From Bryobacterales bacterium (lineage in GTDB: Bacteria > Acidobacteriota > Terriglobia > Bryobacterales > Bryobacteraceae): 64,000 nucleotides of DNA. The notes beneath the pieces are model-generated. The model made no database searches. It worked only from the letters and a program-made list of their open reading frames with translations, and was not told the origin of the DNA. Numbering within the stretch: the first letter of the stretch is position 1; every line of letters begins with the position of its first letter. The translations under genes were made by a program, and so were the position numbers. Positions 1-64,000 of this stretch are shown here, piece after piece. Location of the stretch: NCBI GenBank assembly GCA_003170295.1, contig PNAJ01000059.1:89186-153185 (forward strand). Reading direction: 5' to 3'.

Positions 1-31
1 CGCCCATCTGGGGCATCACGACGTCAATCAT
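1..31 (-). CDS. 2-oxoacid dehydrogenase E2 (dihydrolipoamide acyltransferase), N-terminal codons only
   Basis: Reading leftward from an ATG at 31-29, the ten codons before the window edge give MIDVVMPQMG, the usual start of an N-terminal lipoyl domain of a 2-oxoacid dehydrogenase E2 subunit. The ATG overlaps the lipB stop codon by four bases (ATGA), so the gene is translationally coupled to lipB and cotranscribed with it and lpdA. This fits a lipoylation/dehydrogenase operon: E3 (lpdA), the octanoyltransferase that starts lipoyl attachment (lipB), then the lipoyl-bearing E2. Only 31 bases are visible, so which complex it belongs to (pyruvate, 2-oxoglutarate or branched chain) cannot be told. 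Confidence 0.6.
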   Translation of the reverse strand, partial: MIDVVMPQMG

Positions 32-672
32 AAGGTCTCCATTCGCCGGTCAAACACGCGTCCAAAATTCTCTATGAGTGCCGCGACCACTTCCCCGCGC
101 TGAGCCTGGCAACCGAGGCTTCGCATCGAGGTCACTGGTCGAGTTAAACCGCACGGTACGATGTACCGGAAATAATTCAAATCCGTATTCACATTAAGCG
201 CGAACCCGTGCGAAGTCACCCAGCGGCTGATGTGGACCCCAATCGCCGCGATTTTCCCCTCGCCGGTCCAAACCCCAGTGGCACCAGCCTCGCGCCCCGC
301 CGCAATACCAAACCCAGCCAGCGTGTCGATGATCGCCTGCTCGATGGCTCGAACATAAGCGTGCACATCGCGCTTCCATTCTCGCAAATCGAGAATCGGA
401 TAACCCACAATCTGCCCCGGCCCATGATAAGTAACATCGCCGCCGCGATCGGTCTCATAAAACGAGATTCCCGACCGAGCCAGCAGCTCCGGCGGCGCAA
501 GAAGATTCTCCGCATGCCCATTGCGCCCCATCGTGACCACATGAGGATGCTCGACAATCAGTAACTGATCGGAAATCGCTCCGCTCTTCCTCAACTCAAC
601 ATACCGCCCCTGCCGCTCCAAAGCCTCCACCCACCGCATCAGCCCCAAATCGCGAGCCTCGCATCCCACCAC
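28..672 (-). CDS. lipB: Octanoyltransferase LipB
   Basis: Transfers the octanoyl group from octanoyl-ACP to lipoyl domains of 2-oxoacid dehydrogenases and the glycine cleavage H protein, in the cytoplasm. The family motifs are visible: RGGDVTYHGPGQIVGYP, the catalytic-lysine segment GKIAAIGVHISRWVTSHG, NVNTDL and the catalytic-cysteine segment PCG. The ORF track starts at an ATG at 855 inside lpdA, but the extra N-terminus translates lpdA's 3' end and a GC-rich repeat. The tandem GTG codons at 672 and 669 lead directly into the family-like start EARDLGLMRW, giving 214 residues, normal for LipB. No clear Shine-Dalgarno is seen, so the exact start is inferred. It lies downstream of lpdA and overlaps the E2 start. 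Confidence 0.93.
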   Translation of the reverse strand: MVGCEARDLGLMRWVEALERQGRYVELRKSGAISDQLLIVEHPHVVTMGRNGHAENLLAPPELLARSGISFYETDRGGDVTYHGPGQIVGYPILDLREWKRDVHAYVRAIEQAIIDTLAGFGIAAGREAGATGVWTGEGKIAAIGVHISRWVTSHGFALNVNTDLNYFRYIVPCGLTRPVTSMRSLGCQAQRGEVVAALIENFGRVFDRRMETL

Positions 673-692
673 TTGTGAGCTATCTGCTTGTT

Positions 693-737
693 GGTGGGGC
701 GGACCCCCTGGTCCGCGCCGGACCCCCCGGTCCGGCT
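693..737. repeat. GC-rich palindromic intergenic repeat, family B
   Basis: Two adjacent imperfect palindromes, GCGGACCCCCTGGTCCGC and CCGGACCCCCCGGTCCGG, lie between lpdA and lipB. Closely related sequences occur at 12095-12177, 23379-23432 and 48598-48652, with a worn copy near 27432. They are in gene gaps and could form hairpins in mRNA. The spread of near-identical copies suggests a dispersed REP-like element. Confidence 0.75.
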
Positions 738-757
738 CTTCGAGCGCATTCACCAAA

Positions 758-2155
758 CTAGGCATTAATCGCCTGACCATACACCGCGTTAAACGCCTCG
801 CCCACCGCCTCGTAAATCGTCGGATGCGCGTGAATAGTATTGATGACGGTGTCAACCGTCGCCTCGGCCTCCATCGCCAGCACCCCTTCGCCGATCAGCT
901 CGAACGCTTCCGGCCCAATAATGTGGACCCCCAGCACCTCGCCATATTTCTCATCCGCGACGATCTTCACAAACCCGTCATGCGATCCCAGAATGGTCGC
1001 CTTGCTGTTCGCCGCGAACGGAAACTTGCCGATCTTCACCGAATGCCCCGCCGCCCGAGCCTGCGCCTCCGTCATCCCAACGCTTCCGATTCCCGGCTCC
1101 GTGTACGTACAACCCGGAATCCGAAGTTTGTTAACCGGCGTCACCGGCTTCCCCGCGATATGCGCCATCGCGACCATTCCCTCTGCCGTCGCCACGTGCG
1201 CCAATTGCGGAGTCCCCGCCACAATATCGCCAATCGCGTAAACCCCGGGTTCGCCGGTCCTCTGCATCGAGTCGACCTTCACAAACCCTCGATCCAGTTC
1301 GACTTTGGTGCCCTGCAGTCCCACGTCTTCGGTAAGAGGCCGCCGGCCCACCGCGACGAGAAGCGCTTCCGTCTCTACCGTTTCGCGTTTGCCATCCGGG
1401 AGCGCCACTTCAAATCGCACGCCGTTGTCCGTGACCTGGATATTCTCAGCCTTAGCGCCGGTCTCCACGCGAATCCCCTGTTTCTTAAACAAGCGTGCCA
1501 GTTCTTTCGAGACTTCCTCGTCTTCCACCGGCACAATGCGCGGCAGCATCTCGAAAACCTGCACCTTGGTTCCAAACCGGTGGAAGCACGATGCAAATTC
1601 GACGCCCACCGCGCCCGCGCCCAGAATCGCCAGCGATTTCGGGATCTCCCGCAAATCCAGAATCTCGATATTCGTCAAAATCCGTTTCGCATCCGGCTGC
1701 AACCCAGGGAGCATCCGCGCCGCCGATCCCGTCGCAAGAACAACATTTTTCGTCTCGTAAATCTGCTTAGTCCCGTCGTTCGCCGTGACCTCGACCTTTC
1801 CAGGCCCCGCCAGGCGCGCCCATCCCTTGATCCAGTCGACTTTGTTTTTCTTGAACAGGAATTCGATGCCCTTGGAGTGCTTGCTGACGATCTTATTCTT
1901 GCGATCGCTCACCAGCGGATAATCGAGCCGCGGATTCTCGCAATGAATCCCCTCTTCCTCGGAGTGCAAGAACCGGTCCCAAACATCGGCCGTGTGCAGC
2001 AGCGATTTGGTCGGAATGCACCCGACCAGCAGGCACGTTCCGCCCAATCGAGGGTCTTTTTCAACAACGGCTACTTTCAGCCCATACTGTCCGGCGCGAA
2101 TCGCAGCCGAATACCCACCGGGACCGCTCCCGATGACAATCACATCGTAGGTCAT
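758..2155 (-). CDS. lpdA: Dihydrolipoamide dehydrogenase (E3)
   Basis: FAD/NAD flavoprotein that reoxidises dihydrolipoyl groups of 2-oxoacid dehydrogenase complexes. The 465-residue length is typical. An N-terminal FAD-binding GSGPGGYSAAIRAG lies at about residues 9-22, the redox-active pair Cys41/Cys46 in GGTCLLVGCIPTK, a second Rossmann motif GAGAVGVEFA, the second FAD contact YAIGDI, and the C-terminal His-Glu region HAHPTIYEAVGEAF. Leu replaces the common Asn after the first Cys-Leu, a modest variation. First gene of the minus-strand run lpdA-lipB-E2, and divergent from the DUF6883-like gene at 2198. Confidence 0.96.
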   Translation of the reverse strand: MTYDVIVIGSGPGGYSAAIRAGQYGLKVAVVEKDPRLGGTCLLVGCIPTKSLLHTADVWDRFLHSEEEGIHCENPRLDYPLVSDRKNKIVSKHSKGIEFLFKKNKVDWIKGWARLAGPGKVEVTANDGTKQIYETKNVVLATGSAARMLPGLQPDAKRILTNIEILDLREIPKSLAILGAGAVGVEFASCFHRFGTKVQVFEMLPRIVPVEDEEVSKELARLFKKQGIRVETGAKAENIQVTDNGVRFEVALPDGKRETVETEALLVAVGRRPLTEDVGLQGTKVELDRGFVKVDSMQRTGEPGVYAIGDIVAGTPQLAHVATAEGMVAMAHIAGKPVTPVNKLRIPGCTYTEPGIGSVGMTEAQARAAGHSVKIGKFPFAANSKATILGSHDGFVKIVADEKYGEVLGVHIIGPEAFELIGEGVLAMEAEATVDTVINTIHAHPTIYEAVGEAFNAVYGQAINA

Positions 2156-2197
2156 CTCTTTTTTTCAGTGTAGCATTGGGAATCGAATCACCCGAAA

Positions 2198-2530
2198 ATG
2201 AAGCTGCCCAATGGCGATAGAGCAATAGTCGAGGTCGAAAAGCTGCGCGATTACTGGCTGAGCCCGCAGCATCCGCGCGGTCGCCACAAAGCTCGCGTAT
2301 TCGCATCACGTTTGGGCATCACCGCCCAGCACGTTGACATTTTGCAGGATGCTTTGGTTCGAGCCGCGCGCCAGCAATCCGCGTCGCTCGGATTCGCGGA
2401 CGAATACGGTCACCGGTACGTGATAGACTTCGACATGAATGGCCCCTCCGGGAGGGCCACCGTTCGCAGTAGCTGGATCGTCCGTAGTGGCGAAAGTATC
2501 GCCCGCCTGACCAGTTGTTACGTTCTTTAA
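2198..2530 (+). CDS. DUF6883-like protein, first of a two-gene unit
   Basis: A 110-residue soluble protein without signal or membrane segment. The phrases KLRDYWLSPQHPRGRHKARVF and DFDMNGPSGRATVRSSWIV and the ending RLTSCYVL match my memory of the DUF6883 family, small proteins of unknown function often next to a DUF4926 protein. The next ORF starts four bases after its stop and looks like DUF4926, so the pair is probably cotranscribed. The two-small-gene arrangement resembles toxin-antitoxin or other paired modules, but nothing in the sequence proves that. Divergent from lpdA. Confidence 0.75.
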   Translation: MKLPNGDRAIVEVEKLRDYWLSPQHPRGRHKARVFASRLGITAQHVDILQDALVRAARQQSASLGFADEYGHRYVIDFDMNGPSGRATVRSSWIVRSGESIARLTSCYVL

Positions 2531-2534
2531 CCAT

Positions 2535-2756
2535 ATGGAATCGATCGCTCCACTTTCGGTGGTCGCGCTGCTTGAGGATTGGCCGCAGCACAGCTTGATA
2601 CGAGGGCAAGTCGGCACCGTCGTTGAGAAACTCGCCCCCGGCGTATACGAGGTTGAATTCTCCGATGATAACGGACGAACCTACGCCAGCCTCGGCGTCC
2701 CGGCGGCGCAACTCCTCGTTCTGCGCCACGATACCGTAGAAACATTTCGGAACTAA
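2535..2756 (+). CDS. DUF4926-like small protein, partner of the preceding gene
   Basis: 73 residues, acidic, no signal peptide. The pattern VVALLEDWPQHSLIRGQVGTVVE followed by GVYEVEFSDDNGRTYA is what I recall for DUF4926, a small SH3-like beta-barrel family. It begins four bases after the DUF6883-like gene ends, which points to coupled translation. Function unknown; by analogy with other paired small genes it may bind or neutralise its partner, which is inference only. Confidence 0.75.
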   Translation: MESIAPLSVVALLEDWPQHSLIRGQVGTVVEKLAPGVYEVEFSDDNGRTYASLGVPAAQLLVLRHDTVETFRN

Positions 2757-2787
2757 CCCTCTCTCTCCGCGCAAGTCGTTATAGAAA

Positions 2788-3312
2788 GTGCAACAAACCG
2801 ATCATGAACTGCTGGTGCTGATGCTCTCCGGCGACGAGGAAGCGTTTACGACTCTTTATCGCCGCCGTCAGGGTCCAGTCTTCCGCTTCGCCCTCCAAAT
2901 GACCGGCAACGTTGTGATTGCCGAAGATGTTACGCAGGAAGTTTTTATGGCTTTGCTGTCGAAAACCGCGAAATACGATGTCGCGCGCGGGACGCTGGCG
3001 TCATTTTTATACGGAATTGCCCGCAATCTGGTCCTGCGGCGGCTTGAGAAAACGTTGGAAATTGAAGATTATGCAGGACCTGACGATATTCTCGACGACC
3101 TGACCCGGCGTGAGACCATCGAGCACGTGCGGCTCGCCGTGCTCAGCCTGCCGCCGGTCTATCGGGAAGCGGTTGTGCTTTGCGATCTTCAAGATACGAG
3201 TTATGAGGACGCCGCTACCGTCCTCGATTGTCCGATCGGCACCGTGCGGTCGAGGTTGAATCGGGGAAGGTCGATGCTGGCAAGCAAGTTGGCCGTAAGG
3301 AGTTCAGTATGA
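2788..3312 (+). CDS. ECF-type RNA polymerase sigma factor
   Basis: 174 residues from a GTG start. Region 2 is visible in DEEAFTTLYRRRQGPVFRFALQMTGNVVIAEDVTQEVFMALL, and region 4 in LSLPPVYREAVVLCDLQDTSYEDAATVLDCPIGTVRSRLNRGRSML, the layout of extracytoplasmic-function sigma factors, which direct RNA polymerase to a small regulon in response to envelope or other stress. Its stop overlaps the ATG of the next gene (ATGA), which encodes a single-pass membrane protein likely to be its anti-sigma factor. Confidence 0.92.
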   Translation: MQQTDHELLVLMLSGDEEAFTTLYRRRQGPVFRFALQMTGNVVIAEDVTQEVFMALLSKTAKYDVARGTLASFLYGIARNLVLRRLEKTLEIEDYAGPDDILDDLTRRETIEHVRLAVLSLPPVYREAVVLCDLQDTSYEDAATVLDCPIGTVRSRLNRGRSMLASKLAVRSSV

Positions 3313-3803
3313 ACGAGTTGCTAAGAGCCTTGGCCGACCATGACCGCGATCGGGAAGCTCCGGCAGCGGTGGAAATGCGGTTAAGGGCAGCGTTTAGAAA
3401 GAAATACCAGCGCCGGGCGTGGCCATATGTGACGGCTTTCGCGCTCGCCACCGCGGCTGCGATCATGCTTTCTGTGAACATCAAGCCGAAGCCGCAAACC
3501 ATGGAAATTGCAGTAGTTCCGCCGCCTGTAGTGACGGTTCCAGTCGCAAACCCGGCTCCGCGAAAGGTGGTCCATCGAAAGCCGCGGCCCGTGGAAGTAG
3601 TGACCGAGTTTTATCCGCTGATGGACGTCCCGCCGCCGTTTGAACGGGGTGAGCTTTTGCGCGTGAGCCTGCCCGCCGCGGCGATGCGGAACGTCGGGCT
3701 GCCGGTGAGCGAGGATCGCCTGACGGAAATGGTGCAAGCGGACGTTTTGGTAGGGGAAGAAGGGCTCGCCAGAGCCATCCGATTCGTGAGATTCGAACGT
3801 TAA
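3309..3803 (+). CDS. Putative single-pass membrane anti-sigma factor
   Basis: The ORF track starts at 3228 inside the sigma gene, but the ATG at 3309 overlaps the sigma stop by four bases and is the natural start, giving 164 residues. A short charged cytoplasmic N-terminus (MNELLRALADHDRDREAP) is followed by one membrane segment, WPYVTAFALATAAAIMLSV, and a Pro-rich periplasmic part. There is no recognisable zinc-binding anti-sigma (ZAS) motif. Position and topology argue for sigma control; sequence alone does not prove it. Confidence 0.65.
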   Translation: MNELLRALADHDRDREAPAAVEMRLRAAFRKKYQRRAWPYVTAFALATAAAIMLSVNIKPKPQTMEIAVVPPPVVTVPVANPAPRKVVHRKPRPVEVVTEFYPLMDVPPPFERGELLRVSLPAAAMRNVGLPVSEDRLTEMVQADVLVGEEGLARAIRFVRFER

Positions 3804-3824
3804 TTGACCTTAAAGGAGCTTAAA

Positions 3825-4697
3825 ATGACAAAAATCGCACTCTACGGAGCCTTAATTGGCGCTATTTCGCTGTCCGCGCAGGATCCTGCCACGCTGGAGA
3901 AAAAGCTCGCCGACGAGCTCAAGGCGCAAGCTGGCAACTTAGGATTCGTCAACATGATCAACGGCAGGACTGTGAAAGCGTCGCCGTATTCGGCGCAAGC
4001 GGTAAACGAAACCGTCCAGACTTTGGCCGACGGGAATCGCATCACGCGCACCAACTCATCGATGCTCTATCGAGACAGCGAAGGACGCGAACGGCGCGAG
4101 GAAGCGAATGGCAAGATGGTCCTGATTTCGGATCCGGTGGACAGGGTTCAGTATACCCTCGAACCGCAAAGCAAAGTGGCGCGTAAGACGCAGAGGATCG
4201 CAGTCGGCGGAGGCGTTGGCGTCGGCCGCGGGTCGGCATCCAGGCCAGTAACCGAGGGCACGATGATGACGACAATAGAGCGCACGATTACGGTCAACGG
4301 AGTCTCAGTCGGGACTGGGGGCGGAGACGTTAGTACCGTCACGTACCGCACGGGCAGCCCGGAATCGCAGAACTCGAAAGTGGAGCACCTGGGCACGCAG
4401 ATCATGGAAGGCGTTTCGGCCGAGGGCACCCGCACCACGACTACGATTGAGGCGGGACAGATTGGGAATGAGCAGCCGATCAGCATCGTTTCCGAACGCT
4501 GGTTCTCCGTGGATCTGCAAGTCGCGGTGATGACCAAGCACAGCGATCCGCGCAACGGCACCACCACGTATAAGCTGACGAATATAAATCGCAGCGAGCC
4601 GGCGCGCACCCTGTTCGAAGTTCCCTCGGACTACACGCTGCGGGGTGTCGGGGGCGAATTCAGGATACTGAAGGACAACCCGGAAGAGCAACAATAA
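3825..4697 (+). CDS. Secreted protein of unknown function in the ECF sigma operon
   Basis: The ATG at 3825 has an AAGGAG ribosome-binding site at 3813-3818 and starts a signal peptide, MTKIALYGALIGAISLSAQ, so it is preferred over the track start at 3804. The mature protein (290 residues in total) is rich in Thr, Gly and charged residues, with no Cys pairs and no recognised domain. It follows the anti-sigma candidate by about 20 bases and is probably in the same operon, either as a sensor partner or as a target of the sigma factor. Confidence 0.65.
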   Translation: MTKIALYGALIGAISLSAQDPATLEKKLADELKAQAGNLGFVNMINGRTVKASPYSAQAVNETVQTLADGNRITRTNSSMLYRDSEGRERREEANGKMVLISDPVDRVQYTLEPQSKVARKTQRIAVGGGVGVGRGSASRPVTEGTMMTTIERTITVNGVSVGTGGGDVSTVTYRTGSPESQNSKVEHLGTQIMEGVSAEGTRTTTTIEAGQIGNEQPISIVSERWFSVDLQVAVMTKHSDPRNGTTTYKLTNINRSEPARTLFEVPSDYTLRGVGGEFRILKDNPEEQQ

Positions 4698-4738
4698 AAA
4701 AGACCGTTTCGGGCGCACCTATGCCACGATGATAATAG

Positions 4739-6109
4739 ATGCGCCCGATTTTGCTGTTTCTCGCTTCCGCCACGTCCGTTTTCTCCCAATCGCAAGCCAC
4801 TGTCTCGCTGAGCGAGCTCAGCTCTTCGCTCGAAACTCTGGCCCAGCGTGTCCGTCCGTCCGTTGTCCAAATCTTCTCGACCGGCTACGCCTCCGCCGAA
4901 GAAGGCGAGAGCACCAATGCGGCCAGCCTGCTCTCCAAGCAGCGCAGCACCGGTTCCGGCGTGATTCTTTCCGAGGACGGACTCATCCTCACGAACAACC
5001 ACGTGGTGCATAACGCGCTGAAGATTGAGGTCAAGCTGCATAACGCGAACCGCGGCGGCCGCATGCCCGATTCCATCGTCCTCGCGAAGCTGGTCGGAGT
5101 CGACCGCGAGGCGGATCTGGCCGTGATCAAAATCGACCGCACCGGCCTCGCGACGCTCGCTCTCGGCGATTCGAGCAAACTGCGGCAAGGCCAACTGGTG
5201 ATGGCGTTCGGCAATCCCCTGGGACTCGAAGGCTCGGTGACCATGGGCGTGATCAGTTCCACCGCGCGCCAGTTGAAGCTCGACGATCCGATGACCTATG
5301 TGCAGACCGACGCGCCGATCAATCCCGGTAATAGCGGCGGACCCCTGGTCGATGCGGAGGGCCGCGTGGTGGGAATCAACACCTTCATCTTTACGCAATC
5401 GGGTGGCAGCGAGGGGATCGGCTTCGCGGTGCCCAGCAACATGGCCCGCGGCAGTTATGAGCAGATCGTTAAGGACGGCCATGTGCATCGGGGACAGATC
5501 GGAATCGTGGCGCAAACCATCACTCCTGCGCTGGCCAAAGGCCTGGCGCTCCCGCAAGACTGGGGAGTGATCGCCGCCGACGTCACCCCCGACGGTCCGG
5601 CGGATAAGGCGGGACTCAAGCCGGGCGACATCATTGTCACACTGGCCGGCAAGGAAATGGAAGATGCGCGGCAGTTGGAAAATCTGGTGTATCAGCAGTC
5701 GCTTTCCGCCATCGTCGATGTGACGGTGAGCCGCGACGGCAAGCCGCTCCGCTTCAGCATTCCGGTGATTGAGCGCGACGACGATCCGCAGCGCTTCGCC
5801 GACATGGTGAATCCCGAGAAAAATCTGATCCGCAGGCTGGGCATTCTGGCGATCGAGATCACCGATAAACTGTCTGAAATGCTGCCAGAATTGCGCCACG
5901 ACTACGGCATCGTAGTGGCGGCGCGCGCAGCCGACGCTCCCGGCGCCGTGCTCCAACCGGGGGACGTGATTTACGAGATTAACAAAACTCCGACGGTCTC
6001 GATTGCGGCTCTGCGCGCGGTTCTCGATAGCATAAAGCCTGGCGAGACGGCCGTGCTGCACGTGCAGAGGGGCGCCAAGCTCCGGTATATTGCGATTGAT
6101 CTGGAGTGA
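4739..6109 (+). CDS. HtrA/Deg-family periplasmic serine protease with two PDZ domains
   Basis: 456 residues with an N-terminal signal peptide (MRPILLFLASATSVFSQ). The trypsin-like domain carries the triad His in TNNHVVHN, Asp in DREADLAVIKID and Ser in NPGNSGGPL. Two PDZ domains follow, the first around DGPADKAGLKPGDIIVTLAGK and the second around APGAVLQPGDVIYEINKTP. This is the HtrA/DegP/DegQ layout for protein quality control in the periplasm. It starts 41 bases after the ECF operon's last gene and may be part of that envelope-stress unit. Confidence 0.93.
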   Translation: MRPILLFLASATSVFSQSQATVSLSELSSSLETLAQRVRPSVVQIFSTGYASAEEGESTNAASLLSKQRSTGSGVILSEDGLILTNNHVVHNALKIEVKLHNANRGGRMPDSIVLAKLVGVDREADLAVIKIDRTGLATLALGDSSKLRQGQLVMAFGNPLGLEGSVTMGVISSTARQLKLDDPMTYVQTDAPINPGNSGGPLVDAEGRVVGINTFIFTQSGGSEGIGFAVPSNMARGSYEQIVKDGHVHRGQIGIVAQTITPALAKGLALPQDWGVIAADVTPDGPADKAGLKPGDIIVTLAGKEMEDARQLENLVYQQSLSAIVDVTVSRDGKPLRFSIPVIERDDDPQRFADMVNPEKNLIRRLGILAIEITDKLSEMLPELRHDYGIVVAARAADAPGAVLQPGDVIYEINKTPTVSIAALRAVLDSIKPGETAVLHVQRGAKLRYIAIDLE

Positions 6110-6179
6110 GGAAGGAAGACAGGAGTCAGAAGACGTGTATTATCAAATTGTCCGGACTTCGCCGATGGAATGACGTGAG

Positions 6180-6461
6180 ATGTCGACCAACTTCAACAAC
6201 CCGAAGGCCATTTCAGAAGCGGGAAAGAAAATTTACGAGCGCTTGTACCAGGCTGAGTATGAGAAGTCGCACCTTGGAAAGTTCGTTGCCATCAATATTC
6301 TCGACGAGTCCGCAACCCTTGGCGATACTGCTAGCGAAGCTCTTAATTCGGCCAGAGCGAGATATCCCAAGGGGCTATTTCACTTAATCCGCGTTGGACA
6401 TAGCGGCGCTTTTGAGGTTGGCTTAGCCCATCGGCATGTCCACGCAGATCGGATACGTTGA
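6180..6461 (+). CDS. Small conserved protein paired with an aspartyl protease
   Basis: 93 residues, cytoplasmic. The phrase LGKFVAINILDESATLGDTASEALNSARARYPKGLFHLIRVG matches a small family I recall sitting directly upstream of retropepsin-like genes, notably in cyanobacteria. Here its 3' end overlaps the next gene by 26 bases in a different frame, so the two are almost surely cotranslated. No enzymatic motif is visible. Function unknown. Confidence 0.65.
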   Translation: MSTNFNNPKAISEAGKKIYERLYQAEYEKSHLGKFVAINILDESATLGDTASEALNSARARYPKGLFHLIRVGHSGAFEVGLAHRHVHADRIR

Positions 6462-6918
6462 CGAGAACGGACATCCAAGAGTCACGATTCACATACGGGG
6501 GACTCACCCTCAGGAGTTTGTCGAGGTTGACGCCATGATAGATACCGGGTTCGCAGGTTTTCTGATGCTTCCCATCGCGCAAGCGCTGCCACTCGGGCTC
6601 GCCCTATATGGCACAGGGGATTACAGCCTGGCGGATGGTTCTTCGATCAGTTGTTTTTTGGCGGAAGGCACCATTGAGATTCGCCCGCCGTCGCAGGTTC
6701 CGAATGCAAATATCGACGCACCACTTTCCTTCGATACGCCACCCGCTCTGCAACCAGAAAGTGTCACAGGCGTCGTGGTTCTCGGCGGAGACGGTGCCCT
6801 CGTAGGAATGGAGTTCATCAGAGGCTTGAAAAAGTGGCTCTTGGTCGGTTCGGTCGTCCTACTGCTTGACGAAGTTAGCATTCCAGTTCCAGTGGCTCCT
6901 CCCAGAACGTCAAAGTAA
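6436..6918 (+). CDS. Retropepsin-like (clan AA) aspartyl protease
   Basis: 160 residues, no signal peptide. The catalytic signature is VDAMIDTGFAGFLMLP, the Asp-Thr-Gly-containing loop of single-domain aspartic proteases, which work as homodimers. A later hydrophobic-Gly segment, VTGVVVLGGDGALVGMEFI, may be the second conserved strand (ILGxD-like). The gene overlaps the preceding small conserved gene, so the two form a two-gene unit whose substrate and biological role are unknown. Confidence 0.75.
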   Translation: MSTQIGYVDENGHPRVTIHIRGTHPQEFVEVDAMIDTGFAGFLMLPIAQALPLGLALYGTGDYSLADGSSISCFLAEGTIEIRPPSQVPNANIDAPLSFDTPPALQPESVTGVVVLGGDGALVGMEFIRGLKKWLLVGSVVLLLDEVSIPVPVAPPRTSK

Positions 6919-6949
6919 CCGATCGATGGCCGCGTGCGTTTGGGCTTAT

Positions 6950-8275
6950 ATGAGACTTGTTGCCGGGCTGATCATTGTAACGGCGTTGTTAGCTCAGCAG
7001 AAGAAACGCGCTGAGCCCGCGCCCGCTGTGTTTCCGCTCGAAGCGCTGCGCGTCGAGGGGAACCAGAAGCTGACGGTGGAGAAAATCCTCGCCGTGGCCG
7101 CGTTGAAGACCGGCGAGCCCGTGATCCGCACCGATTTCGATCAGGCTCGCAGGCGTCTGATGGCGACCGGCGCGTTCCAGAGCGTGGCGTATGAGTTTAA
7201 ACCCAGCGCCGACCAAAAGGGCGTCGACGGCGTGCTGCGCGTGATCGAGGTCGATTACTGGTTTCCCTACCGCTTCGAGGATCTGCCCGCCTCCGACGAC
7301 GCTCTCCGCGCGATGTTGCGTAAACAGGAGCCGATCCTCGACGATCGCATTCCCGCGACCAAGGAAGTGATCGCGCGATACACCGCCGCGATTGCGGAAT
7401 TTTTAGGCGGCAAAGTGGAAGTCACCGGCAAGGTGATGTCGGATGTGCCGGATCAGCCGGCCATTGTATTCCGCCCGCCGGGCGCGCGGCCGAACATCGC
7501 CGAAGTGCATTTTTTAGGCAACGACGTGCTGCCGACGACGACGCTGGTGAACTCGCTCGCTCCCGTCGCCGTGGGCGTGCCGTATAGCGACGCGACCATG
7601 CATGAGCTGCTCGACGCGAGCACTCGTTCGCTCTATGAAGCGCGCGGCCGAGTCGGCGTCACGTTCCCGAAAATCGTAGTGGAACGCGCCGCGAAGATCG
7701 ACGGCGTGTCGGTCACCATCACCGTGAAGGAGGGCGAATCGTACAACCTGGGCGTGGTGAAAGTCACGGGCGTTCCTCCGGACGAAGCGGACGGAATCAA
7801 AAATATCGGCAAATGGCGCGCGGGCGACATCGCGAATCTGGAAGAGGTCCGCTCCGGCGCGACGAGAATCGCGGACCGGCTGAAGAACAACGGCTACCTG
7901 CACGTCACCGCGCGCACCGATCGCACGATTCATGAGAACGATCACACCGTCGACGCGCTGATTACGGTGAACGCGGGTCCGCAATATCACTTCGGCAAGC
8001 TGACCATCGAGGGGCTCGATATGCTGACGGAGCCGCAGATCCGCAGGGTCTGGATCATGAATACGGGCAGTCCGTTCCATCCCGACTATCCCGACCAGTT
8101 TCTAAAAAACCTTCGCGACGAAGGAGTCTTCGACAATCTTGGTGAGACGCGCGCGGAGAAAATCGTGAATGAGAAGACCAAGATCGTGGACGTGAAGCTG
8201 TACTTCGGGGCGGCGAAGCCGAAGGAGAAAACGGGCGTCACGTCGCCGGGAGGCCGCGGCGCATGGCCGCGGTAA
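6950..8275 (+). CDS. Secreted POTRA-repeat protein lacking a beta-barrel (BamA/TamA-like N-terminal part)
   Basis: Start chosen at the ATG of MRLVAGLIIVTALLAQ, a signal peptide; the track start at 6866 lies inside the previous gene. About four POTRA-like units follow, each opening with a beta strand ending in a xxGN/xxG turn: LEALRVEGNQKLTVEKIL, IAEVHFLGNDVLPTTTL, LGVVKVTGVPPDEADG and FGKLTIEGLDMLTEPQI. After the last unit the protein ends in a short Lys/Gly/Pro-rich tail with no Omp85 barrel. A periplasmic adaptor for outer-membrane protein assembly is plausible. The 441-residue length and lack of barrel are unlike BamA or TamA. Confidence 0.75.
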   Translation: MRLVAGLIIVTALLAQQKKRAEPAPAVFPLEALRVEGNQKLTVEKILAVAALKTGEPVIRTDFDQARRRLMATGAFQSVAYEFKPSADQKGVDGVLRVIEVDYWFPYRFEDLPASDDALRAMLRKQEPILDDRIPATKEVIARYTAAIAEFLGGKVEVTGKVMSDVPDQPAIVFRPPGARPNIAEVHFLGNDVLPTTTLVNSLAPVAVGVPYSDATMHELLDASTRSLYEARGRVGVTFPKIVVERAAKIDGVSVTITVKEGESYNLGVVKVTGVPPDEADGIKNIGKWRAGDIANLEEVRSGATRIADRLKNNGYLHVTARTDRTIHENDHTVDALITVNAGPQYHFGKLTIEGLDMLTEPQIRRVWIMNTGSPFHPDYPDQFLKNLRDEGVFDNLGETRAEKIVNEKTKIVDVKLYFGAAKPKEKTGVTSPGGRGAWPR

Positions 8276-8734
8276 TCAGACCACCAGGACCTTGGTCGCC
8301 CAAGCCATCGCTTCGGCTGTGATCTGAGGATTGGTGAACTCGGCATGCTTGCCGGCGAAGTCCGCCTCCACCACCCCACGGGCGGTCGCGCACGCTTTTC
8401 AGACAAAAATCGGGATCTTGTGTTCGATCACTTTCGCGATCGCCTGGCTGAGCGGCGGCCATCCCACCGGAGTTATATTCGCCGCGACCACCGTGCGCAT
8501 CAGCACCGTGGCGTCTCCGGCCAGCTCGATCCGCACCTCGTGACCGGCCTCTTGCAATGCCGCTGCCCAGGCGAACGGGAAATTGGCGCGGGTGGGGTTC
8601 TCGGAGCCGCAGAGTCCGATGAGCAGAAATCGTTGCTTCGATTCATCGGCAGCGGCGGCAACGGGCGAAGCGACCGCGGCTGAGGTCAACATCGCCGTGC
8701 ACAAATGCTGCGACACCTCGCGTCGGGTAGGCAT
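8276..8734 (-). CDS. DsrE/DsrF-family protein with in-frame UGA: candidate selenoprotein
   Basis: The track shows two disconnected ORFs here, but reading through the UGA at 8401-8399 in the same frame gives one 152-codon gene. The N-terminus looks Tat-like (TRREVSQHLCTAMLTSAAVASPVAAAA). The DsrE-like core runs through RFLLIGLCGSENPTRANFPFAWAAALQEAGHEV to IPIFV, then UGA (residue 112), then KACATARGVVEADF and QITAEAMAWATKVLVV. Relatives have Cys in a C-x-x-C-x-x-A-R-G segment at this point, so the UGA would make a U-x-x-C redox motif. A hairpin fitting bacterial SECIS rules starts 12 bases after the UGA. The alternative is a nonsense mutation (pseudogene), but downstream codons remain intact and family-like. 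Role: probably periplasmic sulfur or redox transfer, inferred. Confidence 0.7.
8370..8386 (-). promoter_or_regulatory. Candidate bacterial SECIS hairpin after the in-frame UGA
   Basis: In the mRNA the 12 bases after the UGA are followed by ACCGCCC-GUG-GGGUGGU, a seven-pair stem (one G-U) with a three-base loop beginning with G. The first loop base is 20 bases after the UGA, inside the 16-37 base range described for bacterial SECIS elements, and a G in the first two loop positions is also expected. GC-rich coding DNA forms hairpins easily, so this supports the selenoprotein reading but does not prove it. Confidence 0.5.
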
Positions 8735-8768
8735 GATTTATAGTAACTGGAAGACTCCGATGCCGTCG

Positions 8769-8993
8769 TCACAGCACGCCGTGCTCAAGCCTCCCGAGCA
8801 CAGCGACTACCGCCTGACGGCCTTCACGGGTTCCGAGCAGCGACACGGGCGTTGCGTAGTCGAGAGCGCGCACAGGCGTGCCCATCCACCGCATGGCGGC
8901 GGTCTTGTCTCCGATCACCTTGACGGCTTCATGAAGGAATTCTGCAATGATCGAAGCTTCGCCTTCGGAACCGTCTGTTGTCCTGTTCTTCAA
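8769..8993 (-). CDS. Orphan MbcA/ParS/Xre-type antitoxin C-terminal domain (truncated?)
   Basis: 74 residues from a TTG codon at 8993. The segment AAMRWMGTPVRALDYATPVSLLGTREGRQAVVAVLGRLEHGVL is the toxin-binding domain of Xre/ParS/MbcA antitoxins (formerly DUF2384), including the typical TP.SLL.T.EGR..V...L.R.EHGV. Family members normally have an additional N-terminal part; here the frame stays open upstream without a good start and runs into a degenerate REP-like repeat. No RES-domain toxin follows; the next gene on the strand is the DsrE-like protein. Best read as an orphan or eroded antitoxin. Confidence 0.6.
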   Translation of the reverse strand: MKNRTTDGSEGEASIIAEFLHEAVKVIGDKTAAMRWMGTPVRALDYATPVSLLGTREGRQAVVAVLGRLEHGVL

Positions 8994-9058
8994 CGTTCGC
9001 GACTTATCGGGTTTCTTGCCACTAACTTCTGATGATACGTCTTGCCCGGTCCTGCAAT

Positions 9059-9087
9059 GGAACCGCGACCATCGGGAGCGGTCAGAC
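9059..9087. repeat. Degenerate REP-like repeat, family A variant
   Basis: GGAACCGCGACCATCGGGAGCGGTCAGAC resembles the family-A REP (CCGTGACC-N2-AGGGAGCGGT) in GCGACC-N2-GGGAGCGGT. It lies just upstream of the truncated antitoxin ORF. Confidence 0.45.
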
Positions 9088-9100
9088 CCAGGGGCGTCGT

Positions 9101-9343
9101 TCAGCCCTTGCAGTCGACCTGATGCCGCGCCGCGGGCGCAAGCGCGCGCACGAATCCGCTCTCGATGTTCGCCAATCTGCGGCTCTCATGGCGGATGCGC
9201 TGCTTGATCACGCGGATCGCGCGCTTGGCTGCTTCGCCCGCCGCAATCGACGCTTTCACGGCATCGCACAGCTCGAACGTCGGTCGAATCGAGTCGAGCG
9301 CGGCGATGGCTTCCGCACGCATTTCGCCCGCGGCTTTGAGCAC
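9101..9343 (-). CDS. Small protein of unknown function downstream of fliD
   Basis: 80 residues from a GTG; the frame is open further upstream to overlap the end of fliD. The sequence is helical in appearance (AEAIAALDSIRPTFELCDAVKASIAAGEAAKRAIRVIKQRIRHESRRL), with no signal peptide or membrane segment. In many genomes a flagellar chaperone gene such as fliS or fliT follows fliD, but I see no motif linking this ORF to those families. It may be a real gene of the fliD unit or just an open frame. Confidence 0.35.
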   Translation of the reverse strand: MLKAAGEMRAEAIAALDSIRPTFELCDAVKASIAAGEAAKRAIRVIKQRIRHESRRLANIESGFVRALAPAARHQVDCKG

Positions 9344-9399
9344 ATCCAGATCCTGCGCTTCGGCGGCGGCAATCGTGATCCGTGTAGTTTGTTCGATGG

Positions 9400-10767
9400 T
9401 CAGGCCACGTTTCCTGTCGATTTCCCGTACATCACTAAGTAGAGGCCTTGCAGACTTCCGTTCAACGTCGCTTGCTGCGATTCGTAGGCTGACTCCAATG
9501 CGTCGGCCGCCTCGATTTGTTTGGCGAGACCCTTCTGCATGTTTTGGATGTTCGTCGTGGTCTTGAGGATCTCGGCTTGAAGGTGGGTATCGGTCGTGGT
9601 GTCGCCGGACACCTCGATCTGGATCTGCCCGTCAATCGGACTGCTGAACTGATCGAATGTCTTCGAAAACGCTCCCAGACCGGTGGTGGTGGATCCCGCG
9701 AACTTCAATGCATCGGTCAGTTGCGTGGAACTCATGCCATTGATCTTCGTTTGATCGAACGTGGCAGCTCCATTGGAGGAATTAAATGTGACGCCCAGAT
9801 CGGCCAGACTGTGAATGCTTCCGCTGGCGCTCTGATACGAGGTCATCTGGTGCATCGCCGCACGAAGCTGACTGATCACCGGGTCGCCGAGCAGCGCGCC
9901 GCCGCCGGGTCCGACCTGCGCCTGCACCGCCGCTTCCAGTGAGTTGTAATTCGTGATCAGATCCTGCAAACTGCTCGTGAGTTGCGAGGGATCGCTCGCC
10001 AGCGTCATCTTGACCGCCGTACTGGTGGGCGCGATAATATTGAACGTCAATCCCGAAATCACGTTGTTGACCGTGTTGCTAGCCTGGCTGATAGGGATGC
10101 CATTCAATTTGAACACCGCGTTGGTGCCCGGATTGGTGGCCGTCAGGATGTTCGTGTTCGCACCGGTAGGATCGTCGTTCAACTGCAGCGCTGCGAGTCC
10201 GGTCGCATTCGCCTGGAGCGAAAGGTAATTCGTCCCCGTGCCGGTAGTTAGAATCGAGGCCGTCACGCCCACGCCCATGCCGTTGATCTGATTCATCACG
10301 CCGGAGAGCGTGTTCGTGGTGAGAGTGAACGTGTTGTGGACGCCTCCAATCACCAGATCCATCTTGCCGGTCGTCGATACCGGCGTCGCAGAGGGGTCCG
10401 CATAGCTGATCAGCGATGTTTCCGAGGCGGCGGCTGCCGCTGACGTTACGGAGTTGATCGTATAAGTCGCAGCCGTTGTCGCGCCGGAGTTGGTCACGGT
10501 CACTGCCGCGGTATTGGAACTGGTGGCGCTCAACGCCTGGCCCGCCGCAAGCGTGCCCAGACTGGTCAAACTGGTGGTCAGCGCGGCTACCGTGCTTTCG
10601 AGAGAACCCAGCGTCGCCTTGTGCCCCAGAACAAACGTATCCTGGGTCTGGAGCTGGGATAGAGGAACCTCGGATGTCTGTACCGCTTTATTAAGGATGT
10701 TCTGAAAGTCGGTGGCATACTGCCCCGTTAAGTTCATTACGATCGGTGTAATGGTAGAACTGCTCAC
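9400..10767 (-). CDS. fliD: Flagellar hook-associated protein 2 / filament cap FliD
   Basis: FliD caps the flagellar filament and assists flagellin folding outside the cell. The 455-residue protein is Thr/Ser/Ala-rich and has no signal peptide, as expected for flagellar type III export. The N-terminal region includes ILNKAVQTSEVPLSQLQTQ and GSLESTVAALTTSLTSLG. The mid-section contains VFKLNGIPISQASNTVNNVISGLTFNI, a typical FliD segment. The C-terminus contains a coiled-coil-like stretch, LQAEILKTTTNIQNMQKGLAKQIEAADALESAYESQQATLNGSL. No other filament genes lie beside it; the only other flagellar genes here are flbD-motA-motB 48 kb away. Confidence 0.85.
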   Translation of the reverse strand: MSSSTITPIVMNLTGQYATDFQNILNKAVQTSEVPLSQLQTQDTFVLGHKATLGSLESTVAALTTSLTSLGTLAAGQALSATSSNTAAVTVTNSGATTAATYTINSVTSAAAAASETSLISYADPSATPVSTTGKMDLVIGGVHNTFTLTTNTLSGVMNQINGMGVGVTASILTTGTGTNYLSLQANATGLAALQLNDDPTGANTNILTATNPGTNAVFKLNGIPISQASNTVNNVISGLTFNIIAPTSTAVKMTLASDPSQLTSSLQDLITNYNSLEAAVQAQVGPGGGALLGDPVISQLRAAMHQMTSYQSASGSIHSLADLGVTFNSSNGAATFDQTKINGMSSTQLTDALKFAGSTTTGLGAFSKTFDQFSSPIDGQIQIEVSGDTTTDTHLQAEILKTTTNIQNMQKGLAKQIEAADALESAYESQQATLNGSLQGLYLVMYGKSTGNVA

Positions 10768-10798
10768 AAGGGACTCATCGGCTCAACCGGAGGAAAGT

Positions 10799-12094
10799 GT
10801 GAGCAGGAATTTGCCGACCCGATGGTACCTGGGGGCGATCTGGCTGGCGTTCCTCGTCCACGGGGCCTTTTATTGCCATCTCATTCCGTTGTGGGAAGGC
10901 TTCGACGAGTGGGGGCATTACGCCTTCGTCGAATATCTGCGCCTCCACGGCACGCTGCCCTTGCCGTCCGATGATGTGACGGAAGAGATTCACGATTCGG
11001 TCGAATCCGAGCCCATCCGGCATGAAGAGGTAGAACCTCTAAAAGTGTTCGAAGCCCAGCAGCCTCCGCTCTATTATTGGATACTTTCGGTGCCGAACCG
11101 GATCTTCATTCACACACCCATCTCGATTCGGGTCCATCGGTTGCGGCTGTTCAGCGTACTCATCGCGTCGCTGGTGATTCCACTCGCGTATCTTGCTGCC
11201 CTTGAGCTGTTTTATAGCCGCGCGATCGCATTGAGTGTCTGCGCGCTGATCGTCTCCATGCCGGCGCTGATGATTGATATCTCGAGAATCGGCAATGAAA
11301 GCCTCTCGATTGCGATAGCATCCTGGATCATCCTGCTTCTGCTCCGGCAATCCCAGTCCGTCACTGGCCGTCTTGTGGGGCCGCCAATTCTGGCGGCAGC
11401 CGCCTTTTCAGGCGGCTCCGCTCTCGGTCTCGCGCTGGGCCTCGGACTCTTAACGAAGGCATATTTCCTCGCGTTCATCCCGGTGCTGCTTCTGCGCCGC
11501 CGCATTTATTCGCTGCTCGTTGCTATCGCCATCGGCGGCTGGTGGTATTGGCGAAATTTTCGTTTGACCGGTACGCTGACTGGCGAAGTGACGGACGTCG
11601 CGGTGTCGAAGCTCGGGTTCGCGGCAAAGCTTGCGGCTATCGGAAAGGTACATTGGCTGCGGGTGCTCGATTCCGCGGTCTGGACGCATATCTGGACCGG
11701 CGCATGGAGCTTCCTCACCGTCCGGAGCTGGATGTATCGCGTGTTTGAGGTGGTTTTTCTAATCGTTGCAATTATGGTCGTTTTAGCGCTCGCCAGGCGT
11801 CCTATTGGACGATTTAAGGGCAAATTAGCGCTGTTATGTTCGCTAGAAGCGCTGTTTGCCCTGGGAATCTCCTATCAGTCGGTGTTGATTTTTCTTGCGA
11901 AGAACATCATGTTCGCCCCCGGCTGGTATTTCTACGCGCTGGTCGTCGCGGAGGCGCTTTTATTGGCCTCGGGAATGCTTCTATTGGTTGGCCGGAAGCG
12001 AGTCCTGCTGGCGATGGGATTCCTCATCGCGTTATTCGTGGCGCTCGACGTCTATACCGCGATTTTTGTTCTCGCGCGTTTTTACAAACGCTAG
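10799..12094 (+). CDS. Multi-pass membrane glycosyltransferase-like protein (PMT/ArnT-type fold)
   Basis: The track starts at 10712 within fliD, but a strong GGAGG at 10789-10793 sits five bases before a GTG at 10799, giving 431 residues. The protein has about ten membrane helices, the first being WYLGAIWLAFLVHGAFYCHLI. A large first loop carries acidic and aromatic residues (WEGFDEWGHYAFVEYL, AQQPPLYYWILS), the pattern of lipid-linked-sugar glycosyltransferases of the GT39/GT83 type, where an Asp near the first helix is catalytic. Substrate unknown. Divergent from fliD; a repeat follows its stop. Confidence 0.7.
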   Translation: MSRNLPTRWYLGAIWLAFLVHGAFYCHLIPLWEGFDEWGHYAFVEYLRLHGTLPLPSDDVTEEIHDSVESEPIRHEEVEPLKVFEAQQPPLYYWILSVPNRIFIHTPISIRVHRLRLFSVLIASLVIPLAYLAALELFYSRAIALSVCALIVSMPALMIDISRIGNESLSIAIASWIILLLLRQSQSVTGRLVGPPILAAAAFSGGSALGLALGLGLLTKAYFLAFIPVLLLRRRIYSLLVAIAIGGWWYWRNFRLTGTLTGEVTDVAVSKLGFAAKLAAIGKVHWLRVLDSAVWTHIWTGAWSFLTVRSWMYRVFEVVFLIVAIMVVLALARRPIGRFKGKLALLCSLEALFALGISYQSVLIFLAKNIMFAPGWYFYALVVAEALLLASGMLLLVGRKRVLLAMGFLIALFVALDVYTAIFVLARFYKR

Positions 12095-12177
12095 TGTGGC
12101 GCGGACCCCCCGGTCCGGCTCTGCGAAACTCAGGCCGACGAGGGCGTCGGCCGCGGACCAGGGGGTCCGCCCCACAT
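12095..12177. repeat. Paired palindromic intergenic repeat, family B (BIME-like)
   Basis: GTGGCGCGGACCCCCCGGTCC at the left and GCGGACCAGGGGGTCCGC at the right are inverted copies of the family-B element, separated by about 40 bases. They sit between two convergent genes, so the transcript ends of both could contain the hairpin. Confidence 0.75.
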
Positions 12178-12188
12178 AAGCTCAGAGA

Positions 12189-13190
12189 CTAGACTTTCCG
12201 CAGCTTCGTGACGCGTCCGACTTCCACCCACTCCACCACGAAAATATTGCCCGCGTGATCGAAACTTGCGCCGTGCGGAGCCACAAATTTCCCCGGCTTG
12301 AAGGCATCCCGAGCCATCACGCGAGTCTTGCGCCACTCGCTCGCCGAATCGTCGCCCAGATGTTCTATCACATTGTTATCGCGGTCGATGAGCGTCACGC
12401 GCGCGCCTAAATCGGGGATCACGAACACGCCGTTACGCTCGCTGAAGTGACACGGCAAATTCGTCCCGCCGACAAACTTCACGTGTTTTCCATCGAGTGT
12501 GAAATATTGCAGCCGCGCATTGCCGCGATCCGCCACCAACAGCAGCGGTTCCGGACCGCGCAAATCCATCGTGATTCCGTGCGGACAATCGAGTTTCCCC
12601 GCTTCCTTCCCTTTTCCGCCGAACGTGCGAATATATTCGCCTTTGCTCGAGTACTGATTGATGAAGCTCGACCCATAACCGTCGCCCACATAAATATCGC
12701 CATTCGGCGCGATCGCGAGATTGGTCGGGCTGTATTTCAGTTGCGCCGTGCTGTACGAGGTAGACTCCTTCGGATACCCCAGCGTGAACACTTCCTCGCC
12801 CGCGAGCGTTGTTTTCACGACAATCCCGCGCTTGGTGTCGCACAAATAGAGGAATTCGTGGCGGCCTTCTTTATGGATGTGCAGGCCGTGCGCGCCGCCC
12901 TCAAACTGCGCCCCCCAGCTCTTCACGAATTTTCCCTTGGAGTCGAAAACCACCATGGTGTCGTGCTTTTCACTGGTTTTATTCACCGTGTGATGGACGT
13001 AGATGTGCCCGTGCGAATCCTCGCATACGCCGTGCGTGTTGCCGTATTTCAGGCCGGCGGGCAGCGCGCCCCAATCGGAAATCATCTCGTATTGAAATTC
13101 ACCCGATCCGACAATCGGATTTTTCGACCCGCTCTTGGACGATGCAATGACAGCGGGCGCAAGCGCCACGAATGTTCGACGGGACATCAT
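12189..13190 (-). CDS. Tat-exported NHL-repeat six-bladed beta-propeller protein
   Basis: 333 residues starting with a twin-arginine signal, MMSRRTFVALAPAVIASS. Repeated blades of NHL type follow: GLKYGNTHGVCEDSHGHIYVHH, PTNLAIAPNGDIYVGDGYGSS, CPHGITMDLRGPEPLLLVADRGNARLQYF and APHGASFDHAGNIFVVEW. Such propellers are scaffolds for binding or for lyase reactions (peptidylglycine-amidating lyase-like), but no catalytic set can be named. Its ATG overlaps the stop of the papain-like protease gene, so the two are cotranslated and both act outside the cytoplasm or at the surface. Confidence 0.85.
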   Translation of the reverse strand: MMSRRTFVALAPAVIASSKSGSKNPIVGSGEFQYEMISDWGALPAGLKYGNTHGVCEDSHGHIYVHHTVNKTSEKHDTMVVFDSKGKFVKSWGAQFEGGAHGLHIHKEGRHEFLYLCDTKRGIVVKTTLAGEEVFTLGYPKESTSYSTAQLKYSPTNLAIAPNGDIYVGDGYGSSFINQYSSKGEYIRTFGGKGKEAGKLDCPHGITMDLRGPEPLLLVADRGNARLQYFTLDGKHVKFVGGTNLPCHFSERNGVFVIPDLGARVTLIDRDNNVIEHLGDDSASEWRKTRVMARDAFKPGKFVAPHGASFDHAGNIFVVEWVEVGRVTKLRKV

Positions 13191-14593
13191 TTCGGTGGTT
13201 CCTCATCTTTCTTTACTAAGACCGCGGTCAGTTCCGGATCGGAGGCCTCCAGCACTTTTTTCGGGATGTAGCAATAGCCATTGTCGCCCCAATCGGTGCC
13301 CCAGGAATTTTTCACGATATAGAAATTGCCAGTGTAGCCGACCATCAGCATGGCGTGGCGTCCGTGCTGGCCGCTGGGCGCCTCCGCGGCATTGAACATG
13401 CCGTCGCGGCCGATGTCGGAAAACGCCTCCCCGGTGTTGATCGAAATATGCACCGGACAGCCCGCGCTCAGGACCTTGCGCGCGTCTTCGAGCGAAATAG
13501 GCAGAGGCGTCGCGGGCAGCACGTGCTTCCCCGCATCGGCCGAGAGCACTCGTTCCGAGGTCACCGGCACTTCGCTCGAATCCGGCCACAATTCCTGCCG
13601 GCAGGTACCCTGCTCCGTCAGCAAACGCCCTGGATCCGGACCTCCAGTAGTGCCGTCGCCGCCTTTGTACGCGTATTGATAATCTTTCGCGTCGCCCTGC
13701 ATGCGCTGAAATTCGAGCATCGTGAAACTCGGCGACAGCCGCGGCGAGCTGCCCGTCTTCATACTCGTCACCAGTTCGGTCGCATGCGTCCACGCGAATG
13801 CCGAGCACCGCGACGTCTGCCCCTGATCCCCGATCGGGGTCGCGAATTTGCGCAGGTCGACCGCGTCTTTCGGCTCGACCGCGGCGAACGCCGGCGGCAA
13901 GGGCTGCGGCGGAGCAATATCGCCTTTCTGCGGCACACTTACGTCGACATTGCTGAAATCGACCCCGGTATAACGAGCCATCAGAAGCGACAACGCCGCC
14001 GCCTCGATGAATCCAAATGCGTGCAGACGGCCGTCCTGCTGATAGAGATTGATGGTGTCCGCGCTGCCCGGCACCACCTGATTCAAGCCGCGCATGAAAC
14101 CCGGATCCGCGAACTCCTGATACCCTTGCGCGGCTAGTTTCGTCGCTTGCGTGTCGCCGAAATACTCGTGATTGCCGAACAGATTCTTGGCGGATTCGTC
14201 GTAGTCCGACTCCGTCCAATTGCCGTCGTCTTCCTGAAAATCATCGGCCGTGGCATTGGGAAAATCTTCAGCCGGGGGCGCGGTGTCGTCGTCGAGTTCG
14301 ACTAAATCATCGGGATCGGAAAAGGATTCGTTGACGTCGTCGTAGTATTCGTCGTCGTTATTATCGTTGTCGCCATCGCCTCCGGCCGCGGCGTCTTCCG
14401 GTTGATCGTCGGCGTCCGGTTGATCATCGTCCTGTTGATCGTCGTCTTGTTGATCGTCGGAGTCCTGATCGTCGTCGTCCTGATCGCCACCGCCGTCGCC
14501 GTCGCCGCCGTCACCACCGCCGTCGCCGTCATCGTCTTCCAGCCAATACCGCCGATTTTCGTCGCGAGGATCGTCGTAGGTCATCAGAGACAT
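13187..14593 (-). CDS. Papain-like (C1 family) cysteine protease with long Asp-rich N-terminus
   Basis: 468 residues when started at MSLMTYDD (ATG at 14593); the track's earlier start would translate a REP repeat. Residues 15-120 are extremely acidic, with DDD/DDQQ/GDGD runs that could bind calcium or work as a highly charged pro-region. The C1 protease domain follows: catalytic Cys263 in GDQGQTSRCSAFAW, His413 in GRHAMLMVGY and Asn429 in VKNSWGTDWGDNGYCYIP. The Cys motif differs from papain's QGxCGSCW, with SRC replacing GSC. No signal peptide is evident, so export is unclear. Overlaps the NHL gene start by four bases. Confidence 0.85.
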   Translation of the reverse strand: MSLMTYDDPRDENRRYWLEDDDGDGGGDGGDGDGGGDQDDDDQDSDDQQDDDQQDDDQPDADDQPEDAAAGGDGDNDNNDDEYYDDVNESFSDPDDLVELDDDTAPPAEDFPNATADDFQEDDGNWTESDYDESAKNLFGNHEYFGDTQATKLAAQGYQEFADPGFMRGLNQVVPGSADTINLYQQDGRLHAFGFIEAAALSLLMARYTGVDFSNVDVSVPQKGDIAPPQPLPPAFAAVEPKDAVDLRKFATPIGDQGQTSRCSAFAWTHATELVTSMKTGSSPRLSPSFTMLEFQRMQGDAKDYQYAYKGGDGTTGGPDPGRLLTEQGTCRQELWPDSSEVPVTSERVLSADAGKHVLPATPLPISLEDARKVLSAGCPVHISINTGEAFSDIGRDGMFNAAEAPSGQHGRHAMLMVGYTGNFYIVKNSWGTDWGDNGYCYIPKKVLEASDPELTAVLVKKDEEPPK

Positions 14594-14598
14594 CGTAC

Positions 14599-14623
14599 AC
14601 CGCTCCCTGCGGTCACGGCTCGG
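14599..14623 (-). repeat. REP repeat, family A (downstream of RAYT)
   Basis: On the minus strand this reads CCGAGCCGTGACCGCAGGGAGCGGT. It lies at the 3' end of the RAYT gene, and its GAGCCGTGA provides the last two codons and stop of that gene. It is inverted relative to the copy at 15131-15157 on the gene's other side. Confidence 0.8.
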
Positions 14624-15107
14624 AAGAATCGTAAATGGCCATTGGCTCTCCCTGCTTGTCAACCACGTACCCAAGAGCCGCTAAAACATCCTCCCGCTTC
14701 CACAACCAGCGAGTGCTGCCATGCCGAGCCCACCGCTTTCGATCTGACCCATCGAACGCCAGCTCATTCAAGCGCCGGCTCGCGAACGACTTGAGGTCGT
14801 TCATCACTCTCTCTGGCCGAACCTCCGCGTCGATCAGCAGGTGAACATGATTCGTACGCACATGCGCCGCCAACAAACTCCAACCGCGATTCGAACACCG
14901 GTCGATCACCGACGCCAACACCGCCTGCCTGCGGCCTTCATCCATCGAATAGGGTGGCTGGTCCATCTGATGCCGCGCCCACTCTACCCATTTTGTATCG
15001 CCCTCGACCAAGCGGCTTCCCGGAATATTGTGATTCCGATCCACGGAGCCCGGCGAATCACCATGCAGATGACATCCGTAGCAAGCGAACGTGATCAGAT
15101 AAGTCAT
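14613..15107 (-). CDS. REP-associated tyrosine transposase (RAYT, Y1/IS200-like)
   Basis: 164 residues. The Y1 transposase signatures are the N-terminal strand MTYLITFACYGCHLHG, the metal-binding His pair in HVRTNHVHLLIDA (H-x-H) and a Tyr in LGYVVDKQGEPM expected to be the nucleophile. RAYTs are domesticated single-strand nucleases that recognise REP hairpins. This gene is bracketed by inverted family-A REPs at 14599-14623 and 15131-15157, the classical REPtron layout, and the stop codon lies inside the downstream REP. I see no IS200 terminal ends or second ORF, so it is not a free insertion sequence. Confidence 0.9.
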   Translation of the reverse strand: MTYLITFACYGCHLHGDSPGSVDRNHNIPGSRLVEGDTKWVEWARHQMDQPPYSMDEGRRQAVLASVIDRCSNRGWSLLAAHVRTNHVHLLIDAEVRPERVMNDLKSFASRRLNELAFDGSDRKRWARHGSTRWLWKREDVLAALGYVVDKQGEPMAIYDSSEP

Positions 15108-15130
15108 CGAGATCGCGACTAAGCCGATTC

Positions 15131-15157
15131 TACCGAGCCGTGACCACAGGGAGCGGT
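15131..15157 (+). repeat. REP repeat, family A (upstream of RAYT)
   Basis: TACCGAGCCGTGACCACAGGGAGCGGT. The ends can pair as ACCG/CGGT and CC/GG around tandem G-A mismatches, an imperfect hairpin as in other REPs. It lies 24 bases upstream of the RAYT start and points the opposite way to the downstream copy. Confidence 0.8.
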
Positions 15158-15208
15158 GTCAGGCTTTCGCGCTAATACCCGAGCCCTTCTCGCCGATTAG
15201 AAACCATC

Positions 15209-15541
15209 ATGTCCACTGGAAAAGGCATCCGCCGCCAGAAGCGAATCGCCTACGTCGGTCCCATCCGGATTTCGTGGGAGGACCAGGGCCAACCGCGCTT
15301 CGCGCTCGCCAAGTGTTTGGATATCTCCGAAGCCGGCGTGCGCATTGAAGCGCCACAACCCGTGCGGATCGGCTCCACCATCCAACTGGCCGCGGAGCGC
15401 ATCAAGCTCGCCGGCTCCGCGACCGTGAAAAACGTGGTCCGCAATGGCAGTAAATATTTGCTGGGCGTCCAATTAAATCGGGCGATGCTCGGCCAAGCGA
15501 TTACCGAAATCGAAAGCCGCCCCTTAGTCTCCGTCCCATAG
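15209..15541 (+). CDS. PilZ-domain protein
   Basis: 110 residues, a single PilZ domain, the classical receptor for cyclic di-GMP. The two binding motifs are visible: the Arg-rich start RRQKRIAYVG (R-x-x-x-R) and LDISEAGVRIEAP (D/N-x-S-x-x-G). No output domain is attached, so it would act by binding a partner. No operon partner is adjacent; the amt gene starts 110 bases downstream with its own upstream elements. Confidence 0.85.
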   Translation: MSTGKGIRRQKRIAYVGPIRISWEDQGQPRFALAKCLDISEAGVRIEAPQPVRIGSTIQLAAERIKLAGSATVKNVVRNGSKYLLGVQLNRAMLGQAITEIESRPLVSVP

Positions 15542-15568
15542 AAAACTTGAATCGCATCCATTAAAAAG

Positions 15569-15603
15569 TTTGACGCACGCGTGCAAAAAATTTGACGCGC
15601 GCG
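15569..15603 (+). promoter_or_regulatory. Tandem TTTGACGC(A/G)CGCG motif upstream of amt
   Basis: TTTGACGCACGCG at 15569 and TTTGACGCGCGCG at 15591 recur with a 22-base period, about two helical turns, ahead of the amt start. A TATACT lies at 15618, but the gap to the nearest TTGACG is 20 bases, longer than a usual sigma-70 spacer. This could be an activator site for nitrogen control; no known consensus matches. Confidence 0.35.
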
Positions 15604-15651
15604 AGCCGAGACTCTCCTATACTGGTTTGTTTACACTTTTGGAGCGTCGCT

Positions 15652-17022
15652 TTGGCGAAAATCAATCTCTCGATTCCATTTTTGTTGCTGACCGCGCTGG
15701 CTTCGGCGCAGCCTGCCGACCTCGAAAAACGATTATCCGATCTCGATAAGGCCGCGAAAGCCGCGCAGAGTGCCGGCGACAACGCCTGGATGCTGGTCAG
15801 CGCCGCGCTGGTGCTGATGATGACAGGCCCCGGCCTCGCTTTGTTTTACGCAGGTCTCGTCCGTCGCAAAAACGTGATCGCCACAATGATGCAGAGCTTC
15901 GTGCTGATGGCGCTGGTCACCGTGATCTGGGCGCTGATCGGCTATAGTTTCGCGTTCGGGGAGGGCCCCACTCCGTTTCTGGGCGGATTCAACTACGCGT
16001 TCCTGCACAACGTCGGCGCGGCGCCTAACGCCGATTATGCGGGTACCATTCCGCAGCAGACGTTCATGATCTATCAATTGATGTTCGCCATAATCACGCC
16101 CGCGCTGATCTCCGGAGCTTTCGCGGAGCGCATGAAATTCTCGGCGCTGCTGCTGTTCATGACGCTATGGATGTTCATCGTCTATTTCCCGATGGCGCAC
16201 ATGGTCTGGGGCAAAGGCGGATTCCTGAATGCGACGCTGGGCGGGAAAATTCCGTGCTTCGATTTCGCGGGCGGCACCGTGGTGCACATCACCTCCGGCG
16301 TTTCGGCGCTGGTCTGCGCGCTGTACCTGGGCAAGCGCAAAGGATATCCGAATGAGCCGATGCGCCCGCACAGCATGGTTCTCGCGACCGTCGGCGCGTG
16401 CCTGCTGTGGGTGGGATGGTTCGGCTTCAACGCCGGATCGGCGCTGGCCGCATCGTCGCTTGCCACCAGCGCATTCGTCGCGACGCATTTCGCGGCAGCG
16501 GCGGCGGCCCTTTCCTGGATGGTCGCTGAATGGATGCACACCGGCAAGCCCAGTGTGCTGGGCGCAATTTCAGGATCGGTCGCGGGATTGGTCGCCATCA
16601 CTCCCGCGTCGGGATTCGTGAAGCCGATGCCGGCGCTGATCATCGGCGCGGCGGCGGGCGTGGTTTGTTTCCTGATGGCGACGGCGGTGAAGAAGAAATT
16701 CGGATACGACGATTCGCTCGACGCGTTCGGCGTCCACGGCGCTGGCGGTACGCTGGGCGCGCTGCTCACCGGCGTGTTCGCGACCAAGGAAATTAACGAC
16801 GCGCTATCGGGCAAAGCGCTCGGTTGGGCGGATGGAAACGCGGCGCAGATCCTCAATCAGTTAATAGGATGCGCCATCGCGGCCGGCCTGGCGATTGTGG
16901 GCACGTTTCTCATTTTGAAGATTTGCGACGCGTTGATAGGCGTGCGCGCGTCCGAGGATCAGGAAATTGAAGGGCTCGATCTAAGCATGCACGGCGAGGA
17001 AGGATATAATTTCGAGGCGTAG
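15652..17022 (+). CDS. amt: Ammonium transporter Amt
   Basis: 456 residues from a TTG at 15652 with GGAG seven bases upstream; the track start at 15592 is less likely. A signal-like N-terminus (MAKINLSIPFLLLTALASAQ) and a short periplasmic helix precede eleven membrane helices. Family signatures include DNAWMLVSAALVLMMTGPGLALFYAGLVRRKN, the periplasmic aromatic gate region, GGTVVHITSGVSALVCALYLGKRKGYP with one pore His and DAFGVHGAGGTLGALLTG with the other. It conducts ammonium across the inner membrane and is followed by its PII regulator gene. The C-terminal tail EIEGLDLSMHGEEGYNFE is the usual Amt ending that interacts with GlnK. Confidence 0.96.
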   Translation: MAKINLSIPFLLLTALASAQPADLEKRLSDLDKAAKAAQSAGDNAWMLVSAALVLMMTGPGLALFYAGLVRRKNVIATMMQSFVLMALVTVIWALIGYSFAFGEGPTPFLGGFNYAFLHNVGAAPNADYAGTIPQQTFMIYQLMFAIITPALISGAFAERMKFSALLLFMTLWMFIVYFPMAHMVWGKGGFLNATLGGKIPCFDFAGGTVVHITSGVSALVCALYLGKRKGYPNEPMRPHSMVLATVGACLLWVGWFGFNAGSALAASSLATSAFVATHFAAAAAALSWMVAEWMHTGKPSVLGAISGSVAGLVAITPASGFVKPMPALIIGAAAGVVCFLMATAVKKKFGYDDSLDAFGVHGAGGTLGALLTGVFATKEINDALSGKALGWADGNAAQILNQLIGCAIAAGLAIVGTFLILKICDALIGVRASEDQEIEGLDLSMHGEEGYNFEA

Positions 17023-17081
17023 TATCAGTTCCACATGTCAGGTATGGTTTTTTCACCGGGAAGGAGTCGCTTGCGACTGAT

Positions 17082-17724
<643 letters not shown>

Positions 17725-17765
17725 AGGCCGCGAGGAGGATTTAGTGGCCCAAAACGCGAAGATGC

Positions 17766-17875
17766 GCGAAAACATGGGGACTGACCACTCTGTCCCAAGG
17801 CGGCCGCGGTCGTTCGCGAAAACGGACTTCTGTTCGGCGCCGGGTGGACAGAGCGGTCTGTCCCCATGTTTTCGC
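17766..17875. repeat. Large inverted repeat between glnB and glnD
   Basis: GCGAAAACATGGGGACTGACCACTCTGTCC (17766-17795) and GGACAGAGCGGTCTGTCCCCATGTTTTCGC (17846-17875) are inverted with two mismatches over 30 bases, spaced by 50. The right arm includes the ATG used for glnD in the ORF track. It could form a strong hairpin between the two cotranscribed genes or work as a dispersed repeat of a third family. Confidence 0.75.
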
Positions 17876-17907
17876 CCCGTCCACAAAGTTCGTACGGCCA
17901 AAAAATT

Positions 17908-20223
17908 GTGACCGATAACTCAGTTGACGCAACTCTCTCCGCGCGCTCCGCAGCCGTGGAGGAACGCGTCCGCCAAGCTTACTCCGCCAGCCTGGAGCCC
18001 AAATTTCCCTCCGGTCTCACCCTCGTTGCCGTAGGCGGATTCGGCCGCCGCGAGTTGTATCCCCACTCCGACGTCGACCTTCTTATCTTGATTGACTCTG
18101 AACCCTCCGTAATAAAAGAGACTCTGTCGATTTTCCTGCAACGCCTTTGGGATTCAGGCTTGCGCCCCAGCCATTCCGTCCACACCGTCGCCGAGTGCAC
18201 CACCGAGCACGAACAGAACGCGGAGCTGACCATCAGCCTTCTCGACCGCCGCCGCCTGGCGGGCGACGCTCAACTGTTCGATGCTCTCGACCAGAAATTT
18301 CGTGCATTCATTGAGAAGCGTGGCGAGGCCGTGGCCCGCCAGCTCGCCGCTCTTGCGCATGCCAGGCGGGCGAAATATCAGAACACCATCTATCATCTCG
18401 AACCCAATGTGAAAGATACGCCGGGAGGCCTGCGCGACCTGCAGACTGTGCGCTGGCTAGCCGTGTTGCATCCGCGCGATATTCCGCGCGGCCTCGACCA
18501 CGCGTTCGATTTTCTGAGCGGCGTGCGCATCAGCCTGCATCAGGCGGCCGGGCGCGATCAAAATGTCCTCAGCTTCGATGAGCAGGAGTCGTTAAGCGAA
18601 AACCCCGCCGCGCTGATGCGCGATTACTATCGCCACGCGAGACTTGTGGATCGCGCCGCGCGCTACGCCATCGAACGCGCGTCGGAGCAGCCGGGCAGCC
18701 TGCTGGGACGCTTTCACGATTGGCGTTCGCGACTGTCGACCACCGAGTTCAGTGTGGTGAGGGATCAGGTCCTCCTGCGATCGAGCAATATTTTGCCGGC
18801 CGATTTGAGCCTGTTCGCGTTTACGGCGCGGCACCAGTTGCGGCTTGCGCCCGATACCGTGGAACGTTTGCACGGCTTTGTGCCGAAGGCAGGCTGGGAC
18901 GATTGGAAAAAGCTTCTCTCGCTGCCTCATGCCTCGTTCGGATTGCGTGCCATGCAGGAGTGCGGCGCGCTGCCCGCGGTGCTGCCTGAGTGGCGCTACA
19001 TCGAGTTTTTAGTGGTGCGCGATTTTTATCATCGCTACACCGTGGATGAACACACGCTGGTGGCCATCGACTCTTTGGAATTGGTGAAGGACGGCCGTTT
19101 TGCGGGACTCTTCGAGGAAATCCAGGAAAAAGCGCTGGCGCGCTTCGCGCTTCTGATCCACGACATCGGCAAAGGGTCCGGGCATGAGCACGTTACCGAA
19201 TCGCTGCGTATCGCGCGGGTGCTGCTGGAGCGATTGGGTGCGGCTGGCCCGGATCGCGCCACCGTTGAGTTTCTCGTGGAAAAACATCTGGTGCTGTCGG
19301 GCGTGATGGCGTCGCGCGACCTCTCCGACTCCTCTACAGCTCGATTGTTATCGGCCCAGGTAGAAACCATCGAGCGGCTGAAGCTGCTCACCATGCTGAC
19401 GTATGCCGATATCAGCGCGGTGAATCCGCAAGCCATGACGCCGTGGCGTTTGGAGCAGCTCTGGCGCGCCTATTTGCTGGCGTATGAGGAGCTGACGCGC
19501 GAATTGGGAACCGAGCGTATCCACGACGCACCGGGCATGGAGCCGGAGCGCGCGCAATTTTTAGAGGGCTTGCCGACCCGGTATCTGCGCACCCATAACG
19601 CGGCGGAGATCGACGAACATTTCGCACTCGCGCGGCAGCTTCAATCCAGGCCGCTTGCGATTGAGATCGTGCCGGAGCGCGGCGCTTATCGCTTGACCCT
19701 GCTCACGCGCGATCGTCCCGCGTTGTTTGCGCCGGTGGCCGGAGCGATCTCCAGCTTCGGGCTGAATATTCTGAAGGCCGAGGCGTTTTCGAACGCGGCC
19801 GGAGTGGCCGTCGATACGTTCACGTTTTCCGATCCGCACCGTGCGCTCGAATTGAATCCTCCGGAAGTCGACCGCTTGCGCGGCATCGTGCGCAAGGTGG
19901 TCGAAGGAAAACAGGACGCCACGAAATTGTTGCGCGGAAGGCCGAAGCCTCTGCTGTCATCGCGCGCCCGCTTGAAACCGCGCGTCGCGTTCAATAATGA
20001 AGCGTCGGAAACCGCGACGCTGATCGAGATTGTCGCCGAGGATCGTCCCGGATTGCTGTACGATCTGGCGCGCGCGATCACCGAGGAGGGCTGTAATATC
20101 GAGGTCGTGCTGATCGATACGGAAGCACATAAGGCGCTCGACGTTTTCTACGTCAGCAAAATCGCGGGCGCGATCGAGGGCCGGCTGAAAAAAGCTCTGA
20201 TCGCCGCGTGCATCGGATCATGA
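17908..20223 (+). CDS. glnD: Bifunctional PII uridylyltransferase/uridylyl-removing enzyme GlnD
   Basis: The track ATG at 17866 lies within an inverted-repeat arm, so the GTG at 17908 (771 residues) may be the real start; neither has a clear ribosome-binding site. The domains appear in the family order: nucleotidyltransferase motif GGFGRRELYPHSDVDLLIL, the helical linker, an HD hydrolase motif HDIGKGSGHEHV, and two C-terminal ACT domains (YRLTLLTRDRPALFAPVAGAI and LIEIVAEDRPGLLYDLARAI). It adds and removes UMP on PII in response to glutamine. Its place just after the PII gene makes a compact nitrogen-sensing unit with amt. Confidence 0.95.
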   Translation: MTDNSVDATLSARSAAVEERVRQAYSASLEPKFPSGLTLVAVGGFGRRELYPHSDVDLLILIDSEPSVIKETLSIFLQRLWDSGLRPSHSVHTVAECTTEHEQNAELTISLLDRRRLAGDAQLFDALDQKFRAFIEKRGEAVARQLAALAHARRAKYQNTIYHLEPNVKDTPGGLRDLQTVRWLAVLHPRDIPRGLDHAFDFLSGVRISLHQAAGRDQNVLSFDEQESLSENPAALMRDYYRHARLVDRAARYAIERASEQPGSLLGRFHDWRSRLSTTEFSVVRDQVLLRSSNILPADLSLFAFTARHQLRLAPDTVERLHGFVPKAGWDDWKKLLSLPHASFGLRAMQECGALPAVLPEWRYIEFLVVRDFYHRYTVDEHTLVAIDSLELVKDGRFAGLFEEIQEKALARFALLIHDIGKGSGHEHVTESLRIARVLLERLGAAGPDRATVEFLVEKHLVLSGVMASRDLSDSSTARLLSAQVETIERLKLLTMLTYADISAVNPQAMTPWRLEQLWRAYLLAYEELTRELGTERIHDAPGMEPERAQFLEGLPTRYLRTHNAAEIDEHFALARQLQSRPLAIEIVPERGAYRLTLLTRDRPALFAPVAGAISSFGLNILKAEAFSNAAGVAVDTFTFSDPHRALELNPPEVDRLRGIVRKVVEGKQDATKLLRGRPKPLLSSRARLKPRVAFNNEASETATLIEIVAEDRPGLLYDLARAITEEGCNIEVVLIDTEAHKALDVFYVSKIAGAIEGRLKKALIAACIGS

Positions 20224-20233
20224 GCTGGACGGC

Positions 20234-20833
20234 ATGACTTGGACAACCTGGTGGATTTTCGTTTGTACGGAAACGGTTTTGTGCCTGACGCCGGGTCCGG
20301 CGGTGTTGTTCGTGTTATCGAGCGCGCTCAAAGCCGGGGCGCGAAAAAGTATCGCGTCGAACCTGGGAATTCTGGCGGCGAACACGGTCTACTTCGGTTT
20401 ATCGGCGACCGGGATCGGCGCGGTGCTGCTGTCCTCGAAATTATTCTTCGCGGTGAAGTGGGTCGGTGCTGCGTATCTGGTGGTGCTCGGATTACGGCTC
20501 TTATTTAGCCATAATGACGTCGTTAAGGCTCCCGAAAACACCTTAAATGACCATAAATCGCACCATCTGTTTTTCGACGGTTTTATGCTCCAGATGTCGA
20601 ATCCAAAGGCAATTGTGTTCTTTTCGGCCCTGTTGCCGCAGTTCATCGATCCGCACGCCGCGATCGTTCCGCAAATCGTGATTTTGGGCGCAACTTCGGT
20701 GGTCATCGAATTCTCGATTTTGCTCGGCTATGGCATCGCGGGCTCGGCGCTCACGCCACGCTATGCTAGGTGGACGAACCGCGTCGCCGGGGGATTGCTG
20801 ATCGGCGCAGGCGCGGGTCTCGCCACCCGTTAA
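20234..20833 (+). CDS. LysE/RhtB-family amino-acid exporter
   Basis: 199 residues with about six membrane helices. The N-terminus has the family hallmark TPGPAVLFVLSSALKAGARKSIASNLGI, followed by WVGAAYLVVLGLRLLF and the FFDGFMLQMSNPKAIVFFSALLPQFI segment. LysE/RhtB proteins export amino acids or related metabolites; the substrate cannot be told. Its stop codon overlaps the recQ ATG (TAATG), so the two are translationally coupled, a functionally odd pairing. The middle contains CCTTAAATGACCATAA, shared with the modA region. Confidence 0.9.
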   Translation: MTWTTWWIFVCTETVLCLTPGPAVLFVLSSALKAGARKSIASNLGILAANTVYFGLSATGIGAVLLSSKLFFAVKWVGAAYLVVLGLRLLFSHNDVVKAPENTLNDHKSHHLFFDGFMLQMSNPKAIVFFSALLPQFIDPHAAIVPQIVILGATSVVIEFSILLGYGIAGSALTPRYARWTNRVAGGLLIGAGAGLATR

Positions 20834-22347
20834 TGGATCTGTTCAAATTACTGAAAAAACATTGGGGTTATTCGCAATTTCGCCCCAAGCAGCAAGAGAT
20901 TGTAGAGAGCATCCTTGCGGGCCGGGACGTGGCGGCGATCATGCCGACGGGCGGCGGAAAATCGTTGTGCTATCAGCTCCCCGCCGCGGCCATGGACAAG
21001 GTATGTGTTGTGGTGAGCCCGTTAATCGCGCTGATGCAGGATCAGGCCGCGCAACTGTTGCAAGCGGGCATTCCGGCGGCAGTTCTCAATAGTTCCATCG
21101 ATTACGGGGATCAGCGCGACATCATGCGGCAGGCGGAGCGAGGCGAATTGCGGCTGCTTTATTTATCGCCGGAGAGGTTGGTTCGCGACGATGCTTTGGA
21201 GTGGCTGAAACGCGTGCCTGTGGGCTTTTTTGCCATCGATGAAGCACATTGTATTTCCGAGTGGGGCCACGAATTTCGGCCGGAATATCGCAAATTGCGG
21301 GCATTGCGCGACTGGTTTCCCGATATTCCGATCGCTGCGTTTACGGCAAGCGCGACGCGTCCGGTGCGGCACGATATTGTGGCGCAACTGGGGCTGCGCG
21401 ATCCGGCGAAAATCGCGATGAGTTTTCATCGGCCGAATTTGCGCTACATCGTCCACGAATGCGCCGCCCGCGAACAAGACGGGCGCGTCGAAGCGGCGCT
21501 CGAATGGTACACCGAAGGCAACGTGATCGTATACGCGCCGACGGTCAAAGGCGTCGAGGCTACCGCGGTTGCGCTCGAACGGCAGGGGCTTCCGGTAGTC
21601 GCTTATCACGGGCAGATGGATAATAATTCGCGCCGGAAAAATCAGGAAGCCTGGATGACGGGTGAAAAACGAGTGCTGGTGGGCACGCTGGCATTCGGGC
21701 TCGGGATCAATAAACCCGATGTGAGGGCGGTGATTCATCTGGCATTGCCGAAATCGCTGGAACAGTATTACCAGGAGGCGGGACGCGCGGGTCGCGATGG
21801 GCTGGCGGCCGATTGCATTCTTCTGTGGCAGAAACGGGATGCGGGACTGCTGGTGCATTTCATTCAACAGTTGCAGGATGAGGCGGAGAAGAGCAGAGCG
21901 TGGCAGCGGTATCGCGTGATGCGGAGGTTCGTCGAAGGGACCGAATGCAGGCACCGGCAGATCTGTTTATATTTCGGCGAGACGCCGAAGTGGGAGCGGT
22001 GCGATGCGTGCGACATCTGCGGGGCGAAGCCGGAGTGGTTGGAGGAGACTCCGGAGCCTGCGGTGGCGTCTCCATTGGCGGCGGCTGAGTCTCGGAAAGT
22101 TTATAAGAAGAGGATGGTTGAGGCGCTGCCGGGCGACTCGGAATTGCGGGAGAAGTTGCGGACCTGGCGGAGGGAACTGGCGAAGGAGTTGTCGGTCCCG
22201 GCTTATGTGATTTTGCACGATTCGACGATCGATGCATTGTGCCGGCAGGTTCCGTCGACGATTGCGGAGTTGATGGACGTGCAGGGGATCGGGGAGAAGA
22301 AGGCGGAACGGTTTGGTACAGCGATTCTCCGGCTGACTAAAGGCTAG
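20833..22347 (+). CDS. recQ: ATP-dependent DNA helicase RecQ
   Basis: 504 residues from the ATG overlapping the exporter stop. Helicase motifs are clear: QQEIVESILAGRDV, Walker A TGGGKSLCYQLP, DEAH in FAIDEAHCISEWGHEFRPEY, FTASATRPVRHDI, and the C-terminal RecA part with QEAGRAGRDG. A zinc-binding region follows with Cys residues in ECRHRQICLYFGETPKWERCDACDIC. The C-terminal HRDC-like domain is LRTWRRELAKELSVPAYVILHDSTIDALCRQ with PSTIAELMDVQGIGEKKAERFG. The winged-helix part of the RQC domain seems missing or short, so this is a compact RecQ. Confidence 0.94.
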   Translation: MDLFKLLKKHWGYSQFRPKQQEIVESILAGRDVAAIMPTGGGKSLCYQLPAAAMDKVCVVVSPLIALMQDQAAQLLQAGIPAAVLNSSIDYGDQRDIMRQAERGELRLLYLSPERLVRDDALEWLKRVPVGFFAIDEAHCISEWGHEFRPEYRKLRALRDWFPDIPIAAFTASATRPVRHDIVAQLGLRDPAKIAMSFHRPNLRYIVHECAAREQDGRVEAALEWYTEGNVIVYAPTVKGVEATAVALERQGLPVVAYHGQMDNNSRRKNQEAWMTGEKRVLVGTLAFGLGINKPDVRAVIHLALPKSLEQYYQEAGRAGRDGLAADCILLWQKRDAGLLVHFIQQLQDEAEKSRAWQRYRVMRRFVEGTECRHRQICLYFGETPKWERCDACDICGAKPEWLEETPEPAVASPLAAAESRKVYKKRMVEALPGDSELREKLRTWRRELAKELSVPAYVILHDSTIDALCRQVPSTIAELMDVQGIGEKKAERFGTAILRLTKG

Positions 22348-22405
22348 GGATTCAAGAACTTAGCGGTTTCAGTCGGGAAAGAGGCGTCGGCGCGCGGGTT
22401 ACGAT

Positions 22406-23254
22406 GTGCGCGTGAATGCGGCTATTTTGTTTTTGACGATGTTGATGCAAACGAGCACGGAGACTTGGGTGAACGCGCCTCGTCCACTGCAGGTGAGCAA
22501 TCTGAATCACTTCGTGGATGCGGCGAATGCGGTGATGTACAAAAGCGGCGCGGCGCAGTTGATTCGCGAGACGATCGGGATTGAGCCGGGCGACCTTACC
22601 TTCGTGATCCATGCGGTGCGGTGGAGCGATGGCGGCGAAATCGTCAAGCAGAACTGGTATGTATTTCATTCCGGGCAGTGGAGCGATGCGCAGTTTGCGA
22701 CGATGAAGCGGATTTACGGTCGCAAGCAGATCTGGTTTCTGTACCTGCAATTCAACGCTCATTCCTCGGTCAATACGACGTATGTGATCGAGACGAAGAA
22801 GAAAACCGCGGCGTATTTCGATCATTTACAGCAAACGGCGGGGCTGTTCGGAGTGAACATGCCGATGGCGGGTGAGGCGCGAAACATCTGGAACGCCAAG
22901 CTGGTGGACATTCCGTACGTGCCGTCGGATGTGGTGATTGGCGGCGTGACGTTCGACGACGAGGGGCTCTCGTGGATCGATTTTAGCGCGGCGGTTCCTG
23001 TCTCGAAAACGCCGGGGATGTTCGCGGTGGTGGATTTGTATTTTCGTCCGACGGATATCAAGGGGCTGGGGTTTAGCTCGTGGCCCCATGCGGTAGAGGG
23101 GGTGAGGGTGGGGAATCGGCCGTTGAAGAATATTTTGCTGGGGGTGGGGTGGGGTCCGATGTATGGAGGTGTCGTGGTGGGCGGTGGGACGTACACGTAT
23201 TCGTTCGGGGTGAATATTTCGGCTAGTGCGGCGGTTAGTGCGGTGAAGAAGTGA
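22406..23254 (+). CDS. Secreted protein of unknown function
   Basis: 282 residues from a GTG. A signal peptide, AAILFLTMLMQTSTE, precedes a mature part rich in aromatic and Gly residues. Notable phrases are FVIHAVRWSDGGEIVKQNWYVFHSGQW and WGPMYGGVVVGGGTYTYSFGVNISA; the Gly/Tyr-rich C-terminus suggests beta structure. I recognise no family. No neighbour suggests a role; recQ lies upstream in the same direction and a repeat region downstream. Confidence 0.6.
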   Translation: MRVNAAILFLTMLMQTSTETWVNAPRPLQVSNLNHFVDAANAVMYKSGAAQLIRETIGIEPGDLTFVIHAVRWSDGGEIVKQNWYVFHSGQWSDAQFATMKRIYGRKQIWFLYLQFNAHSSVNTTYVIETKKKTAAYFDHLQQTAGLFGVNMPMAGEARNIWNAKLVDIPYVPSDVVIGGVTFDDEGLSWIDFSAAVPVSKTPGMFAVVDLYFRPTDIKGLGFSSWPHAVEGVRVGNRPLKNILLGVGWGPMYGGVVVGGGTYTYSFGVNISASAAVSAVKK

Positions 23255-23271
23255 ACGCCCGCTGAGAGCCG

Positions 23272-23432
23272 GCGGCAGGGCATGGCCCTGCCCCACATCA
23301 AGAGGACTTTACCGAGCAGGCGGGTTGGTAATCTGCAGCGGGCTGCCACCGCAGAGACGTGCGCGATAAAACCAAGACCGGACGGGCCGACCAGGGGGTC
23401 AGCCGCGGACCGGGGGGTCCGCCCCACCCGGA
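23272..23432. repeat. Intergenic repeat cluster (family B and a GGCAGGGCATGGCCCTGCC palindrome)
   Basis: The 200-base gap holds GGCGGCAGGGCATGGCCCTGCCCCAC near 23273 and two family-B units at 23379-23432 (ACCAGGGGGTCAGCC and GCGGACCGGGGGGTCCGCCCCACCC). A related GGCAGCGCATGGCGCTGCCCCAC occurs at about 56260. Nothing in the gap looks like a gene. Confidence 0.65.
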
Positions 23433-23454
23433 GGGGGAAATGCCTGCACCATTG

Positions 23455-26438
23455 TTACTGGACTGCTATGGTTGCGGTGGTTGGCGAGGGGATTCCTCCT
23501 ACGGTTAGGAGAATCGGCAGGGCTGCGCCGGGTGCTACGTTTTGTGGAACGATGGCGTTGATTTGAACTACTCCTTCTGCTTCGCCTGGGGCGTTGCCCG
23601 CGTAGAGAACTTGTGCATTCGCTCCGCCGATGGAGACGTTGATGGGGAGCGCTAGCGAAGATGCAGTCTGCGCCACAACTCCCGTGGATGAGAGTGGGGA
23701 CGTTTGTCCTCCGCCGGTTGCGTAAATCTGGATCGCGGTGCCGCGCGCGGCTGGATTGGAGGCGCTGTTGATCGAGCCATCCTGATTCACGATGGCGCCG
23801 GGTCCTACTCCAGAGCCGCTGAGGGTGAATATCGACGGCGCGGATGGTGCGACTGGGACTGACCACGTGCCCGTTGGCATGCCGCCCGCGACCACTTGAA
23901 CGGTCGCTGCGCCGCTGCCAACTTCATACGGGACGATCGCGTTCACCTGGCTAGACGAGGCATAAATCAGGGGCACAGCGATGTTGTTGATCAGGACCTG
24001 CGTGCCTCCGAGGGTGGTCGGAACTTTTCCGGTTGCGTCGAGAGTCATCCCGGAAGGCGTCGATCCAATGCCGGTTCCATACAAGCTGATGATCTCGCCG
24101 GGCGAGATCGCGGAGGGCGCTCCCGACGCTGCCCTGACGACCGATGCCAGGATTGGCGGGAATGTGGCGGAAGCGGTTACGTTGAGCACGACCGGGACGA
24201 TGACGGAACCGGATCCCGAGGTGAAGGTCACCGTAGTGTAAATCGTGCCGGGCTGCATGGCGCTAAATCCGACCTGGACGGTTGCCGGTGTGTAGGGGGA
24301 ACTCGCTCTGCCTCCTCCGTAGAAGAGTGTGCTGGGGTTGGAGGTGACGGTGAAGGTTCGTGTGACGGTCTGTCCTGCCTGGAGGGTGAGAGCAACGCTT
24401 GCGGGGGTGACGGTTAAAGGCGCGGACGGAGCGAGGACGACGAGGGTAACTGGAATTTGCAGAGAGGCTCCGCCTGTTGAAGTTAGCGTGAGGGTTCCCA
24501 GGTAGGTTCCGGGGCTAAGACCGACTGCGCTGGCGCTGACAAGAACATTGTCGGAGACTTGAAACGAAGCCTTCAGCCAATTGCCTCCCGACTCGGTTGC
24601 CACCGAAAGGGCGGAATAGTCCTGCCGCAAGATTACAATCTGGTCGCCAGATAGGCCGTTCCAGCGGCCAGCGCAAAACTCACAGAGTACGGGTTTGCCG
24701 GCGGCACCGGAGCGCTTGACCTGATCAGAAAGTCCACCTGGACGGTGACGGAGTTCAGCGGTCCTTGAATGACGACGTAACCCGAATAATCTCCGCTGGC
24801 CAAGCCGGACGGATTCAGTGTGACCGCAATCGAGCCTGGAGCAGCGCCGGTTGTTGGCGCGGACAGCCAGCTCCCGCCGGAGGTGGTGCTCACCGAGACA
24901 GATAACTGGGCCGGGGTGCCGTTGGTCGAGACGCTGATGGCGGCGGTGACCGGCGTCACAGACCCCACGGTCGCGCCGAGGGGGGCCAATCCGCCTGCGG
25001 TGAGGTAGGCCGTCGCGCCCACCTGCATGGTCACGGGCACGACAATGTCGTGGACGAAAGTTGACAGGCTCGGCGGGACTGTACTCTTGATGGTTACGGT
25101 GCCAGTGTATGAGCCGGCACCGAGAGCTGAGACGTTGGGGCTCAGAGTCAATGAGGACGGCTCCGAGCCTTGTGCCGGAGAGACGGACAACCAGGGAACG
25201 GACGAAACGGCTGTGAAGGGAAAACCTCCCTCGAGATAAACCGTTGCGGGTGGGGGAACGGGCGCGCCGATCCTCCAGGTCCAAGCGGGGGGCACTGAGG
25301 CGCTAGGCTGGCGGATACCGAGGAAAGGTCCCGGAGGGAACATACTCATTTGGGGTGGACCGACAAAGTGGTAGTTCGACCTAAACTCGAGCATTCGCAT
25401 TGGGGCGGAGGATAGCATTCCGAGGTCGTTCACGTCCGACGGATCAAAGATGCCGGGGCTGTAAAGGTAGGTTTCGCCGGGCGGGATGACTTCCGAAGTG
25501 ACAGTAACGATTCCTCCAGGATCCGTGGAGAAAAACGTCACATTCACGGGGAAGAGGTTCTGATTCAGGAGTGCGATGGATTCCCCGTAGTCTGGAGAAT
25601 CCGGTACGTCCCAGGAGACGTTCGTATAAGTGGTGAAAGGCAGCAGCGGAAAAAGGCCCGCTGCTACGTTGGCAGGAGCCGAGGGGAGAGAGCAGAAGAA
25701 GTCCGATTGCTGCCCGGCGGTCTGCATGTGGAGGTGTTTGCCGGTGAGTTCTGTCGCGCCAGCGAGCGTTACGTTGATTTGCTGAGCGCTGACGAATTGT
25801 GTCGAGGCGAGGCTGACGCCGTCGATGGTGACGGTGGTGGTTGCGTCGAATCCGGTGCCATCGATCGAAACGACGGTTCCTGAGGGCAAGAGACCGCCTC
25901 CCGGTGTCACGCTTTGGACTGAGAGGGTCCCACCGACGGTGAATGTTCCAGGATTTACGCTGACGGTATAGACGTTGCCCTGCTGGTCGTGCCAGGGGCC
26001 TTGCGTGGGATCGACGGTGACAGAGGAGGTTCCGGCTTTCGCGGTTGCGAGCACCGGGACGTTGATCACGAGTACCGGCAGTGCAGGTAATTGTCCGAGG
26101 CTCGCCGACGAAGCCGTGAATGACGCGGTCACATGCTGGCCTTGGACCGTGGCGTAACCGAGCTGGTCTCCTGTGGCGCTGAAGGCGGCGACGTTCGCGA
26201 TGTTGCCGAAGATCGCTGGATCGAAATCGATGGAGATGCTGGCGCTTGAAACCAGAGCGGGGGCGCTGGGGGAAATTTTGAATTGCACGTATCCACCGGG
26301 AGGCGCGGTTTCGCTCGATACTTGCAGGCTCAGTGTCGGGGTGGTTGCGCCGAGGGCAAACGCAGCGGCGCAGAGCAGGCTTGCGAGTCGCGTCACTACT
26401 AGGTTTAGTTTAGCGTGGAAGCGCTCGGGCGGCGACAC
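23455..26438 (-). pseudogene. Frameshifted large secreted Ig-like/BACON-repeat protein with Bryobacterales C-terminal domain
   Basis: Two ORFs in different frames form one gene. The upstream frame (26438-24633) has a signal peptide (VVTRLASLLCAAAFALGA), a cohesin/IPT-like part and repeated BACON/Ig-like units such as WLSVSPAQGSEPSSLTLSPNVSALGAGSYTGTVTI, and stops after AAGTAYLATRL. The downstream frame continues with DQIVILRQDYSALSV and more Ig-like units. It ends with the domain ISPGEIISLYGTGIG, VNAIVPYEVG and GGGQTSPLSSTGVV, which I associate with the TIGR03437 family of Solibacter. Joining needs one -1 step near 24640-24660. No slippery heptamer is evident, so a frameshift mutation or sequencing error is likelier than programmed shifting. 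Restored length would be about 990 residues. Confidence 0.8.
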
Positions 26439-26667
26439 TCTCGAAAACAGGGGCTTTGGCCGCTTCCGGTGGTCGCGGTTCTACAAAGCGTCCGGGCTCT
26501 CGCCCGGATGGACCGTGCCCAGAGGGCGCCCACAATCGGTCCGCAGATTGCCAACCTGCACCACAAACAAGTTTCACAGCGATCGGTGGGCCGAGGGCGC
26601 ATCCAAAACCCGAATGTTTCTCGGCCCAACGGCTGGGTAGCGATGGGGTGGATCCTGCAACCACACT
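26439..26667. other. Intergenic region with mosaic of short repeats, no gene seen
   Basis: The 229-base gap contains CGGGCTCTCGCCCG, a GCAGATTGCCAACCTGC palindrome and other GC-rich pieces. The short ORFs in both directions lack recognisable sequence. It looks like several repeat fragments laid side by side. Confidence 0.5.
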
Positions 26668-27318
26668 TCAGGAAAGCATGGATAACTTGCTGGCTTGCTC
26701 GAAGACTTCGCGGAGCATTTTGGCGGTTAGCTTTCCTGTGGACGTGTTTTGCTGGCTCGGGTGATAGGAGGCGATGAGGACGGGCGTTAGATTGTACACT
26801 GCGCCGTGGCCGAAGGATTTGCGTTCATTGACGATCGATAAATAGGTATCGAAGGCTATTCGGCCTAATGCTACTACTACGCGCAGGCGCTTGAGGAGAG
26901 CGATTTCGCGTTCTAGATAGGGGCGGCAGTTGGTTAGCTCTTCTCGCGTTGGTTTATTATCGGGCGGAGCGCAGTGGGCGGACGCGGTGATGTAGGCGTC
27001 TTTGAGGTCGACGCCGTCGCGCGAGGCGAAGCCGGTTTCATGGAGCGCGCGATAGAGAAATTCGCCGGATTTATCGCCGGTGAACATGCGGCCGGTGCGA
27101 TTGGCTCCGTGGGCTCCGGGAGCCAGGCCGAGGATCAGCACGCGGGCTTCGGGGTCGCCAAACGACGGGACGGGTTTGCCCCAGTATTCGTGATCGAGAT
27201 AGGCGCGGCGTTTGACTTTTGCGATCTCGCGGCAGTGGTCGCGGAGGCGGGGGCAGAGGGTGCAGGCTACGATGTCGTTCTGAAGGATTGCAAGTTCGTC
27301 TCCGCTCGACTTCGGCAT
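26668..27318 (-). CDS. Uracil-DNA glycosylase, family 5 (UDGb type)
   Basis: 216 residues if started at MPKSSGDEL; an ATG seven codons earlier is possible. The catalytic region GLAPGAHGANRTGRMFTGDKSG and the C-terminal motif YHPSQQNTSTGKLT fit family-5 UDG, which lacks the usual catalytic Asp of motif 1 and removes uracil and other deaminated bases. An N-terminal ACTLCPRLRDHC segment plus later Cys residues (SAHCAPP, NCRPY) can hold the Fe-S cluster of families 4 and 5. It acts in base excision repair. No repair partner is adjacent. Confidence 0.9.
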   Translation of the reverse strand: MPKSSGDELAILQNDIVACTLCPRLRDHCREIAKVKRRAYLDHEYWGKPVPSFGDPEARVLILGLAPGAHGANRTGRMFTGDKSGEFLYRALHETGFASRDGVDLKDAYITASAHCAPPDNKPTREELTNCRPYLEREIALLKRLRVVVALGRIAFDTYLSIVNERKSFGHGAVYNLTPVLIASYHPSQQNTSTGKLTAKMLREVFEQASKLSMLS

Positions 27319-27431
27319 TCGTTCATAATGATAGATCAAGATTCAGAGTTAGCCGGTGGGGCATTTTTTGCAATGGGTCGACCGGTTGATGAAGTAAGCG
27401 CTACTATCCTGAACGGAGTCGTCGCGTTGGC

Positions 27432-27458
27432 AGAGCCGGACTAGGGCGTCCGCCCCAC
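27432..27458. repeat. Degenerate family-B repeat
   Basis: AGAGCCGGACTAGGGCGTCCGCCCCAC keeps the CGGAC...GTCCGCCCCAC ends of the family-B element but has lost the central C/G run. Confidence 0.4.
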
Positions 27459-27464
27459 CTTAAT

Positions 27465-28541
27465 TTATGTGGTGAACTTCTGACTTCGACGGCGATGGAA
27501 TTGTGCGAAGGCGAGGGCGGCGAGGCTCGCGCCGAGAAGGCCCATGGTGGCGGGTTCGGGTAAGTTGTAACCGATGGCATCGAGCACCCTGATTTCCGCC
27601 AAGTTGGTGTCGTTGGTGATGTCTAAGGTGCTGTTTAGGCAGCCTTGCATGTCCTGGACGCGCGAGCAGTTGGTCGACCAGTCGCCATAGTCGTTGTTAT
27701 TAGGAGAATTGTTATAAGGGGCGATATTGGTATTGCCGCTGTCAATCGAAAAGTACGCCAAGGTTCCATTGGCGGTAGCGAGGAATGAGCGAGTATTCGC
27801 GGCGGAATACCGGAACAGATCCACCGGTGTAGCGTTGCCGGCGCCCAAGCGGTCTACTGGTGCGCCAGCTGAAGTGCCGAGACTGGAGATGGTCCCGAGA
27901 ATTTCGTCGGTCTCATGCTCGGCGACGCTAAAAAAGTCGTAATTATTTACTGTGCCGGTTGTGCTGCCGCCGAGGCCGCGGTAAGTGTAGCCCTGAGTTA
28001 GCTGAGCATTGAGATCAACGGGGTCATTCAGGGTAATGACGCCGTCATAGCAATTTCCAACGCCGGGAGTGTTGCAGGAAGCTCCAGCGTTGGTTATGCC
28101 GTTTGTGAATCCGATGCCAAGAGCATTGGCCAGTGCGGTGGTTAGAACGATATTGCCGCCGGCCCCAGGGATCGGATCGGTGGCAGGCAAACTACCCACG
28201 GCGGTTACGTCGTTGGCGTCTCCCGGGCCTTCATGGCTGGTTAGCTGAGTTTTATAGGTCGCGTACGGTACCGAACCGACAAACTGGTTACTCCCGCCAA
28301 GCCCGCTACCGCTCCCATTAGCGGCAAACTGGATGAAGATGCTGGCGTTCGCGTTGCTAAAGGTGCTGCTATAAAGTCCCGCGATGGTGGTTTGAAGAGT
28401 GCCGCACGCGTTCACGGTGCTGTCCCCGTTAATGTTAGCGTTACACGTGTAAGTAATATTGCCGAATGCGGACAAAGTCGCGCCGAGCGCCGCGAGAGCC
28501 AAGAAGATCGTTCGTTGCGATCTGAATGCTTTCATAGTCAT
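27465..28541 (-). CDS. PEP-CTERM metalloprotease-like secreted protein (HExxE variant), copy 1
   Basis: 358 residues: signal peptide (TIFLALAALGATLSAFGN), a long secreted domain and a C-terminal PEP-CTERM tail, LPEPATMGLLGASLAALAFAQFHRRRSQ, which directs sorting by an exosortase. The central YDFFSVAEHETDEILGTISSLG aligns with the zinc site of secreted metalloproteases I know as the NF038122 group (YDFxSVALHEIGHALG). Here the third residue of HExxH is Glu (HETDE). Zinc binding through Glu or loss of activity are both possible. The next gene upstream is a paralogue, so this is a tandem duplication. Confidence 0.8.
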   Translation of the reverse strand: MTMKAFRSQRTIFLALAALGATLSAFGNITYTCNANINGDSTVNACGTLQTTIAGLYSSTFSNANASIFIQFAANGSGSGLGGSNQFVGSVPYATYKTQLTSHEGPGDANDVTAVGSLPATDPIPGAGGNIVLTTALANALGIGFTNGITNAGASCNTPGVGNCYDGVITLNDPVDLNAQLTQGYTYRGLGGSTTGTVNNYDFFSVAEHETDEILGTISSLGTSAGAPVDRLGAGNATPVDLFRYSAANTRSFLATANGTLAYFSIDSGNTNIAPYNNSPNNNDYGDWSTNCSRVQDMQGCLNSTLDITNDTNLAEIRVLDAIGYNLPEPATMGLLGASLAALAFAQFHRRRSQKFTT

Positions 28542-28616
28542 CCCCCGAGGACTGTCAGACTTAAAGCTTGCCTCAGTCCCCCCCGAATAGTCAAGCGGAG
28601 ATTCACCTGAGAAACG

Positions 28617-29642
28617 CTAGTTTTGGCGGCGGTGCCGGACGCTTAGTACGGCTATAACCGCGAGGCTTATGGCGAGCAGGCCCATGGTGCCGGGTTCGGG
28701 GACCAGGTTGAAGCCGACGGCGTTGAGCACCGATATTTCCGATCCACCGTCATTTGTCAGGTCCAAATTATTGCCCGAGGCAGCTTCGCCATTCTGGACC
28801 TTACCGGGGCCGCCGGCGGCCCAGTCGCCATAATCTCCGAGAGCGGGTGAATTGATGTAGCTGGCGATATTGTGTTGGCCGCCGTCGATCGAAAAGTATG
28901 CGCCGGTTCCATTGGCGGTGCTGAGAAAACTACGGGTTCCGGGAGCGGCATAGCGAAACAGGTCGGCCGGTGATGCGTCGGTGGCGCCGACGGCGGAGTT
29001 GCAGGCCTCCGCCGGTCCAGTGTTGCTGCCATTTGTGCCGATGCAGGAGATCGAGCCGAGAATCTCGTCCGTCTCATGCTCCACGATGTAGAAAAAATCA
29101 ACCCCGCTTTGCGTTGGGTCACTGGGCGAGAGGGGGTAGTAAAAATCTACGCCACTCTGGGCCATCGTAATGACGCCGTTGTAACAATTGGGATCCACGC
29201 CCAGCGTGCAGGAAGTCATTTGATCGGTTTCGATTCCGGCGTCCGATCCCGCCAGGCCAAGAGCGGATGCCAGCGCAGCGGTAACATCGATGTTTCCGTT
29301 GGTGTTTCCATACGGGATCAAGGGATCACCGCCAGTGGGCAAGCTGTTTAGAGCAGTTGGGTCGTCCGTGTGAAGAGTCAGCGCGGTGAGATAACTCGCG
29401 TACGAAACAGGAGTGACGTTGAAGCTGCTTGACGCCACCCCGGCGTTGCCGAATTGGATAAAAATGTTGGCGGTCGCATTGCTGAAAATGCCGCTATAAA
29501 CACCCGAGTCCTGCGGACCGTTCAGCATGTTGCAGAGGCTGGTTGAGATGCTCGCGTCACAGGTGTAAGTGATGCCGCCGGCAAGTGCCGGAAGAGTCGC
29601 TCCAAACGCTGCAATCGTCAAGAAGATGGAGCGTGTTGTCAC
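28617..29642 (-). CDS. PEP-CTERM metalloprotease-like secreted protein (HExxE variant), copy 2
   Basis: 341 residues, paralogue of the downstream gene: ITYTCDASI start of the mature protein, IFIQFGNAG, ITAALASALG-like segment, VDFFYIVEHETDEILGSISCIG and FRYAAPGTRSFLSTANGTGAYFSIDGG all match copy 1. It ends with the PEP-CTERM tail LVPEPGTMGLLAISLAVIAVLSVRHRRQN. Both copies share HETDE in place of HExxH, so the change predates the duplication and is not a random defect. An extra Cys pair in this copy (QMTSCTLGVDPNC) may form a disulfide. Confidence 0.8.
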   Translation of the reverse strand: MTTRSIFLTIAAFGATLPALAGGITYTCDASISTSLCNMLNGPQDSGVYSGIFSNATANIFIQFGNAGVASSSFNVTPVSYASYLTALTLHTDDPTALNSLPTGGDPLIPYGNTNGNIDVTAALASALGLAGSDAGIETDQMTSCTLGVDPNCYNGVITMAQSGVDFYYPLSPSDPTQSGVDFFYIVEHETDEILGSISCIGTNGSNTGPAEACNSAVGATDASPADLFRYAAPGTRSFLSTANGTGAYFSIDGGQHNIASYINSPALGDYGDWAAGGPGKVQNGEAASGNNLDLTNDGGSEISVLNAVGFNLVPEPGTMGLLAISLAVIAVLSVRHRRQN

Positions 29643-29658
29643 CTTTCGCTCATTATAC

Positions 29659-30990
29659 CTAGTCGTTCACGTCGACGTTCTCCACGAAACAACTCATGAA
29701 GGCGCGGTCGAGCACGTCCTCGGTCAATGCGATCGGACGGCGCTCGAAATGGAGGATATCGACGGCGTGCGAAATCACGTCGCGCGGATGGCAGCGGCGG
29801 AATCGTTTATCGCCTTGAATATAGTGCTTCTGCACGAAGCTCGCCGCGAGGCCCGGAGGACACAGAATCTGCTTGTCCAGGCAGTAGCGCTCGAAAATCT
29901 GGATAAATTCGGGCGCTTTCGGACTGCGCAGGAACATTTTGTATTGGATTCTGCGCAGGAACGCCTCGTCGCCCAGCTGATTCGGCCGCAGGTTGGTAGA
30001 GAAGATGAGGAAGGCCTCGAAGGGCACCGTCATTTTACCGCCGGCCTGGAAGCTGAGATAGTCGGTGTGCTTTTCCATGGGCACGATCCAGCGATTGAGG
30101 ATTTCCGCGGGGGATGCCTTTTGACGGCCAAAATCGTCGATCAGGTAGATGCCGTTGTTGGCCTTGAGCTGGAACGGAGCATCGTATACCTTGGAGTGCT
30201 TGTTGTAGCTCAAGTCCAGCATATCGAGCGTGAGTTCGCCACCGGTGATGATGAACGGGCGTTTGCACCTGAACCAGCGGCCGTCGTGCGGCTTCGAGTC
30301 CGACAGCGCGGTGAGCAGCGAGGTTTCGTCCTCGATCTTGTGGTGATAAATGGGATCGTAGAGCTGGATGATGTTGCCCTGGCATTCGATGGCGTAGGGC
30401 ATGTAAATCGGCGCGGTCTCGACGCGAAACAGCGATTCGGCGAGCGCCGTTTTTCCATTGCCCGGCTGCCCGTAAATCAGAAACGACTTGTTGGAATTGA
30501 CCGCCGGACCGATCTGCGCGAGAATATCCGCCTCCACCACCAGGTGTTTGAACGCAACACGGAGAAGATCGGGGCTGAGCCAGTTCTCCTGCAGGCGCTG
30601 CCGCCGCACAATCTCCGTATATTGATAAAGCGGTACTGGCGCGGGCCCGGCATACTGATTGTTTTCAAGAAACTCGCGGGCCAGGTTGCGGCCCGACTCG
30701 GTGAGAAAGAAGACTCCCGACATATTTCCCATTCCGAGCGACTTCTTCACACCGACGTAATGTTGCCGTTTGAACGTTTCCAGGGTTTCGTCGATCACGC
30801 TGAAGGGAAATCCGATGAGGCTGCCGATGTCACGGCCCACCAGCTCGCCGCGAAAATACAGGTATTTCAGGATCAGATGTTCGATGATGGTGGCCGGAAT
30901 TCCCGTATCTTCAAGGGATTCCGGTACAGGAGGGACGACGGCGTTACTGCCGGATTCCGCCGATTCGATCAAATCGATAACTGAGCTCAC
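29659..30990 (-). CDS. AAA+ ATPase with N-terminal winged-helix-like region
   Basis: 443 residues, cytoplasmic. The first 150 residues (ATIIEHLILKYLYFRGELVGRDIGSLIGFPFSVIDETLETFKRQHYV) resemble a winged-helix module. The ATPase has Walker A GQPGNGKTALAESL, Walker B-like GIYLIDDFG, sensor segment LIFSTNLRP and an arginine-finger-like FLRRIQYK. The mid-domain has an insert around the Cys/Arg-rich RWFRCKRPFIITGGELTLDML. I have seen such ATPases in Acidobacteria near pilus genes, but no pilus gene is here, so the target is unknown. Confidence 0.8.
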   Translation of the reverse strand: MSSVIDLIESAESGSNAVVPPVPESLEDTGIPATIIEHLILKYLYFRGELVGRDIGSLIGFPFSVIDETLETFKRQHYVGVKKSLGMGNMSGVFFLTESGRNLAREFLENNQYAGPAPVPLYQYTEIVRRQRLQENWLSPDLLRVAFKHLVVEADILAQIGPAVNSNKSFLIYGQPGNGKTALAESLFRVETAPIYMPYAIECQGNIIQLYDPIYHHKIEDETSLLTALSDSKPHDGRWFRCKRPFIITGGELTLDMLDLSYNKHSKVYDAPFQLKANNGIYLIDDFGRQKASPAEILNRWIVPMEKHTDYLSFQAGGKMTVPFEAFLIFSTNLRPNQLGDEAFLRRIQYKMFLRSPKAPEFIQIFERYCLDKQILCPPGLAASFVQKHYIQGDKRFRRCHPRDVISHAVDILHFERRPIALTEDVLDRAFMSCFVENVDVND

Positions 30991-31076
30991 GGGTTTAAAC
31001 AGCCTCCGAACAGAGAAGAAGGGCGCGCGATCCGCACTATATGACAGATATATCGGGTGAAAACTCGCCTCACTTC

Positions 31077-31742
31077 ATGCTTTTCGCAATTTTGGTACTC
31101 TTCGCCCAACTCGTACCGCATCGTGCGCCCGTCGTACCATCTGTTGTAACAACGGAAATCGAGTTTGTGACGGCGGATTTGCCTTGGGCAGTCGCCGAGA
31201 AGGGGTATGAGGCCTCGCCTTTGGAGGTACGGGTCAGCGGATCATGTCCGATTGGAGGGGTGGGGTACGCAGTGTCGGGTGCATTGCCACTGGGCATTCA
31301 GCTTTCGCGGATGGGATATTTTTCGGGGGCGCCGGTGCATACGGGCGAGTTTAAGTTCACCGTCCGCGCATCGGACGGCTGCGGGTCGGCCTCGAAGGAA
31401 TTCAAGCTGGTGGTGACGGGGGCTCCGATGCTCACGGTGAAGCCTCCGCGCATTTCATTTGAATGCAAAACCGGGGAGAATCCGCCGGAAAAGGAGATGT
31501 ATGTTGCGGGCACCTGGCCGAGATTGGCGTACCGTCTGACCGTCGCCAACGCCGGGTGGCTGGTGGCAACGCCGGAACATGGCACCACGCCGCGTCAAGG
31601 CTCGGCACTGGCTCACGATGTCGTGCATGTGCGCGTGGATACTGTCGGGCTGAAGCCGGGACACTATACCGCGTCGATTACGGTCTCATCGTGGCAGGCA
31701 TTGGAGCCGGTGCGCGTGGAAGTGGAGCTGAAAGTCAATTAA
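31077..31742 (+). CDS. Secreted Ig-like (putative-Ig and BACON-like) protein
   Basis: Started at MLFAILVLFAQLVPH (signal peptide), 221 residues; an upstream ATG at 31041 is possible. A putative-Ig (He_PIG-type) domain is suggested by ISGALPLGIQL-like text, SGALPLGIQLSRMGYFSGAPVHTGEFKFTVRASDGCG, the pattern 'LPxGL...G..xGTPxxxGxxxFTVxVxD'. A second BACON-like beta domain follows (AGWLVATPEHGTTPRQG, VGLKPGHYTASITVSS), the same type as in the frameshifted gene at 23455-26438. Likely extracellular binding or surface module. Its stop overlaps the convergent gene end by four bases. Confidence 0.65.
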   Translation: MLFAILVLFAQLVPHRAPVVPSVVTTEIEFVTADLPWAVAEKGYEASPLEVRVSGSCPIGGVGYAVSGALPLGIQLSRMGYFSGAPVHTGEFKFTVRASDGCGSASKEFKLVVTGAPMLTVKPPRISFECKTGENPPEKEMYVAGTWPRLAYRLTVANAGWLVATPEHGTTPRQGSALAHDVVHVRVDTVGLKPGHYTASITVSSWQALEPVRVEVELKVN

Positions 31743-32086
31743 GAAGAATGTTTCCAGGGAAGGAGGGAGTGTTTTTTCCCAGGAGTTTTGGGAGCGGGCG
31801 TTTTTGCCGCGGGAGCAGGGGGCGGGACTATCTGAGGCATCGCCATTAAGCGGATCAAATCCTCGCTGACGCCCGCCTGCTTCAATCCGACCAAGCCCTG
31901 CACAGTGGTGTCGAAATTCGTCCGCGAGTTGCGGATCAACTGGAGGATAAACATCTCGTCGAACCCCGCCTTGGCCAGAGTGACGACGCTGTCATTGGTC
32001 AGGGGTTGGTGGACCAGCGAGGCTATGGTGAACTCCTGCGCCATGGCCGGGAGGATCGTAAGAAGCAGAGCGCACAGAACACGCAT
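31739..32086 (-). CDS. Small secreted protein with duplicated helical repeat, unknown function
   Basis: 115 residues with a signal peptide (MRVLCALLLTILPAMAQ). The mature part carries LTNDSVVTLAKAGFDEMFILQLIRNS and TTVQGLVGLKQAGVSEDLIRLMA, a two-part helical pattern I have seen in many acidobacterial secreted proteins. The Pro/Ala/Lys-rich tail may be a linker or wall-binding region. It converges with the Ig-like gene. Function unknown. Confidence 0.6.
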   Translation of the reverse strand: MRVLCALLLTILPAMAQEFTIASLVHQPLTNDSVVTLAKAGFDEMFILQLIRNSRTNFDTTVQGLVGLKQAGVSEDLIRLMAMPQIVPPPAPAAKTPAPKTPGKKHSLLPWKHSS

Positions 32087-32179
32087 ACACTGTTACTATC
32101 GGCATAGTGAGGAGAGGTGAGAGGGCGGATTAGCCCTATGCCGCGTCATGGCGACGGGATCATTTTGGCGCATCGGCAT

Positions 32180-32548
32180 CTACCAAACAAAAAGACGCTG
32201 TTTGGATGCCGTGAAAATTACCCTCTCTCCCGAACTCTTAGTTCGCAATGGCATCTCAAGCCGGCTATCGTCGCCAAAGGTGACTATGATCGTTTCATCT
32301 GTGGCGATTTTCACACTATCGACCACCTTGGCGATTAGGCCGCATAGCCGGTCTCGATACCCTGGTGTTCCGAACGTGAGAGTCGTCCCTTCGCTCGTTA
32401 CGTGTGGCCAGACAAGCGTCGTAAGTGCGCCCTTTTGGTCGAAGCCGAGGATCAGGTAATCAAGCACGAACTGGACTGAGGTGAGCCGCGCGCCTCGTAC
32501 TTCCGACAAGAGACTCTCGCCGTTTTTTCGGACCTCTTCATTTGTCAT
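32180..32548 (-). CDS. Small protein of unknown function (DUF6188-like?)
   Basis: 122 residues starting at MTNEEVRKNGESLL, chosen over an ATG at 32581 that would overlap the preceding TPR gene. Beta-rich pattern: ARLTSVQFVLDYLILGFDQKGALTTLVWPHV and DETIIVTFGDDSRLEMPLR. It faintly resembles small proteins of the DUF6188 type, without certainty. No signal peptide. It follows the TPR gene on the same strand by 11 bases and could share its transcript. Confidence 0.5.
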   Translation of the reverse strand: MTNEEVRKNGESLLSEVRGARLTSVQFVLDYLILGFDQKGALTTLVWPHVTSEGTTLTFGTPGYRDRLCGLIAKVVDSVKIATDETIIVTFGDDSRLEMPLRTKSSGERVIFTASKQRLFVW

Positions 32549-32559
32549 CGACAGAGCGT

Positions 32560-33000
32560 TTACTTCTTCACCGCCGGCCACTTCTCGATCTTTTTGCGGA
32601 TCGCCGCCGCGTTCTTCGCGTCGGGAGACAGTTCCAGATACTTCTCGTACGCCTCGCGCGCAACGGCGTGGTCGTTTAGCTTCTCCTCGGCTTCACCGAG
32701 CTTCAGGAACGCTTCGGCGGAACCCGGGTCCCACTTCGTCGCGCGCACATATCGCCGTGCGGCGGCATGGTAGTTTTTCTTGGTCTTGAAGTAGAAGTCG
32801 CCCGCGGTGATATTCTTCTGCGCTTCCAGCGGATTGAGCGCGAACTCCTCCAGCTTGAGCGATTCATCCTCTTCCGGGGGCTCCTGTTCGGCTGGTTTTG
32901 CGGGACGCGTTGTTTCGAGTTTCTTCTGCTGCTGAGGCGGCTGCTGCTGCGCCAACAGCGCGGCGCTCGCGAGCATCGCCGCTATAGACACGCATGACAC
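32560..33000 (-). CDS. Secreted TPR protein
   Basis: 146 residues, N-terminal signal peptide (AMLASAALLAQQQ) then a Gln/Pro/Glu-rich linker and about two TPR units: AAARRYVRATKWDPGSAEAFLKLGEAEEKLNDHAVAREAYEKYLELSPDA. Such short BamD/YbgF-like TPR proteins are usually periplasmic or lipoprotein-like adaptors; no lipobox is evident here. Divergent from uvrC. Confidence 0.7.
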   Translation of the reverse strand: MSCVSIAAMLASAALLAQQQPPQQQKKLETTRPAKPAEQEPPEEDESLKLEEFALNPLEAQKNITAGDFYFKTKKNYHAAARRYVRATKWDPGSAEAFLKLGEAEEKLNDHAVAREAYEKYLELSPDAKNAAAIRKKIEKWPAVKK

Positions 33001-33066
33001 AATTAAATTATAGACCCGCTACTAGAGCTTCGCGAAAAAGCCTCGGAGCTGCCGCTCCTGCCCGGA

Positions 33067-34836
33067 GTGTATCTTTACAAAGACGCCCACGGCACGGTGA
33101 TCTACGTCGGCAAGGCGAAGAATCTGCGCGCCCGCGTCCGCAGCTACTTCAATGTCGACCGCCTGGCCGAGTCGAAGACCGGGACGCTGATCCACGAAGC
33201 GCGGAACATCGATTTTATTCAGGTTGACAACGAGAAGGAAGCCCTCGCGCTTGAAAACAACCTCATCAAGCAGTGGAAGCCTCGCTACAATATCCTGCTG
33301 CGGGACGACAAGACGTATCCGTACATCAAGCTGACGGCGGAGAAATATCCGCGCGTTTACGTGACTCGGAGACTGCGTAAGGACGGCTCCTCCTACTTCG
33401 GCCCTTATTTTCCGGGGAACCTGGCGCACCGGCTGGTGCACTTCATTCATCGCCACTTCAAAGTGCCCTCCTGCCGCATCGATCTGACGCGCAAGCACTC
33501 GCATCCGTGCCTGGAATATCACATCCATCGATGCCTGGGTCCGTGTGTGGAAGGGCTCACGACAGATGAGCGTTACGCCGAGGCGGTTCGTTCCGTGCGC
33601 ATGTTTCTCGAAGGCCGGCATAAGGATCTGGCGCAGGAACTGCGGTCGCGCATTCAAGTCGCCAGCCTCGATACTCGATACGAGGAAGCGGCCGCGCTGC
33701 ATGAACTGGTGCGCACCGTGGAGGAGTTGGGCGAAAAGCAAAAGATGGCTTCGACCGATGGCGGCGATACCGACATTTTTGCTTATTACGCGGAGGTGCC
33801 TCTCATCGCGGTAAATCTGTTCCATCTTCGGAACGGGCATATTGTCGACCGTCGCGAATTTTTCTGGGAGGACCAGAGGGAATTCGATGCACCGGAATTT
33901 TTCGCGTCGTTGCTCAAGCAGGTTTATCTGGACGATCCCTATGTGCCCGCTGTGATCCATGTGCCGGCGGATTTCGAGGAGCGCGAGGTTTTAGAGGACT
34001 TTTTATCGGAAAAACGCGGCCGAAAAGTCGAGATTCACACGCCGCAGCGCGGGCAGAAGAAGGCGATGCTCGAACTTGTGGAATCGAACGCGCGCCACAG
34101 TTTCGAGCAGCGTTTCCGCGTGCTGAAGCCGACGTCGAAGGCGATTTCCGGGGCGTTGCAGGATGCGCTCGGCCTCGAAAATGCGCCGCAGCGAATCGAA
34201 TGCTTCGATATTTCGCATATTCAGGGAACCGATAAAGTCGCCAGCATGGTGGTGTGGGAAAACGGGCGGATGAAGAAGGCGGACTATCGTAAATTCATCA
34301 TCAAGACAGTGGAGGGCAACAACGATTTCGCCTCGATGCGTGAGGTGATCGGCAGAAGGTACGGGCGATTGAAAGAAGAGGGCGCCGCGCGGCCCGGGCT
34401 CGTGCTGGTCGACGGAGGACTGGGGCAATTGCATGCCGCGGCTGCCGCGCTCGAAGAGCTCGGAATCACGGATCAGCCGCTGGCGTCGATCGCCAAGCGC
34501 GAAGAGTGGATTTACGTTTACGGGCAGGAAGAAGAACCGATCGTGCTTGACAAATTTTCACCAGTGCTGCACCTGGTGCAGACGGTGCGGGACGAGGCCC
34601 ATCGCTTTGCGGTGACATTCCATCGCACGCGGCGCAATGAGAGCCGCATGCGGAGTGAGCTGGATCTGATTCCGGGGATCGGGGAGAAGACGGTGATGAA
34701 GCTGCTGCGCCATTTCGGTAGCCTGGAACGAGTGCGCGAAGCTCCAGAGGAGGAACTCGCGCGGGTCGCCGGCCGGGCCGCCGCGCGCAAACTAAAAAAT
34801 TCTAAGGCATCGGCATCGATCGAATTGGCGCCTTAG
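33067..34836 (+). CDS. uvrC: UvrABC system protein C (excinuclease subunit)
   Basis: Makes the dual incisions in nucleotide excision repair with UvrA and UvrB. The GIY-YIG domain (VYLYKDAHGTVIYVGKAKNLRARVRSYF), the UvrC endonuclease domain (IECFDISHIQGTDKVASMVVWENGRMKKADYRKF and RPGLVLVDGGLGQL) and the C-terminal helix-hairpin-helix (LDLIPGIGEKTVMKLLRHFG) are all present. The start is a problem: the GTG at 33067 is the first normal start codon, but it cuts into the GIY strand, while the open frame upstream to 33007 encodes family-like LLELREKASELPLLPG. A rare AUU/AUA start at 33007-33012 or a small sequencing error is likely. Confidence 0.92.
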   Translation: MYLYKDAHGTVIYVGKAKNLRARVRSYFNVDRLAESKTGTLIHEARNIDFIQVDNEKEALALENNLIKQWKPRYNILLRDDKTYPYIKLTAEKYPRVYVTRRLRKDGSSYFGPYFPGNLAHRLVHFIHRHFKVPSCRIDLTRKHSHPCLEYHIHRCLGPCVEGLTTDERYAEAVRSVRMFLEGRHKDLAQELRSRIQVASLDTRYEEAAALHELVRTVEELGEKQKMASTDGGDTDIFAYYAEVPLIAVNLFHLRNGHIVDRREFFWEDQREFDAPEFFASLLKQVYLDDPYVPAVIHVPADFEEREVLEDFLSEKRGRKVEIHTPQRGQKKAMLELVESNARHSFEQRFRVLKPTSKAISGALQDALGLENAPQRIECFDISHIQGTDKVASMVVWENGRMKKADYRKFIIKTVEGNNDFASMREVIGRRYGRLKEEGAARPGLVLVDGGLGQLHAAAAALEELGITDQPLASIAKREEWIYVYGQEEEPIVLDKFSPVLHLVQTVRDEAHRFAVTFHRTRRNESRMRSELDLIPGIGEKTVMKLLRHFGSLERVREAPEEELARVAGRAAARKLKNSKASASIELAP

Positions 34837-35198
34837 AATAAGTCGCCGATATCTTTTGCAATCGAGCGAGCTTCCAGGTGGATCAAACCTGCATTCCCAC
34901 CCTGCGGGCTGATCACCGCTAACACCGCTTTTGAACCGGCCGAGTAGACGAACAGCGCGCCTTCATCGGACTGAATGGATACCTCGCCCAACGCTCCAGC
35001 GCTCATGCTTTCGCTGATGCGGCGTCCCAGACTGGATGCAGCGGCAGCCATCGCTGCCACGCGGTTCGGATCCTGCCCATTCGAAAACGAATGCGCGATT
35101 GGAAGTCCTTCATTGGACGCCAACAGGACGCCCTTCAATTCTGGAATTGCTGTGCGCAAAGCCTCGATGTGGACTTTTAGCGCGTCACCTTTTGCCAT
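34833..35198 (-). CDS. Roadblock/LC7 domain protein (MglB-like)
   Basis: 121 residues, a single Roadblock/LC7 domain: LKVHIEALRTAIPELKGVLLASNEGLPIAHS, VAAMAAAASSLGRRISES and AVLAVISPQGGNAGLIHLEAR. In bacteria these act as regulators or GAPs of small Ras-like GTPases (MglA) in polarity and motility. A good ribosome-binding site, AAGGAGAAGTAAC, precedes the ATG. No MglA-type GTPase is adjacent. The stop overlaps the uvrC stop by four bases (convergent). Confidence 0.85.
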   Translation of the reverse strand: MAKGDALKVHIEALRTAIPELKGVLLASNEGLPIAHSFSNGQDPNRVAAMAAAASSLGRRISESMSAGALGEVSIQSDEGALFVYSAGSKAVLAVISPQGGNAGLIHLEARSIAKDIGDLF

Positions 35199-35595
35199 GT
35201 TACTTCTCCTTCACGTGTCCCCGACGAAAATTTTTCTGACGCCCAGCGAAACAAATTCTCCGCGAGAGCGAACCCTGCGCAACACTATGCGCAAGCACAA
35301 GGATAATCGACCATTAGGAGAATAACTTTAACCCGCGACGGGGGAAACGTACGAATTGGAAGTCAAAGTGCCCGGTAGTCCCGTAGCCCATTCTGGGGGT
35401 GGGCCTACTGTTCCAATTTGGAAATTCTGGCTGATGAATTCTTCGTTCCTAAAGTGCCGATGGCATAGTCTCTAAGGCCTTTGTCGTAAGAGTACCTAAG
35501 GCGACCACCTCAAATTGGCTCCATAAGTGCTTTACCGCATGGAAAGACGTAAGAGGGCCCTTTAGCATTAGGGCAGAAGGGACGATCTAAAGAAC
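35199..35595. other. Long gene-free region with hairpins, possible 5' leader RNA of the gene at 35596
   Basis: No ORF in these 397 bases looks coding. Base composition is less GC-rich than the surrounding genes. On the plus strand GTAGCCCA-TTCTGGGGG-TGGGCCTAC (35392-35417) forms an eight-pair stem with one bulge, and GCCCT-TTAGCATT-AGGGC (35557-35574) forms another shortly before the downstream ATG. Only a weak ribosome-binding site precedes that ATG. A structured leader is possible; I could not match it to a known riboswitch. Confidence 0.4.
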
Positions 35596-37980
35596 ATGCG
35601 GTGTCTGTATTGCGGCAAGGAGTTGGCGCTCCTAAAACGTTGGACGGGGGGTGGAGAATTTTGTTCCGACGCTCACCGGCAAAGGTATCAGGAAGAATAT
35701 AACCAGCTTGCGCTCAATCGCCTGTTGCAAGCAAAGCCATCTGGCGAAGCGCTGCCTGGGGTGGAGACCAAAGCCGCACCGGCCGCCGAGCCAAAACCTA
35801 CCGCTCCCCCGCCTCCTGAGCGCAGTTCTTTGAAGGTATCCGAAGGGAACCGGCCAAAGCCCACTCATCGCGACATCCCCGCCCCGGTCTCGGCTCGGGT
35901 GGAGAGGCCCGATTCGATACTAAGGGAAGAACCGGAGCCGGCCGCAGCTCCCGTGGCAACTACTATCGCAGGACCCCCGGTTTTTAAAGCGCCAGCTTCG
36001 CCGGAAGAACCGGCACCGGCCCAAGCGGCTGGATTTCTCGTACAACTGCCATTCCCGATCCTGACGGATGTGGCGCGGGTATTTCGTCCGGATATGGAGT
36101 TTCTGGCGGCAGTCTCAGCGGCGCTGCCAAGTCACACCTTTGAACCTTTAAATTCGCGCCAGGATACTTATCAACTGGAAACGGCTGGACTTGTGACCTA
36201 CCAGCCATCTAACCGAGCCTCGAATTACACCGCGAACGGCTCAGGAGAACGGCGGCTGGAGGTGCGCGACTTCGTGCGTACCGCTCCCATTGTCGAAATC
36301 GACCTGAGCCCGGCTGGTGAAACGGGATTGGAGACTTCAAGCGAAGCCATGGATATTCTAATTTTTCCTCAACCGCCGCAAGGGTTGCCGGTACTTTGGC
36401 ACGAACCGCCTGTTGGATTCGCCATGGGCGCAACGGAACTTGGCGATTTAGCGCGCCTCTCCTTCACCACGACCGGTTTTGCCGAAGAAGACGAATCGAA
36501 GGAGTCGGAACGTCACACGGACCCGGCCGTGGAGCAACCGCCCGCCATCGCCGTTGCCCCGCAAATTCACGCCGAGCCGAAGCTCTTGGCTGCCGTCGAA
36601 GCGATCGCCGAAGTCGCGCCGGAGCCAGTCGTGCAAGCTGCACCGGCACCGGAGCCTGATCCCGAACCCGTTGTTCAACATGTGGCGGAGCCTGTCTTGA
36701 ACCATGTCGTCGAACCTGTGGTCGACCATTTAGCGGAGCCAGCCCAGCCCGTTCCGGACGCGGTCACGAAACCTCTTCCGCTAGTGCTGCACGTGGCCAC
36801 GCCAAGCAAGGGAAAACCGGCGCAGATTTTTTCCTCGGCGCTCAACGCCGTCGATGTGCAGGTTCCGCGATCGACCTCGCTGCCCCTGCGGCCCGTAATG
36901 ACGATCGGACCCGCACCCGCAAAAGAAATCGAGAAGCCGGTCGAGAAGAAAGTGCCGGAGCGTCCCGCGCCGCCTGCCGTTAAGGCCAACGTAAAGAACG
37001 ATGCTAAGAACGACGCAAAGATCGAGCCGAAGAAGCCGGTCGTCGCTCCTGCGCCAGTCCGCCCCGATCCTCGCCTCGTAAACGCCAAGCTTCGCCGGCC
37101 CACGCCTGAGGTTCAGCCTGCGGTAAAGGCTCCTGAGCCGGAGCCGGTGAAAGTGGCCGCGCCTGGTCTGAAGCAAGTCGCGAAAACGGAGATTCCGAAC
37201 GCTCCGAAGCCGCCCGCCAAGACGCCTGAGGTTCGCGAAGACGTGAAAACTAAGGAAGAGCCCAAGCCAGGGCCGGCCTTTTCTTATGGCTCGAGCGATC
37301 TCGGATTGCCTCACTTGAGTATGCAGCCGTCACCGGGTTTCCTGGGCCGCCTTCCGGTGGTTGCGAAAATTGGGATCGCTGTCGCCCTGTTGGCCGGAGT
37401 CGGTTCTGTGATCGCCTTCTCATCCAAGAGCGGCGGCGCCGCGGTATCGAGCGCCCCGGGTACGATAGTCGCCGGAACTACTTTGCCGGTCGGCGAGGCG
37501 GGCTGGATTACCGACTGGGGCGCCGATACAGGCGTTCGCCGGACGCGGCAGATATCGATCTTGCGATCCTCGCAAACCCTCACCGACTACCGTATCCAGA
37601 TGCAGGGCCAGATTGAGACCAAGGCCATCGGCTGGGTGTTCCGCGCAGCGGATCCGAAAAACTTCTACGTCACGAAGCTGGAGATCATCAAGCCCGGCCT
37701 CGAACCCTCGGTGGCGGTGGTGCGCTTTGCGGTCATTAACGGCGAAGAGCAGGCCCACGCGCAGCTCCCTCTTCCGATGAAGGTGCGGCGCGACACCATG
37801 TACAAAATTCGATTCGACGCCGTGGGCGGTCATTTCACCACCTATGTGCAGGATCAAAAAGTGGACGATTGGACCGACAGCCAGATCAAGAGCGGCGGCG
37901 TGGGTTTGTACAGCGAGCGCGGCGAAGTTATGACGCTCAAGGGCGGCATGAGTGTCGTGCCGCTGATCGTGCAGAAATAA
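35596..37980 (+). CDS. Zinc-ribbon, Pro/Glu-rich single-pass membrane protein with C-terminal beta-sandwich-like domain
   Basis: 794 residues. The N-terminal MRCLYCGKELALLKRWTGGGEFCSDAH has Cys3, Cys6, Cys23 and His27, fit for a small zinc ribbon. A very long low-complexity section rich in Pro, Ala, Glu and Val (including PVVQHVAEPVLNHVVEPVVDHLAEP) follows. One membrane helix, VVAKIGIAVALLAGVGSVIAF, lies near residue 600. The last 170 residues (WITDWGADTGVRRTRQISILR, GWVFRAADPKNFYVTKLEI, GGVGLYSERGE) look like a concanavalin/LamG-type sandwich facing outward. Role unknown; the following TPR gene begins 21 bases later and may be cotranscribed. Confidence 0.75.
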   Translation: MRCLYCGKELALLKRWTGGGEFCSDAHRQRYQEEYNQLALNRLLQAKPSGEALPGVETKAAPAAEPKPTAPPPPERSSLKVSEGNRPKPTHRDIPAPVSARVERPDSILREEPEPAAAPVATTIAGPPVFKAPASPEEPAPAQAAGFLVQLPFPILTDVARVFRPDMEFLAAVSAALPSHTFEPLNSRQDTYQLETAGLVTYQPSNRASNYTANGSGERRLEVRDFVRTAPIVEIDLSPAGETGLETSSEAMDILIFPQPPQGLPVLWHEPPVGFAMGATELGDLARLSFTTTGFAEEDESKESERHTDPAVEQPPAIAVAPQIHAEPKLLAAVEAIAEVAPEPVVQAAPAPEPDPEPVVQHVAEPVLNHVVEPVVDHLAEPAQPVPDAVTKPLPLVLHVATPSKGKPAQIFSSALNAVDVQVPRSTSLPLRPVMTIGPAPAKEIEKPVEKKVPERPAPPAVKANVKNDAKNDAKIEPKKPVVAPAPVRPDPRLVNAKLRRPTPEVQPAVKAPEPEPVKVAAPGLKQVAKTEIPNAPKPPAKTPEVREDVKTKEEPKPGPAFSYGSSDLGLPHLSMQPSPGFLGRLPVVAKIGIAVALLAGVGSVIAFSSKSGGAAVSSAPGTIVAGTTLPVGEAGWITDWGADTGVRRTRQISILRSSQTLTDYRIQMQGQIETKAIGWVFRAADPKNFYVTKLEIIKPGLEPSVAVVRFAVINGEEQAHAQLPLPMKVRRDTMYKIRFDAVGGHFTTYVQDQKVDDWTDSQIKSGGVGLYSERGEVMTLKGGMSVVPLIVQK

Positions 37981-38001
37981 TACAGGAGATTCGAGAGACC
38001 T

Positions 38002-39660
38002 ATGGCGGATACCAACGAGACAGTCTTCTTCGTCGACGACGATCTGATCGAAAGGCTGATGCGCGGCGATGCCGCACCGGCCGATCCAACCAAAAAGAAA
38101 CGTCCCGCGTCGGTCAGCGCGCTCGCTACGGCGGTGAAGCTCGCTTCCGATGGCAAGCTCGACGACGCGGTCAAAGAATTGGAGCGCGCCGCGAGCCAGG
38201 GTGAAAATCCCGTCGAAGTGCAGACCGGCCTCGGCCACCTCCGCTTCGAGCAGCAGAATTGGGACGAGGCCGCGCGCAGCTACGCCAAAGTGATCGAGCT
38301 CGACCCGAAGAATCGCACGGCGCACTACAACCTTGGCCTGGTCCTGGAGCGTCAGACGAAATTCGCGGAGGCCGCAAAAGCATTTGAAGCCGCGCTCGCG
38401 ATCGATCCGAAACGCTGGCAGGCGCACCTCGGCCTCGGCCTTTGTCAACTGCAGCTCGCCAAACCGGAGCAAGCGCTCGAAAACTTCCAGGCCAGTCTAA
38501 AAGAAAGCCCCAATCAGGACCGCGCGCTGTTTGGGAAGGCCGTCGCGCTGCACCAGCTCGGCAAGCTCGACGAAGCGGGCGATCTGTACCGCAAACTGCT
38601 GCCCGCCAACGCCAACTCAACAGAGCTTCTGATCAACATGATCGCGCTCGCGAGTGTCCGTAAAGAAGACAGCAAGGTGAAGGAGTTCGCCGACCGGCTC
38701 CTCAAGATTCGTCCCCAATCGCCTCACGCTTTGCAAGGGCTCGCCGCCGTGGCGCTCTCGCGCGCCGACTATAGCTCCGCCGTGCAACACTGTTCCCTGC
38801 TCGTAACAGCCGCCGCCGATTCCTACGAAGGATGGTTCAATCTCGGCGTCGCGTATCAAAAGACGGGACGCCTGGAACAAGCCGGCAATGCGTATCGCGA
38901 AGCCGCGCGTGTGCGTCCGGACGCCTCGGAAGCCGCGGCCAATCTCGGCGTGATCCTGCAGGAACGTGGCGATCTCGCCGGCGCCCGCAGCGCCTACACC
39001 CGCGTACTGGCCCAACAACCGGATCTCCCCGGCGCCCTTTGGAACCTCGGCCTGCTAGCCGAGCGCGAAGGGAAAGCCGAAGAAGCGGAAAGATTCTTCG
39101 AGAAGCTGGTGGCCGCGAAACCGGATTGGGAAGACGCCGCCTTCCGCCTCGGATTCTTCCAGTTACAACGCTCCGAATACGCGAGCGCAGTCGATAGCTT
39201 CGAGACTTGCCTCCGGAAGAAGAAGGACTGGGTCGATGCGTTGCTCAATCTCGGACTCGCCTGCTGGAAGTTCGAGGATCTCGACGCCGCCGCGGAAACG
39301 TTCGGCCGCGTCCTCCAGTTGCAACCGAAAAATATCGACGCCCTGCGTGCACTCACTGCCATCGCGATCGAGCGCAAGGATCACAAGAAAGCGCTGGAGC
39401 TGCAGCGCAAGCTCACCACCCTCGGCGAACGCTCCGTCGACCTCTCCTACAATCTCGGCCTGCTGCTGCAAGCCGCCGGCCAGCAAGCGGCTGCCGCGGA
39501 GTGCTATCAAGTCGCCATCGACAAGAAGCCCGATTTCACAGATGCCATGCTGAACCTTGGCCATGCCCTCAAAGCGATGGGCAAGGAAGACGAAGCGAAA
39601 ACCATGTGGAGCAAGGCTGTCACGGCCGACCCGGAGCTCGCGCGAAAGTATTTCCGCTAG
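38002..39660 (+). CDS. TPR-repeat protein
   Basis: 552 residues made largely of about thirteen TPRs, for example WDEAARSYAKVIELDPKNRTAHYNLGLVLERQTKFAEAAKAFEAALAIDPKRW and YNLGLLLQAAGQQAAAAECYQVAIDKKPDFTDAMLNLGHAL. The first 40 residues are charged (DDDLIERLMRGDAAP) and there is no signal peptide, so it is probably cytoplasmic. Starts 21 bases after the zinc-ribbon membrane protein gene, with AGGAG near the ATG, and precedes a sigma-54 activator, so the three may form one operon. A protein-interaction scaffold is likely. Confidence 0.85.
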   Translation: MADTNETVFFVDDDLIERLMRGDAAPADPTKKKRPASVSALATAVKLASDGKLDDAVKELERAASQGENPVEVQTGLGHLRFEQQNWDEAARSYAKVIELDPKNRTAHYNLGLVLERQTKFAEAAKAFEAALAIDPKRWQAHLGLGLCQLQLAKPEQALENFQASLKESPNQDRALFGKAVALHQLGKLDEAGDLYRKLLPANANSTELLINMIALASVRKEDSKVKEFADRLLKIRPQSPHALQGLAAVALSRADYSSAVQHCSLLVTAAADSYEGWFNLGVAYQKTGRLEQAGNAYREAARVRPDASEAAANLGVILQERGDLAGARSAYTRVLAQQPDLPGALWNLGLLAEREGKAEEAERFFEKLVAAKPDWEDAAFRLGFFQLQRSEYASAVDSFETCLRKKKDWVDALLNLGLACWKFEDLDAAAETFGRVLQLQPKNIDALRALTAIAIERKDHKKALELQRKLTTLGERSVDLSYNLGLLLQAAGQQAAAAECYQVAIDKKPDFTDAMLNLGHALKAMGKEDEAKTMWSKAVTADPELARKYFR

Positions 39661-39697
39661 ACCGCCGTTAATGGGATAGGTAACTCCCTAGATCTTA

Positions 39698-41032
39698 TTG
39701 CGTCTCTCACTGCCGATGGATGTGCGTGAGGGAAATTTGACGCAAGACACGCCGAACATTCTTCGGGTCACCCCCGGTTCCGTCGCCGAGGCTGTCGAAC
39801 AATTGAAAGCCTCATCCGTGGACGTGGTTGTGATTCACGATCCTCACCTCGGAAACGGTCTGGACTGGGCCATCGAGGAAATGCTCGATGCGCTCGCGCA
39901 AACCGCCCCTGGCATTCCCATCATCGTGTGCGACGAATCCGCAACCGTCGCCGACGCCGTCCGCTACATTCGTCTGGGAGCGCATGACGTCGCCTCCGCG
40001 GGCGAGAACGCAACCGCGATTATCGAAGCCGCTGTTGAGTTCCGCCGCAGCCAGCGTGCCGCCGATTCCTCCGGCGAATCGTGGCGCAAACATATCGTCG
40101 GTTCGAGCCGCGCCATCATGCGGACCATCGAAGTGATCCGCCTGGTCGGCAGCCGCCGCTCCACCGTTCTGATCACCGGTGAAACCGGAACCGGCAAGGA
40201 GATGGTGGCCCGCGCCATTCATCTGGCGAGCCCTCGCGCACAGCAGCAAATCGTCGCGGTGAACTGCAACGCCCTTCCCGAAAATCTTCTTGAAGCCGAA
40301 TTGTTCGGCCACGTCAAAGGCGCCTTCACCGGAGCCATCCAGCATCGCGTCGGCCGCTTCGAGCAAGCCCATCGCGGCACTCTGTTTTTAGACGAAGTCG
40401 GCGATCTGCCCTTAGAGATTCAAACCAAGCTGCTCCGCGTTTTGCAGGAGCGCGAATTTCAACGCGTCGGTAGTTCGGAAACCATTCGCGTCGACGTGCG
40501 CTTAATCGCCGCAACCAACGTCGATCTGGTGCAGCGCATCCGCGAAGGACGATTCCGCGAAGATCTCTACTACCGCCTTAACGTAGTCCCGATCGCCGCG
40601 CCTCCTCTGCGCGAACGCCTTGAAGACATTCCCCTCCTCGCGCATCACTTCGTCGAAAAGATCTGCAAGCAAGAAGGAATCCCCACGCGCCGTCTCTCAC
40701 CCGAGACCATCGAGCGCCTGAAAAATTGTCCCTGGCCCGGCAACGTCCGCCAGCTTGAGAATGTGGTCGAAATGGCCGTGGCGCTCAGCGGGACTCGTGA
40801 AGTGCTCTATCCTTCCGACTTCCCTCTGCCCTCGCAGTCCACCCTTCGCATCGAGCCGACCAGCGCAATTCAAACCACCGACTTCGAACAAACCGTCGGC
40901 CGCATCGAACGCCAGATCCTAGAGGATGCTCTCAAAAAAGCAGGCGGCAATAAAACCGCAGCCGCCGGAATGCTCGGGTTGAAGCGCACGACGCTGGCAG
41001 CGAAGTTGAAGAGTTTGGAAGCAGTAGCTTAG
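39698..41032 (+). CDS. Sigma-54-dependent activator with degenerate receiver domain
   Basis: 444 residues from TTG 39698 (an ATG at 39716 is an alternative). The N-terminal 125 residues resemble a response-regulator receiver (SSVDVVVIHDPHLGNGLDW, GIPIIVCDESATVADAVRYIRLGAHDV) but lack the conserved Lys. The AAA+ domain has Walker A GETGTGKEMVARAIH, the sigma-54 contact motif GAFTGA, Walker B GTLFLDEVGDLP and arginine-containing FREDLYYRLNVVPI. A Fis-type helix-turn-helix ends the protein (GGNKTAAAGMLGLKRTTLAAKLKSL). It drives transcription from sigma-54 promoters; the target is unknown. Confidence 0.92.
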   Translation: MRLSLPMDVREGNLTQDTPNILRVTPGSVAEAVEQLKASSVDVVVIHDPHLGNGLDWAIEEMLDALAQTAPGIPIIVCDESATVADAVRYIRLGAHDVASAGENATAIIEAAVEFRRSQRAADSSGESWRKHIVGSSRAIMRTIEVIRLVGSRRSTVLITGETGTGKEMVARAIHLASPRAQQQIVAVNCNALPENLLEAELFGHVKGAFTGAIQHRVGRFEQAHRGTLFLDEVGDLPLEIQTKLLRVLQEREFQRVGSSETIRVDVRLIAATNVDLVQRIREGRFREDLYYRLNVVPIAAPPLRERLEDIPLLAHHFVEKICKQEGIPTRRLSPETIERLKNCPWPGNVRQLENVVEMAVALSGTREVLYPSDFPLPSQSTLRIEPTSAIQTTDFEQTVGRIERQILEDALKKAGGNKTAAAGMLGLKRTTLAAKLKSLEAVA

Positions 41033-41275
41033 CTCCAGCTTTCACAATCACTTGGCTAGGCGACGGAACAGACCCTTATGCTCTTTAGAAATCTTCCGAA
41101 TTAGCTCTTCGCCTTCTCCTGGGGCATCGCGCGAAGCTGAAGCACTGGCGAAACGGCAGGTCGCGACTCCCGGTTCTCAGAGGATTCAACGATTACCTTG
41201 GTGTTTTTTCCCATGAGGACATCCTGCCCGTGCCCCAACCTGAAGTGGTCGGGCCTAATCTCATCTTCACATACA

Positions 41276-41956
41276 ATGGCCAGATGCCCTCCTGTTACTC
41301 TTGAGTTCAGCGGCGGCGGCGCTGTCCTCACCGGCAGTTTTTTGTGCGCCTCCGAGCCCGAGCAACTTGAAAGCGGAAAGCGGGGATGGTTCGTCGCCTC
41401 AACGCATATCGACTGGCGAAGCAACTGGTGTCTAAAGGTCCATTGCTCCATCACAGAGCCAAAGCCGGACTATAGGCACCCGCGACCCCGAGACGGAACG
41501 TGCGAATTCGACTTCGACCCGAGCTATTGCGGCCGCCTCGTCGTCGCCGACCGATTGATCAGTGTCAGCTTCAGAGTGCCAGACTGTTTCGATCCGCCAA
41601 GAAAGAAATCCTTCAGCCAGGGACAGCCGATTCTGTTGGGCGAAAAAATGTTCCATTGCCAAATGAGGCTCGAACTACGCGCCCCACGGGACGGAACCTA
41701 TTTGCGCCGCAGGGCGGCGACCTCTGACCGCGTCGGTGGAATAGAGTTCATGTACCCGGGCGCGGGCGGCGACGTCAGGATGGCTTACGCTCCCGATTCC
41801 GCCACTGGCCGTGGAAGGAAAGAGCGAATACAGGCATTCCTTGACGCCCGACGCGCGGAGTACCGTGGTTCGGATTTTGGAAGGTTTTACAAGATACTAG
41901 AGGAGGCAAAACACTTCGTCGACAGCCATCCCAGCCTCGACGACGAGAACACATGA
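41276..41956 (+). CDS. Protein of unknown function
   Basis: 226 residues if started at MARCPPVTLEFSGGG; the track start at 41198 gives an extra, unlikely N-terminus. The C-terminal half (RKERIQAFLDARRAEYRGSDFGRFYKILEEAKHFVDSHPSL) reads like real helical protein and the middle like beta structure (GRLVVADRLISVSFRVPDCF). No family is recognised and no strong ribosome-binding site is visible. A competing minus-strand ORF (41101-41454) is less convincing. Confidence 0.45.
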   Translation: MARCPPVTLEFSGGGAVLTGSFLCASEPEQLESGKRGWFVASTHIDWRSNWCLKVHCSITEPKPDYRHPRPRDGTCEFDFDPSYCGRLVVADRLISVSFRVPDCFDPPRKKSFSQGQPILLGEKMFHCQMRLELRAPRDGTYLRRRAATSDRVGGIEFMYPGAGGDVRMAYAPDSATGRGRKERIQAFLDARRAEYRGSDFGRFYKILEEAKHFVDSHPSLDDENT

Positions 41957-42007
41957 TGTTTGGCTTCTCAAGGACGCCTTCCGCTGCTGCGGTCGTTTGG
42001 GTCGCGC

Positions 42008-42598
42008 TCAGAGATGATGAAGGTTCTCGCGAATGATCGCGGCGAGCCTCGAAGTATCTCCCTTAAAGGAGTCAATCGAGGCTTCGAGCATCTCGGCTTG
42101 TTTTACATTCTTCCAAGCGATGTAATATCCAGTCGCACGCGCCAAGTGGCTGACGAATTCCCGTTGCGCCCTCCCGTTTCCCTCCCGGAAAGGATGCAGC
42201 GCATTCAGCTCACCCAGATAGTGCCCGGCGCGTTCACTGAATGCGGCGGGGCCGAGCCCGGCAAGGTATTTTTCCTCCGCAAGCTTCTGGAAGATCGGCA
42301 CAGCCGCGCTACCAATGTGCGCGTGATGCGCGAATAGAAACCCGCCCTTGCTGATGTCGATGGTTCGCAACTGCCCGGCCCAATCGTACACGTCGCCAAA
42401 CAAGTATCGGTGAATGGCTTGCAGATGCGCGAGGTCGAACCGGCCCTTGAGAGGCGCCAGCGAAAGTTCTCTGGAGCGGGCTGCAACCAAATCGGCTTCG
42501 CTTGCTTCGAGCGTTGCCGTGTCGGTAATGCCGAAGCGATTTTTCAGGACACCGGATGCCGGGTCAAGATAGTGGTCATGGCCGGAATATCGGGACAT
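42008..42598 (-). CDS. Fic-domain toxin (AMPylase, class I VbhT-like)
   Basis: 196 residues. The Fic motif is intact: HPFREGNGRAQREF, with the catalytic His, the Mg-binding acidic residue and the Gly-Asn-Gly-Arg loop. The family start YSGHDHYLDPASGVLKNRFGITD and LKGRFDLAHLQAIHRYLFGDVYDWAGQLRTIDISKGG are also typical. Fic proteins transfer AMP or similar groups to target hydroxyls; VbhT/FicT-type toxins modify DNA gyrase and topoisomerase IV. The antitoxin-like gene just upstream overlaps by 23 bases, so this is an antitoxin-toxin unit on the chromosome. Confidence 0.9.
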   Translation of the reverse strand: MSRYSGHDHYLDPASGVLKNRFGITDTATLEASEADLVAARSRELSLAPLKGRFDLAHLQAIHRYLFGDVYDWAGQLRTIDISKGGFLFAHHAHIGSAAVPIFQKLAEEKYLAGLGPAAFSERAGHYLGELNALHPFREGNGRAQREFVSHLARATGYYIAWKNVKQAEMLEASIDSFKGDTSRLAAIIRENLHHL

Positions 42599-42779
42599 GC
42601 TTGAACCGGGCGTAAATGTTGCGAATCACGTCTTCTGAGCGGATTTCTCCGCGCGCGGCGCGCTGCATGTCTTCAATGGTAGCTTTCGATACCTTCAGGC
42701 CTTCAAGCTCCTGTTGTGCGATCGCGTTGTCCACGGCCCGCATATTTCGCGCAACCTCCTGCTCGGTAAGGGTAGTCAC
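42576..42779 (-). CDS. VbhA-family antitoxin with altered inhibitory motif
   Basis: 67 residues. The segment AVDNAIAQQELEGLKVSKATIEDMQRAARGEI matches VbhA-type antitoxins that insert an inhibitory helix into the Fic active site. The canonical motif is [S/T]-x-x-x-E-[G/N]; here it reads QQELEG, keeping Glu-Gly but with Gln in place of the Ser/Thr. Inhibition may be weaker or use another contact. It is translated first and overlaps the Fic gene. Confidence 0.8.
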   Translation of the reverse strand: MTTLTEQEVARNMRAVDNAIAQQELEGLKVSKATIEDMQRAARGEIRSEDVIRNIYARFKHVPIFRP

Positions 42780-42797
42780 TACACCTCAATTATACTT

Positions 42798-44348
42798 CTA
42801 CTCCAGAATCATCCTCGCCGCCTTCTCCGCGATCATGAACGTTGGCGCGTTCGTGTTCCCTCGCACGATCTTCGGCATCACCGACGCATCCGCCACTCTA
42901 AGCCCTGGGACCCCGTACACTTGAAGCTTCGCATCGACCACGCTCGAAGCATCTTGCCCCATCTTGCAGGTTCCCACTGGATGATACAGAGTCTCCGCAT
43001 GAGCCCGAATGTACGACGCGGCGTCCTCTTTCTCGAAGACCTCCTGCCCTCGATAAGCATCGAACGCCTTCGACTCCAGCAACTTCCAAACGAGCTTCAG
43101 CCCCTCCGATAGGGGAGCAAGATCCTCTTCATTTGATAGGTAGGAAGGGTCGATCGCTGGAGCTTCGCGCGGATCGGCCGAGCGCAAGTAAATCCGCCCG
43201 ACACTCCTCGGCATCAACAACACCGCGCCCAAACTGAATCCGTGCCCCGGCGGATTCTTCAGCCCATGCTCGACAAAATGGACCGGCGCGAAGTGCAGTT
43301 GCAGATCGCACTCGGCGAGCTCAGCGCACGACTTCCAAAACGCCCCCGCCTCCGCGACATTCGACGTCAGCGGACCCGTCTTTCTCAAAATGTACTTCAG
43401 CACATTCGGAATGCTCTCCGCGTTGCTGAGCGAAACCGGCTTGGTGCACCGATACGACTGCCCGATGTTCAGATGATCCTGCAGATTGCCGCCGACCCCT
43501 TCCAGATCCGCGACCACTGGAATCCCCAGCGCCTCCAGTTCTCTCTGTGGGCCGATCCCCGACAGCAGCAGCAGTTGGGGCGATCCGATCGCACCCGCGC
43601 ACAGAATCACCTCTCGCGCCGCTCGCACCTGTTGCAGGTCGGGCGACTTTTTCATGAAAAACTCGACGCCCGACGCGCGTCCCTCTTCGATCAGCAACCG
43701 CGCCACGTGCACCTGCGTCCACACCGTGAGATTGCCGCGCCGCAGAGCCGGTTTCAGATACGCGTCCGCCGCGCTCATCCGCGCGCCATGTTTTTGCGTG
43801 ACCTGATAGAGGCCTGCTCCCATCTGCGACGAGCCGTTGAAGTCGGGATTCTTCGCGATCCCGGCAGCTTCGCATGCTTCGAGAAACGCCTGTGTCAGCG
43901 GATTCACGCATCGTAAATCGGCGACGTTCAGCGGCCCACCCACGCCATGCTCGGCCGACGCGCCGCGCTCCTGATTCTCCGCTGCTTTGAACAGCGGCAG
44001 TAGATCGTCGAAGCCCCATCCGTCATTCCCCATCTCTCGCCACTCATCGTAATCCGCGCGCGCGCCGCGAGCGTAGATCATCGCGTTCATCGAGCTCGAT
44101 CCGCCCAGCATTTTTCCGCGCGGCCAATACAGCTTCCGCCCTTTCAGATGCTCCTGCGGTTCAGTCGAGAAATTCCAGTCGACTTCGCTTCGAAAAAGTT
44201 TGGAGAATGCAGCGGGAATGTGGATCTCGCGCTTGCGATCCGGGGGCCCGGCTTCGATCAGCAACACGCTCGTGTCGGGCCGCTCCGTTAACCGCGAAGC
44301 CAGCGCGCATCCCGCGCTGCCTGCGCCGATCACGATGTAGTCGTACAA
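42798..44348 (-). CDS. GMC-family FAD-dependent oxidoreductase
   Basis: 516 residues, similar in length to choline dehydrogenase and alcohol dehydrogenases of the family. The FAD-binding start YIVIGAGSAGCALASRLTERP, the GMC signature region GKMLGGSSSMNAMIYARGARADYDEWREMG, the second signature GAIGSPQLLLLSGIGP and the C-terminal active-site His region LYHPVGTCKMG with NTNAPTFMIAEKAARMI are seen. No signal peptide. Oxidises alcohols of unknown identity. Divergent from the PQQ-like propeller gene at 44390. Confidence 0.93.
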   Translation of the reverse strand: MYDYIVIGAGSAGCALASRLTERPDTSVLLIEAGPPDRKREIHIPAAFSKLFRSEVDWNFSTEPQEHLKGRKLYWPRGKMLGGSSSMNAMIYARGARADYDEWREMGNDGWGFDDLLPLFKAAENQERGASAEHGVGGPLNVADLRCVNPLTQAFLEACEAAGIAKNPDFNGSSQMGAGLYQVTQKHGARMSAADAYLKPALRRGNLTVWTQVHVARLLIEEGRASGVEFFMKKSPDLQQVRAAREVILCAGAIGSPQLLLLSGIGPQRELEALGIPVVADLEGVGGNLQDHLNIGQSYRCTKPVSLSNAESIPNVLKYILRKTGPLTSNVAEAGAFWKSCAELAECDLQLHFAPVHFVEHGLKNPPGHGFSLGAVLLMPRSVGRIYLRSADPREAPAIDPSYLSNEEDLAPLSEGLKLVWKLLESKAFDAYRGQEVFEKEDAASYIRAHAETLYHPVGTCKMGQDASSVVDAKLQVYGVPGLRVADASVMPKIVRGNTNAPTFMIAEKAARMILE

Positions 44349-44389
44349 CTCAATGTCCCCGTTCTACAATGTCAGCAGCCGTTACCACG

Positions 44390-45787
44390 ATGCATTATGC
44401 CATAGTTCCATTGTTCTGCCTGGTACTATCCGCCGCCGATTGGCCGCAATTTCGCGGACCAAACGGCGCGGGCGTTGCCGACGATAGCCCTTTGCCGGTG
44501 AAGTTTTCGACGAAAAAGAACGTAGCATGGAAAACCACCGTACCTCCGGGTCATTCTTCGCCCGTGCTCACCGCAACACACATCTTCCTGACCGCGGCCG
44601 AGAACGAAAAACTGCTGACTCTCTGTCTCGACCGCGCCAGCGGCAAAATAATTTGGCGGCGCGAAGCTCCGCGTCCACGTAAGGAGTCGTTTCAACCCAC
44701 CAACAGCCCCGCATCGCCATCGCCTGTAACCGACGGCCAGAACGTCTACGTCTTCTTCGGCGACTTCGGCCTCATCTCCTATTCCGCCGATGGAACGGAG
44801 CGGTGGAAACTTCCGCTCGGGCCTTTCAATAACGGGAACGGCCACGGGTCGTCGCCGATTCTCGCTGGAAAGATGGTCGTTCTGATTTGCGATCAGGATA
44901 CAGATTCCTACCTGCTGGCCGTCGATCAGGTTACCGGCAAAGTTCGCTGGAAGACGCCCCGCCCCGATTCGACGCGAGGCTACGCCACCCCCGCGCTTTA
45001 TCAACCGAAGGATGGTCCCGCCGAGCTGCTCGTTCCCGGAGCGTTTCAAGTGGTCTCTTACTCTCTTTCCACAGGCGAGCGCTTATGGTGGATTCGCGGC
45101 ATGGCTTGGCAGCTTAAATCGGTTCCCCTAATCGACGGCGACGTGATCTACGTCAGCGGCTGGGAAACCGGTGGCGATACCCAGCAGCCGCCCGACGTTC
45201 TTACCTGGCAGGAAGCGCTCGATAAGTACGACTCCAATCATGATGGACGAATTTCGCGCGCGGAAGGGCCGTTTAAAAACGAAGATTCGTTTCGCGACAC
45301 CGATCTCGATGGCAATGGCTTGGTCGACGAGCGCGAATGGAATTTCTATTGCGCCCGTAGAACCGCGCAGAACAACATCGTCGCCATTCGAGCAGGTGGA
45401 AAGGGCGACGTCACCAACACGCACGTACTTTGGCGCTTCCGCAAATCGATTCCCAACGTTCCTTCGCCGCTGCTCTATCGAGACGTCCTGTTCCTGATCA
45501 AGGAAGGCGGCATCTTCACGTCGCTCGATCCAAAAACAGGCGTGGTGTTCAAGCAGGCCAGGCTCACCGATGCGCTGGGCCAATACTGGTCTTCGCCCGT
45601 GGCAGGCGACGGAAAGATTTACGTCTCGAATCAGGAAGGCAAAGTGACGGTGCTGAAAGCCGCCGCGCACTGGGAAATTCTCGCCATCAACGACCTCGAT
45701 GACGAGATCTTCGCCACTCCCGCCATCGATCAAGGGCGCATCTATCTCCGCACGCGTGGAACGCTCTACTGTTTTGCTGGACTATGA
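44390..45787 (+). CDS. Secreted PQQ-like beta-propeller protein with inserted EF-hand pair
   Basis: 465 residues from MHYAIVPLFCLVLSAA, a signal peptide; the track start at 44207 would translate the opposite gene. Repeated propeller blades include ADWPQFRGPNGAGVADD, GKIIWRREAP, VYVFFGDFGLISYSADGTERWKLPL and GRIYLRTRGTLYCF, as in PQQ-binding-like (YncE/BamB-like) proteins. Between blades, near residues 280-315, lie two calcium-loop motifs, DSNHDGRISRAE and DTDLDGNGLVDE. The EF-hand insertion resembles a pattern seen in planctomycete and acidobacterial secreted propellers. No catalytic motif. Confidence 0.85.
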   Translation: MHYAIVPLFCLVLSAADWPQFRGPNGAGVADDSPLPVKFSTKKNVAWKTTVPPGHSSPVLTATHIFLTAAENEKLLTLCLDRASGKIIWRREAPRPRKESFQPTNSPASPSPVTDGQNVYVFFGDFGLISYSADGTERWKLPLGPFNNGNGHGSSPILAGKMVVLICDQDTDSYLLAVDQVTGKVRWKTPRPDSTRGYATPALYQPKDGPAELLVPGAFQVVSYSLSTGERLWWIRGMAWQLKSVPLIDGDVIYVSGWETGGDTQQPPDVLTWQEALDKYDSNHDGRISRAEGPFKNEDSFRDTDLDGNGLVDEREWNFYCARRTAQNNIVAIRAGGKGDVTNTHVLWRFRKSIPNVPSPLLYRDVLFLIKEGGIFTSLDPKTGVVFKQARLTDALGQYWSSPVAGDGKIYVSNQEGKVTVLKAAAHWEILAINDLDDEIFATPAIDQGRIYLRTRGTLYCFAGL

Positions 45788-45794
45788 TTAGGAG

Positions 45795-46793
45795 TTGGTT
45801 GATACAAAACGCGTTCTGCTGATCCTGACCTACCTCGCATCCCTCGGGTGCCTGGTCTGGACGCTCCGCGACGCTAAGCTCGGTGAACTGACCAGCGACC
45901 TCGCCACTATGAACTGGTGGTGGCTGGGCCTCGCCGTTGTCGCCGATATTTCCGTCTATTGTTGGCAGGCGCTGCGCTGGAGGCAGGTGCTGCGTCCCGT
46001 CGAACCGGTCACATTCCGTCAAGCCGTTCGAGCCATTTACGTCGGCCTGTTCGCGAATGAAGTGCTGCCGTTTCGCGCAGGCGAGATTTTGCGCTGTTAT
46101 CTGGTCTCGCGCTGGACCAAACTGCCTTTCTCCGTTGCCATTTCGAGCGCTTTGATCGAGCGCATCTTCGATGGCATCTGGCTCTGCTTATGCTTGATCC
46201 TCACCGTGCGTTTAGTTCGACTTCCGCATCACATGCGCTGGCTGGTCGATGGCGGCTACGCCTTGGGAACCTTCGTATTATCGGGTGCTTTGTTGCTTGC
46301 CCTCGCGGTGTTTTTGCGGCAGAAAACTCGAGCATTACTTTCGGGCGAGGGTTGGCAGCGCCATCTCCGTGTTTTAATTGACGATCTGAATCTCATCGGC
46401 CACTCGCGCTATCTCTACTTCGCGTTTTTGCAGAGCTTGCCGTATCTTTTGTTGCAGGTGATTCCGATTTACGCTGCGATGCAGGCCTACGGATTCGAAT
46501 TGTCGATCGGCGTTGCGTTCGCCCTAATGGTGATTCTGAGATTCGGTAGTGTGGTTCCGCAAGCGCCTGGAAACTTAGGGTTGTTTCAGCTCTTGACGCG
46601 GGAGGCGCTGGAGCGAATTTTCAACGTCGTGCCGGCCGAGGCGGCTCGATTCTCGCTGGTGCTGTGGGGAACCGTCACGATTCCGCTGCTCATTGCCGGT
46701 TTTGTTGCGCTGATGGCTACAGGCTCAAAACTGTTCGAATTGCAGCGCGCGGCGGAGGATCATGCTGGCATAATCGACCATAATCGTCCTTAA
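45795..46793 (+). CDS. Flippase-like / lysylphosphatidylglycerol-synthase-type membrane protein
   Basis: 332 residues, about eight membrane helices. The phrases ALRWRQVLRPVEPVTFRQAVRAIYVGLFANEVLPFRAGEILRCYLVSRW and VVPQAPGNLGLFQLLTREAL match the LPG_synthase_TM/UPF0104 (AglD-type) family, thought to flip lipid-linked compounds. Start TTG at 45795 directly follows AGGAG with no spacer, so the start is uncertain. It begins eight bases after the propeller gene and is probably cotranscribed. Its stop is within a tandem TAAATGTGCCC repeat. Confidence 0.85.
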   Translation: MVDTKRVLLILTYLASLGCLVWTLRDAKLGELTSDLATMNWWWLGLAVVADISVYCWQALRWRQVLRPVEPVTFRQAVRAIYVGLFANEVLPFRAGEILRCYLVSRWTKLPFSVAISSALIERIFDGIWLCLCLILTVRLVRLPHHMRWLVDGGYALGTFVLSGALLLALAVFLRQKTRALLSGEGWQRHLRVLIDDLNLIGHSRYLYFAFLQSLPYLLLQVIPIYAAMQAYGFELSIGVAFALMVILRFGSVVPQAPGNLGLFQLLTREALERIFNVVPAEAARFSLVLWGTVTIPLLIAGFVALMATGSKLFELQRAAEDHAGIIDHNRP

Positions 46794-46840
46794 ATGTGCC
46801 CTAAATGTGCCCTGACGAAGCCTTAAATGACCATAATCCA
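46768..46840. repeat. Short dispersed/tandem motif cluster around ATAATCGACC and TAAATGTGCCC
   Basis: TAAATGTGCCC occurs twice in direct tandem (46791-46801 and 46802-46812). ATAATCGACCATAAT begins the cluster and CCTTAAATGACCATAA ends it; the latter 16-mer also occurs inside the LysE gene at 20541, and ATAATCGACCATTA occurs at 35300. The stop codons of two convergent genes lie within the cluster. Confidence 0.5.
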
Positions 46841-47514
46841 CCGTTATTGAGGACTTGCTGCGCTTCGGGGCTTTTTAGGAATTTCAGGAACCGCCTAGCG
46901 GCCTCGGCTTGCCCACTCGATTTCACCACCGCACCGGTTTGACGGATCGGAGAGTGCCACTCCTCCGGGAGAAGTATCCCTTTGCCAATCAATAACGTCC
47001 AGGAGGTGATCACAGCTTCGACGTTGCCGCTTTCGGCGAATTGCAATGCTTGCCGGACGTTCTCTCCGTACACGATTTTTGGTTCGACTTCTCTCCACAA
47101 TCCGCGCGATTCGAGAGCCTGGCGCGCAGCCACTCCATAAGGCGCATGCTGCGGATTTGGAATTGCTAAATGCGTCACTGTTTTTTTTGTCAGATCCGTT
47201 AGCAAGTTGACGGAACCATTGGGTGACCACAGCCCGATGCGTCCAATTGCGTAGATTGTCGCGTCGGAAACCAGGCCGGCTGCGGCTAGATCTTGGACGT
47301 ACTTCTCATTTGCGGAAAGAAATACGTCGAAGGGCGCGCCGTTTTCGATTTGCTGTTTCAGCGATCCACTGGAGGCGAGTGTGAAACGGATTTTTTCGCT
47401 GTAGGCTCGTTCTAGCTTCGGCGCTAACGGCGCGAGGTCTGATGCGGCAGCGATGAGCAGGTCTTCGGCATGAACGAGGCGGCAACAGAGCAATAGTGCG
47501 GCAACGAATCTCAT
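46801..47514 (-). CDS. modA: Molybdate ABC transporter substrate-binding protein ModA
   Basis: 237 residues with a signal peptide (MRFVAALLLCCRLVHA). Family features are LIAAASDLAPLAPKLERAYSEK, LASSGSLKQQIENGAPFDVFLSANEKYVQDLAAAGL and the C-terminal FLKFLKSPEAQQVLNNGGLW. It captures molybdate (or tungstate) in the periplasm. No modB or modC is nearby; instead it follows a glycosyltransferase whose stop overlaps its ATG (ATGA), so its permease partner must be elsewhere. Confidence 0.9.
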   Translation of the reverse strand: MRFVAALLLCCRLVHAEDLLIAAASDLAPLAPKLERAYSEKIRFTLASSGSLKQQIENGAPFDVFLSANEKYVQDLAAAGLVSDATIYAIGRIGLWSPNGSVNLLTDLTKKTVTHLAIPNPQHAPYGVAARQALESRGLWREVEPKIVYGENVRQALQFAESGNVEAVITSWTLLIGKGILLPEEWHSPIRQTGAVVKSSGQAEAARRFLKFLKSPEAQQVLNNGGLWSFKASSGHI

Positions 47515-48518
47515 CTCATTTCATCGTATACCGTCCAGGTTTTTTCGACCGCCGCTTCCCAGGTAAATTTTTTCACGTGCTCCAGACCTCGGCGGGCGAG
47601 ATCGGCGCGCAGAGCATCGTCGGCGGCTAAGTGAAGGAGCGCGTCACCGATATTCAGAGGGTCGACTAGGAGGGCGGCGTCGCCGGCGACTTCGGGCATC
47701 GCAGAGCAGTTGGAGGTAATCACCGGAACTCCGTGCGCCATCGCATCCAGGATCGGCATTCCGAAGCCTTCATCGAGCGACGGGAATGCGAAGATGCTCG
47801 CCGAGTTGTAGAGCGAGTCGAGCTGCGCGGACGAAACATAGCCGAGAACATCGATGCGAGCACGCGCGGAGCTTTCTTCTACGGCTCGTAATTCTTCCGT
47901 CGCGCCGAATCCGTCGGGAGCGCCGGCGAGCGAGAGCCGCCAAGAATCCGGGAGCTTCTCGAAGGCCTTTACTAGTCGCGCGATATTCTTGCGTCGCTGG
48001 ATGGCGCCTACTGACAGGACGACCTGTTGTCTACCGCTTCCTGTGGCCGCGGGAAAATGGACGCCGTGATGTATTACGCGGGTTCGCGAGGGTTCGACAT
48101 TGAGCAACTGGTGCACTTGCGATGCGGTGAAGCTCGATACGGCGATGATCAGATCGCTGCGCGCCGCGGCGTCACGGGCTTGCGCGGTGAAGCGGGCGCG
48201 GAATTCAGGTGAGGAGTAATCGCCGGTCATCACGAAGAGGTCGTGGAAGGTGGAGATGGTGCGGCTCGCCTTCTTGTCGATTCGTTGATTGAGGGCGTGG
48301 AAGAGATCGGCGGATGGAGCGCCCAGCAGCGCTCGGCGGGTGGCGTTTTGGGGAAGAGTGTCGTTGAACGATCGCAGGAAACGATGAGGGCGATAGCAGA
48401 ATTGGAATTTTTCCTCGGGATGGGCTTGGGCGAGTCCAAACAGCATCTCTCGCGAATACACTCCTACGCCCGATAGGTTTTTTCCCAGACTGTAAGTCGC
48501 GTCGAGAGCGATCGTCAC
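47511..48518 (-). CDS. Glycosyltransferase, GT4-type (GT-B fold)
   Basis: 335 residues, cytoplasmic. The N-terminal TIALDATYSLGKNLSGVGVYSREMLFGLA and C-terminal RKNIARLVKAFEKLPDSWRLSLAGAPDGFG, IFAFPSLDEGFGMPILDAMAHGVPVITSNCSAMPEVAGDAALLVDP are typical for GT4, including the nucleotide-sugar-binding E-x7-E (EGFGMPIL...). Used in polysaccharide or glycoconjugate synthesis. It overlaps modA by four bases. Confidence 0.92.
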   Translation of the reverse strand: MTIALDATYSLGKNLSGVGVYSREMLFGLAQAHPEEKFQFCYRPHRFLRSFNDTLPQNATRRALLGAPSADLFHALNQRIDKKASRTISTFHDLFVMTGDYSSPEFRARFTAQARDAAARSDLIIAVSSFTASQVHQLLNVEPSRTRVIHHGVHFPAATGSGRQQVVLSVGAIQRRKNIARLVKAFEKLPDSWRLSLAGAPDGFGATEELRAVEESSARARIDVLGYVSSAQLDSLYNSASIFAFPSLDEGFGMPILDAMAHGVPVITSNCSAMPEVAGDAALLVDPLNIGDALLHLAADDALRADLARRGLEHVKKFTWEAAVEKTWTVYDEMR

Positions 48519-48554
48519 TCGCTGCTATTGTAGTGGGTCGAGTGGCCCACAAGA

Positions 48555-48652
48555 GCGCCGATTGCCAATCGGCGCGCAGGATAGCTTGCAACACAGAGCG
48601 GATCCAGGGGGACCCGCGCGGACCGGGGGGTCCGCCCCACCCGGACGGGGAA
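48555..48652. repeat. Repeat cluster: perfect palindrome plus family-B element
   Basis: GCGCCGATTGCCAATCGGCGC at 48555-48575 is a perfect 21-base palindrome. Family B follows at 48598-48652 (GGATCCAGGGGGACCCGC and GCGGACCGGGGGGTCCGCCCCACCCGGACGGGG). Both sit in a 174-base gap before the GT4 gene's neighbour. Confidence 0.7.
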
Positions 48653-48692
48653 ATTAGTATTTCAGCTGCACTGGCATGTTGCAGAGATTAGT

Positions 48693-49568
48693 TTACGTTC
48701 GCATGGCTAGGGCGGTGGGGGCTAGATCGGCGGTGGCCTGATCGAGCAGAGCATCGAGCGTTGCCGGATGGTCCGCTGAGAAGATGGCTGCTCCGACCAA
48801 AATGCGATGTTGGAGCAAGGCGGCGTGAATACGCGCCCAGGCTACCTCCACCGATTCGACCTCGGTATCGAAGATGGAGATCCCGAAGCGCGTGGATTCG
48901 ATACGGGCGAGAATATCCGCAGGTGCGGCGAGACTGCGCAAGTGGTCCGCTGCCTCGACCAGTGCCAGATCCCGCCGCTGTTCTTCATAGGCAGTCACGA
49001 TATCGCCTAAATTCTTCGGTTCGGCGACCATCACCATTAAGCGGCGCCCTAATCTCTCGGCAAGTTTGCGGTCACGGTTTGCGCAGGCGAGAAATCCTCC
49101 GCGATTGAGCAGACCGGTGAGGGTGTCATAAGTGGAGGCGGCGCGCAAAGCGGTGAGCGTGCGATGCCGCTCGATCGCATTTCGCATGGCGTGCGCGAGC
49201 GGCCCGCAATCGACCTGCTTCTTCACTAGAAAATCCTGCGCACCATCTCGCACCAGCCGGAGCCCGAGCGATTCCTCGGTGGAGGCGACGAGCAGGATCA
49301 TCGGGACGTCCGGTGCGGCAGTTTGTGCCCGGCGGAAGGTGTCAATACCCTGGCAGCCGCGCCCCTGGCTATCCGGCAGATCGAGATCGAGCAAGACGAT
49401 ATTGACCGGTTCATTGGAAAGGATCGCCGAGGCCTCATCCCACGAGCCCGCGTGCAGGATCTCAATATTCACCCAGTTGTTCCAGTAACGGCCTTCCCCG
49501 ATCTCCATCAGGACATCTCGCAGAAAGAGAACGTCTTCCGGTTCAGATTCGATCAACAGTACGCGCAT
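48693..49568 (-). CDS. Receiver domain plus degenerate GGDEF protein
   Basis: 291 residues. The receiver is complete (MRVLLIESEPEDVLFLRDVL, phospho-Asp in VNIVLLDLDLPDSQGRG, Lys in DFLVKKQVD). The C-terminal part has the GGDEF-domain start TYDTLTGLLNRGGFL and fold (RLMVMVAEPKNLGDIVTAYEEQRRDLALVEAADHLRSL) but no GGDEF signature, so it is not an active diguanylate cyclase. It could bind nucleotide or be a pure signalling module. The sigma-54 activator gene lies 61 bases upstream on the same strand. Confidence 0.8.
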   Translation of the reverse strand: MRVLLIESEPEDVLFLRDVLMEIGEGRYWNNWVNIEILHAGSWDEASAILSNEPVNIVLLDLDLPDSQGRGCQGIDTFRRAQTAAPDVPMILLVASTEESLGLRLVRDGAQDFLVKKQVDCGPLAHAMRNAIERHRTLTALRAASTYDTLTGLLNRGGFLACANRDRKLAERLGRRLMVMVAEPKNLGDIVTAYEEQRRDLALVEAADHLRSLAAPADILARIESTRFGISIFDTEVESVEVAWARIHAALLQHRILVGAAIFSADHPATLDALLDQATADLAPTALAMRT

Positions 49569-49629
49569 AACAAGAAGGGGCCAGGCGCCAGCAAAGACAT
49601 AGTGTGACGAGGCGGACGATTTTCTCCTG

Positions 49630-50739
49630 TTATCCCGCTAGTTGATATTCCTTCAGTTTTCGGTAGAGGGTGGTGCGGCCGATGCCGAGGAGATGGGCGG
49701 CGACCGCTCGATCGCCCTTGGTGTAATCGAGCGCATTCATAATCGCGCGACGCTCCAATTCCATCAAGGGGATGATGGGGGCGTTTTGGGCTAGAGCCGG
49801 AAGGAAGGGACCCTCAGTTTGAGAAACCAGCACCGGCGTCAGTCCCGGAGTGGCTTCTCTCGCACCCTGCCAAGCAGTTGCCGAGGCGGTGAGGTACTGC
49901 GTTTTCTTCTGCAACAAATGGTTCTGGAGGTTGGAAGGAAGGTCGGCGGCATGGAGCAGCGGCCCCGAGTTGATCGCTACCATGTGCTGGATGCAGTTTT
50001 CGAGTTCCCGCACGTTCCCCGGCCAGTCGTATGAGAGCATCACTTCCAGGGCTTCCGCGGTGACCGTGTAATTTCCGCCGACGCGCGTGAGAAAGTGGGC
50101 GATGAGTTCCGGAATATCCTCTTTACGCTCCCGCAGAGGCGCAAGACGAATATTGATCACATTGAGACGAAAGAACAAATCCCGGCGGAAGGTCCCTTTC
50201 TCGACTTCCTTCGCCAGGTCGCGATTGGTAGCGGCGATGATGCGAAAATCCGAGCGCCGCGTGCTGAGCGATCCGACGGGGCGAAATTCCTTTTCCTGCA
50301 ACACCCTGAGGAGCTTTGCCTGGAGGTCGAGAGGGAGCTCGCCGATTTCATCGAAAAAAGCGGTACCGCCATTGGCAGACTCAATCAAGCCGATTTTTGT
50401 CGACGCCGCGCCCGTGAACGCACCCTTGACATGGCCGAACAGTTCGCTTTCCATGAGCGGGCCCACCATCGAAGAGCAATCGATGACCACAAACGGGCCC
50501 TGCGGGTTAATATTATGGATCATACGGGAGACTACTTCTTTTCCCGTTCCGGTCTCGCCCAGGAGCAGCGCAGGCCACCGGCAACGACCCAGTTTCTCAA
50601 TCATCCTTAATACTTGCCGCGCGCGCGGGGATTGGCCTACGAGCACATGTCTGGTTTCTTCTTGGTGCGGAAGCATTCTTGTCCCGATCCCGATATTTGT
50701 CACAAAGTCGGCGCCTTCTAAGTAGAGTGTGTTGGCCAA
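49630..50739 (-). CDS. Sigma-54-dependent transcriptional activator (no receiver domain)
   Basis: 369 residues. AAA+ core with GETGTGKEVVSRMIH (Walker A), GAFTGA, GTAFFDEIGELPLDLQAKLLRVLQEKEF and RRDLFFRLNVINI. A Fis-type helix-turn-helix ends it (KGDRAVAAHLLGIGRTTLYRKLKEYQL). The N-terminal 35 residues are too short for a sensory domain, so activity would be controlled by amount or a partner. Followed by the receiver/GGDEF-like gene. Confidence 0.92.
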   Translation of the reverse strand: MANTLYLEGADFVTNIGIGTRMLPHQEETRHVLVGQSPRARQVLRMIEKLGRCRWPALLLGETGTGKEVVSRMIHNINPQGPFVVIDCSSMVGPLMESELFGHVKGAFTGAASTKIGLIESANGGTAFFDEIGELPLDLQAKLLRVLQEKEFRPVGSLSTRRSDFRIIAATNRDLAKEVEKGTFRRDLFFRLNVINIRLAPLRERKEDIPELIAHFLTRVGGNYTVTAEALEVMLSYDWPGNVRELENCIQHMVAINSGPLLHAADLPSNLQNHLLQKKTQYLTASATAWQGAREATPGLTPVLVSQTEGPFLPALAQNAPIIPLMELERRAIMNALDYTKGDRAVAAHLLGIGRTTLYRKLKEYQLAG

Positions 50740-50888
50740 ACATAAACTCTACGGTCGTTTTGAAACTTCCTCAAGTCCCCCTAAGGAGATAGGGGGTAGG
50801 TCGCTTGCGGGTGTGGACTACACCCAAATGGGGGTAGTGCGCCTTTTTATCCTTATATAAGAGGAGGAGCCAGAAGCCAGTAGCCAAA

Positions 50889-51293
50889 TCAGGGGCCGGG
50901 GTTTCTGATGACCCTTATTCGCACGCGCACGATGCCCGATCCGACCATGTCGATTTCACGCGCGGCGGCGAGCGAGAGGTCGATGATTCTTCCGGTGACG
51001 AATGGTCCACGATCGGTGATGCGCACATCGACATGTTTATTGTTGACGAGGTTGGTGACCTCGACCCAGGTATCGAACGGAAGCGTGCGATGCGCGGCGG
51101 TCAATTTCGCCATGTCGTAAATCTCTCCATTGGCCGAGCGTCGTCCGTTGTAAGGGACTCCGTACCAACTCGCGATTCCAGTTTCGGTTTCACCGACACG
51201 CGCCGGTTTGACGGGCGAGGGAACATGCGCGGAAGTTTTTCTTGCGCAGCCGGTGAGGATCGAGAGAGCGACAGCGAGCGCGAATGCGAACAT
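50889..51293 (-). CDS. rlpA: RlpA-like double-psi beta-barrel lipoprotein
   Basis: Start set at MFAFALAVALSILTGC, a lipoprotein signal with lipobox LTGC; the track's earlier ATG at 51344 is possible. The 134-residue product has the RlpA core GIASWYGVPYNGRRSANGEIYDMAKLTAAHRTLPFDTWVEVTNLVNNKHVDVRITDRGPF with the catalytic Asp in DRGPF. RlpA is a septal lytic transglycosylase for peptidoglycan lacking stem peptides. No SPOR domain is present, so septal targeting may differ. Confidence 0.88.
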   Translation of the reverse strand: MFAFALAVALSILTGCARKTSAHVPSPVKPARVGETETGIASWYGVPYNGRRSANGEIYDMAKLTAAHRTLPFDTWVEVTNLVNNKHVDVRITDRGPFVTGRIIDLSLAAAREIDMVGSGIVRVRIRVIRNPGP

Positions 51294-51438
51294 CGCCGTG
51301 CTTCGCGAACCTCTGGAACCCGCATGAATAGGCGTCCAAAACACTAAAACAATTTTACTCGATTACGTTTTTTTGTTTTCGGAGCGTTTTCGACGAGAGA
51401 TCGGCCGCGATGGCGCGCGGCACGGGTGCATTTTTTTC

Positions 51439-51467
51439 TTGACATTAATCTGAAAGAACCTTATAAA
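51439..51467 (+). promoter_or_regulatory. Near-consensus sigma-70 promoter
   Basis: TTGACA at 51439-51444, a 17-base spacer and TATAAA at 51462-51467. This is close to the ideal housekeeping promoter, preceded by a T-rich tract. Transcription would start near 51474 and cover the 21-codon ORF before the terminator at 51621. Confidence 0.75.
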
Positions 51468-51478
51468 GGGGACACAAC

Positions 51479-51498
51479 CGCGTTCTTTCGGGAGCGCG
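51479..51498 (+). other. Leader hairpin of the micro-gene transcript
   Basis: CGCGTTC-TTTCGG-GAGCGCG forms a seven-pair stem (one G-U) with a six-base loop in the presumed 5' leader. An ATG TAA start-stop occurs downstream at 51507, before the AAGGGAG ribosome-binding site. Confidence 0.5.
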
Positions 51499-51526
51499 AA
51501 AATTTGATGTAAGGGAGAATCAATCG

Positions 51527-51592
51527 ATGATGAACGCAACCAAGAAGAAAGCACCTGCCAAGAAAAAGGCTGCTCCGAAAAAGAAGAAGTAG
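51527..51592 (+). CDS. 21-residue Lys/Ala-rich peptide (micro-gene)
   Basis: Too short for the ORF track. MMNATKKKAPAKKKAAPKKKK followed by TAG, preceded by AAGGGAG at 51511-51517, nine bases from the ATG. The peptide is almost all Lys, Ala and Pro, like a piece of histone H1-like or nucleoid-associated tails, so nucleic-acid binding is a reasonable guess. It has its own strong promoter, structured leader and a rho-independent terminator. The alternative is that the RNA is the functional product. Confidence 0.6.
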   Translation: MMNATKKKAPAKKKAAPKKKK

Positions 51593-51620
51593 CTAGCGCA
51601 GGTCATTCAAGTTCGATCAC

Positions 51621-51650
51621 CGGCCCCGAGAAATCGGGGCCGTTTTTTTT
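51621..51650 (+). terminator. Rho-independent terminator of the micro-gene
   Basis: CGGCCCCGA-GAAA-TCGGGGCCG followed by eight T: a perfect nine-pair stem with a GNRA tetraloop. It is oriented for the plus-strand micro-gene; the T tract is on the wrong side for the convergent gene at 51662. Confidence 0.9.
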
Positions 51651-51661
51651 GGAAGGGTCCT

Positions 51662-52537
51662 TTATTTGAAGAGTGCTTCGACGCGCGGGCGGAGTTCCTC
51701 GTACGTCAGCCCGCCCGGGTGATACATCTTCACGATGCCGTTGCGATCGATCAGAACAAACGTCGGCACCGTGCTGGCGCCGTATTTATTGAAGTTCTCT
51801 TCGCTCACGGGCGCGGGCGCGTCGATCACGGCTCCATAGTATTGCTGGCGCACCTGTTCGATGTAGCGCAGTTCCACTTCCGCGGGCGCATCCTCACCGC
51901 CGGCAACATAGCCGTACTTCTGGGTGGGCGCGAGGAACACGAGTCCTTTGGGAGCGAACTCGGCCTTGATGCGAGCGAGGATGGGAGCTTCGTACTTACA
52001 ATCGCCGCACCAATGGGCCCAGAAGAACAACAGTACCGGCTTGCCGGCGGGGATGGCGACGCGTTCGAGCGCGGGCGCGCGTTTTCCTTCCAGGCTGAGC
52101 ACGTTGATATTTTTCTGAATGCGCGGACGGAGGGGAGTCGCGTAATAGGTTTTCAGTTGCTCGTGCAAATAGGCAATGGCTTCGGCGCGCTGGCCTCGCG
52201 TCGCGAGGACGGTGGCTTCGACTTCAATCGCGCCGCCGAGGGCGATCTGCAAATTCGCATCGTGGGCGAGCGGGTGGGTCTTCAATTGCTCGAGGGAGAG
52301 GCGGTAGGTCTCCTGCGCATATTTATCGGCCTGCACCAGATCTTTTTGGGCAAGCTCGCCGCGCGCGAGCCAACTGAGCGCCTCGATTGCTTCGGGAGTC
52401 ACGCCTCTGGAGGCGCGGTAGGCGCGAATCATTTCGGAGGCGCGGGGAATATCGTTACGGGCGATGGATTCGCGGACTTCGTTTATGAGAGGGACGGCGG
52501 AGGCCGTGGTCACCAGGAGAAAAAGCAAAAACTTCAT
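51662..52537 (-). CDS. TlpA-like thioredoxin-fold protein with N-terminal helical domain
   Basis: 291 residues with a signal peptide (MKFLLFLLVTTASAVP). The first 130 residues are helical and TPR-like (ARGELAQKDLVQADKYAQETYRLSLEQL). The C-terminal part is thioredoxin-like with redox Cys pair CGDC in WAHWCGDCKYEAPIL and cis-Pro loop STVPTFVLID. Such TlpA/ResA-like proteins reduce disulfides in the periplasm, often for cytochrome maturation. The start lies head-to-tail with the SDR gene. Confidence 0.87.
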   Translation of the reverse strand: MKFLLFLLVTTASAVPLINEVRESIARNDIPRASEMIRAYRASRGVTPEAIEALSWLARGELAQKDLVQADKYAQETYRLSLEQLKTHPLAHDANLQIALGGAIEVEATVLATRGQRAEAIAYLHEQLKTYYATPLRPRIQKNINVLSLEGKRAPALERVAIPAGKPVLLFFWAHWCGDCKYEAPILARIKAEFAPKGLVFLAPTQKYGYVAGGEDAPAEVELRYIEQVRQQYYGAVIDAPAPVSEENFNKYGASTVPTFVLIDRNGIVKMYHPGGLTYEELRPRVEALFK

Positions 52538-53290
52538 CTACATTGACGATAACAAGTATCCGCCGTCGACTACCAGCGTTTGGCCGGTCAGGTACGAGGA
52601 TCGATCGCTGGCGAGGGTGAGCGCGATTTCGGCGATCTCCACCGGTTGTCCGAGATGTTGGATGGGTTGATGCCCTAGTTGTTTTTCGCGGCGGGTCTCA
52701 TCTTTCCAGAAATATTCGCTGAGGACGGTTTGGATCAGGCCGGGGGCGATCGCGTTAACACGCACGCCCTTGGGGCCCAGCTCGACGGCATAGGACTGCG
52801 TCATCATGATCAGCGCGGCTTTGGTCATGCTGTAGAGCAGGCTGTGGAATTGCGGACGCAAACCGGCGATCGACGCGATGTTGACGATCGAGCCGGAGCC
52901 GCGCTCGCACATGCCGGGCGCGACGAGTTTCATCAAGCGGAAGGTGCTCTTTAGGTTGATCTCGACCATTTTGTCGAATTGGCCTTCATCCATTTCGAGG
53001 CAGGGGCCTTGGGCGATGTTCGTGGCGGCGTTGTTGACCAGGATGTCGATTTTTCCGAACTCGCGGGTGGTGGTCACGACCAGGGCTTCGATATCGGCGG
53101 ATTTTCCTACGTGGCAGACGATGGGCTTTACGTTGTGACCGATTTCCTTCGCGACCTGGTCGAGGGTATCCTGCTTGCGGCCGCAGATGACGACTTGCGC
53201 ACCTTCGCGTACGAAGACTTCGGCGATGGAGCGGCCGATGCCGCGGGAGGCTCCAGTGACGATCGCGACTTTATTCTTGAGGATGCTCAT
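52538..53290 (-). CDS. Short-chain dehydrogenase/reductase (SDR)
   Basis: 250 residues, classical SDR. NAD(P)-binding TGASRGIGRSIAEVF, NNAATNI (NNAG-type) and the catalytic Ser/Tyr/Lys pattern NIASIAGLRPQFHSLLYSMTKAAL are clear. No substrate is implied. The stop codon adjoins the downstream TlpA-like start; its own ATG overlaps the TIM-barrel isomerase stop by four bases (ATGA), so it is part of a 4-gene minus-strand run. Confidence 0.92.
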   Translation of the reverse strand: MSILKNKVAIVTGASRGIGRSIAEVFVREGAQVVICGRKQDTLDQVAKEIGHNVKPIVCHVGKSADIEALVVTTTREFGKIDILVNNAATNIAQGPCLEMDEGQFDKMVEINLKSTFRLMKLVAPGMCERGSGSIVNIASIAGLRPQFHSLLYSMTKAALIMMTQSYAVELGPKGVRVNAIAPGLIQTVLSEYFWKDETRREKQLGHQPIQHLGQPVEIAEIALTLASDRSSYLTGQTLVVDGGYLLSSM

Positions 53291-54294
53291 ACGTTGAGGA
53301 TGTTCCTTGTGAATGTCAGGCTGGCTTCAAGGTCGGCACGTTCGCGTGCGAGGGATGCGTCGCCTCTAAGCGGCGGGAGAGGGTCGCGGGGATGTCCCCG
53401 TTCGGCGATCTTGAGGAAGCGCGCGAATTCCCAGGCGGGCTGATTGCGATACGTGTCCCAGAACTTTTCGTCGAGAAACGGAAAGACGCGCGCGTTGGTG
53501 ACGATGATTTCGAGCGTGACGGGCAGGTCCGGGCGGAGGCGGCGGAGTTTCGCGACAAACTCGGAGATGCCGACGTTACCATCGCCCATCCGTACCCACG
53601 CCACTGCCGCGCCTTCAGGGACGCGCCAGACGGCGGTATCGCGAACATGGGTCGTGAGGACGTAGGGATATAACGTTTCGAGCGTGAGATGCGGATCTTC
53701 CAGGGCCCACAGAGGATTGCCGGCGTCGAGACAGACGCCGACGTAGTCTTTGCCGGCCATCTCGACCAGCGATTTGAGTTCGCGCGCCTGCATGTCGCCG
53801 GCATGATTCTCGATCGCGATTTTGATGTTGAGGTCCATGACGCGCGAACGGATGCTCTTCAACAGGCGCGCCATGGCTTCCATGTGACGCTCTATTGGAT
53901 CGCGATCGGCGGAGGTGCCCATGAAGGTCCGCACGATTGGCGAGCCCGTCACGCGCGCTACATTGATCGCGCGGAGCATTTGCTCCTCACCGGTGCCGAG
54001 CTTCGGGTCGAACGACTTCGATGTCGGGCAGCAGGTTCTGGTGCCGATTTCGATGGCGACGCCGAGTTTATTCGCATGCTCGCGCACTTGCTGAAGATTC
54101 GCGTCATCGAGACTGCCGAGATATTGCAGTTCGGAGAAGTGCACCAGCTTCGCGCCTAGTCGTGCGCAGTAGTCGAGGGACTCAAACGGCGTCCACTTCT
54201 GGCTGCGCACGCTGAACAGGTCGACGCCCACACGGGCGTTGGTATCGGCGGCCAACATCATTGCAGGCATGGCGAGGAGTCCGCGACGTGTCAT
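53287..54294 (-). CDS. Sugar phosphate isomerase/epimerase-like TIM-barrel protein (Tat-type start)
   Basis: 335 residues. MTRRGLLAMPAMMLAADTNA suggests a short Tat-like or cleavable leader. The AP-endonuclease-2/xylose-isomerase-like TIM barrel is indicated by GVDLFSVRSQKWTPFESLDYCARLGAKLVHFSE, NIKIAIENHAGDMQARELKSLVEMAGKDYVGVCLDAGNPLW and LTTHVRDTAVW, with metal-binding Glu/Asp/His. The enzyme likely isomerises or epimerises a sugar. Overlaps both neighbours by four bases. Confidence 0.87.
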   Translation of the reverse strand: MTRRGLLAMPAMMLAADTNARVGVDLFSVRSQKWTPFESLDYCARLGAKLVHFSELQYLGSLDDANLQQVREHANKLGVAIEIGTRTCCPTSKSFDPKLGTGEEQMLRAINVARVTGSPIVRTFMGTSADRDPIERHMEAMARLLKSIRSRVMDLNIKIAIENHAGDMQARELKSLVEMAGKDYVGVCLDAGNPLWALEDPHLTLETLYPYVLTTHVRDTAVWRVPEGAAVAWVRMGDGNVGISEFVAKLRRLRPDLPVTLEIIVTNARVFPFLDEKFWDTYRNQPAWEFARFLKIAERGHPRDPLPPLRGDASLARERADLEASLTFTRNILNV

Positions 54295-55283
54295 ATGTTT
54301 CTTCCTAACAGGCAGGATGCTGCGAGACGGATGGCTTTTTCATCACCCCGCATTCGGTAATGAAAACGGCCGCCGGTCGCGATGCCGATCTGCTCCAGTT
54401 GGGCTTTGGTGGCATCGCTGAAACTGAGTATCGCATTGTGCTGCCGGGCGACTTCGGCTAGCGCGCGAATGTCAGCGTCGGGATTCACTTTGACGAACTG
54501 CACGGGTCTGCCGGTCGATTTCATGGAGTCGAGTAAGTGTGAGGCGTCATCGGTAGCGATCTCGAAATCGAAAACATGCCCGGATTTCATGGTACGGATG
54601 CGATCGTAAATCTCTTCGATCTGCTCCAGAGACCCTTCGACCGAGAATTTGGTGTAGTCCATCGACGAGGCGTCGTTCGATTGCGCGTTCCATCCATCGC
54701 GCCAGCCTGCTCGAATGGCGGACCAGAGAGCGATGTCGTAGTCTCCCAAGGTGGCGGCGAGGTTGAGGCCGGTGGATTTCAAGATCGCGCGGAAGGCGCG
54801 GAAGGCGGAGGCGAAATCGGGACCTTCGGCGATAATCGCGGACTGAGGACCCTGAGAACGCGGCAGGAACGCGCGGTCCACCTGTTCGGCGAACGTGCGC
54901 ACGCTCTCGCGATCCGAGAAATGAAACGGCACGGCGTTGATGACAATTTCGCGCCCGCCACCGGGACGCATGCGCCCGATCAGCATGGCTCCCGGAAATA
55001 ATCCGCTGGCGGGAGAGGAGGCGAGCGCAATGCGGAGCAACATTGGCGCGGAGTGAGTGTCGATGGCAATGTAGTAGGTCGAGGGATGAATGGGATCGCG
55101 GGCGAGGGATCCGGGAAACGGCGTGAACGTCTCCAGGCCCAATTGGGGAATGCGCGCCGCGAGACGACTGCGCAGGTCCGCCGTCAAAGGGTTTCCCTCC
55201 AGTTGCTGGTAGACCAGATCCGCCAACGCGGCGGCCTCGTTCGCTTTGAGCGGCAGCACCAGAGGGATCATGCTCATAGACAA
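54291..55283 (-). CDS. Protein of unknown function in the SDR/isomerase operon
   Basis: 330 residues, no signal peptide (MSMSMIPLVLPLKANEAAALADLVYQQL). It has PF-F-SDRESVRTFAEQVDRAFLPR, YTKFSVEGSLEQIEEIYDRIRTM, FDFEIATDDASHLLDSMKSTGRPVQFVKVNPDADIRALAEVARQHN, phrases that suggest a TIM-barrel-like or sugar-enzyme fold, but I cannot name a family. Its stop overlaps the next gene's ATG. The gene cluster suggests a role in carbohydrate or polyol metabolism. Confidence 0.6.
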   Translation of the reverse strand: MSMSMIPLVLPLKANEAAALADLVYQQLEGNPLTADLRSRLAARIPQLGLETFTPFPGSLARDPIHPSTYYIAIDTHSAPMLLRIALASSPASGLFPGAMLIGRMRPGGGREIVINAVPFHFSDRESVRTFAEQVDRAFLPRSQGPQSAIIAEGPDFASAFRAFRAILKSTGLNLAATLGDYDIALWSAIRAGWRDGWNAQSNDASSMDYTKFSVEGSLEQIEEIYDRIRTMKSGHVFDFEIATDDASHLLDSMKSTGRPVQFVKVNPDADIRALAEVARQHNAILSFSDATKAQLEQIGIATGGRFHYRMRGDEKAIRLAASCLLGRNI

Positions 55284-55287
55284 AGTG

Positions 55288-56172
55288 TCATAAAGACAGC
55301 GTCTTCAGATACTGACGGAAATCCGCGCCCAAGTCGTACCGTTTCAATGCGAATTCGACCGTCGCTTTCAGGAATCCGAGTTTGTCGCCGGCGTCGTAGC
55401 GATTGCCTTCGAAGCGATAGCCGTAAATCGGGCGGCTGCGGAGCATGTGCTTCAAGCCATCGGTCAATTGAATTTCGCCGCCGCTGCCGGGCTCGATCGC
55501 GCTGAGGGACTGAAAGACCTCCGGCGTCAGCACATAGCGGCCAATGATCGCGAGATTCGACGGCGCTTCATTCGCCTTCGGCTTCTCGACCATGTTGCGG
55601 ATGCGGTACAGGCGGTCGCGTCCACCGTTGTGCGCCACCGGCTCGGCGTCGACCACGCCGTAGTTGGAAATTTGATCCTTCGGCACTTCCATCAGGGCGA
55701 CGACAGGCGCTCCGTAGAATTCGTAAACGTCGAGCAACTGGCGCAAGCAGGGCACTTCGGCGTCGATCACATCGTCCGACAGAATCACCGAGAACGGCTC
55801 ATTGCCCACGAGTTCGCGCGCGCGCAACACGGCATGCCCCAGACCCAGCGCCTCTTTTTGACGCACATAGCAGATATCGATAAGGTCGGAAACGCTGCGG
55901 ACGGTCGCGAGCAGATCTTTCTTCCCGCGCGTTTCGAGAAGATGCTCCAGCTCGAAACTGACGTCGAAATGGTCTTCGATGGCGACCTTTCCGCGCCCCG
56001 TGACGATGATAATATTCTGGACGCCGGAGTGAATCGCTTCTTCCACGCCATATTGAATGAGCGGTTTATCGACCAGCGCGAGCATTTCCTTCGGCTGTGC
56101 TTTGGTGGCGGGCAGAAAACGCGTTCCGAGCCCCGCGGCCGGGAAAACCGCCTTGCGGACTTTTGCTGTCAT
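55288..56172 (-). CDS. galU: UTP-glucose-1-phosphate uridylyltransferase GalU
   Basis: 294 residues started at MTAKVRKAVFPAAGLGTRFLP; the track's 56196 start would run into the REP repeat. Nucleotide-binding GLGTRFLPATKAQPKEMLALVDKPLIQYGVEEA, VILSDDVIDAE and the C-terminal GNRYDAGDKLGFLKATVEFAL are standard. It makes UDP-glucose for surface polysaccharides and galactose metabolism. Its genomic neighbour is the unknown gene downstream; a family-A REP sits just upstream. Confidence 0.95.
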   Translation of the reverse strand: MTAKVRKAVFPAAGLGTRFLPATKAQPKEMLALVDKPLIQYGVEEAIHSGVQNIIIVTGRGKVAIEDHFDVSFELEHLLETRGKKDLLATVRSVSDLIDICYVRQKEALGLGHAVLRARELVGNEPFSVILSDDVIDAEVPCLRQLLDVYEFYGAPVVALMEVPKDQISNYGVVDAEPVAHNGGRDRLYRIRNMVEKPKANEAPSNLAIIGRYVLTPEVFQSLSAIEPGSGGEIQLTDGLKHMLRSRPIYGYRFEGNRYDAGDKLGFLKATVEFALKRYDLGADFRQYLKTLSL

Positions 56173-56194
56173 CGCTTCAATTCTAGCGGCTTCC

Positions 56195-56221
56195 ACCGCT
56201 CCCTTTGGTCACGGCTCGGTA
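56195..56221 (-). repeat. REP repeat, family A
   Basis: On the minus strand TACCGAGCCGTGACCAAAGGGAGCGGT, identical to the 17240 copy. It sits between divergent galU and the alpha/beta hydrolase gene, about 41 kb from the RAYT gene. A GGCAGCGCATGGCGCTGCCCCAC palindrome lies close by at 56259-56281. Confidence 0.85.
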
Positions 56222-56301
56222 GGAGCGTTCCGTAGAGCGTGGTGAAATGGCGGGCGACGGCAGCGCATGGCGCTGCCCCACTCAGTTGCGATAATCGATC
56301 C

Positions 56302-57327
56302 ATGATGAGAATAGGGGTTGTTCTTGCTTTCGCGATTCTGTGTAGAGCGGCCGATTATCCCGATCCGGTGGAAGGCGATTTCACGATTCGCGATTTCCAT
56401 TTTCACAGCGGCGAGGCGCTGCCGGAATTGCGGCTCCACTACACGACAGTCGGTAATCCCTCATCCCCGGCCGTTCTGATCATGCACGGAACCGGAGGAA
56501 CGGGACGCGGCTTTCTCTCCGCTGGATTCGGGGGTGAGTTGTTCGGTCCGAATCAGCCGCTCGATGCGACGAAATACTTCCTTATTCTGCCGGATGGCAT
56601 CGGCCACGGAAAATCCTCCAAACCGAGCGACGGCTTGCGCGCGCATTTCCCGCACTACTGCTATGACGACATGGTGATCGCCGATTACCGGCTGCTGACG
56701 GAGCATCTCGGCATCAAGCATATGCGCCTGATCATGGGGACTTCCATGGGCGCGATGCACACCTGGGTTTTTGGCGAGATGTATCCGGATTTTATGGATG
56801 CTCTGATGCCGCTGGCCAGCGCGCCGGTGGAAATTGCGGGGCGAAATCGCATGCTACGGCGCATGATCGTCGATTCCATCCGCGACGACCCGGAATGGAA
56901 GAACGGAGACTACGAGAAACCTCCGCGCGGTATCGTCAGCGCGCAGTATGGTCTGACGATGATGACCTCGAGTCCGCTGCAGATGCTCAAGCAATCGCCG
57001 ACGCGGGCGGAGGCCGACGCCGCGTTCGAACGGCTGAAGGATCGAGCCATGGCAAGGGATGCCAACGACATGCTCTATCAGTTCGAATCGTCGACGGATT
57101 ACAATCCCGCGCCGAACCTCGAAAAGATCACAGCCCGGTTGATTGCAGTCAATTCGGCTGACGACCAGGTGAATCCGCCGGAGCTGGGAATCATGGAACG
57201 CCAGATCCAGCGCGTGAAGCGCGGGCGATACGTGCTGATCCCGACGAGCGACGAGACTCGGGGGCACGGGACGCATTCGGTGGCGAAGTTGTGGAAGCAG
57301 TATGTGGTGGAGTTGCTCGCGAATTGA
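56302..57327 (+). CDS. Secreted alpha/beta hydrolase (homoserine acetyltransferase-like)
   Basis: 341 residues from ATGATG at 56302, with a signal peptide (MMRIGVVLAFAILCRAADY). The core has HGTGGTGRGFLS, the nucleophile Ser in GTSMGAMH, acidic residue in NSADDQVNPPELGIMERQI and His in ETRGHGTHSV. The length and layout look like the MetX/homoserine O-acetyltransferase group, but export to the periplasm suggests another acyl substrate. Convergent with motB; stands alone. Confidence 0.85.
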   Translation: MMRIGVVLAFAILCRAADYPDPVEGDFTIRDFHFHSGEALPELRLHYTTVGNPSSPAVLIMHGTGGTGRGFLSAGFGGELFGPNQPLDATKYFLILPDGIGHGKSSKPSDGLRAHFPHYCYDDMVIADYRLLTEHLGIKHMRLIMGTSMGAMHTWVFGEMYPDFMDALMPLASAPVEIAGRNRMLRRMIVDSIRDDPEWKNGDYEKPPRGIVSAQYGLTMMTSSPLQMLKQSPTRAEADAAFERLKDRAMARDANDMLYQFESSTDYNPAPNLEKITARLIAVNSADDQVNPPELGIMERQIQRVKRGRYVLIPTSDETRGHGTHSVAKLWKQYVVELLAN

Positions 57328-57330
57328 CTG

Positions 57331-58113
57331 CTATTGCTTGGCCGGCTCTGCGATTAGACCTTGTTGGTTCAAAATCACGATATCCGCGCGCCGGTTGCGG
57401 GAGCGCCCTTCCTCGGAGTCGTTGGAGGCGATCGGCGCGGTATCCGCATAGCCTGCGATCGACAAACGGGTGAGCGGAACGCCGAATTTGTTCGACAGCA
57501 ATTCGAGAATCGCGATGCTTCGGGCGGCGGACAGATCCCAGTTGCTGTGAAATCGCGCGGTGTTGATCGGAGTCGAATCGGTGTGTCCTTCGAGGCGTAC
57601 GGGGTTGTTCAATTTCGCGATGGCTGCCGCCACCTTCTCTAGATTTTCGTAAGCGTCGTGCGAGATCACGTCTTCGCCTGGTGAAAACAGAGCCGCCTGG
57701 TTGAAGCTCACGACCAATCCGCGAGCCTGCATGCTGATCTGGATGCGACCCGCGGCGATCTCCTTCTTTAATGCCTCGGACAGGATCTTGAGCGCCGGCA
57801 ACAACTCGGCGAGTTTCTGATCCTTCTTCTCCTCGAACGCTTTGGTCACGCCACCGGGCCCGCGTATCTGCACGTTGCCCTTGCCGGTATCCGTTATCGA
57901 GCCGCCCAATACGGCCGAGATCACCTGGGTTATCTTTTCGCCTTCAAACGCGCGCTTCACCGAATCGGAGACTTGTTGCGCTTTGCCCTTGTCGGCTTGC
58001 GAGGTGGCGAACATGACGACGAAAAAGGCAAACAGGAGAGTGATGAAATCGGCGTAGGAGACTAACCACCGCTCGTGATTTTCGGGTTCTACTGGTCTTT
58101 TCTTGCGGGCCAT
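57331..58113 (-). CDS. motB: Flagellar motor stator protein MotB
   Basis: 260 residues. N-terminal membrane helix YADFITLLFAFFVVMFATSQADKGKAQ carries the proton-carrying Asp; the C-terminal OmpA-like peptidoglycan-binding domain has NPVRLEGHTDSTPINTARFHSNWDLSAARSIAILELL and RLSIAGYADTAPIASNDSEEGRSRNRRADIVI. It anchors the stator to the cell wall. Follows motA by 17 bases, in the order flbD-motA-motB. Confidence 0.93.
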   Translation of the reverse strand: MARKKRPVEPENHERWLVSYADFITLLFAFFVVMFATSQADKGKAQQVSDSVKRAFEGEKITQVISAVLGGSITDTGKGNVQIRGPGGVTKAFEEKKDQKLAELLPALKILSEALKKEIAAGRIQISMQARGLVVSFNQAALFSPGEDVISHDAYENLEKVAAAIAKLNNPVRLEGHTDSTPINTARFHSNWDLSAARSIAILELLSNKFGVPLTRLSIAGYADTAPIASNDSEEGRSRNRRADIVILNQQGLIAEPAKQ

Positions 58114-58130
58114 CGACGTCTCCTGTCCGT

Positions 58131-59015
58131 TTAAACCGCGGCGCGCACTGGCGCGTCGGATCCTTTGACTAAGTTCTCGGGCTTCTTTTTTTCCTTGACG
58201 GGCGCGCTGTGATCCGGCGAATACGATTCCAGCTTGGCCCGGATCAACTTCGGGTTTAGGCCCTCGACGATTCCGGCCACGCCTTCGAGAATCATCTCTT
58301 TGCGCTGCGTCTCGGCATGGGTCCGCGCCTTGATCTTGTTCGCGGCCGGCAGCAGGAACAGATTCGCGAGGCCGACGCCGTAAAGGGTTGCGACAAAGGA
58401 AACGGCAATACCATGGCCGACTTCGTCGATGTTGGCCAGATTCTTCATCACCTGGATCAGGCCCATGACAGCGCCGATGATCCCGACCGTGGGTGAATAT
58501 CCGCCCGCGAGCTCAAACACCTTCGCTTCGGCCTCCGCGTGCTGTTCTTCGAGTCCAATTTCGAGCTCCAGCATTTTGCGGATTTCCTGTAGGTCGGTCC
58601 CGTCCACGGCGAGGGTTAACGCTTTCTTGAGAAACGGGTCCTCAATCGCGAAGGCCTCCTGCTCAAGGGAAACGAGGCCGTTTTTACGCGCCTTGGTTGC
58701 GAAGCCGATTACTTGCTCGGTCATGAGGCTAAGCTCCACCTTCGAAGAGAGGAAAACGCCGCCCAGCCGCTTCAGCCCGCCGAGCAGAGTCTTTAACGGC
58801 AACGAGACCATCACCGCTCCAGCGGTTCCGCCCAGCACGATCAGCGCAGCGGTGAATTGCGCGACGTCGCCGAGTTTTCCACCTTCGAGCAGCAGTCCGC
58901 CGAGGATGCCGCCGATGGCGAGCACGATCCCGGCAATGGAGGCGATGTCCGGCTTGATCAATGCCTTCTTGGGCGTCGCGGGTTTGGTCGCTTCGGGTTT
59001 GATTGGTTCGGCCAT
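58131..59015 (-). CDS. motA: Flagellar motor stator protein MotA (MotA/TolQ/ExbB family)
   Basis: 294 residues. IAGIVLAIGGILGGLLLEGGKLGDVAQFTAALIVLGGTAGAVMVSLPL gives the first two helices; GYSPTVGIIGAVMGLIQVMKNLANIDEVGHGIAVSFVATLYGVGLANLFLLPAANKIK the conserved channel part. The N- and C-terminal extensions are Lys/Pro-rich and slightly longer than in enteric MotA. With MotB it forms the proton-driven stator. Adjacent to flbD upstream. Confidence 0.93.
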   Translation of the reverse strand: MAEPIKPEATKPATPKKALIKPDIASIAGIVLAIGGILGGLLLEGGKLGDVAQFTAALIVLGGTAGAVMVSLPLKTLLGGLKRLGGVFLSSKVELSLMTEQVIGFATKARKNGLVSLEQEAFAIEDPFLKKALTLAVDGTDLQEIRKMLELEIGLEEQHAEAEAKVFELAGGYSPTVGIIGAVMGLIQVMKNLANIDEVGHGIAVSFVATLYGVGLANLFLLPAANKIKARTHAETQRKEMILEGVAGIVEGLNPKLIRAKLESYSPDHSAPVKEKKKPENLVKGSDAPVRAAV

Positions 59016-59034
59016 AGATGCAATCGGGGGATTC

Positions 59035-59235
59035 TCAATCGTGCGACGGCAGGCGGCTCGATATCTCGCGGCGGAACTCGATCACCTTACGGATCACATC
59101 GTCTGTGGATTCGAGCACCACGAATTTCTGACCGTTGGTCAGGCTGATGACCGTGTCCGGCGTTGTTTCCACGTGTTCGATCAGGTCCGCATTCAGGACC
59201 AGCGGAATGTGGTTAATGCGCGTCAGGCGAATCAT
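59035..59235 (-). CDS. flbD: FlbD-family flagellar protein
   Basis: 66 residues. MIRLTRINHIPLVLNADLIEHVETTPDTVISLTNGQKFVVLESTDDVIRKVIEFRR is the FlbD small-protein pattern found next to motA in many flagellar clusters. Function is unclear; it may be a regulator or adaptor. It is the first gene of flbD-motA-motB. Confidence 0.92.
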   Translation of the reverse strand: MIRLTRINHIPLVLNADLIEHVETTPDTVISLTNGQKFVVLESTDDVIRKVIEFRREISSRLPSHD

Positions 59236-59310
59236 GCACTCGGTACCTGTTGTCCTTATCGGATTGCAAGACGAATGTGTGAGCGCGGCTTCCCGAGGAT
59301 GGGGATCGCG

Positions 59311-59736
59311 CTATTTCAGCATTTCGACGATTTCGCGCAATTCTTTACGAATATCTTTGAGGAAGGAGTCGGCCAGAGGCGAGGGCGCGGCAAACAGCTC
59401 CGCCTGAACCTTCTTGGAGGGCTTCATCGCTTTCGCCGTGCGCGCGGGCTCGGATTTGCCACGCGTTTCTAAAAATTTTCTCGCGCCTTCGATCGTAAAA
59501 CGCTTTTCGTACAGCAGCCGCTTGATTTCGAGCACCATTTCGACTTCCTTGCGCCGGTACAGCCTGTGACCGGTGCCAGACTTCTTGGGCCCGAGCGAAG
59601 GAAACTCCGTCTCCCAAAAGCGCAACACGTATGGCTTGATGCCCGCCAGACGCGCCACCTCGCCAATGCGGAAGTAGAGCTTGTCTGGGATTTCCTGCGG
59701 CGCAAGGGAGGCGGCAGTATTTTCAGGCACGCTCAT
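59311..59736 (-). CDS. MerR-family transcriptional regulator
   Basis: 141 residues starting at [11 protein letters not shown]; the earlier track start at 59949 lies across the divergent rlmB gene. The HTH is [71 protein letters not shown]. No metal- or drug-sensing Cys pattern is seen; this subtype (RYYRIGEVA.. with HPYVLRFWE) is common in acidobacteria and deltaproteobacteria. Divergent from rlmB with an 18-base gap. Confidence 0.88.
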
Positions 59737-59754
59737 AAGAGTACCCTTATCATA

Positions 59755-60471
59755 ATGTCCCCGCTCGCAGGAATCCATCCCGTCCGGGAAGCGTTGCGAG
59801 CCGGGCGTCCTCTCGACCGAATCCTGATCGCCAAAGGGTCCACTGGACCGCGCGTGCAGGAGATCGTCGATCTGGCGCGGGAGCGCCGCGTTCCGGTGCG
59901 CTTCGAAGCTCGCGAGATGCTGGATCGGGCCGCGATGGGCGTGTCTCACCAGGGTGTGGTTGCGTTCGGATCGGCGGAACGTTTCGCAACACTGGAAGAA
60001 TCGATCGCCGTGAAAGGATTGATAGTCGTCTTAGATGGCGTTGAAGATCCGCACAATTTGGGCGCCATCGTCCGCACGGCGCACGCCGCCGGGGCGTCGG
60101 CAATTGTCATCCCCGAAAGGCGCGCCGCGGGATTAACCGAAGCGGTGGCTCGTGCCGCTGCGGGAGCGCTTGCGTATCTGCCGGTGGTGCGCGTAACGAA
60201 TGTAAACCGGTCGCTCGAAACGCTGAAGGAGAGCGGCTATTGGATCTATGGCCTGGATGAGCGCGGCGAGCATATCTACGATCAGGTGGAGTTCACCGCG
60301 CCCACGGCGATCGTGCTGGGGGGCGAAGGAAAAGGATTGCATGAGCACGTCGCGAAACACTGCGATTATCTGGTGCGTATCCCGATGCCCACCGGAGGCG
60401 TGGCGTCGCTCAATGTGAGCGTCGCGGCAGGCGTGATGCTGTTCGAGTGGCGGCGCAGAGCGCGCGGTTAA
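59755..60471 (+). CDS. rlmB: 23S rRNA (guanosine-2'-O)-methyltransferase RlmB / TrmH-family
   Basis: 238 residues from [17 protein letters not shown]. SpoU/TrmH motifs are [73 protein letters not shown] and [16 protein letters not shown], the knotted SAM-binding region. An N-terminal substrate-binding part is present (LDRILIAKG). RlmB methylates G2251 of 23S rRNA. infC follows 57 bases later. Confidence 0.92.
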
Positions 60472-60528
60472 ATCTGTTACCATTTGTCATATGCTGATTT
60501 GTTCGCGTGTTGTTGGGCTTAATCATCG

Positions 60529-61149
60529 ATGAATCCACGTGGTTTCGCACCCCGCCGGCCGAGGATTCGGGAAAACGTGAATGAGGCAATCCGCGCGCGG
60601 GAAGTACGTGCGGTGTTTCCCGATGGCTCCGTAGAAGTGATGCAGACCTCACTCGCGGTGCGCAAAGCGCAGGAGATGGGTCTCGATCTGATCCTCATTG
60701 CACCGACTGCCGAGCCGCCCGTCGCAAAGGCGATGGATTATGGCCAGTGGCAGTACGAGAACAAGAAAAAGCAGCACGAAGCCAAGCGGAAGCAGCACAT
60801 CATCCAGGTGAAGGAACTCAAGTTCCGTCCCAACACCGACGATCACGATTACGACTTCAAGAAGAATCATGCGATTCGTTTCTTGAAGGAAGGGAATCGC
60901 GTGAAAGCGGTGGTGCAGTTTCGCGGCCGCGAAATCGCGCACACGGATCTGGGCCGCAAATTACTGATCCGCTTTTCAGAGGATCTGGCGCCTTACGGCA
61001 CTGCCGAAGGGATGCCTCGTCTCGAAGGACGCAACGCCCACGTGTTGCTGAGTCCGGTGAAGGCCGCGGCCACGCCCGCCAAGGATAAAGAGGCTAAGCC
61101 GAAAGACAAGCCGAAACCGCCCGAGGCCGGAAGCGCGCCGAAGCCTTAA
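60529..61149 (+). CDS. infC: Translation initiation factor IF-3
   Basis: 206 residues. Both IF-3 domains are clear: NVNEAIRAREVRAVFPDGSVEVMQTSLAVRKAQEMGLDLILIAPTAEPPVAKAMDYGQWQYE and QHIIQVKELKFRPNTDDHDYDFKKNHAIRFLKEGNRVKAVVQFRGREIAHTDLGRKLL. A Lys/Pro/Ala-rich tail (PAKDKEAKPKDKPKPPEAGSAPKP) follows the C-terminal domain. The usual partners rpmI and rplT do not follow; instead a convergent gene for a YXWGXW protein lies there. Confidence 0.96.
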   Translation: MNPRGFAPRRPRIRENVNEAIRAREVRAVFPDGSVEVMQTSLAVRKAQEMGLDLILIAPTAEPPVAKAMDYGQWQYENKKKQHEAKRKQHIIQVKELKFRPNTDDHDYDFKKNHAIRFLKEGNRVKAVVQFRGREIAHTDLGRKLLIRFSEDLAPYGTAEGMPRLEGRNAHVLLSPVKAAATPAKDKEAKPKDKPKPPEAGSAPKP

Positions 61150-61152
61150 GAT

Positions 61153-61446
61153 CTATCTCCAGCGACCTTCGTGAAAATAGTAGCGGCCACCCCGGGCTTC
61201 CCAGCGCGGCGTGATCCACACAGCTCGGGGACGCGGCGGGCGCATCCACGATCCGGCAACCCAAACGTGCCGGTCGCCTCGCCAGCCCCAGTATCCGTTT
61301 ACCCAAACAAATCCCGGGCCGGGTCCGACTCCGATCACTTCGGCGCGAAGCGGCGGCGGCGGAACGCTGGCATAATATACCGCGCCTCCACAGGCGACCA
61401 TCGAAAACGCCGCAAGTACCGGCGCTAATAACCATGTTCGTTTCAT
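61153..61446 (-). CDS. YXWGXW-repeat secreted lipoprotein-like protein
   Basis: 97 residues. MKRTWLLAPVLAAFSMVACGG is a signal with a lipobox-like VAC. The mature protein has Trp/Tyr/Gly repeats, FVWVNGYWGWRGDRHVWVAGSWMRPPRPRAVWITPRWEARGGRYYFHEGRW, the YXWGXW type. Such small envelope proteins have no known enzymatic role. Convergent with infC; only three bases separate the stops. Confidence 0.8.
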   Translation of the reverse strand: MKRTWLLAPVLAAFSMVACGGAVYYASVPPPPLRAEVIGVGPGPGFVWVNGYWGWRGDRHVWVAGSWMRPPRPRAVWITPRWEARGGRYYFHEGRWR

Positions 61447-61537
61447 GACTGCCTCCTGTTACTAGAAACGGCCGGCAGGGCGGTCGAGTTGCGCTCTTCA
61501 CCTGGTATTAATGTGTAGCGGCCTTCATGATACGGTT

Positions 61538-62629
61538 ATGGGTACGATCCCTCAAACGAATTTGAGGCCCCTGTTACGGGCAACTTCACGGGACTGGCGC
61601 GCGAATCTGCGGCGTCTTTTCAAACGAAGTCATTTTATTCTCGGCGAAGAACTTCGTGCTTTCGAAGTGGAATTCGCCGCGGCGCTCGGTGGGAAATTTT
61701 CGGTCGGCGTCGCGAACGGCACCGCGGCGATCGAGTTGTGCCTGCGCGATGCCGGCGTCACAAGCGGTGAGGTCCTCACCAGCGCGCTGACGGCTCCCTT
61801 CTCCGGAGTCGGAATTCGGGCGTCCGGCGCAACTCCGAAATTCGCCGATATCGATCCCGAGACTTTGCAGATCGATGCTCGTGACACTGCGTCGCGCATT
61901 ACATCGAAGACGCGCGCGTTGATGCCGGTGCATCTCTACGGCCAGCCGTGCGCGCTTGACCAGTTCGTGAAACTCGCTCGGAAGCACAAAATTCCGCTCA
62001 TTCAGGATGCGGCGCAGGCCCACGGTGCGCGGTTCGATGGCAAACCGCTGGCGGCATTTTCCCGCTATGTCGCCTATAGTTTTTATCCGACAAAAAATCT
62101 CGGCTGCCTGGGCGACGGCGGCGGTATCATCACGGACAATGCCGCGACACGCGATCGATTCCTCGTGTTGCGCGACGGAGGGCGGCAGGGCGATCAGATC
62201 GCTCACAGCTTTGGGGTCAATTCGCGTCTCGATGAACTACAGTGCTGTTTCCTGCGCGCGTTTCTGCCACATCTAAACGGGTGGAATGCGCATCGCGGAC
62301 GCATCGCGGCGATTTACGACGAGGAACTGCGTGAGTGTCCGGGCGTGAAGCTAGTCAAGCGGACCGAAGGGTCGGTTCATCACTTGTACGTCATTCGGGC
62401 CGAGCGCCGGAACGCGCTGCGGGAATGTCTTGCAGCGCAAGGCATCGGAACAGCAATTCACTATCCTGTCCCGCTGCACCAGCACCCGGCGTTCGCGCAA
62501 AAAGGTTCGCTGCCCCATGCCGAGCAGGCGGTGAAAGAGATCGTTTCGCTCCCTTTATGGCCTTACTTAAAGGAGAGCTCCGCTCGCCGCGTTGCTCGAC
62601 AGATTCGGCGGTTCTACGGACGCAAGTGA
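61538..62629 (+). CDS. DegT/DnrJ/EryC1/StrS-family aminotransferase
   Basis: 363 residues started at MGTIPQTNLRP. PLP-dependent sugar aminotransferase motifs: FILGEELRAFEVEFAAALGGKFSVGVANGTAAIELCLRDAGV, QDAAQAHGARFDGKPLAAFSRYVAYSFYPTKNLGCLGDGGGIITD (PLP Lys) and NSRLDELQCCFLRAFLPHLNGW. It transaminates nucleotide-linked keto sugars for surface polysaccharides or glycosylated metabolites. No other sugar-nucleotide genes are adjacent. Confidence 0.92.
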   Translation: MGTIPQTNLRPLLRATSRDWRANLRRLFKRSHFILGEELRAFEVEFAAALGGKFSVGVANGTAAIELCLRDAGVTSGEVLTSALTAPFSGVGIRASGATPKFADIDPETLQIDARDTASRITSKTRALMPVHLYGQPCALDQFVKLARKHKIPLIQDAAQAHGARFDGKPLAAFSRYVAYSFYPTKNLGCLGDGGGIITDNAATRDRFLVLRDGGRQGDQIAHSFGVNSRLDELQCCFLRAFLPHLNGWNAHRGRIAAIYDEELRECPGVKLVKRTEGSVHHLYVIRAERRNALRECLAAQGIGTAIHYPVPLHQHPAFAQKGSLPHAEQAVKEIVSLPLWPYLKESSARRVARQIRRFYGRK

Positions 62630-63237
62630 GCCTCCACGTCGACTGGAAAAACGAAAATCTCTCCGGCTGCGTTAACGATTAGCTTTCCGGCTCCCAACGG
62701 TTTGCCGCTATTCGGATAAAAAATCGCACCGTCGGTTGATTGACCGGGCAAAAGCTTGCTTGGTACGAATGCGATGGCCGACGCCGCAGCGGCCGCCCTT
62801 AGTTTTCCGCCGCCCATTTCCGCCTGCGCGTCTTGTCGCCGCGACTCATATCCATTGGTCGAGTGCACGCGGGTGTTGCCGTACAACGCCCCTTCATACG
62901 CCGTAATCAGTTTGATGACGTCGCCCCGCCCGGCCCGCTCCATCAGCGACTCCACCACGGTGGCAGCAGGGAGAGCGGCCATCGTTTCGCCCTCAGGTTT
63001 CTCGAACTTGAAATCCTGCGGCTTAACCTGCCACGAAACGGGGGAGCCGTTGGAGATCGCCACTTGCAACACCGCGTACTCCTTGATATGCATCGGCAGA
63101 TGGGCCCACATGATCGTGACTCCGCCCCGCGTAAGCGTTCTGTACTTCAATCCGCCGGATTCAAATTCGATGATTTGCGCGTGGAGCGCCCCGGTGAACA
63201 GAACAGCCGCCAGAGCAAGTGAGAAGCGCGACCCCAT
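62614..63237 (-). CDS. Secreted protein of unknown function
   Basis: 207 residues, signal peptide MGSRFSLALAAVLFTGALHAQ. The mature part (IIEFESGGLKYRTLTRGGVTIMWAHLPMHIKEYAVLQVAISNGSPVSWQVKPQDFKFEKPEG, GKPLGAGKLIVNAAGEIFVFPV) looks beta-rich and is a common acidobacterial type that I cannot name. Its 3' end overlaps the convergent aminotransferase end by 16 bases. Confidence 0.65.
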   Translation of the reverse strand: MGSRFSLALAAVLFTGALHAQIIEFESGGLKYRTLTRGGVTIMWAHLPMHIKEYAVLQVAISNGSPVSWQVKPQDFKFEKPEGETMAALPAATVVESLMERAGRGDVIKLITAYEGALYGNTRVHSTNGYESRRQDAQAEMGGGKLRAAAAASAIAFVPSKLLPGQSTDGAIFYPNSGKPLGAGKLIVNAAGEIFVFPVDVEAHLRP

Positions 63238-63257
63238 ATAGCTAATGATAGCCGTCG

Positions 63258-63313
63258 CGCTTACCAGCGCGTGTCCTCATAACATCCGTCCACGCTTACC
63301 AGCGCGTGTCCTC
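63258..63313. repeat. Tandem 21-base duplication at the end of the LytTR gene
   Basis: CGCTTACCAGCGCGTGTCCTC occurs at 63258-63278 and 63293-63313, a period of 35 bases. The right copy encodes the last residues (EDTRW) and stop of the LytTR response regulator; the left copy lies beyond its stop, so the gene's tail seems duplicated. Confidence 0.75.
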
Positions 63314-64000
63314 TCTTATTGCGCTCGCCAAACGCTTACTCACCACGGCCTCGAAATTGTTGGACATCTTCAGCAGCCAGCGTTTGCTCGATAGCGGCGA
63401 AATCTTTCGAATGTGATCCGTGTTGATGATGGTGCTGCGGTGAATCCGCCGAAAACGCGTCGGTTCGAGCTTCTCCGTAAGCAATTTCAGAGAGTGATCG
63501 CTCAAATAACGGTGCGCGGTGGTGACGATATGCACCAACTCGCCCTCGGCTTGGAAAGCGACGATCTCCGCCGGGTCCAGCAGGTACATATCGGAGCCGC
63601 GGCGGCCCACGATTTTTCGCGGCGTTTCGCTGGGGGTGGCGGAAGGCGCGGGCTTCAGTTGACGTCGCGCCTTTTCGATCGCCTTTTCCAGGCGTTCCCG
63701 GCGGACCGGCTTCAATAAATAATCGACGGCGCCGACCTCAAACGCGGCGAGCGCATGATTCTCGTACGCCGTGACGAAAATGATCAGCGGCGTACGCTCT
63801 CCGCTGAGCGCGCGAACAACCGCCAGGCCGTCGAGTTCCGGCATTTGCAAATCCAGCAGCACAACGTCGGGTCGCAGATCGAAAATTCGCGAGATTGCTT
63901 CCGCGCCGGTGGAGGCTTCACCGGCAAGTTCCAGACCGGCGATAGCATCGACATGTTCGCGGAGGATTTCGCGTGCAATCGGTTCGTCGTCGGCGATCAG
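63296..64000 (-). CDS. LytTR-family response regulator (5' end beyond window)
   Basis: The frame stays open to the right window edge, adding LIADDEPIAREILREHVDAIAGLELAGEASTGAEAISRIFDLRPDVV to the track ORF, so the start is outside. Receiver with phospho-Asp in VVLLDLQMPELDGL, Lys in VDYLLKPVRRERLEKAIEK; LytTR DNA-binding domain with FQAEGELVHIVTTAHRYLSDHSLKLLTEKLEPTRFRRIHRSTIINTDHI. It is the output of a two-component system; the sensor kinase may lie upstream out of view. Confidence 0.92.
   Translation of the reverse strand: MIADDEPIAREILREHVDAIAGLELAGEASTGAEAISRIFDLRPDVVLLDLQMPELDGLAVVRALSGERTPLIIFVTAYENHALAAFEVGAVDYLLKPVRRERLEKAIEKARRQLKPAPSATPSETPRKIVGRRGSDMYLLDPAEIVAFQAEGELVHIVTTAHRYLSDHSLKLLTEKLEPTRFRRIHRSTIINTDHIRKISPLSSKRWLLKMSNNFEAVVSKRLASAIREDTRW

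What the first reader, a model, noticed from the sequence alone, without database searches (positions are those of the whole stretch)
14599..15157. Self-contained REPtron: RAYT transposase flanked by inverted REPs
Seen: a Y1-type transposase gene lies between two inverted copies of a 25-27 base imperfect palindrome (ACCGAGCCGTGACC-N2-AGGGAGCGGT). Further copies occur at 17240, 56195 and in variant form at 9059 and 17275-17364. Known: RAYTs in gammaproteobacteria act on REPs. Inferred: this is an acidobacterial equivalent, with the RAYT recognising the hairpin that has tandem G-A mismatches and seeding copies across the genome.
Basis: partly seen in the sequence, partly recalled or inferred. 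Interest (0 to 1): 0.72.

Follow-up and report, generated by a model that had tools for sequence, protein, structure and literature searches.

The report
Transposase gene bracketed by its repeats
A small single-strand-DNA transposase gene sits between two hairpin repeats whose copies are scattered over 100 times in the gaps between genes of this soil bacterium; it belongs to a little-studied class first described in 2018, and its relatives in Planctomycetota sit, remarkably, in frame inside an essential enzyme gene.

Summary
It brackets a Y1/HUH transposase gene (14613-15107, minus). The label "RAYT" is only partly right. The protein misses NCBI's RAYT and IS200 cut-offs, has the Y....Q motif, and its REPs carry a CCGA foot, not GTAG. 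These are the marks of TnpA-Y1 "class 3" (Quentin 2018), already reported with about 600 REP copies in Solibacter, so the system is known in kind. New here: (1) the REP hairpin (4 bp, tandem G.A, 2 bp, small loop) is supported by compensatory changes. (2) REP and tnpA travel together: REPs abound in 13 of 18 genomes with class-3 tnpA but 2 of 43 without, and tnpA lineages have their own REP variants. The window's "variant copies" are two other REP families. (3) The REP-tnpA-REP unit matches a relative's unit exactly from REP to REP in another place, and the orthologous site of a second relative lacks it. (4) In six Planctomycetota genomes class-3 tnpA lies in frame inside valyl-tRNA synthetase, catalytic motifs kept. 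TnpA cleavage of REPs remains inferred.

The parts
14599..14624 (-). REP (family A, CCGAG-CCGTGACC-GCA-GGGAGCGG) at the 3' side of tnpA; contains the tnpA stop codon (14613-14615)
14613..15107 (-). tnpA, class-3 Y1/HUH transposase, 164 aa; HUH = H87/H89 (TNHVHL), tyrosine Y147 with Q152
15132..15157 (+). REP (family A) at the 5' side of tnpA, inverted relative to the left copy
14600..15161 (.). whole REP-tnpA-REP unit: the stretch homologous to L053 ends at the REPs on both sides
17241..17266 (+). solo REP, family A
56195..56220 (-). solo REP, family A
9058..9081 (+). REP of family B (foot TGGAA), matching the REPs beside another class-3 tnpA at G000:C15:9089-9544
26460..26483 (-).
17275..17299 (-). 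REP of family C (CCGAACCCTGACC...), left half of an inverted pair
17340..17364 (+). REP of family C, right half of the inverted pair

Best explanation
The locus is a REPtron of TnpA-Y1 class 3: a single-copy HUH/tyrosine ssDNA transposase gene bracketed by two inverted copies of its own REP, with over 100 further copies of that REP spread mostly between genes. Shown: gene, REPs, copy number, intergenic bias, inverted pairs (REPINs), REP variants that go with tnpA lineages, a hairpin kept by compensatory changes, and a unit bounded by the REPs that is present in one relative elsewhere and missing from the orthologous site of another. Inferred from the known TnpA-IS200 and E. coli TnpA-REP enzymes: a TnpA dimer binds the folded single strand (4 bp, tandem G.A, 2 bp, small loop), uses the unpaired CCGAG foot to place the cut, forms a 5'-phosphotyrosine with Y147 and rejoins the strand elsewhere, spreading REPs and REPINs in trans and, rarely, moving the whole REP-tnpA-REP unit.
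For: Pfam Y1_Tnp over cut-off. AlphaFold model (pLDDT 81) matches IS200 TnpA 2f4f, ISDra2 TnpA 2xm3 and E. coli TnpA-REP 4er8 at E about 2-3e-4. 140 copies, control 0; 123 of 140 intergenic where 86% of sequence is coding, p about 1e-84; 21 of 30 close pairs in -/+ order, mostly 41-55 nt apart. REP >=5 copies in 13/18 class-3-positive against 2/43 negative genomes, Fisher 1e-7; same genus only 6/10 against 2/13, p 0.04. Specificity: family B 41 copies here, 0 in 60 relatives; the CA/TG-stem variant beside the G020 tnpA has 24 copies in G020 and 0 here. Hairpin: of 92 tandem-GA skeletons within 200 nt of tnpA, found without asking for pairing, 74 form >=5 of 6 pairs; 12 of 113 far from tnpA and 7 of 252 in shuffles do; stems CCGC/GCGG, CCCC/GGGG, CCGG/CCGG, CGGC/GCCG, CCCG/CGGG and inner pairs CC/GG, GC/GC, AC/GT, CA/TG. 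None of the nine other Y1 genes of the genome has this REP within 1.5 kb. Unit: homology to L053 ends at the REPs; the G016 locus keeps protease-PilZ-Amt order without tnpA. Published class-3 traits agree.
Against: No biochemical test. Two genomes keep 6-18 exact REPs without a detected class-3 tnpA (G005, G022; drafts, or tnpA lost), and five class-3-positive genomes have fewer than 5 copies of this exact REP, though several have variants. The genomes are related, so the Fisher p is optimistic. The orientation of REPs around tnpA is not constant (window and L053 -/+, most others +/-, C63 and C15 +/+). A guide/cleavage-site rule could not be shown from flanks.
Confidence: 0.85

Rival explanations
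1. It is an ordinary insertion sequence of the IS200 kind whose ends happen to be hairpins; the dispersed copies are decayed ends of old insertions.
For: Y....Q motif as in IS200 TnpA; the unit is missing from an orthologous site and present elsewhere in a relative; whole units sit inside host genes in Planctomycetota.
Against: NCBIfam IS200 equivalog cut-off not met, 30.2 against 55 bits. The three class-3 genes of this genome are only 50-71% identical, three of the nine in G053 54-62%: no burst of near-identical full copies. Over 100 solo REPs with sharp ~30-nt borders and regular inverted pairs. The ends are inverted repeats, unlike IS200/IS605 ends (established knowledge).
Confidence: 0.1
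2. A true RAYT (class 2) REPtron as in gammaproteobacteria.
For: Same architecture and REP behaviour; the fold also matches TnpA-REP 4er8.
Against: RAYT equivalog cut-off missed, 21.3 against 80 bits; all class-3 rows are split from four class-2 proteins of the same genome with 100/100 support; no GT[AG]G foot.
Confidence: 0.03
3. The repeat is a functional element of the host (terminator or mRNA hairpin) and its place beside tnpA is a by-product.
For: Strong intergenic bias; slightly more often nearest to 3' ends (65 against 52).
Against: Copy number follows tnpA more than host kinship; most inspected relatives of tnpA without this hairpin carry a different palindrome on both sides; no T tract after the hairpin.
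Confidence: 0.05

Closest known systems
TnpA-Y1 class 3 (Quentin et al. 2018, PMC6006769), e.g. Solibacter usitatus Ellin6076
   Same: NHVH and YVVxxQ motifs, flanking atypical hairpins with CnGA foot, high copy number, three class-3 genes in one genome, Acidobacteria/Planctomycetes
   Different: No difference seen in kind; here the hairpin is defined by covariation, tnpA lineages are tied to their own REP variants, and unit movement is supported by an empty site
E. coli TnpA-REP / RAYT REPtron (class 2; PDB 4er8; PMC8266576)
   Same: HUH/Y1 fold, gene flanked by inverted REPs, REPs and REPINs dispersed in intergenic gaps, mismatches inside the REP stem
   Different: GTAG foot, different Y-motif, longer stem, RAYT family cut-off not met, and class-2 REPtrons are not thought to move as a unit
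IS200/IS605 TnpA (IS608, ISDra2)
   Same: Fold, Y....Q motif, subterminal hairpin with unpaired 5' tetranucleotide
   Different: Ends here are inverted; solo ends are multiplied; full copies are not
REPINs of Pseudomonas (PMC3116915)
   Same: Two inverted REPs with short spacer as the spreading unit; fixed spacing of 42 in G035 and 38/56 in G066
   Different: Different REP sequence and transposase class
TIRYT elements of Acidobacteria (Di Nocera 2013, PMC3733652)
   Same: Y1 transposase genes of Acidobacteria flanked by repeated inverted repeats
   Different: Their proteins were not compared here; several of the listed repeats share GGGGWSAS, which this REP lacks

Membership tests
TnpA-Y1 class 3 | HUH motif NHVH and Y-motif Y....Q | tested here: met
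   TNHVHL (H87, H89), YVVDKQ (Y147-Q152); H87, H89 and Y147 invariant and Q152 >=90% in an alignment of 15
TnpA-Y1 class 3 | flanking hairpins with 5' foot CnGA | tested here: met
   foot CCGAG in family A; nnGA[AG] beside relatives
TnpA-Y1 class 3 | hairpins in high copy in the host genome | tested here: met
   140 copies; 430 in G066
TnpA-Y1 class 3 | falls inside class 3 in a tree with the published reference sequences | not tested
   reference sequences are in supplements that could not be read; only four class-2 proteins of the own genome were used
RAYT / TnpA-REP (class 2) | passes RAYT family model NF047646 | tested here: not met
   21.3 bits, cut-off 80
RAYT / TnpA-REP (class 2) | REP with GT[AG]G foot | tested here: not met
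   CCGAG / TRGAA feet
RAYT / TnpA-REP (class 2) | own REP family dispersed between genes | tested here: met
IS200/IS605 insertion sequence | passes IS200 transposase model NF033573 | tested here: not met
   30.2 bits, cut-off 55
IS200/IS605 insertion sequence | several near-identical full-length copies | tested here: not met
   three class-3 genes, 50-71% identical; genome 83% complete
IS200/IS605 insertion sequence | single-strand circular intermediate | not testable with these tools
   needs biochemistry
REPIN | two inverted REPs at short regular spacing | tested here: met
   21 of 30 close pairs -/+; fixed 42 nt in G035

The most novel reading that the evidence does not exclude
Class-3 REPtrons are an ssDNA transposon lineage that both seeds REPs and moves whole, with the REPs as its true ends. 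In Planctomycetota they have entered, in frame, a variable loop of valyl-tRNA synthetase (and DNA methylases), where the transposase is translated as an internal domain with its HUH and tyrosine residues kept: a transposase sheltered, intein-like, inside an essential enzyme.
Probability: 0.5. Interest if true: 0.75.

Novelty: new member of a known kind. Interest (0 to 1): 0.5.

Why it matters
Class 3 was described from ten proteins and left as a possible link between insertion sequences and REP systems. These data give it a defined hairpin, REP variants tied to tnpA lineages over dozens of genomes, evidence that the whole unit can move, and an intact 164-aa enzyme with an exact candidate substrate. 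That makes the question of how a transposon turns into a REP system testable. The in-frame copies in valyl-tRNA synthetase are, as far as the searched literature goes, undescribed.

Tried and rejected
Guide rule (last two foot bases predict the cut dinucleotide, as in IS608): family A has YTA before the foot, family B TTA, family C CCA, G020 YTT; no consistent rule. TGA stop inside the REP as a fixed feature: rejected, L053 stops before its REP. One origin of the ValS insertions: neither shown nor rejected (AU p 0.29). PDB sequence search with the class-3 profile: only weak IS200 hits (E 0.09). Papers on translated REP peptides or transposase in valS: none found.

Full report
WHAT IS THERE. 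The described repeats and gene are present as stated. Four copies of ACCGAGCCGTGACCNNAGGGAGCGGT occur in the window where shuffles give none. The gene 14613-15107 (-) encodes a 164-aa protein passing the Pfam Y1_Tnp cut-off. The whole genome, 6.2 Mb in 168 contigs and 83% complete, has 140 copies at up to 3 mismatches against 0 for the reversed pattern.

THE REPEAT. Aligning 106 family-A copies shows conservation from about -4 to +25 and background outside: yCTA-CCGAG-CCGYGACC-NNA-GGGAGCGG-(T/A)G, a solo module of about 30 nt. Thirty close pairs were found, 21 in -/+ order, mostly 41-55 nt apart, i.e. REPINs. In G035 many pairs are exactly 42 apart with a shared spacer; G066 has 430 copies and spacings of 38 and 56.

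THE HAIRPIN. A tandem-GA skeleton nnGA[AG]-N4-GA-N2-loop-N2-GA-N4 was searched in the 200-nt flanks of 76 class-3 genes without demanding pairing. Of 92 hits 74 form at least 5 of the 6 pairs, against 12 of 113 far from the genes and 7 of 252 in shuffles; the stems change in a compensatory way. So the structure is CCGY/GCGG, tandem G.A, CC/GG, loop of 3-4, with the foot unpaired. The energy model agrees for the C variants but prefers ACCG/CGGT for the window's T variant. The skeleton itself asks for GA and GA, so invariance of the tandem G.A is not an independent result. 37 of the 76 loci lack this hairpin; most of those inspected carry another palindrome or repeat on both sides.

THE PROTEIN. 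HUH residues H87 and H89 and Y147 are invariant and Q152 nearly so over 15 sequences. An AlphaFold model (mean pLDDT 81; residues 16-33 poor) matches IS200 TnpA, ISDra2 TnpA and E. coli TnpA-REP. NCBI's RAYT and IS200 equivalog cut-offs are both missed. Motifs, CCGA foot and taxonomic spread are those given for class 3 by Quentin et al. 2018 (PMC6006769), who also report about 600 copies and three class-3 genes in Solibacter usitatus. The own genome likewise has three class-3 genes, plus nine other Y1 genes that lack these REPs nearby.

REP FOLLOWS TNPA. In 61 genomes, 13 of 18 with class-3 tnpA have at least 5 exact REPs, 2 of 43 without (Fisher 1e-7; within the genus 6/10 against 2/13, p 0.04). 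REPs match their own tnpA: family B (foot TRGAA) lies on both sides of the C15 tnpA, has 41 copies in this genome and none in 60 relatives; the G020 tnpA has REPs with an inner CA/TG stem, 24 copies there, 5-7 in two relatives, 1-2 in a few others and none here.

THE UNIT. Window and L053 (another genome, other neighbours) align at 72.5% DNA identity from REP to REP and nowhere outside. In G016 the order C1 protease - PilZ - Amt is kept (61, 43 and 81% protein identity) with a short gap and no tnpA; two further relatives keep protease and Amt without tnpA. The unit was therefore gained here or lost there; gain is simpler. Base-level junctions cannot be fixed at this divergence.

BEYOND THE WINDOW. 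49 of 392 Planctomycetota genomes carry class-3 tnpA. In G063, G265, G435 and G439, and in two more of the G265 family (G460, G461), the tnpA frame is open on both sides and lies at the same place inside valyl-tRNA synthetase, between ...SDQWYVKVTDDRL and ...WCISRQLWWGH. The flanking REPs, where found, are translated in frame (PLPHGRGS, SRDREGA). Most other ValS genes are uninterrupted there, and five of the G265 family have only a loop of 76-100 residues, one with a REP-like peptide. HUH and tyrosine motifs are kept although the embedded TnpAs are only 44-53% identical among the first four genomes. Similar in-frame units sit in DUF1156 methylases (L050, L054, same place in the protein by eye) and a methylase-like protein of G358. 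Whether these fusions are translated whole is not known.

VERDICT. A real, well-supported class-3 REPtron: known in kind, with new evidence on hairpin, specificity and unit movement. Enzyme action on the REP is inferred, not shown.

Noticed in passing
L056, L195, L196, L197, L336, L337 (Planctomycetota genomes G063, G435, G439, G265, G460, G461): Class-3 tnpA, mostly with its REPs, in frame at one spot inside valyl-tRNA synthetase; no stop in a frame of 1271-1345 aa in the four read in full; HUH and Y motifs kept. Relatives have an empty or short loop there.
   Followed up: partly
L050:2927-4846, L054:2120-7135, L198: Class-3 tnpA in frame inside DUF1156 DNA methylases (same place in two distant genomes) and inside another methylase-like protein (G358).
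   Followed up: partly
L054:2120-7135: In-frame REP pairs in the methylase enclose long low-complexity tracts (GFGADIGRGSDIG...), as if the REPIN spacer had expanded in frame.
   Followed up: no
G000:C168:97343-98215 (locus L105): A cluster of three REP families (A, B, C) occurs twice, about 670 bp apart, as a tandem duplication.
   Followed up: no
G066 (L049, L315-L334): 430 exact REP copies with two fixed REPIN spacings (38 and 56), a good population for studying REPIN spread.
   Followed up: partly
window 13187-14594 (-): Papain-like (C1) protease gene with a long Asp-rich N-terminus; the left REP lies directly before its start codon.
   Followed up: no
G005, G022, G018: Genomes with 6-18 class-3-type REPs but no class-3 tnpA found: orphan REPs or assembly gaps.
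   Followed up: no
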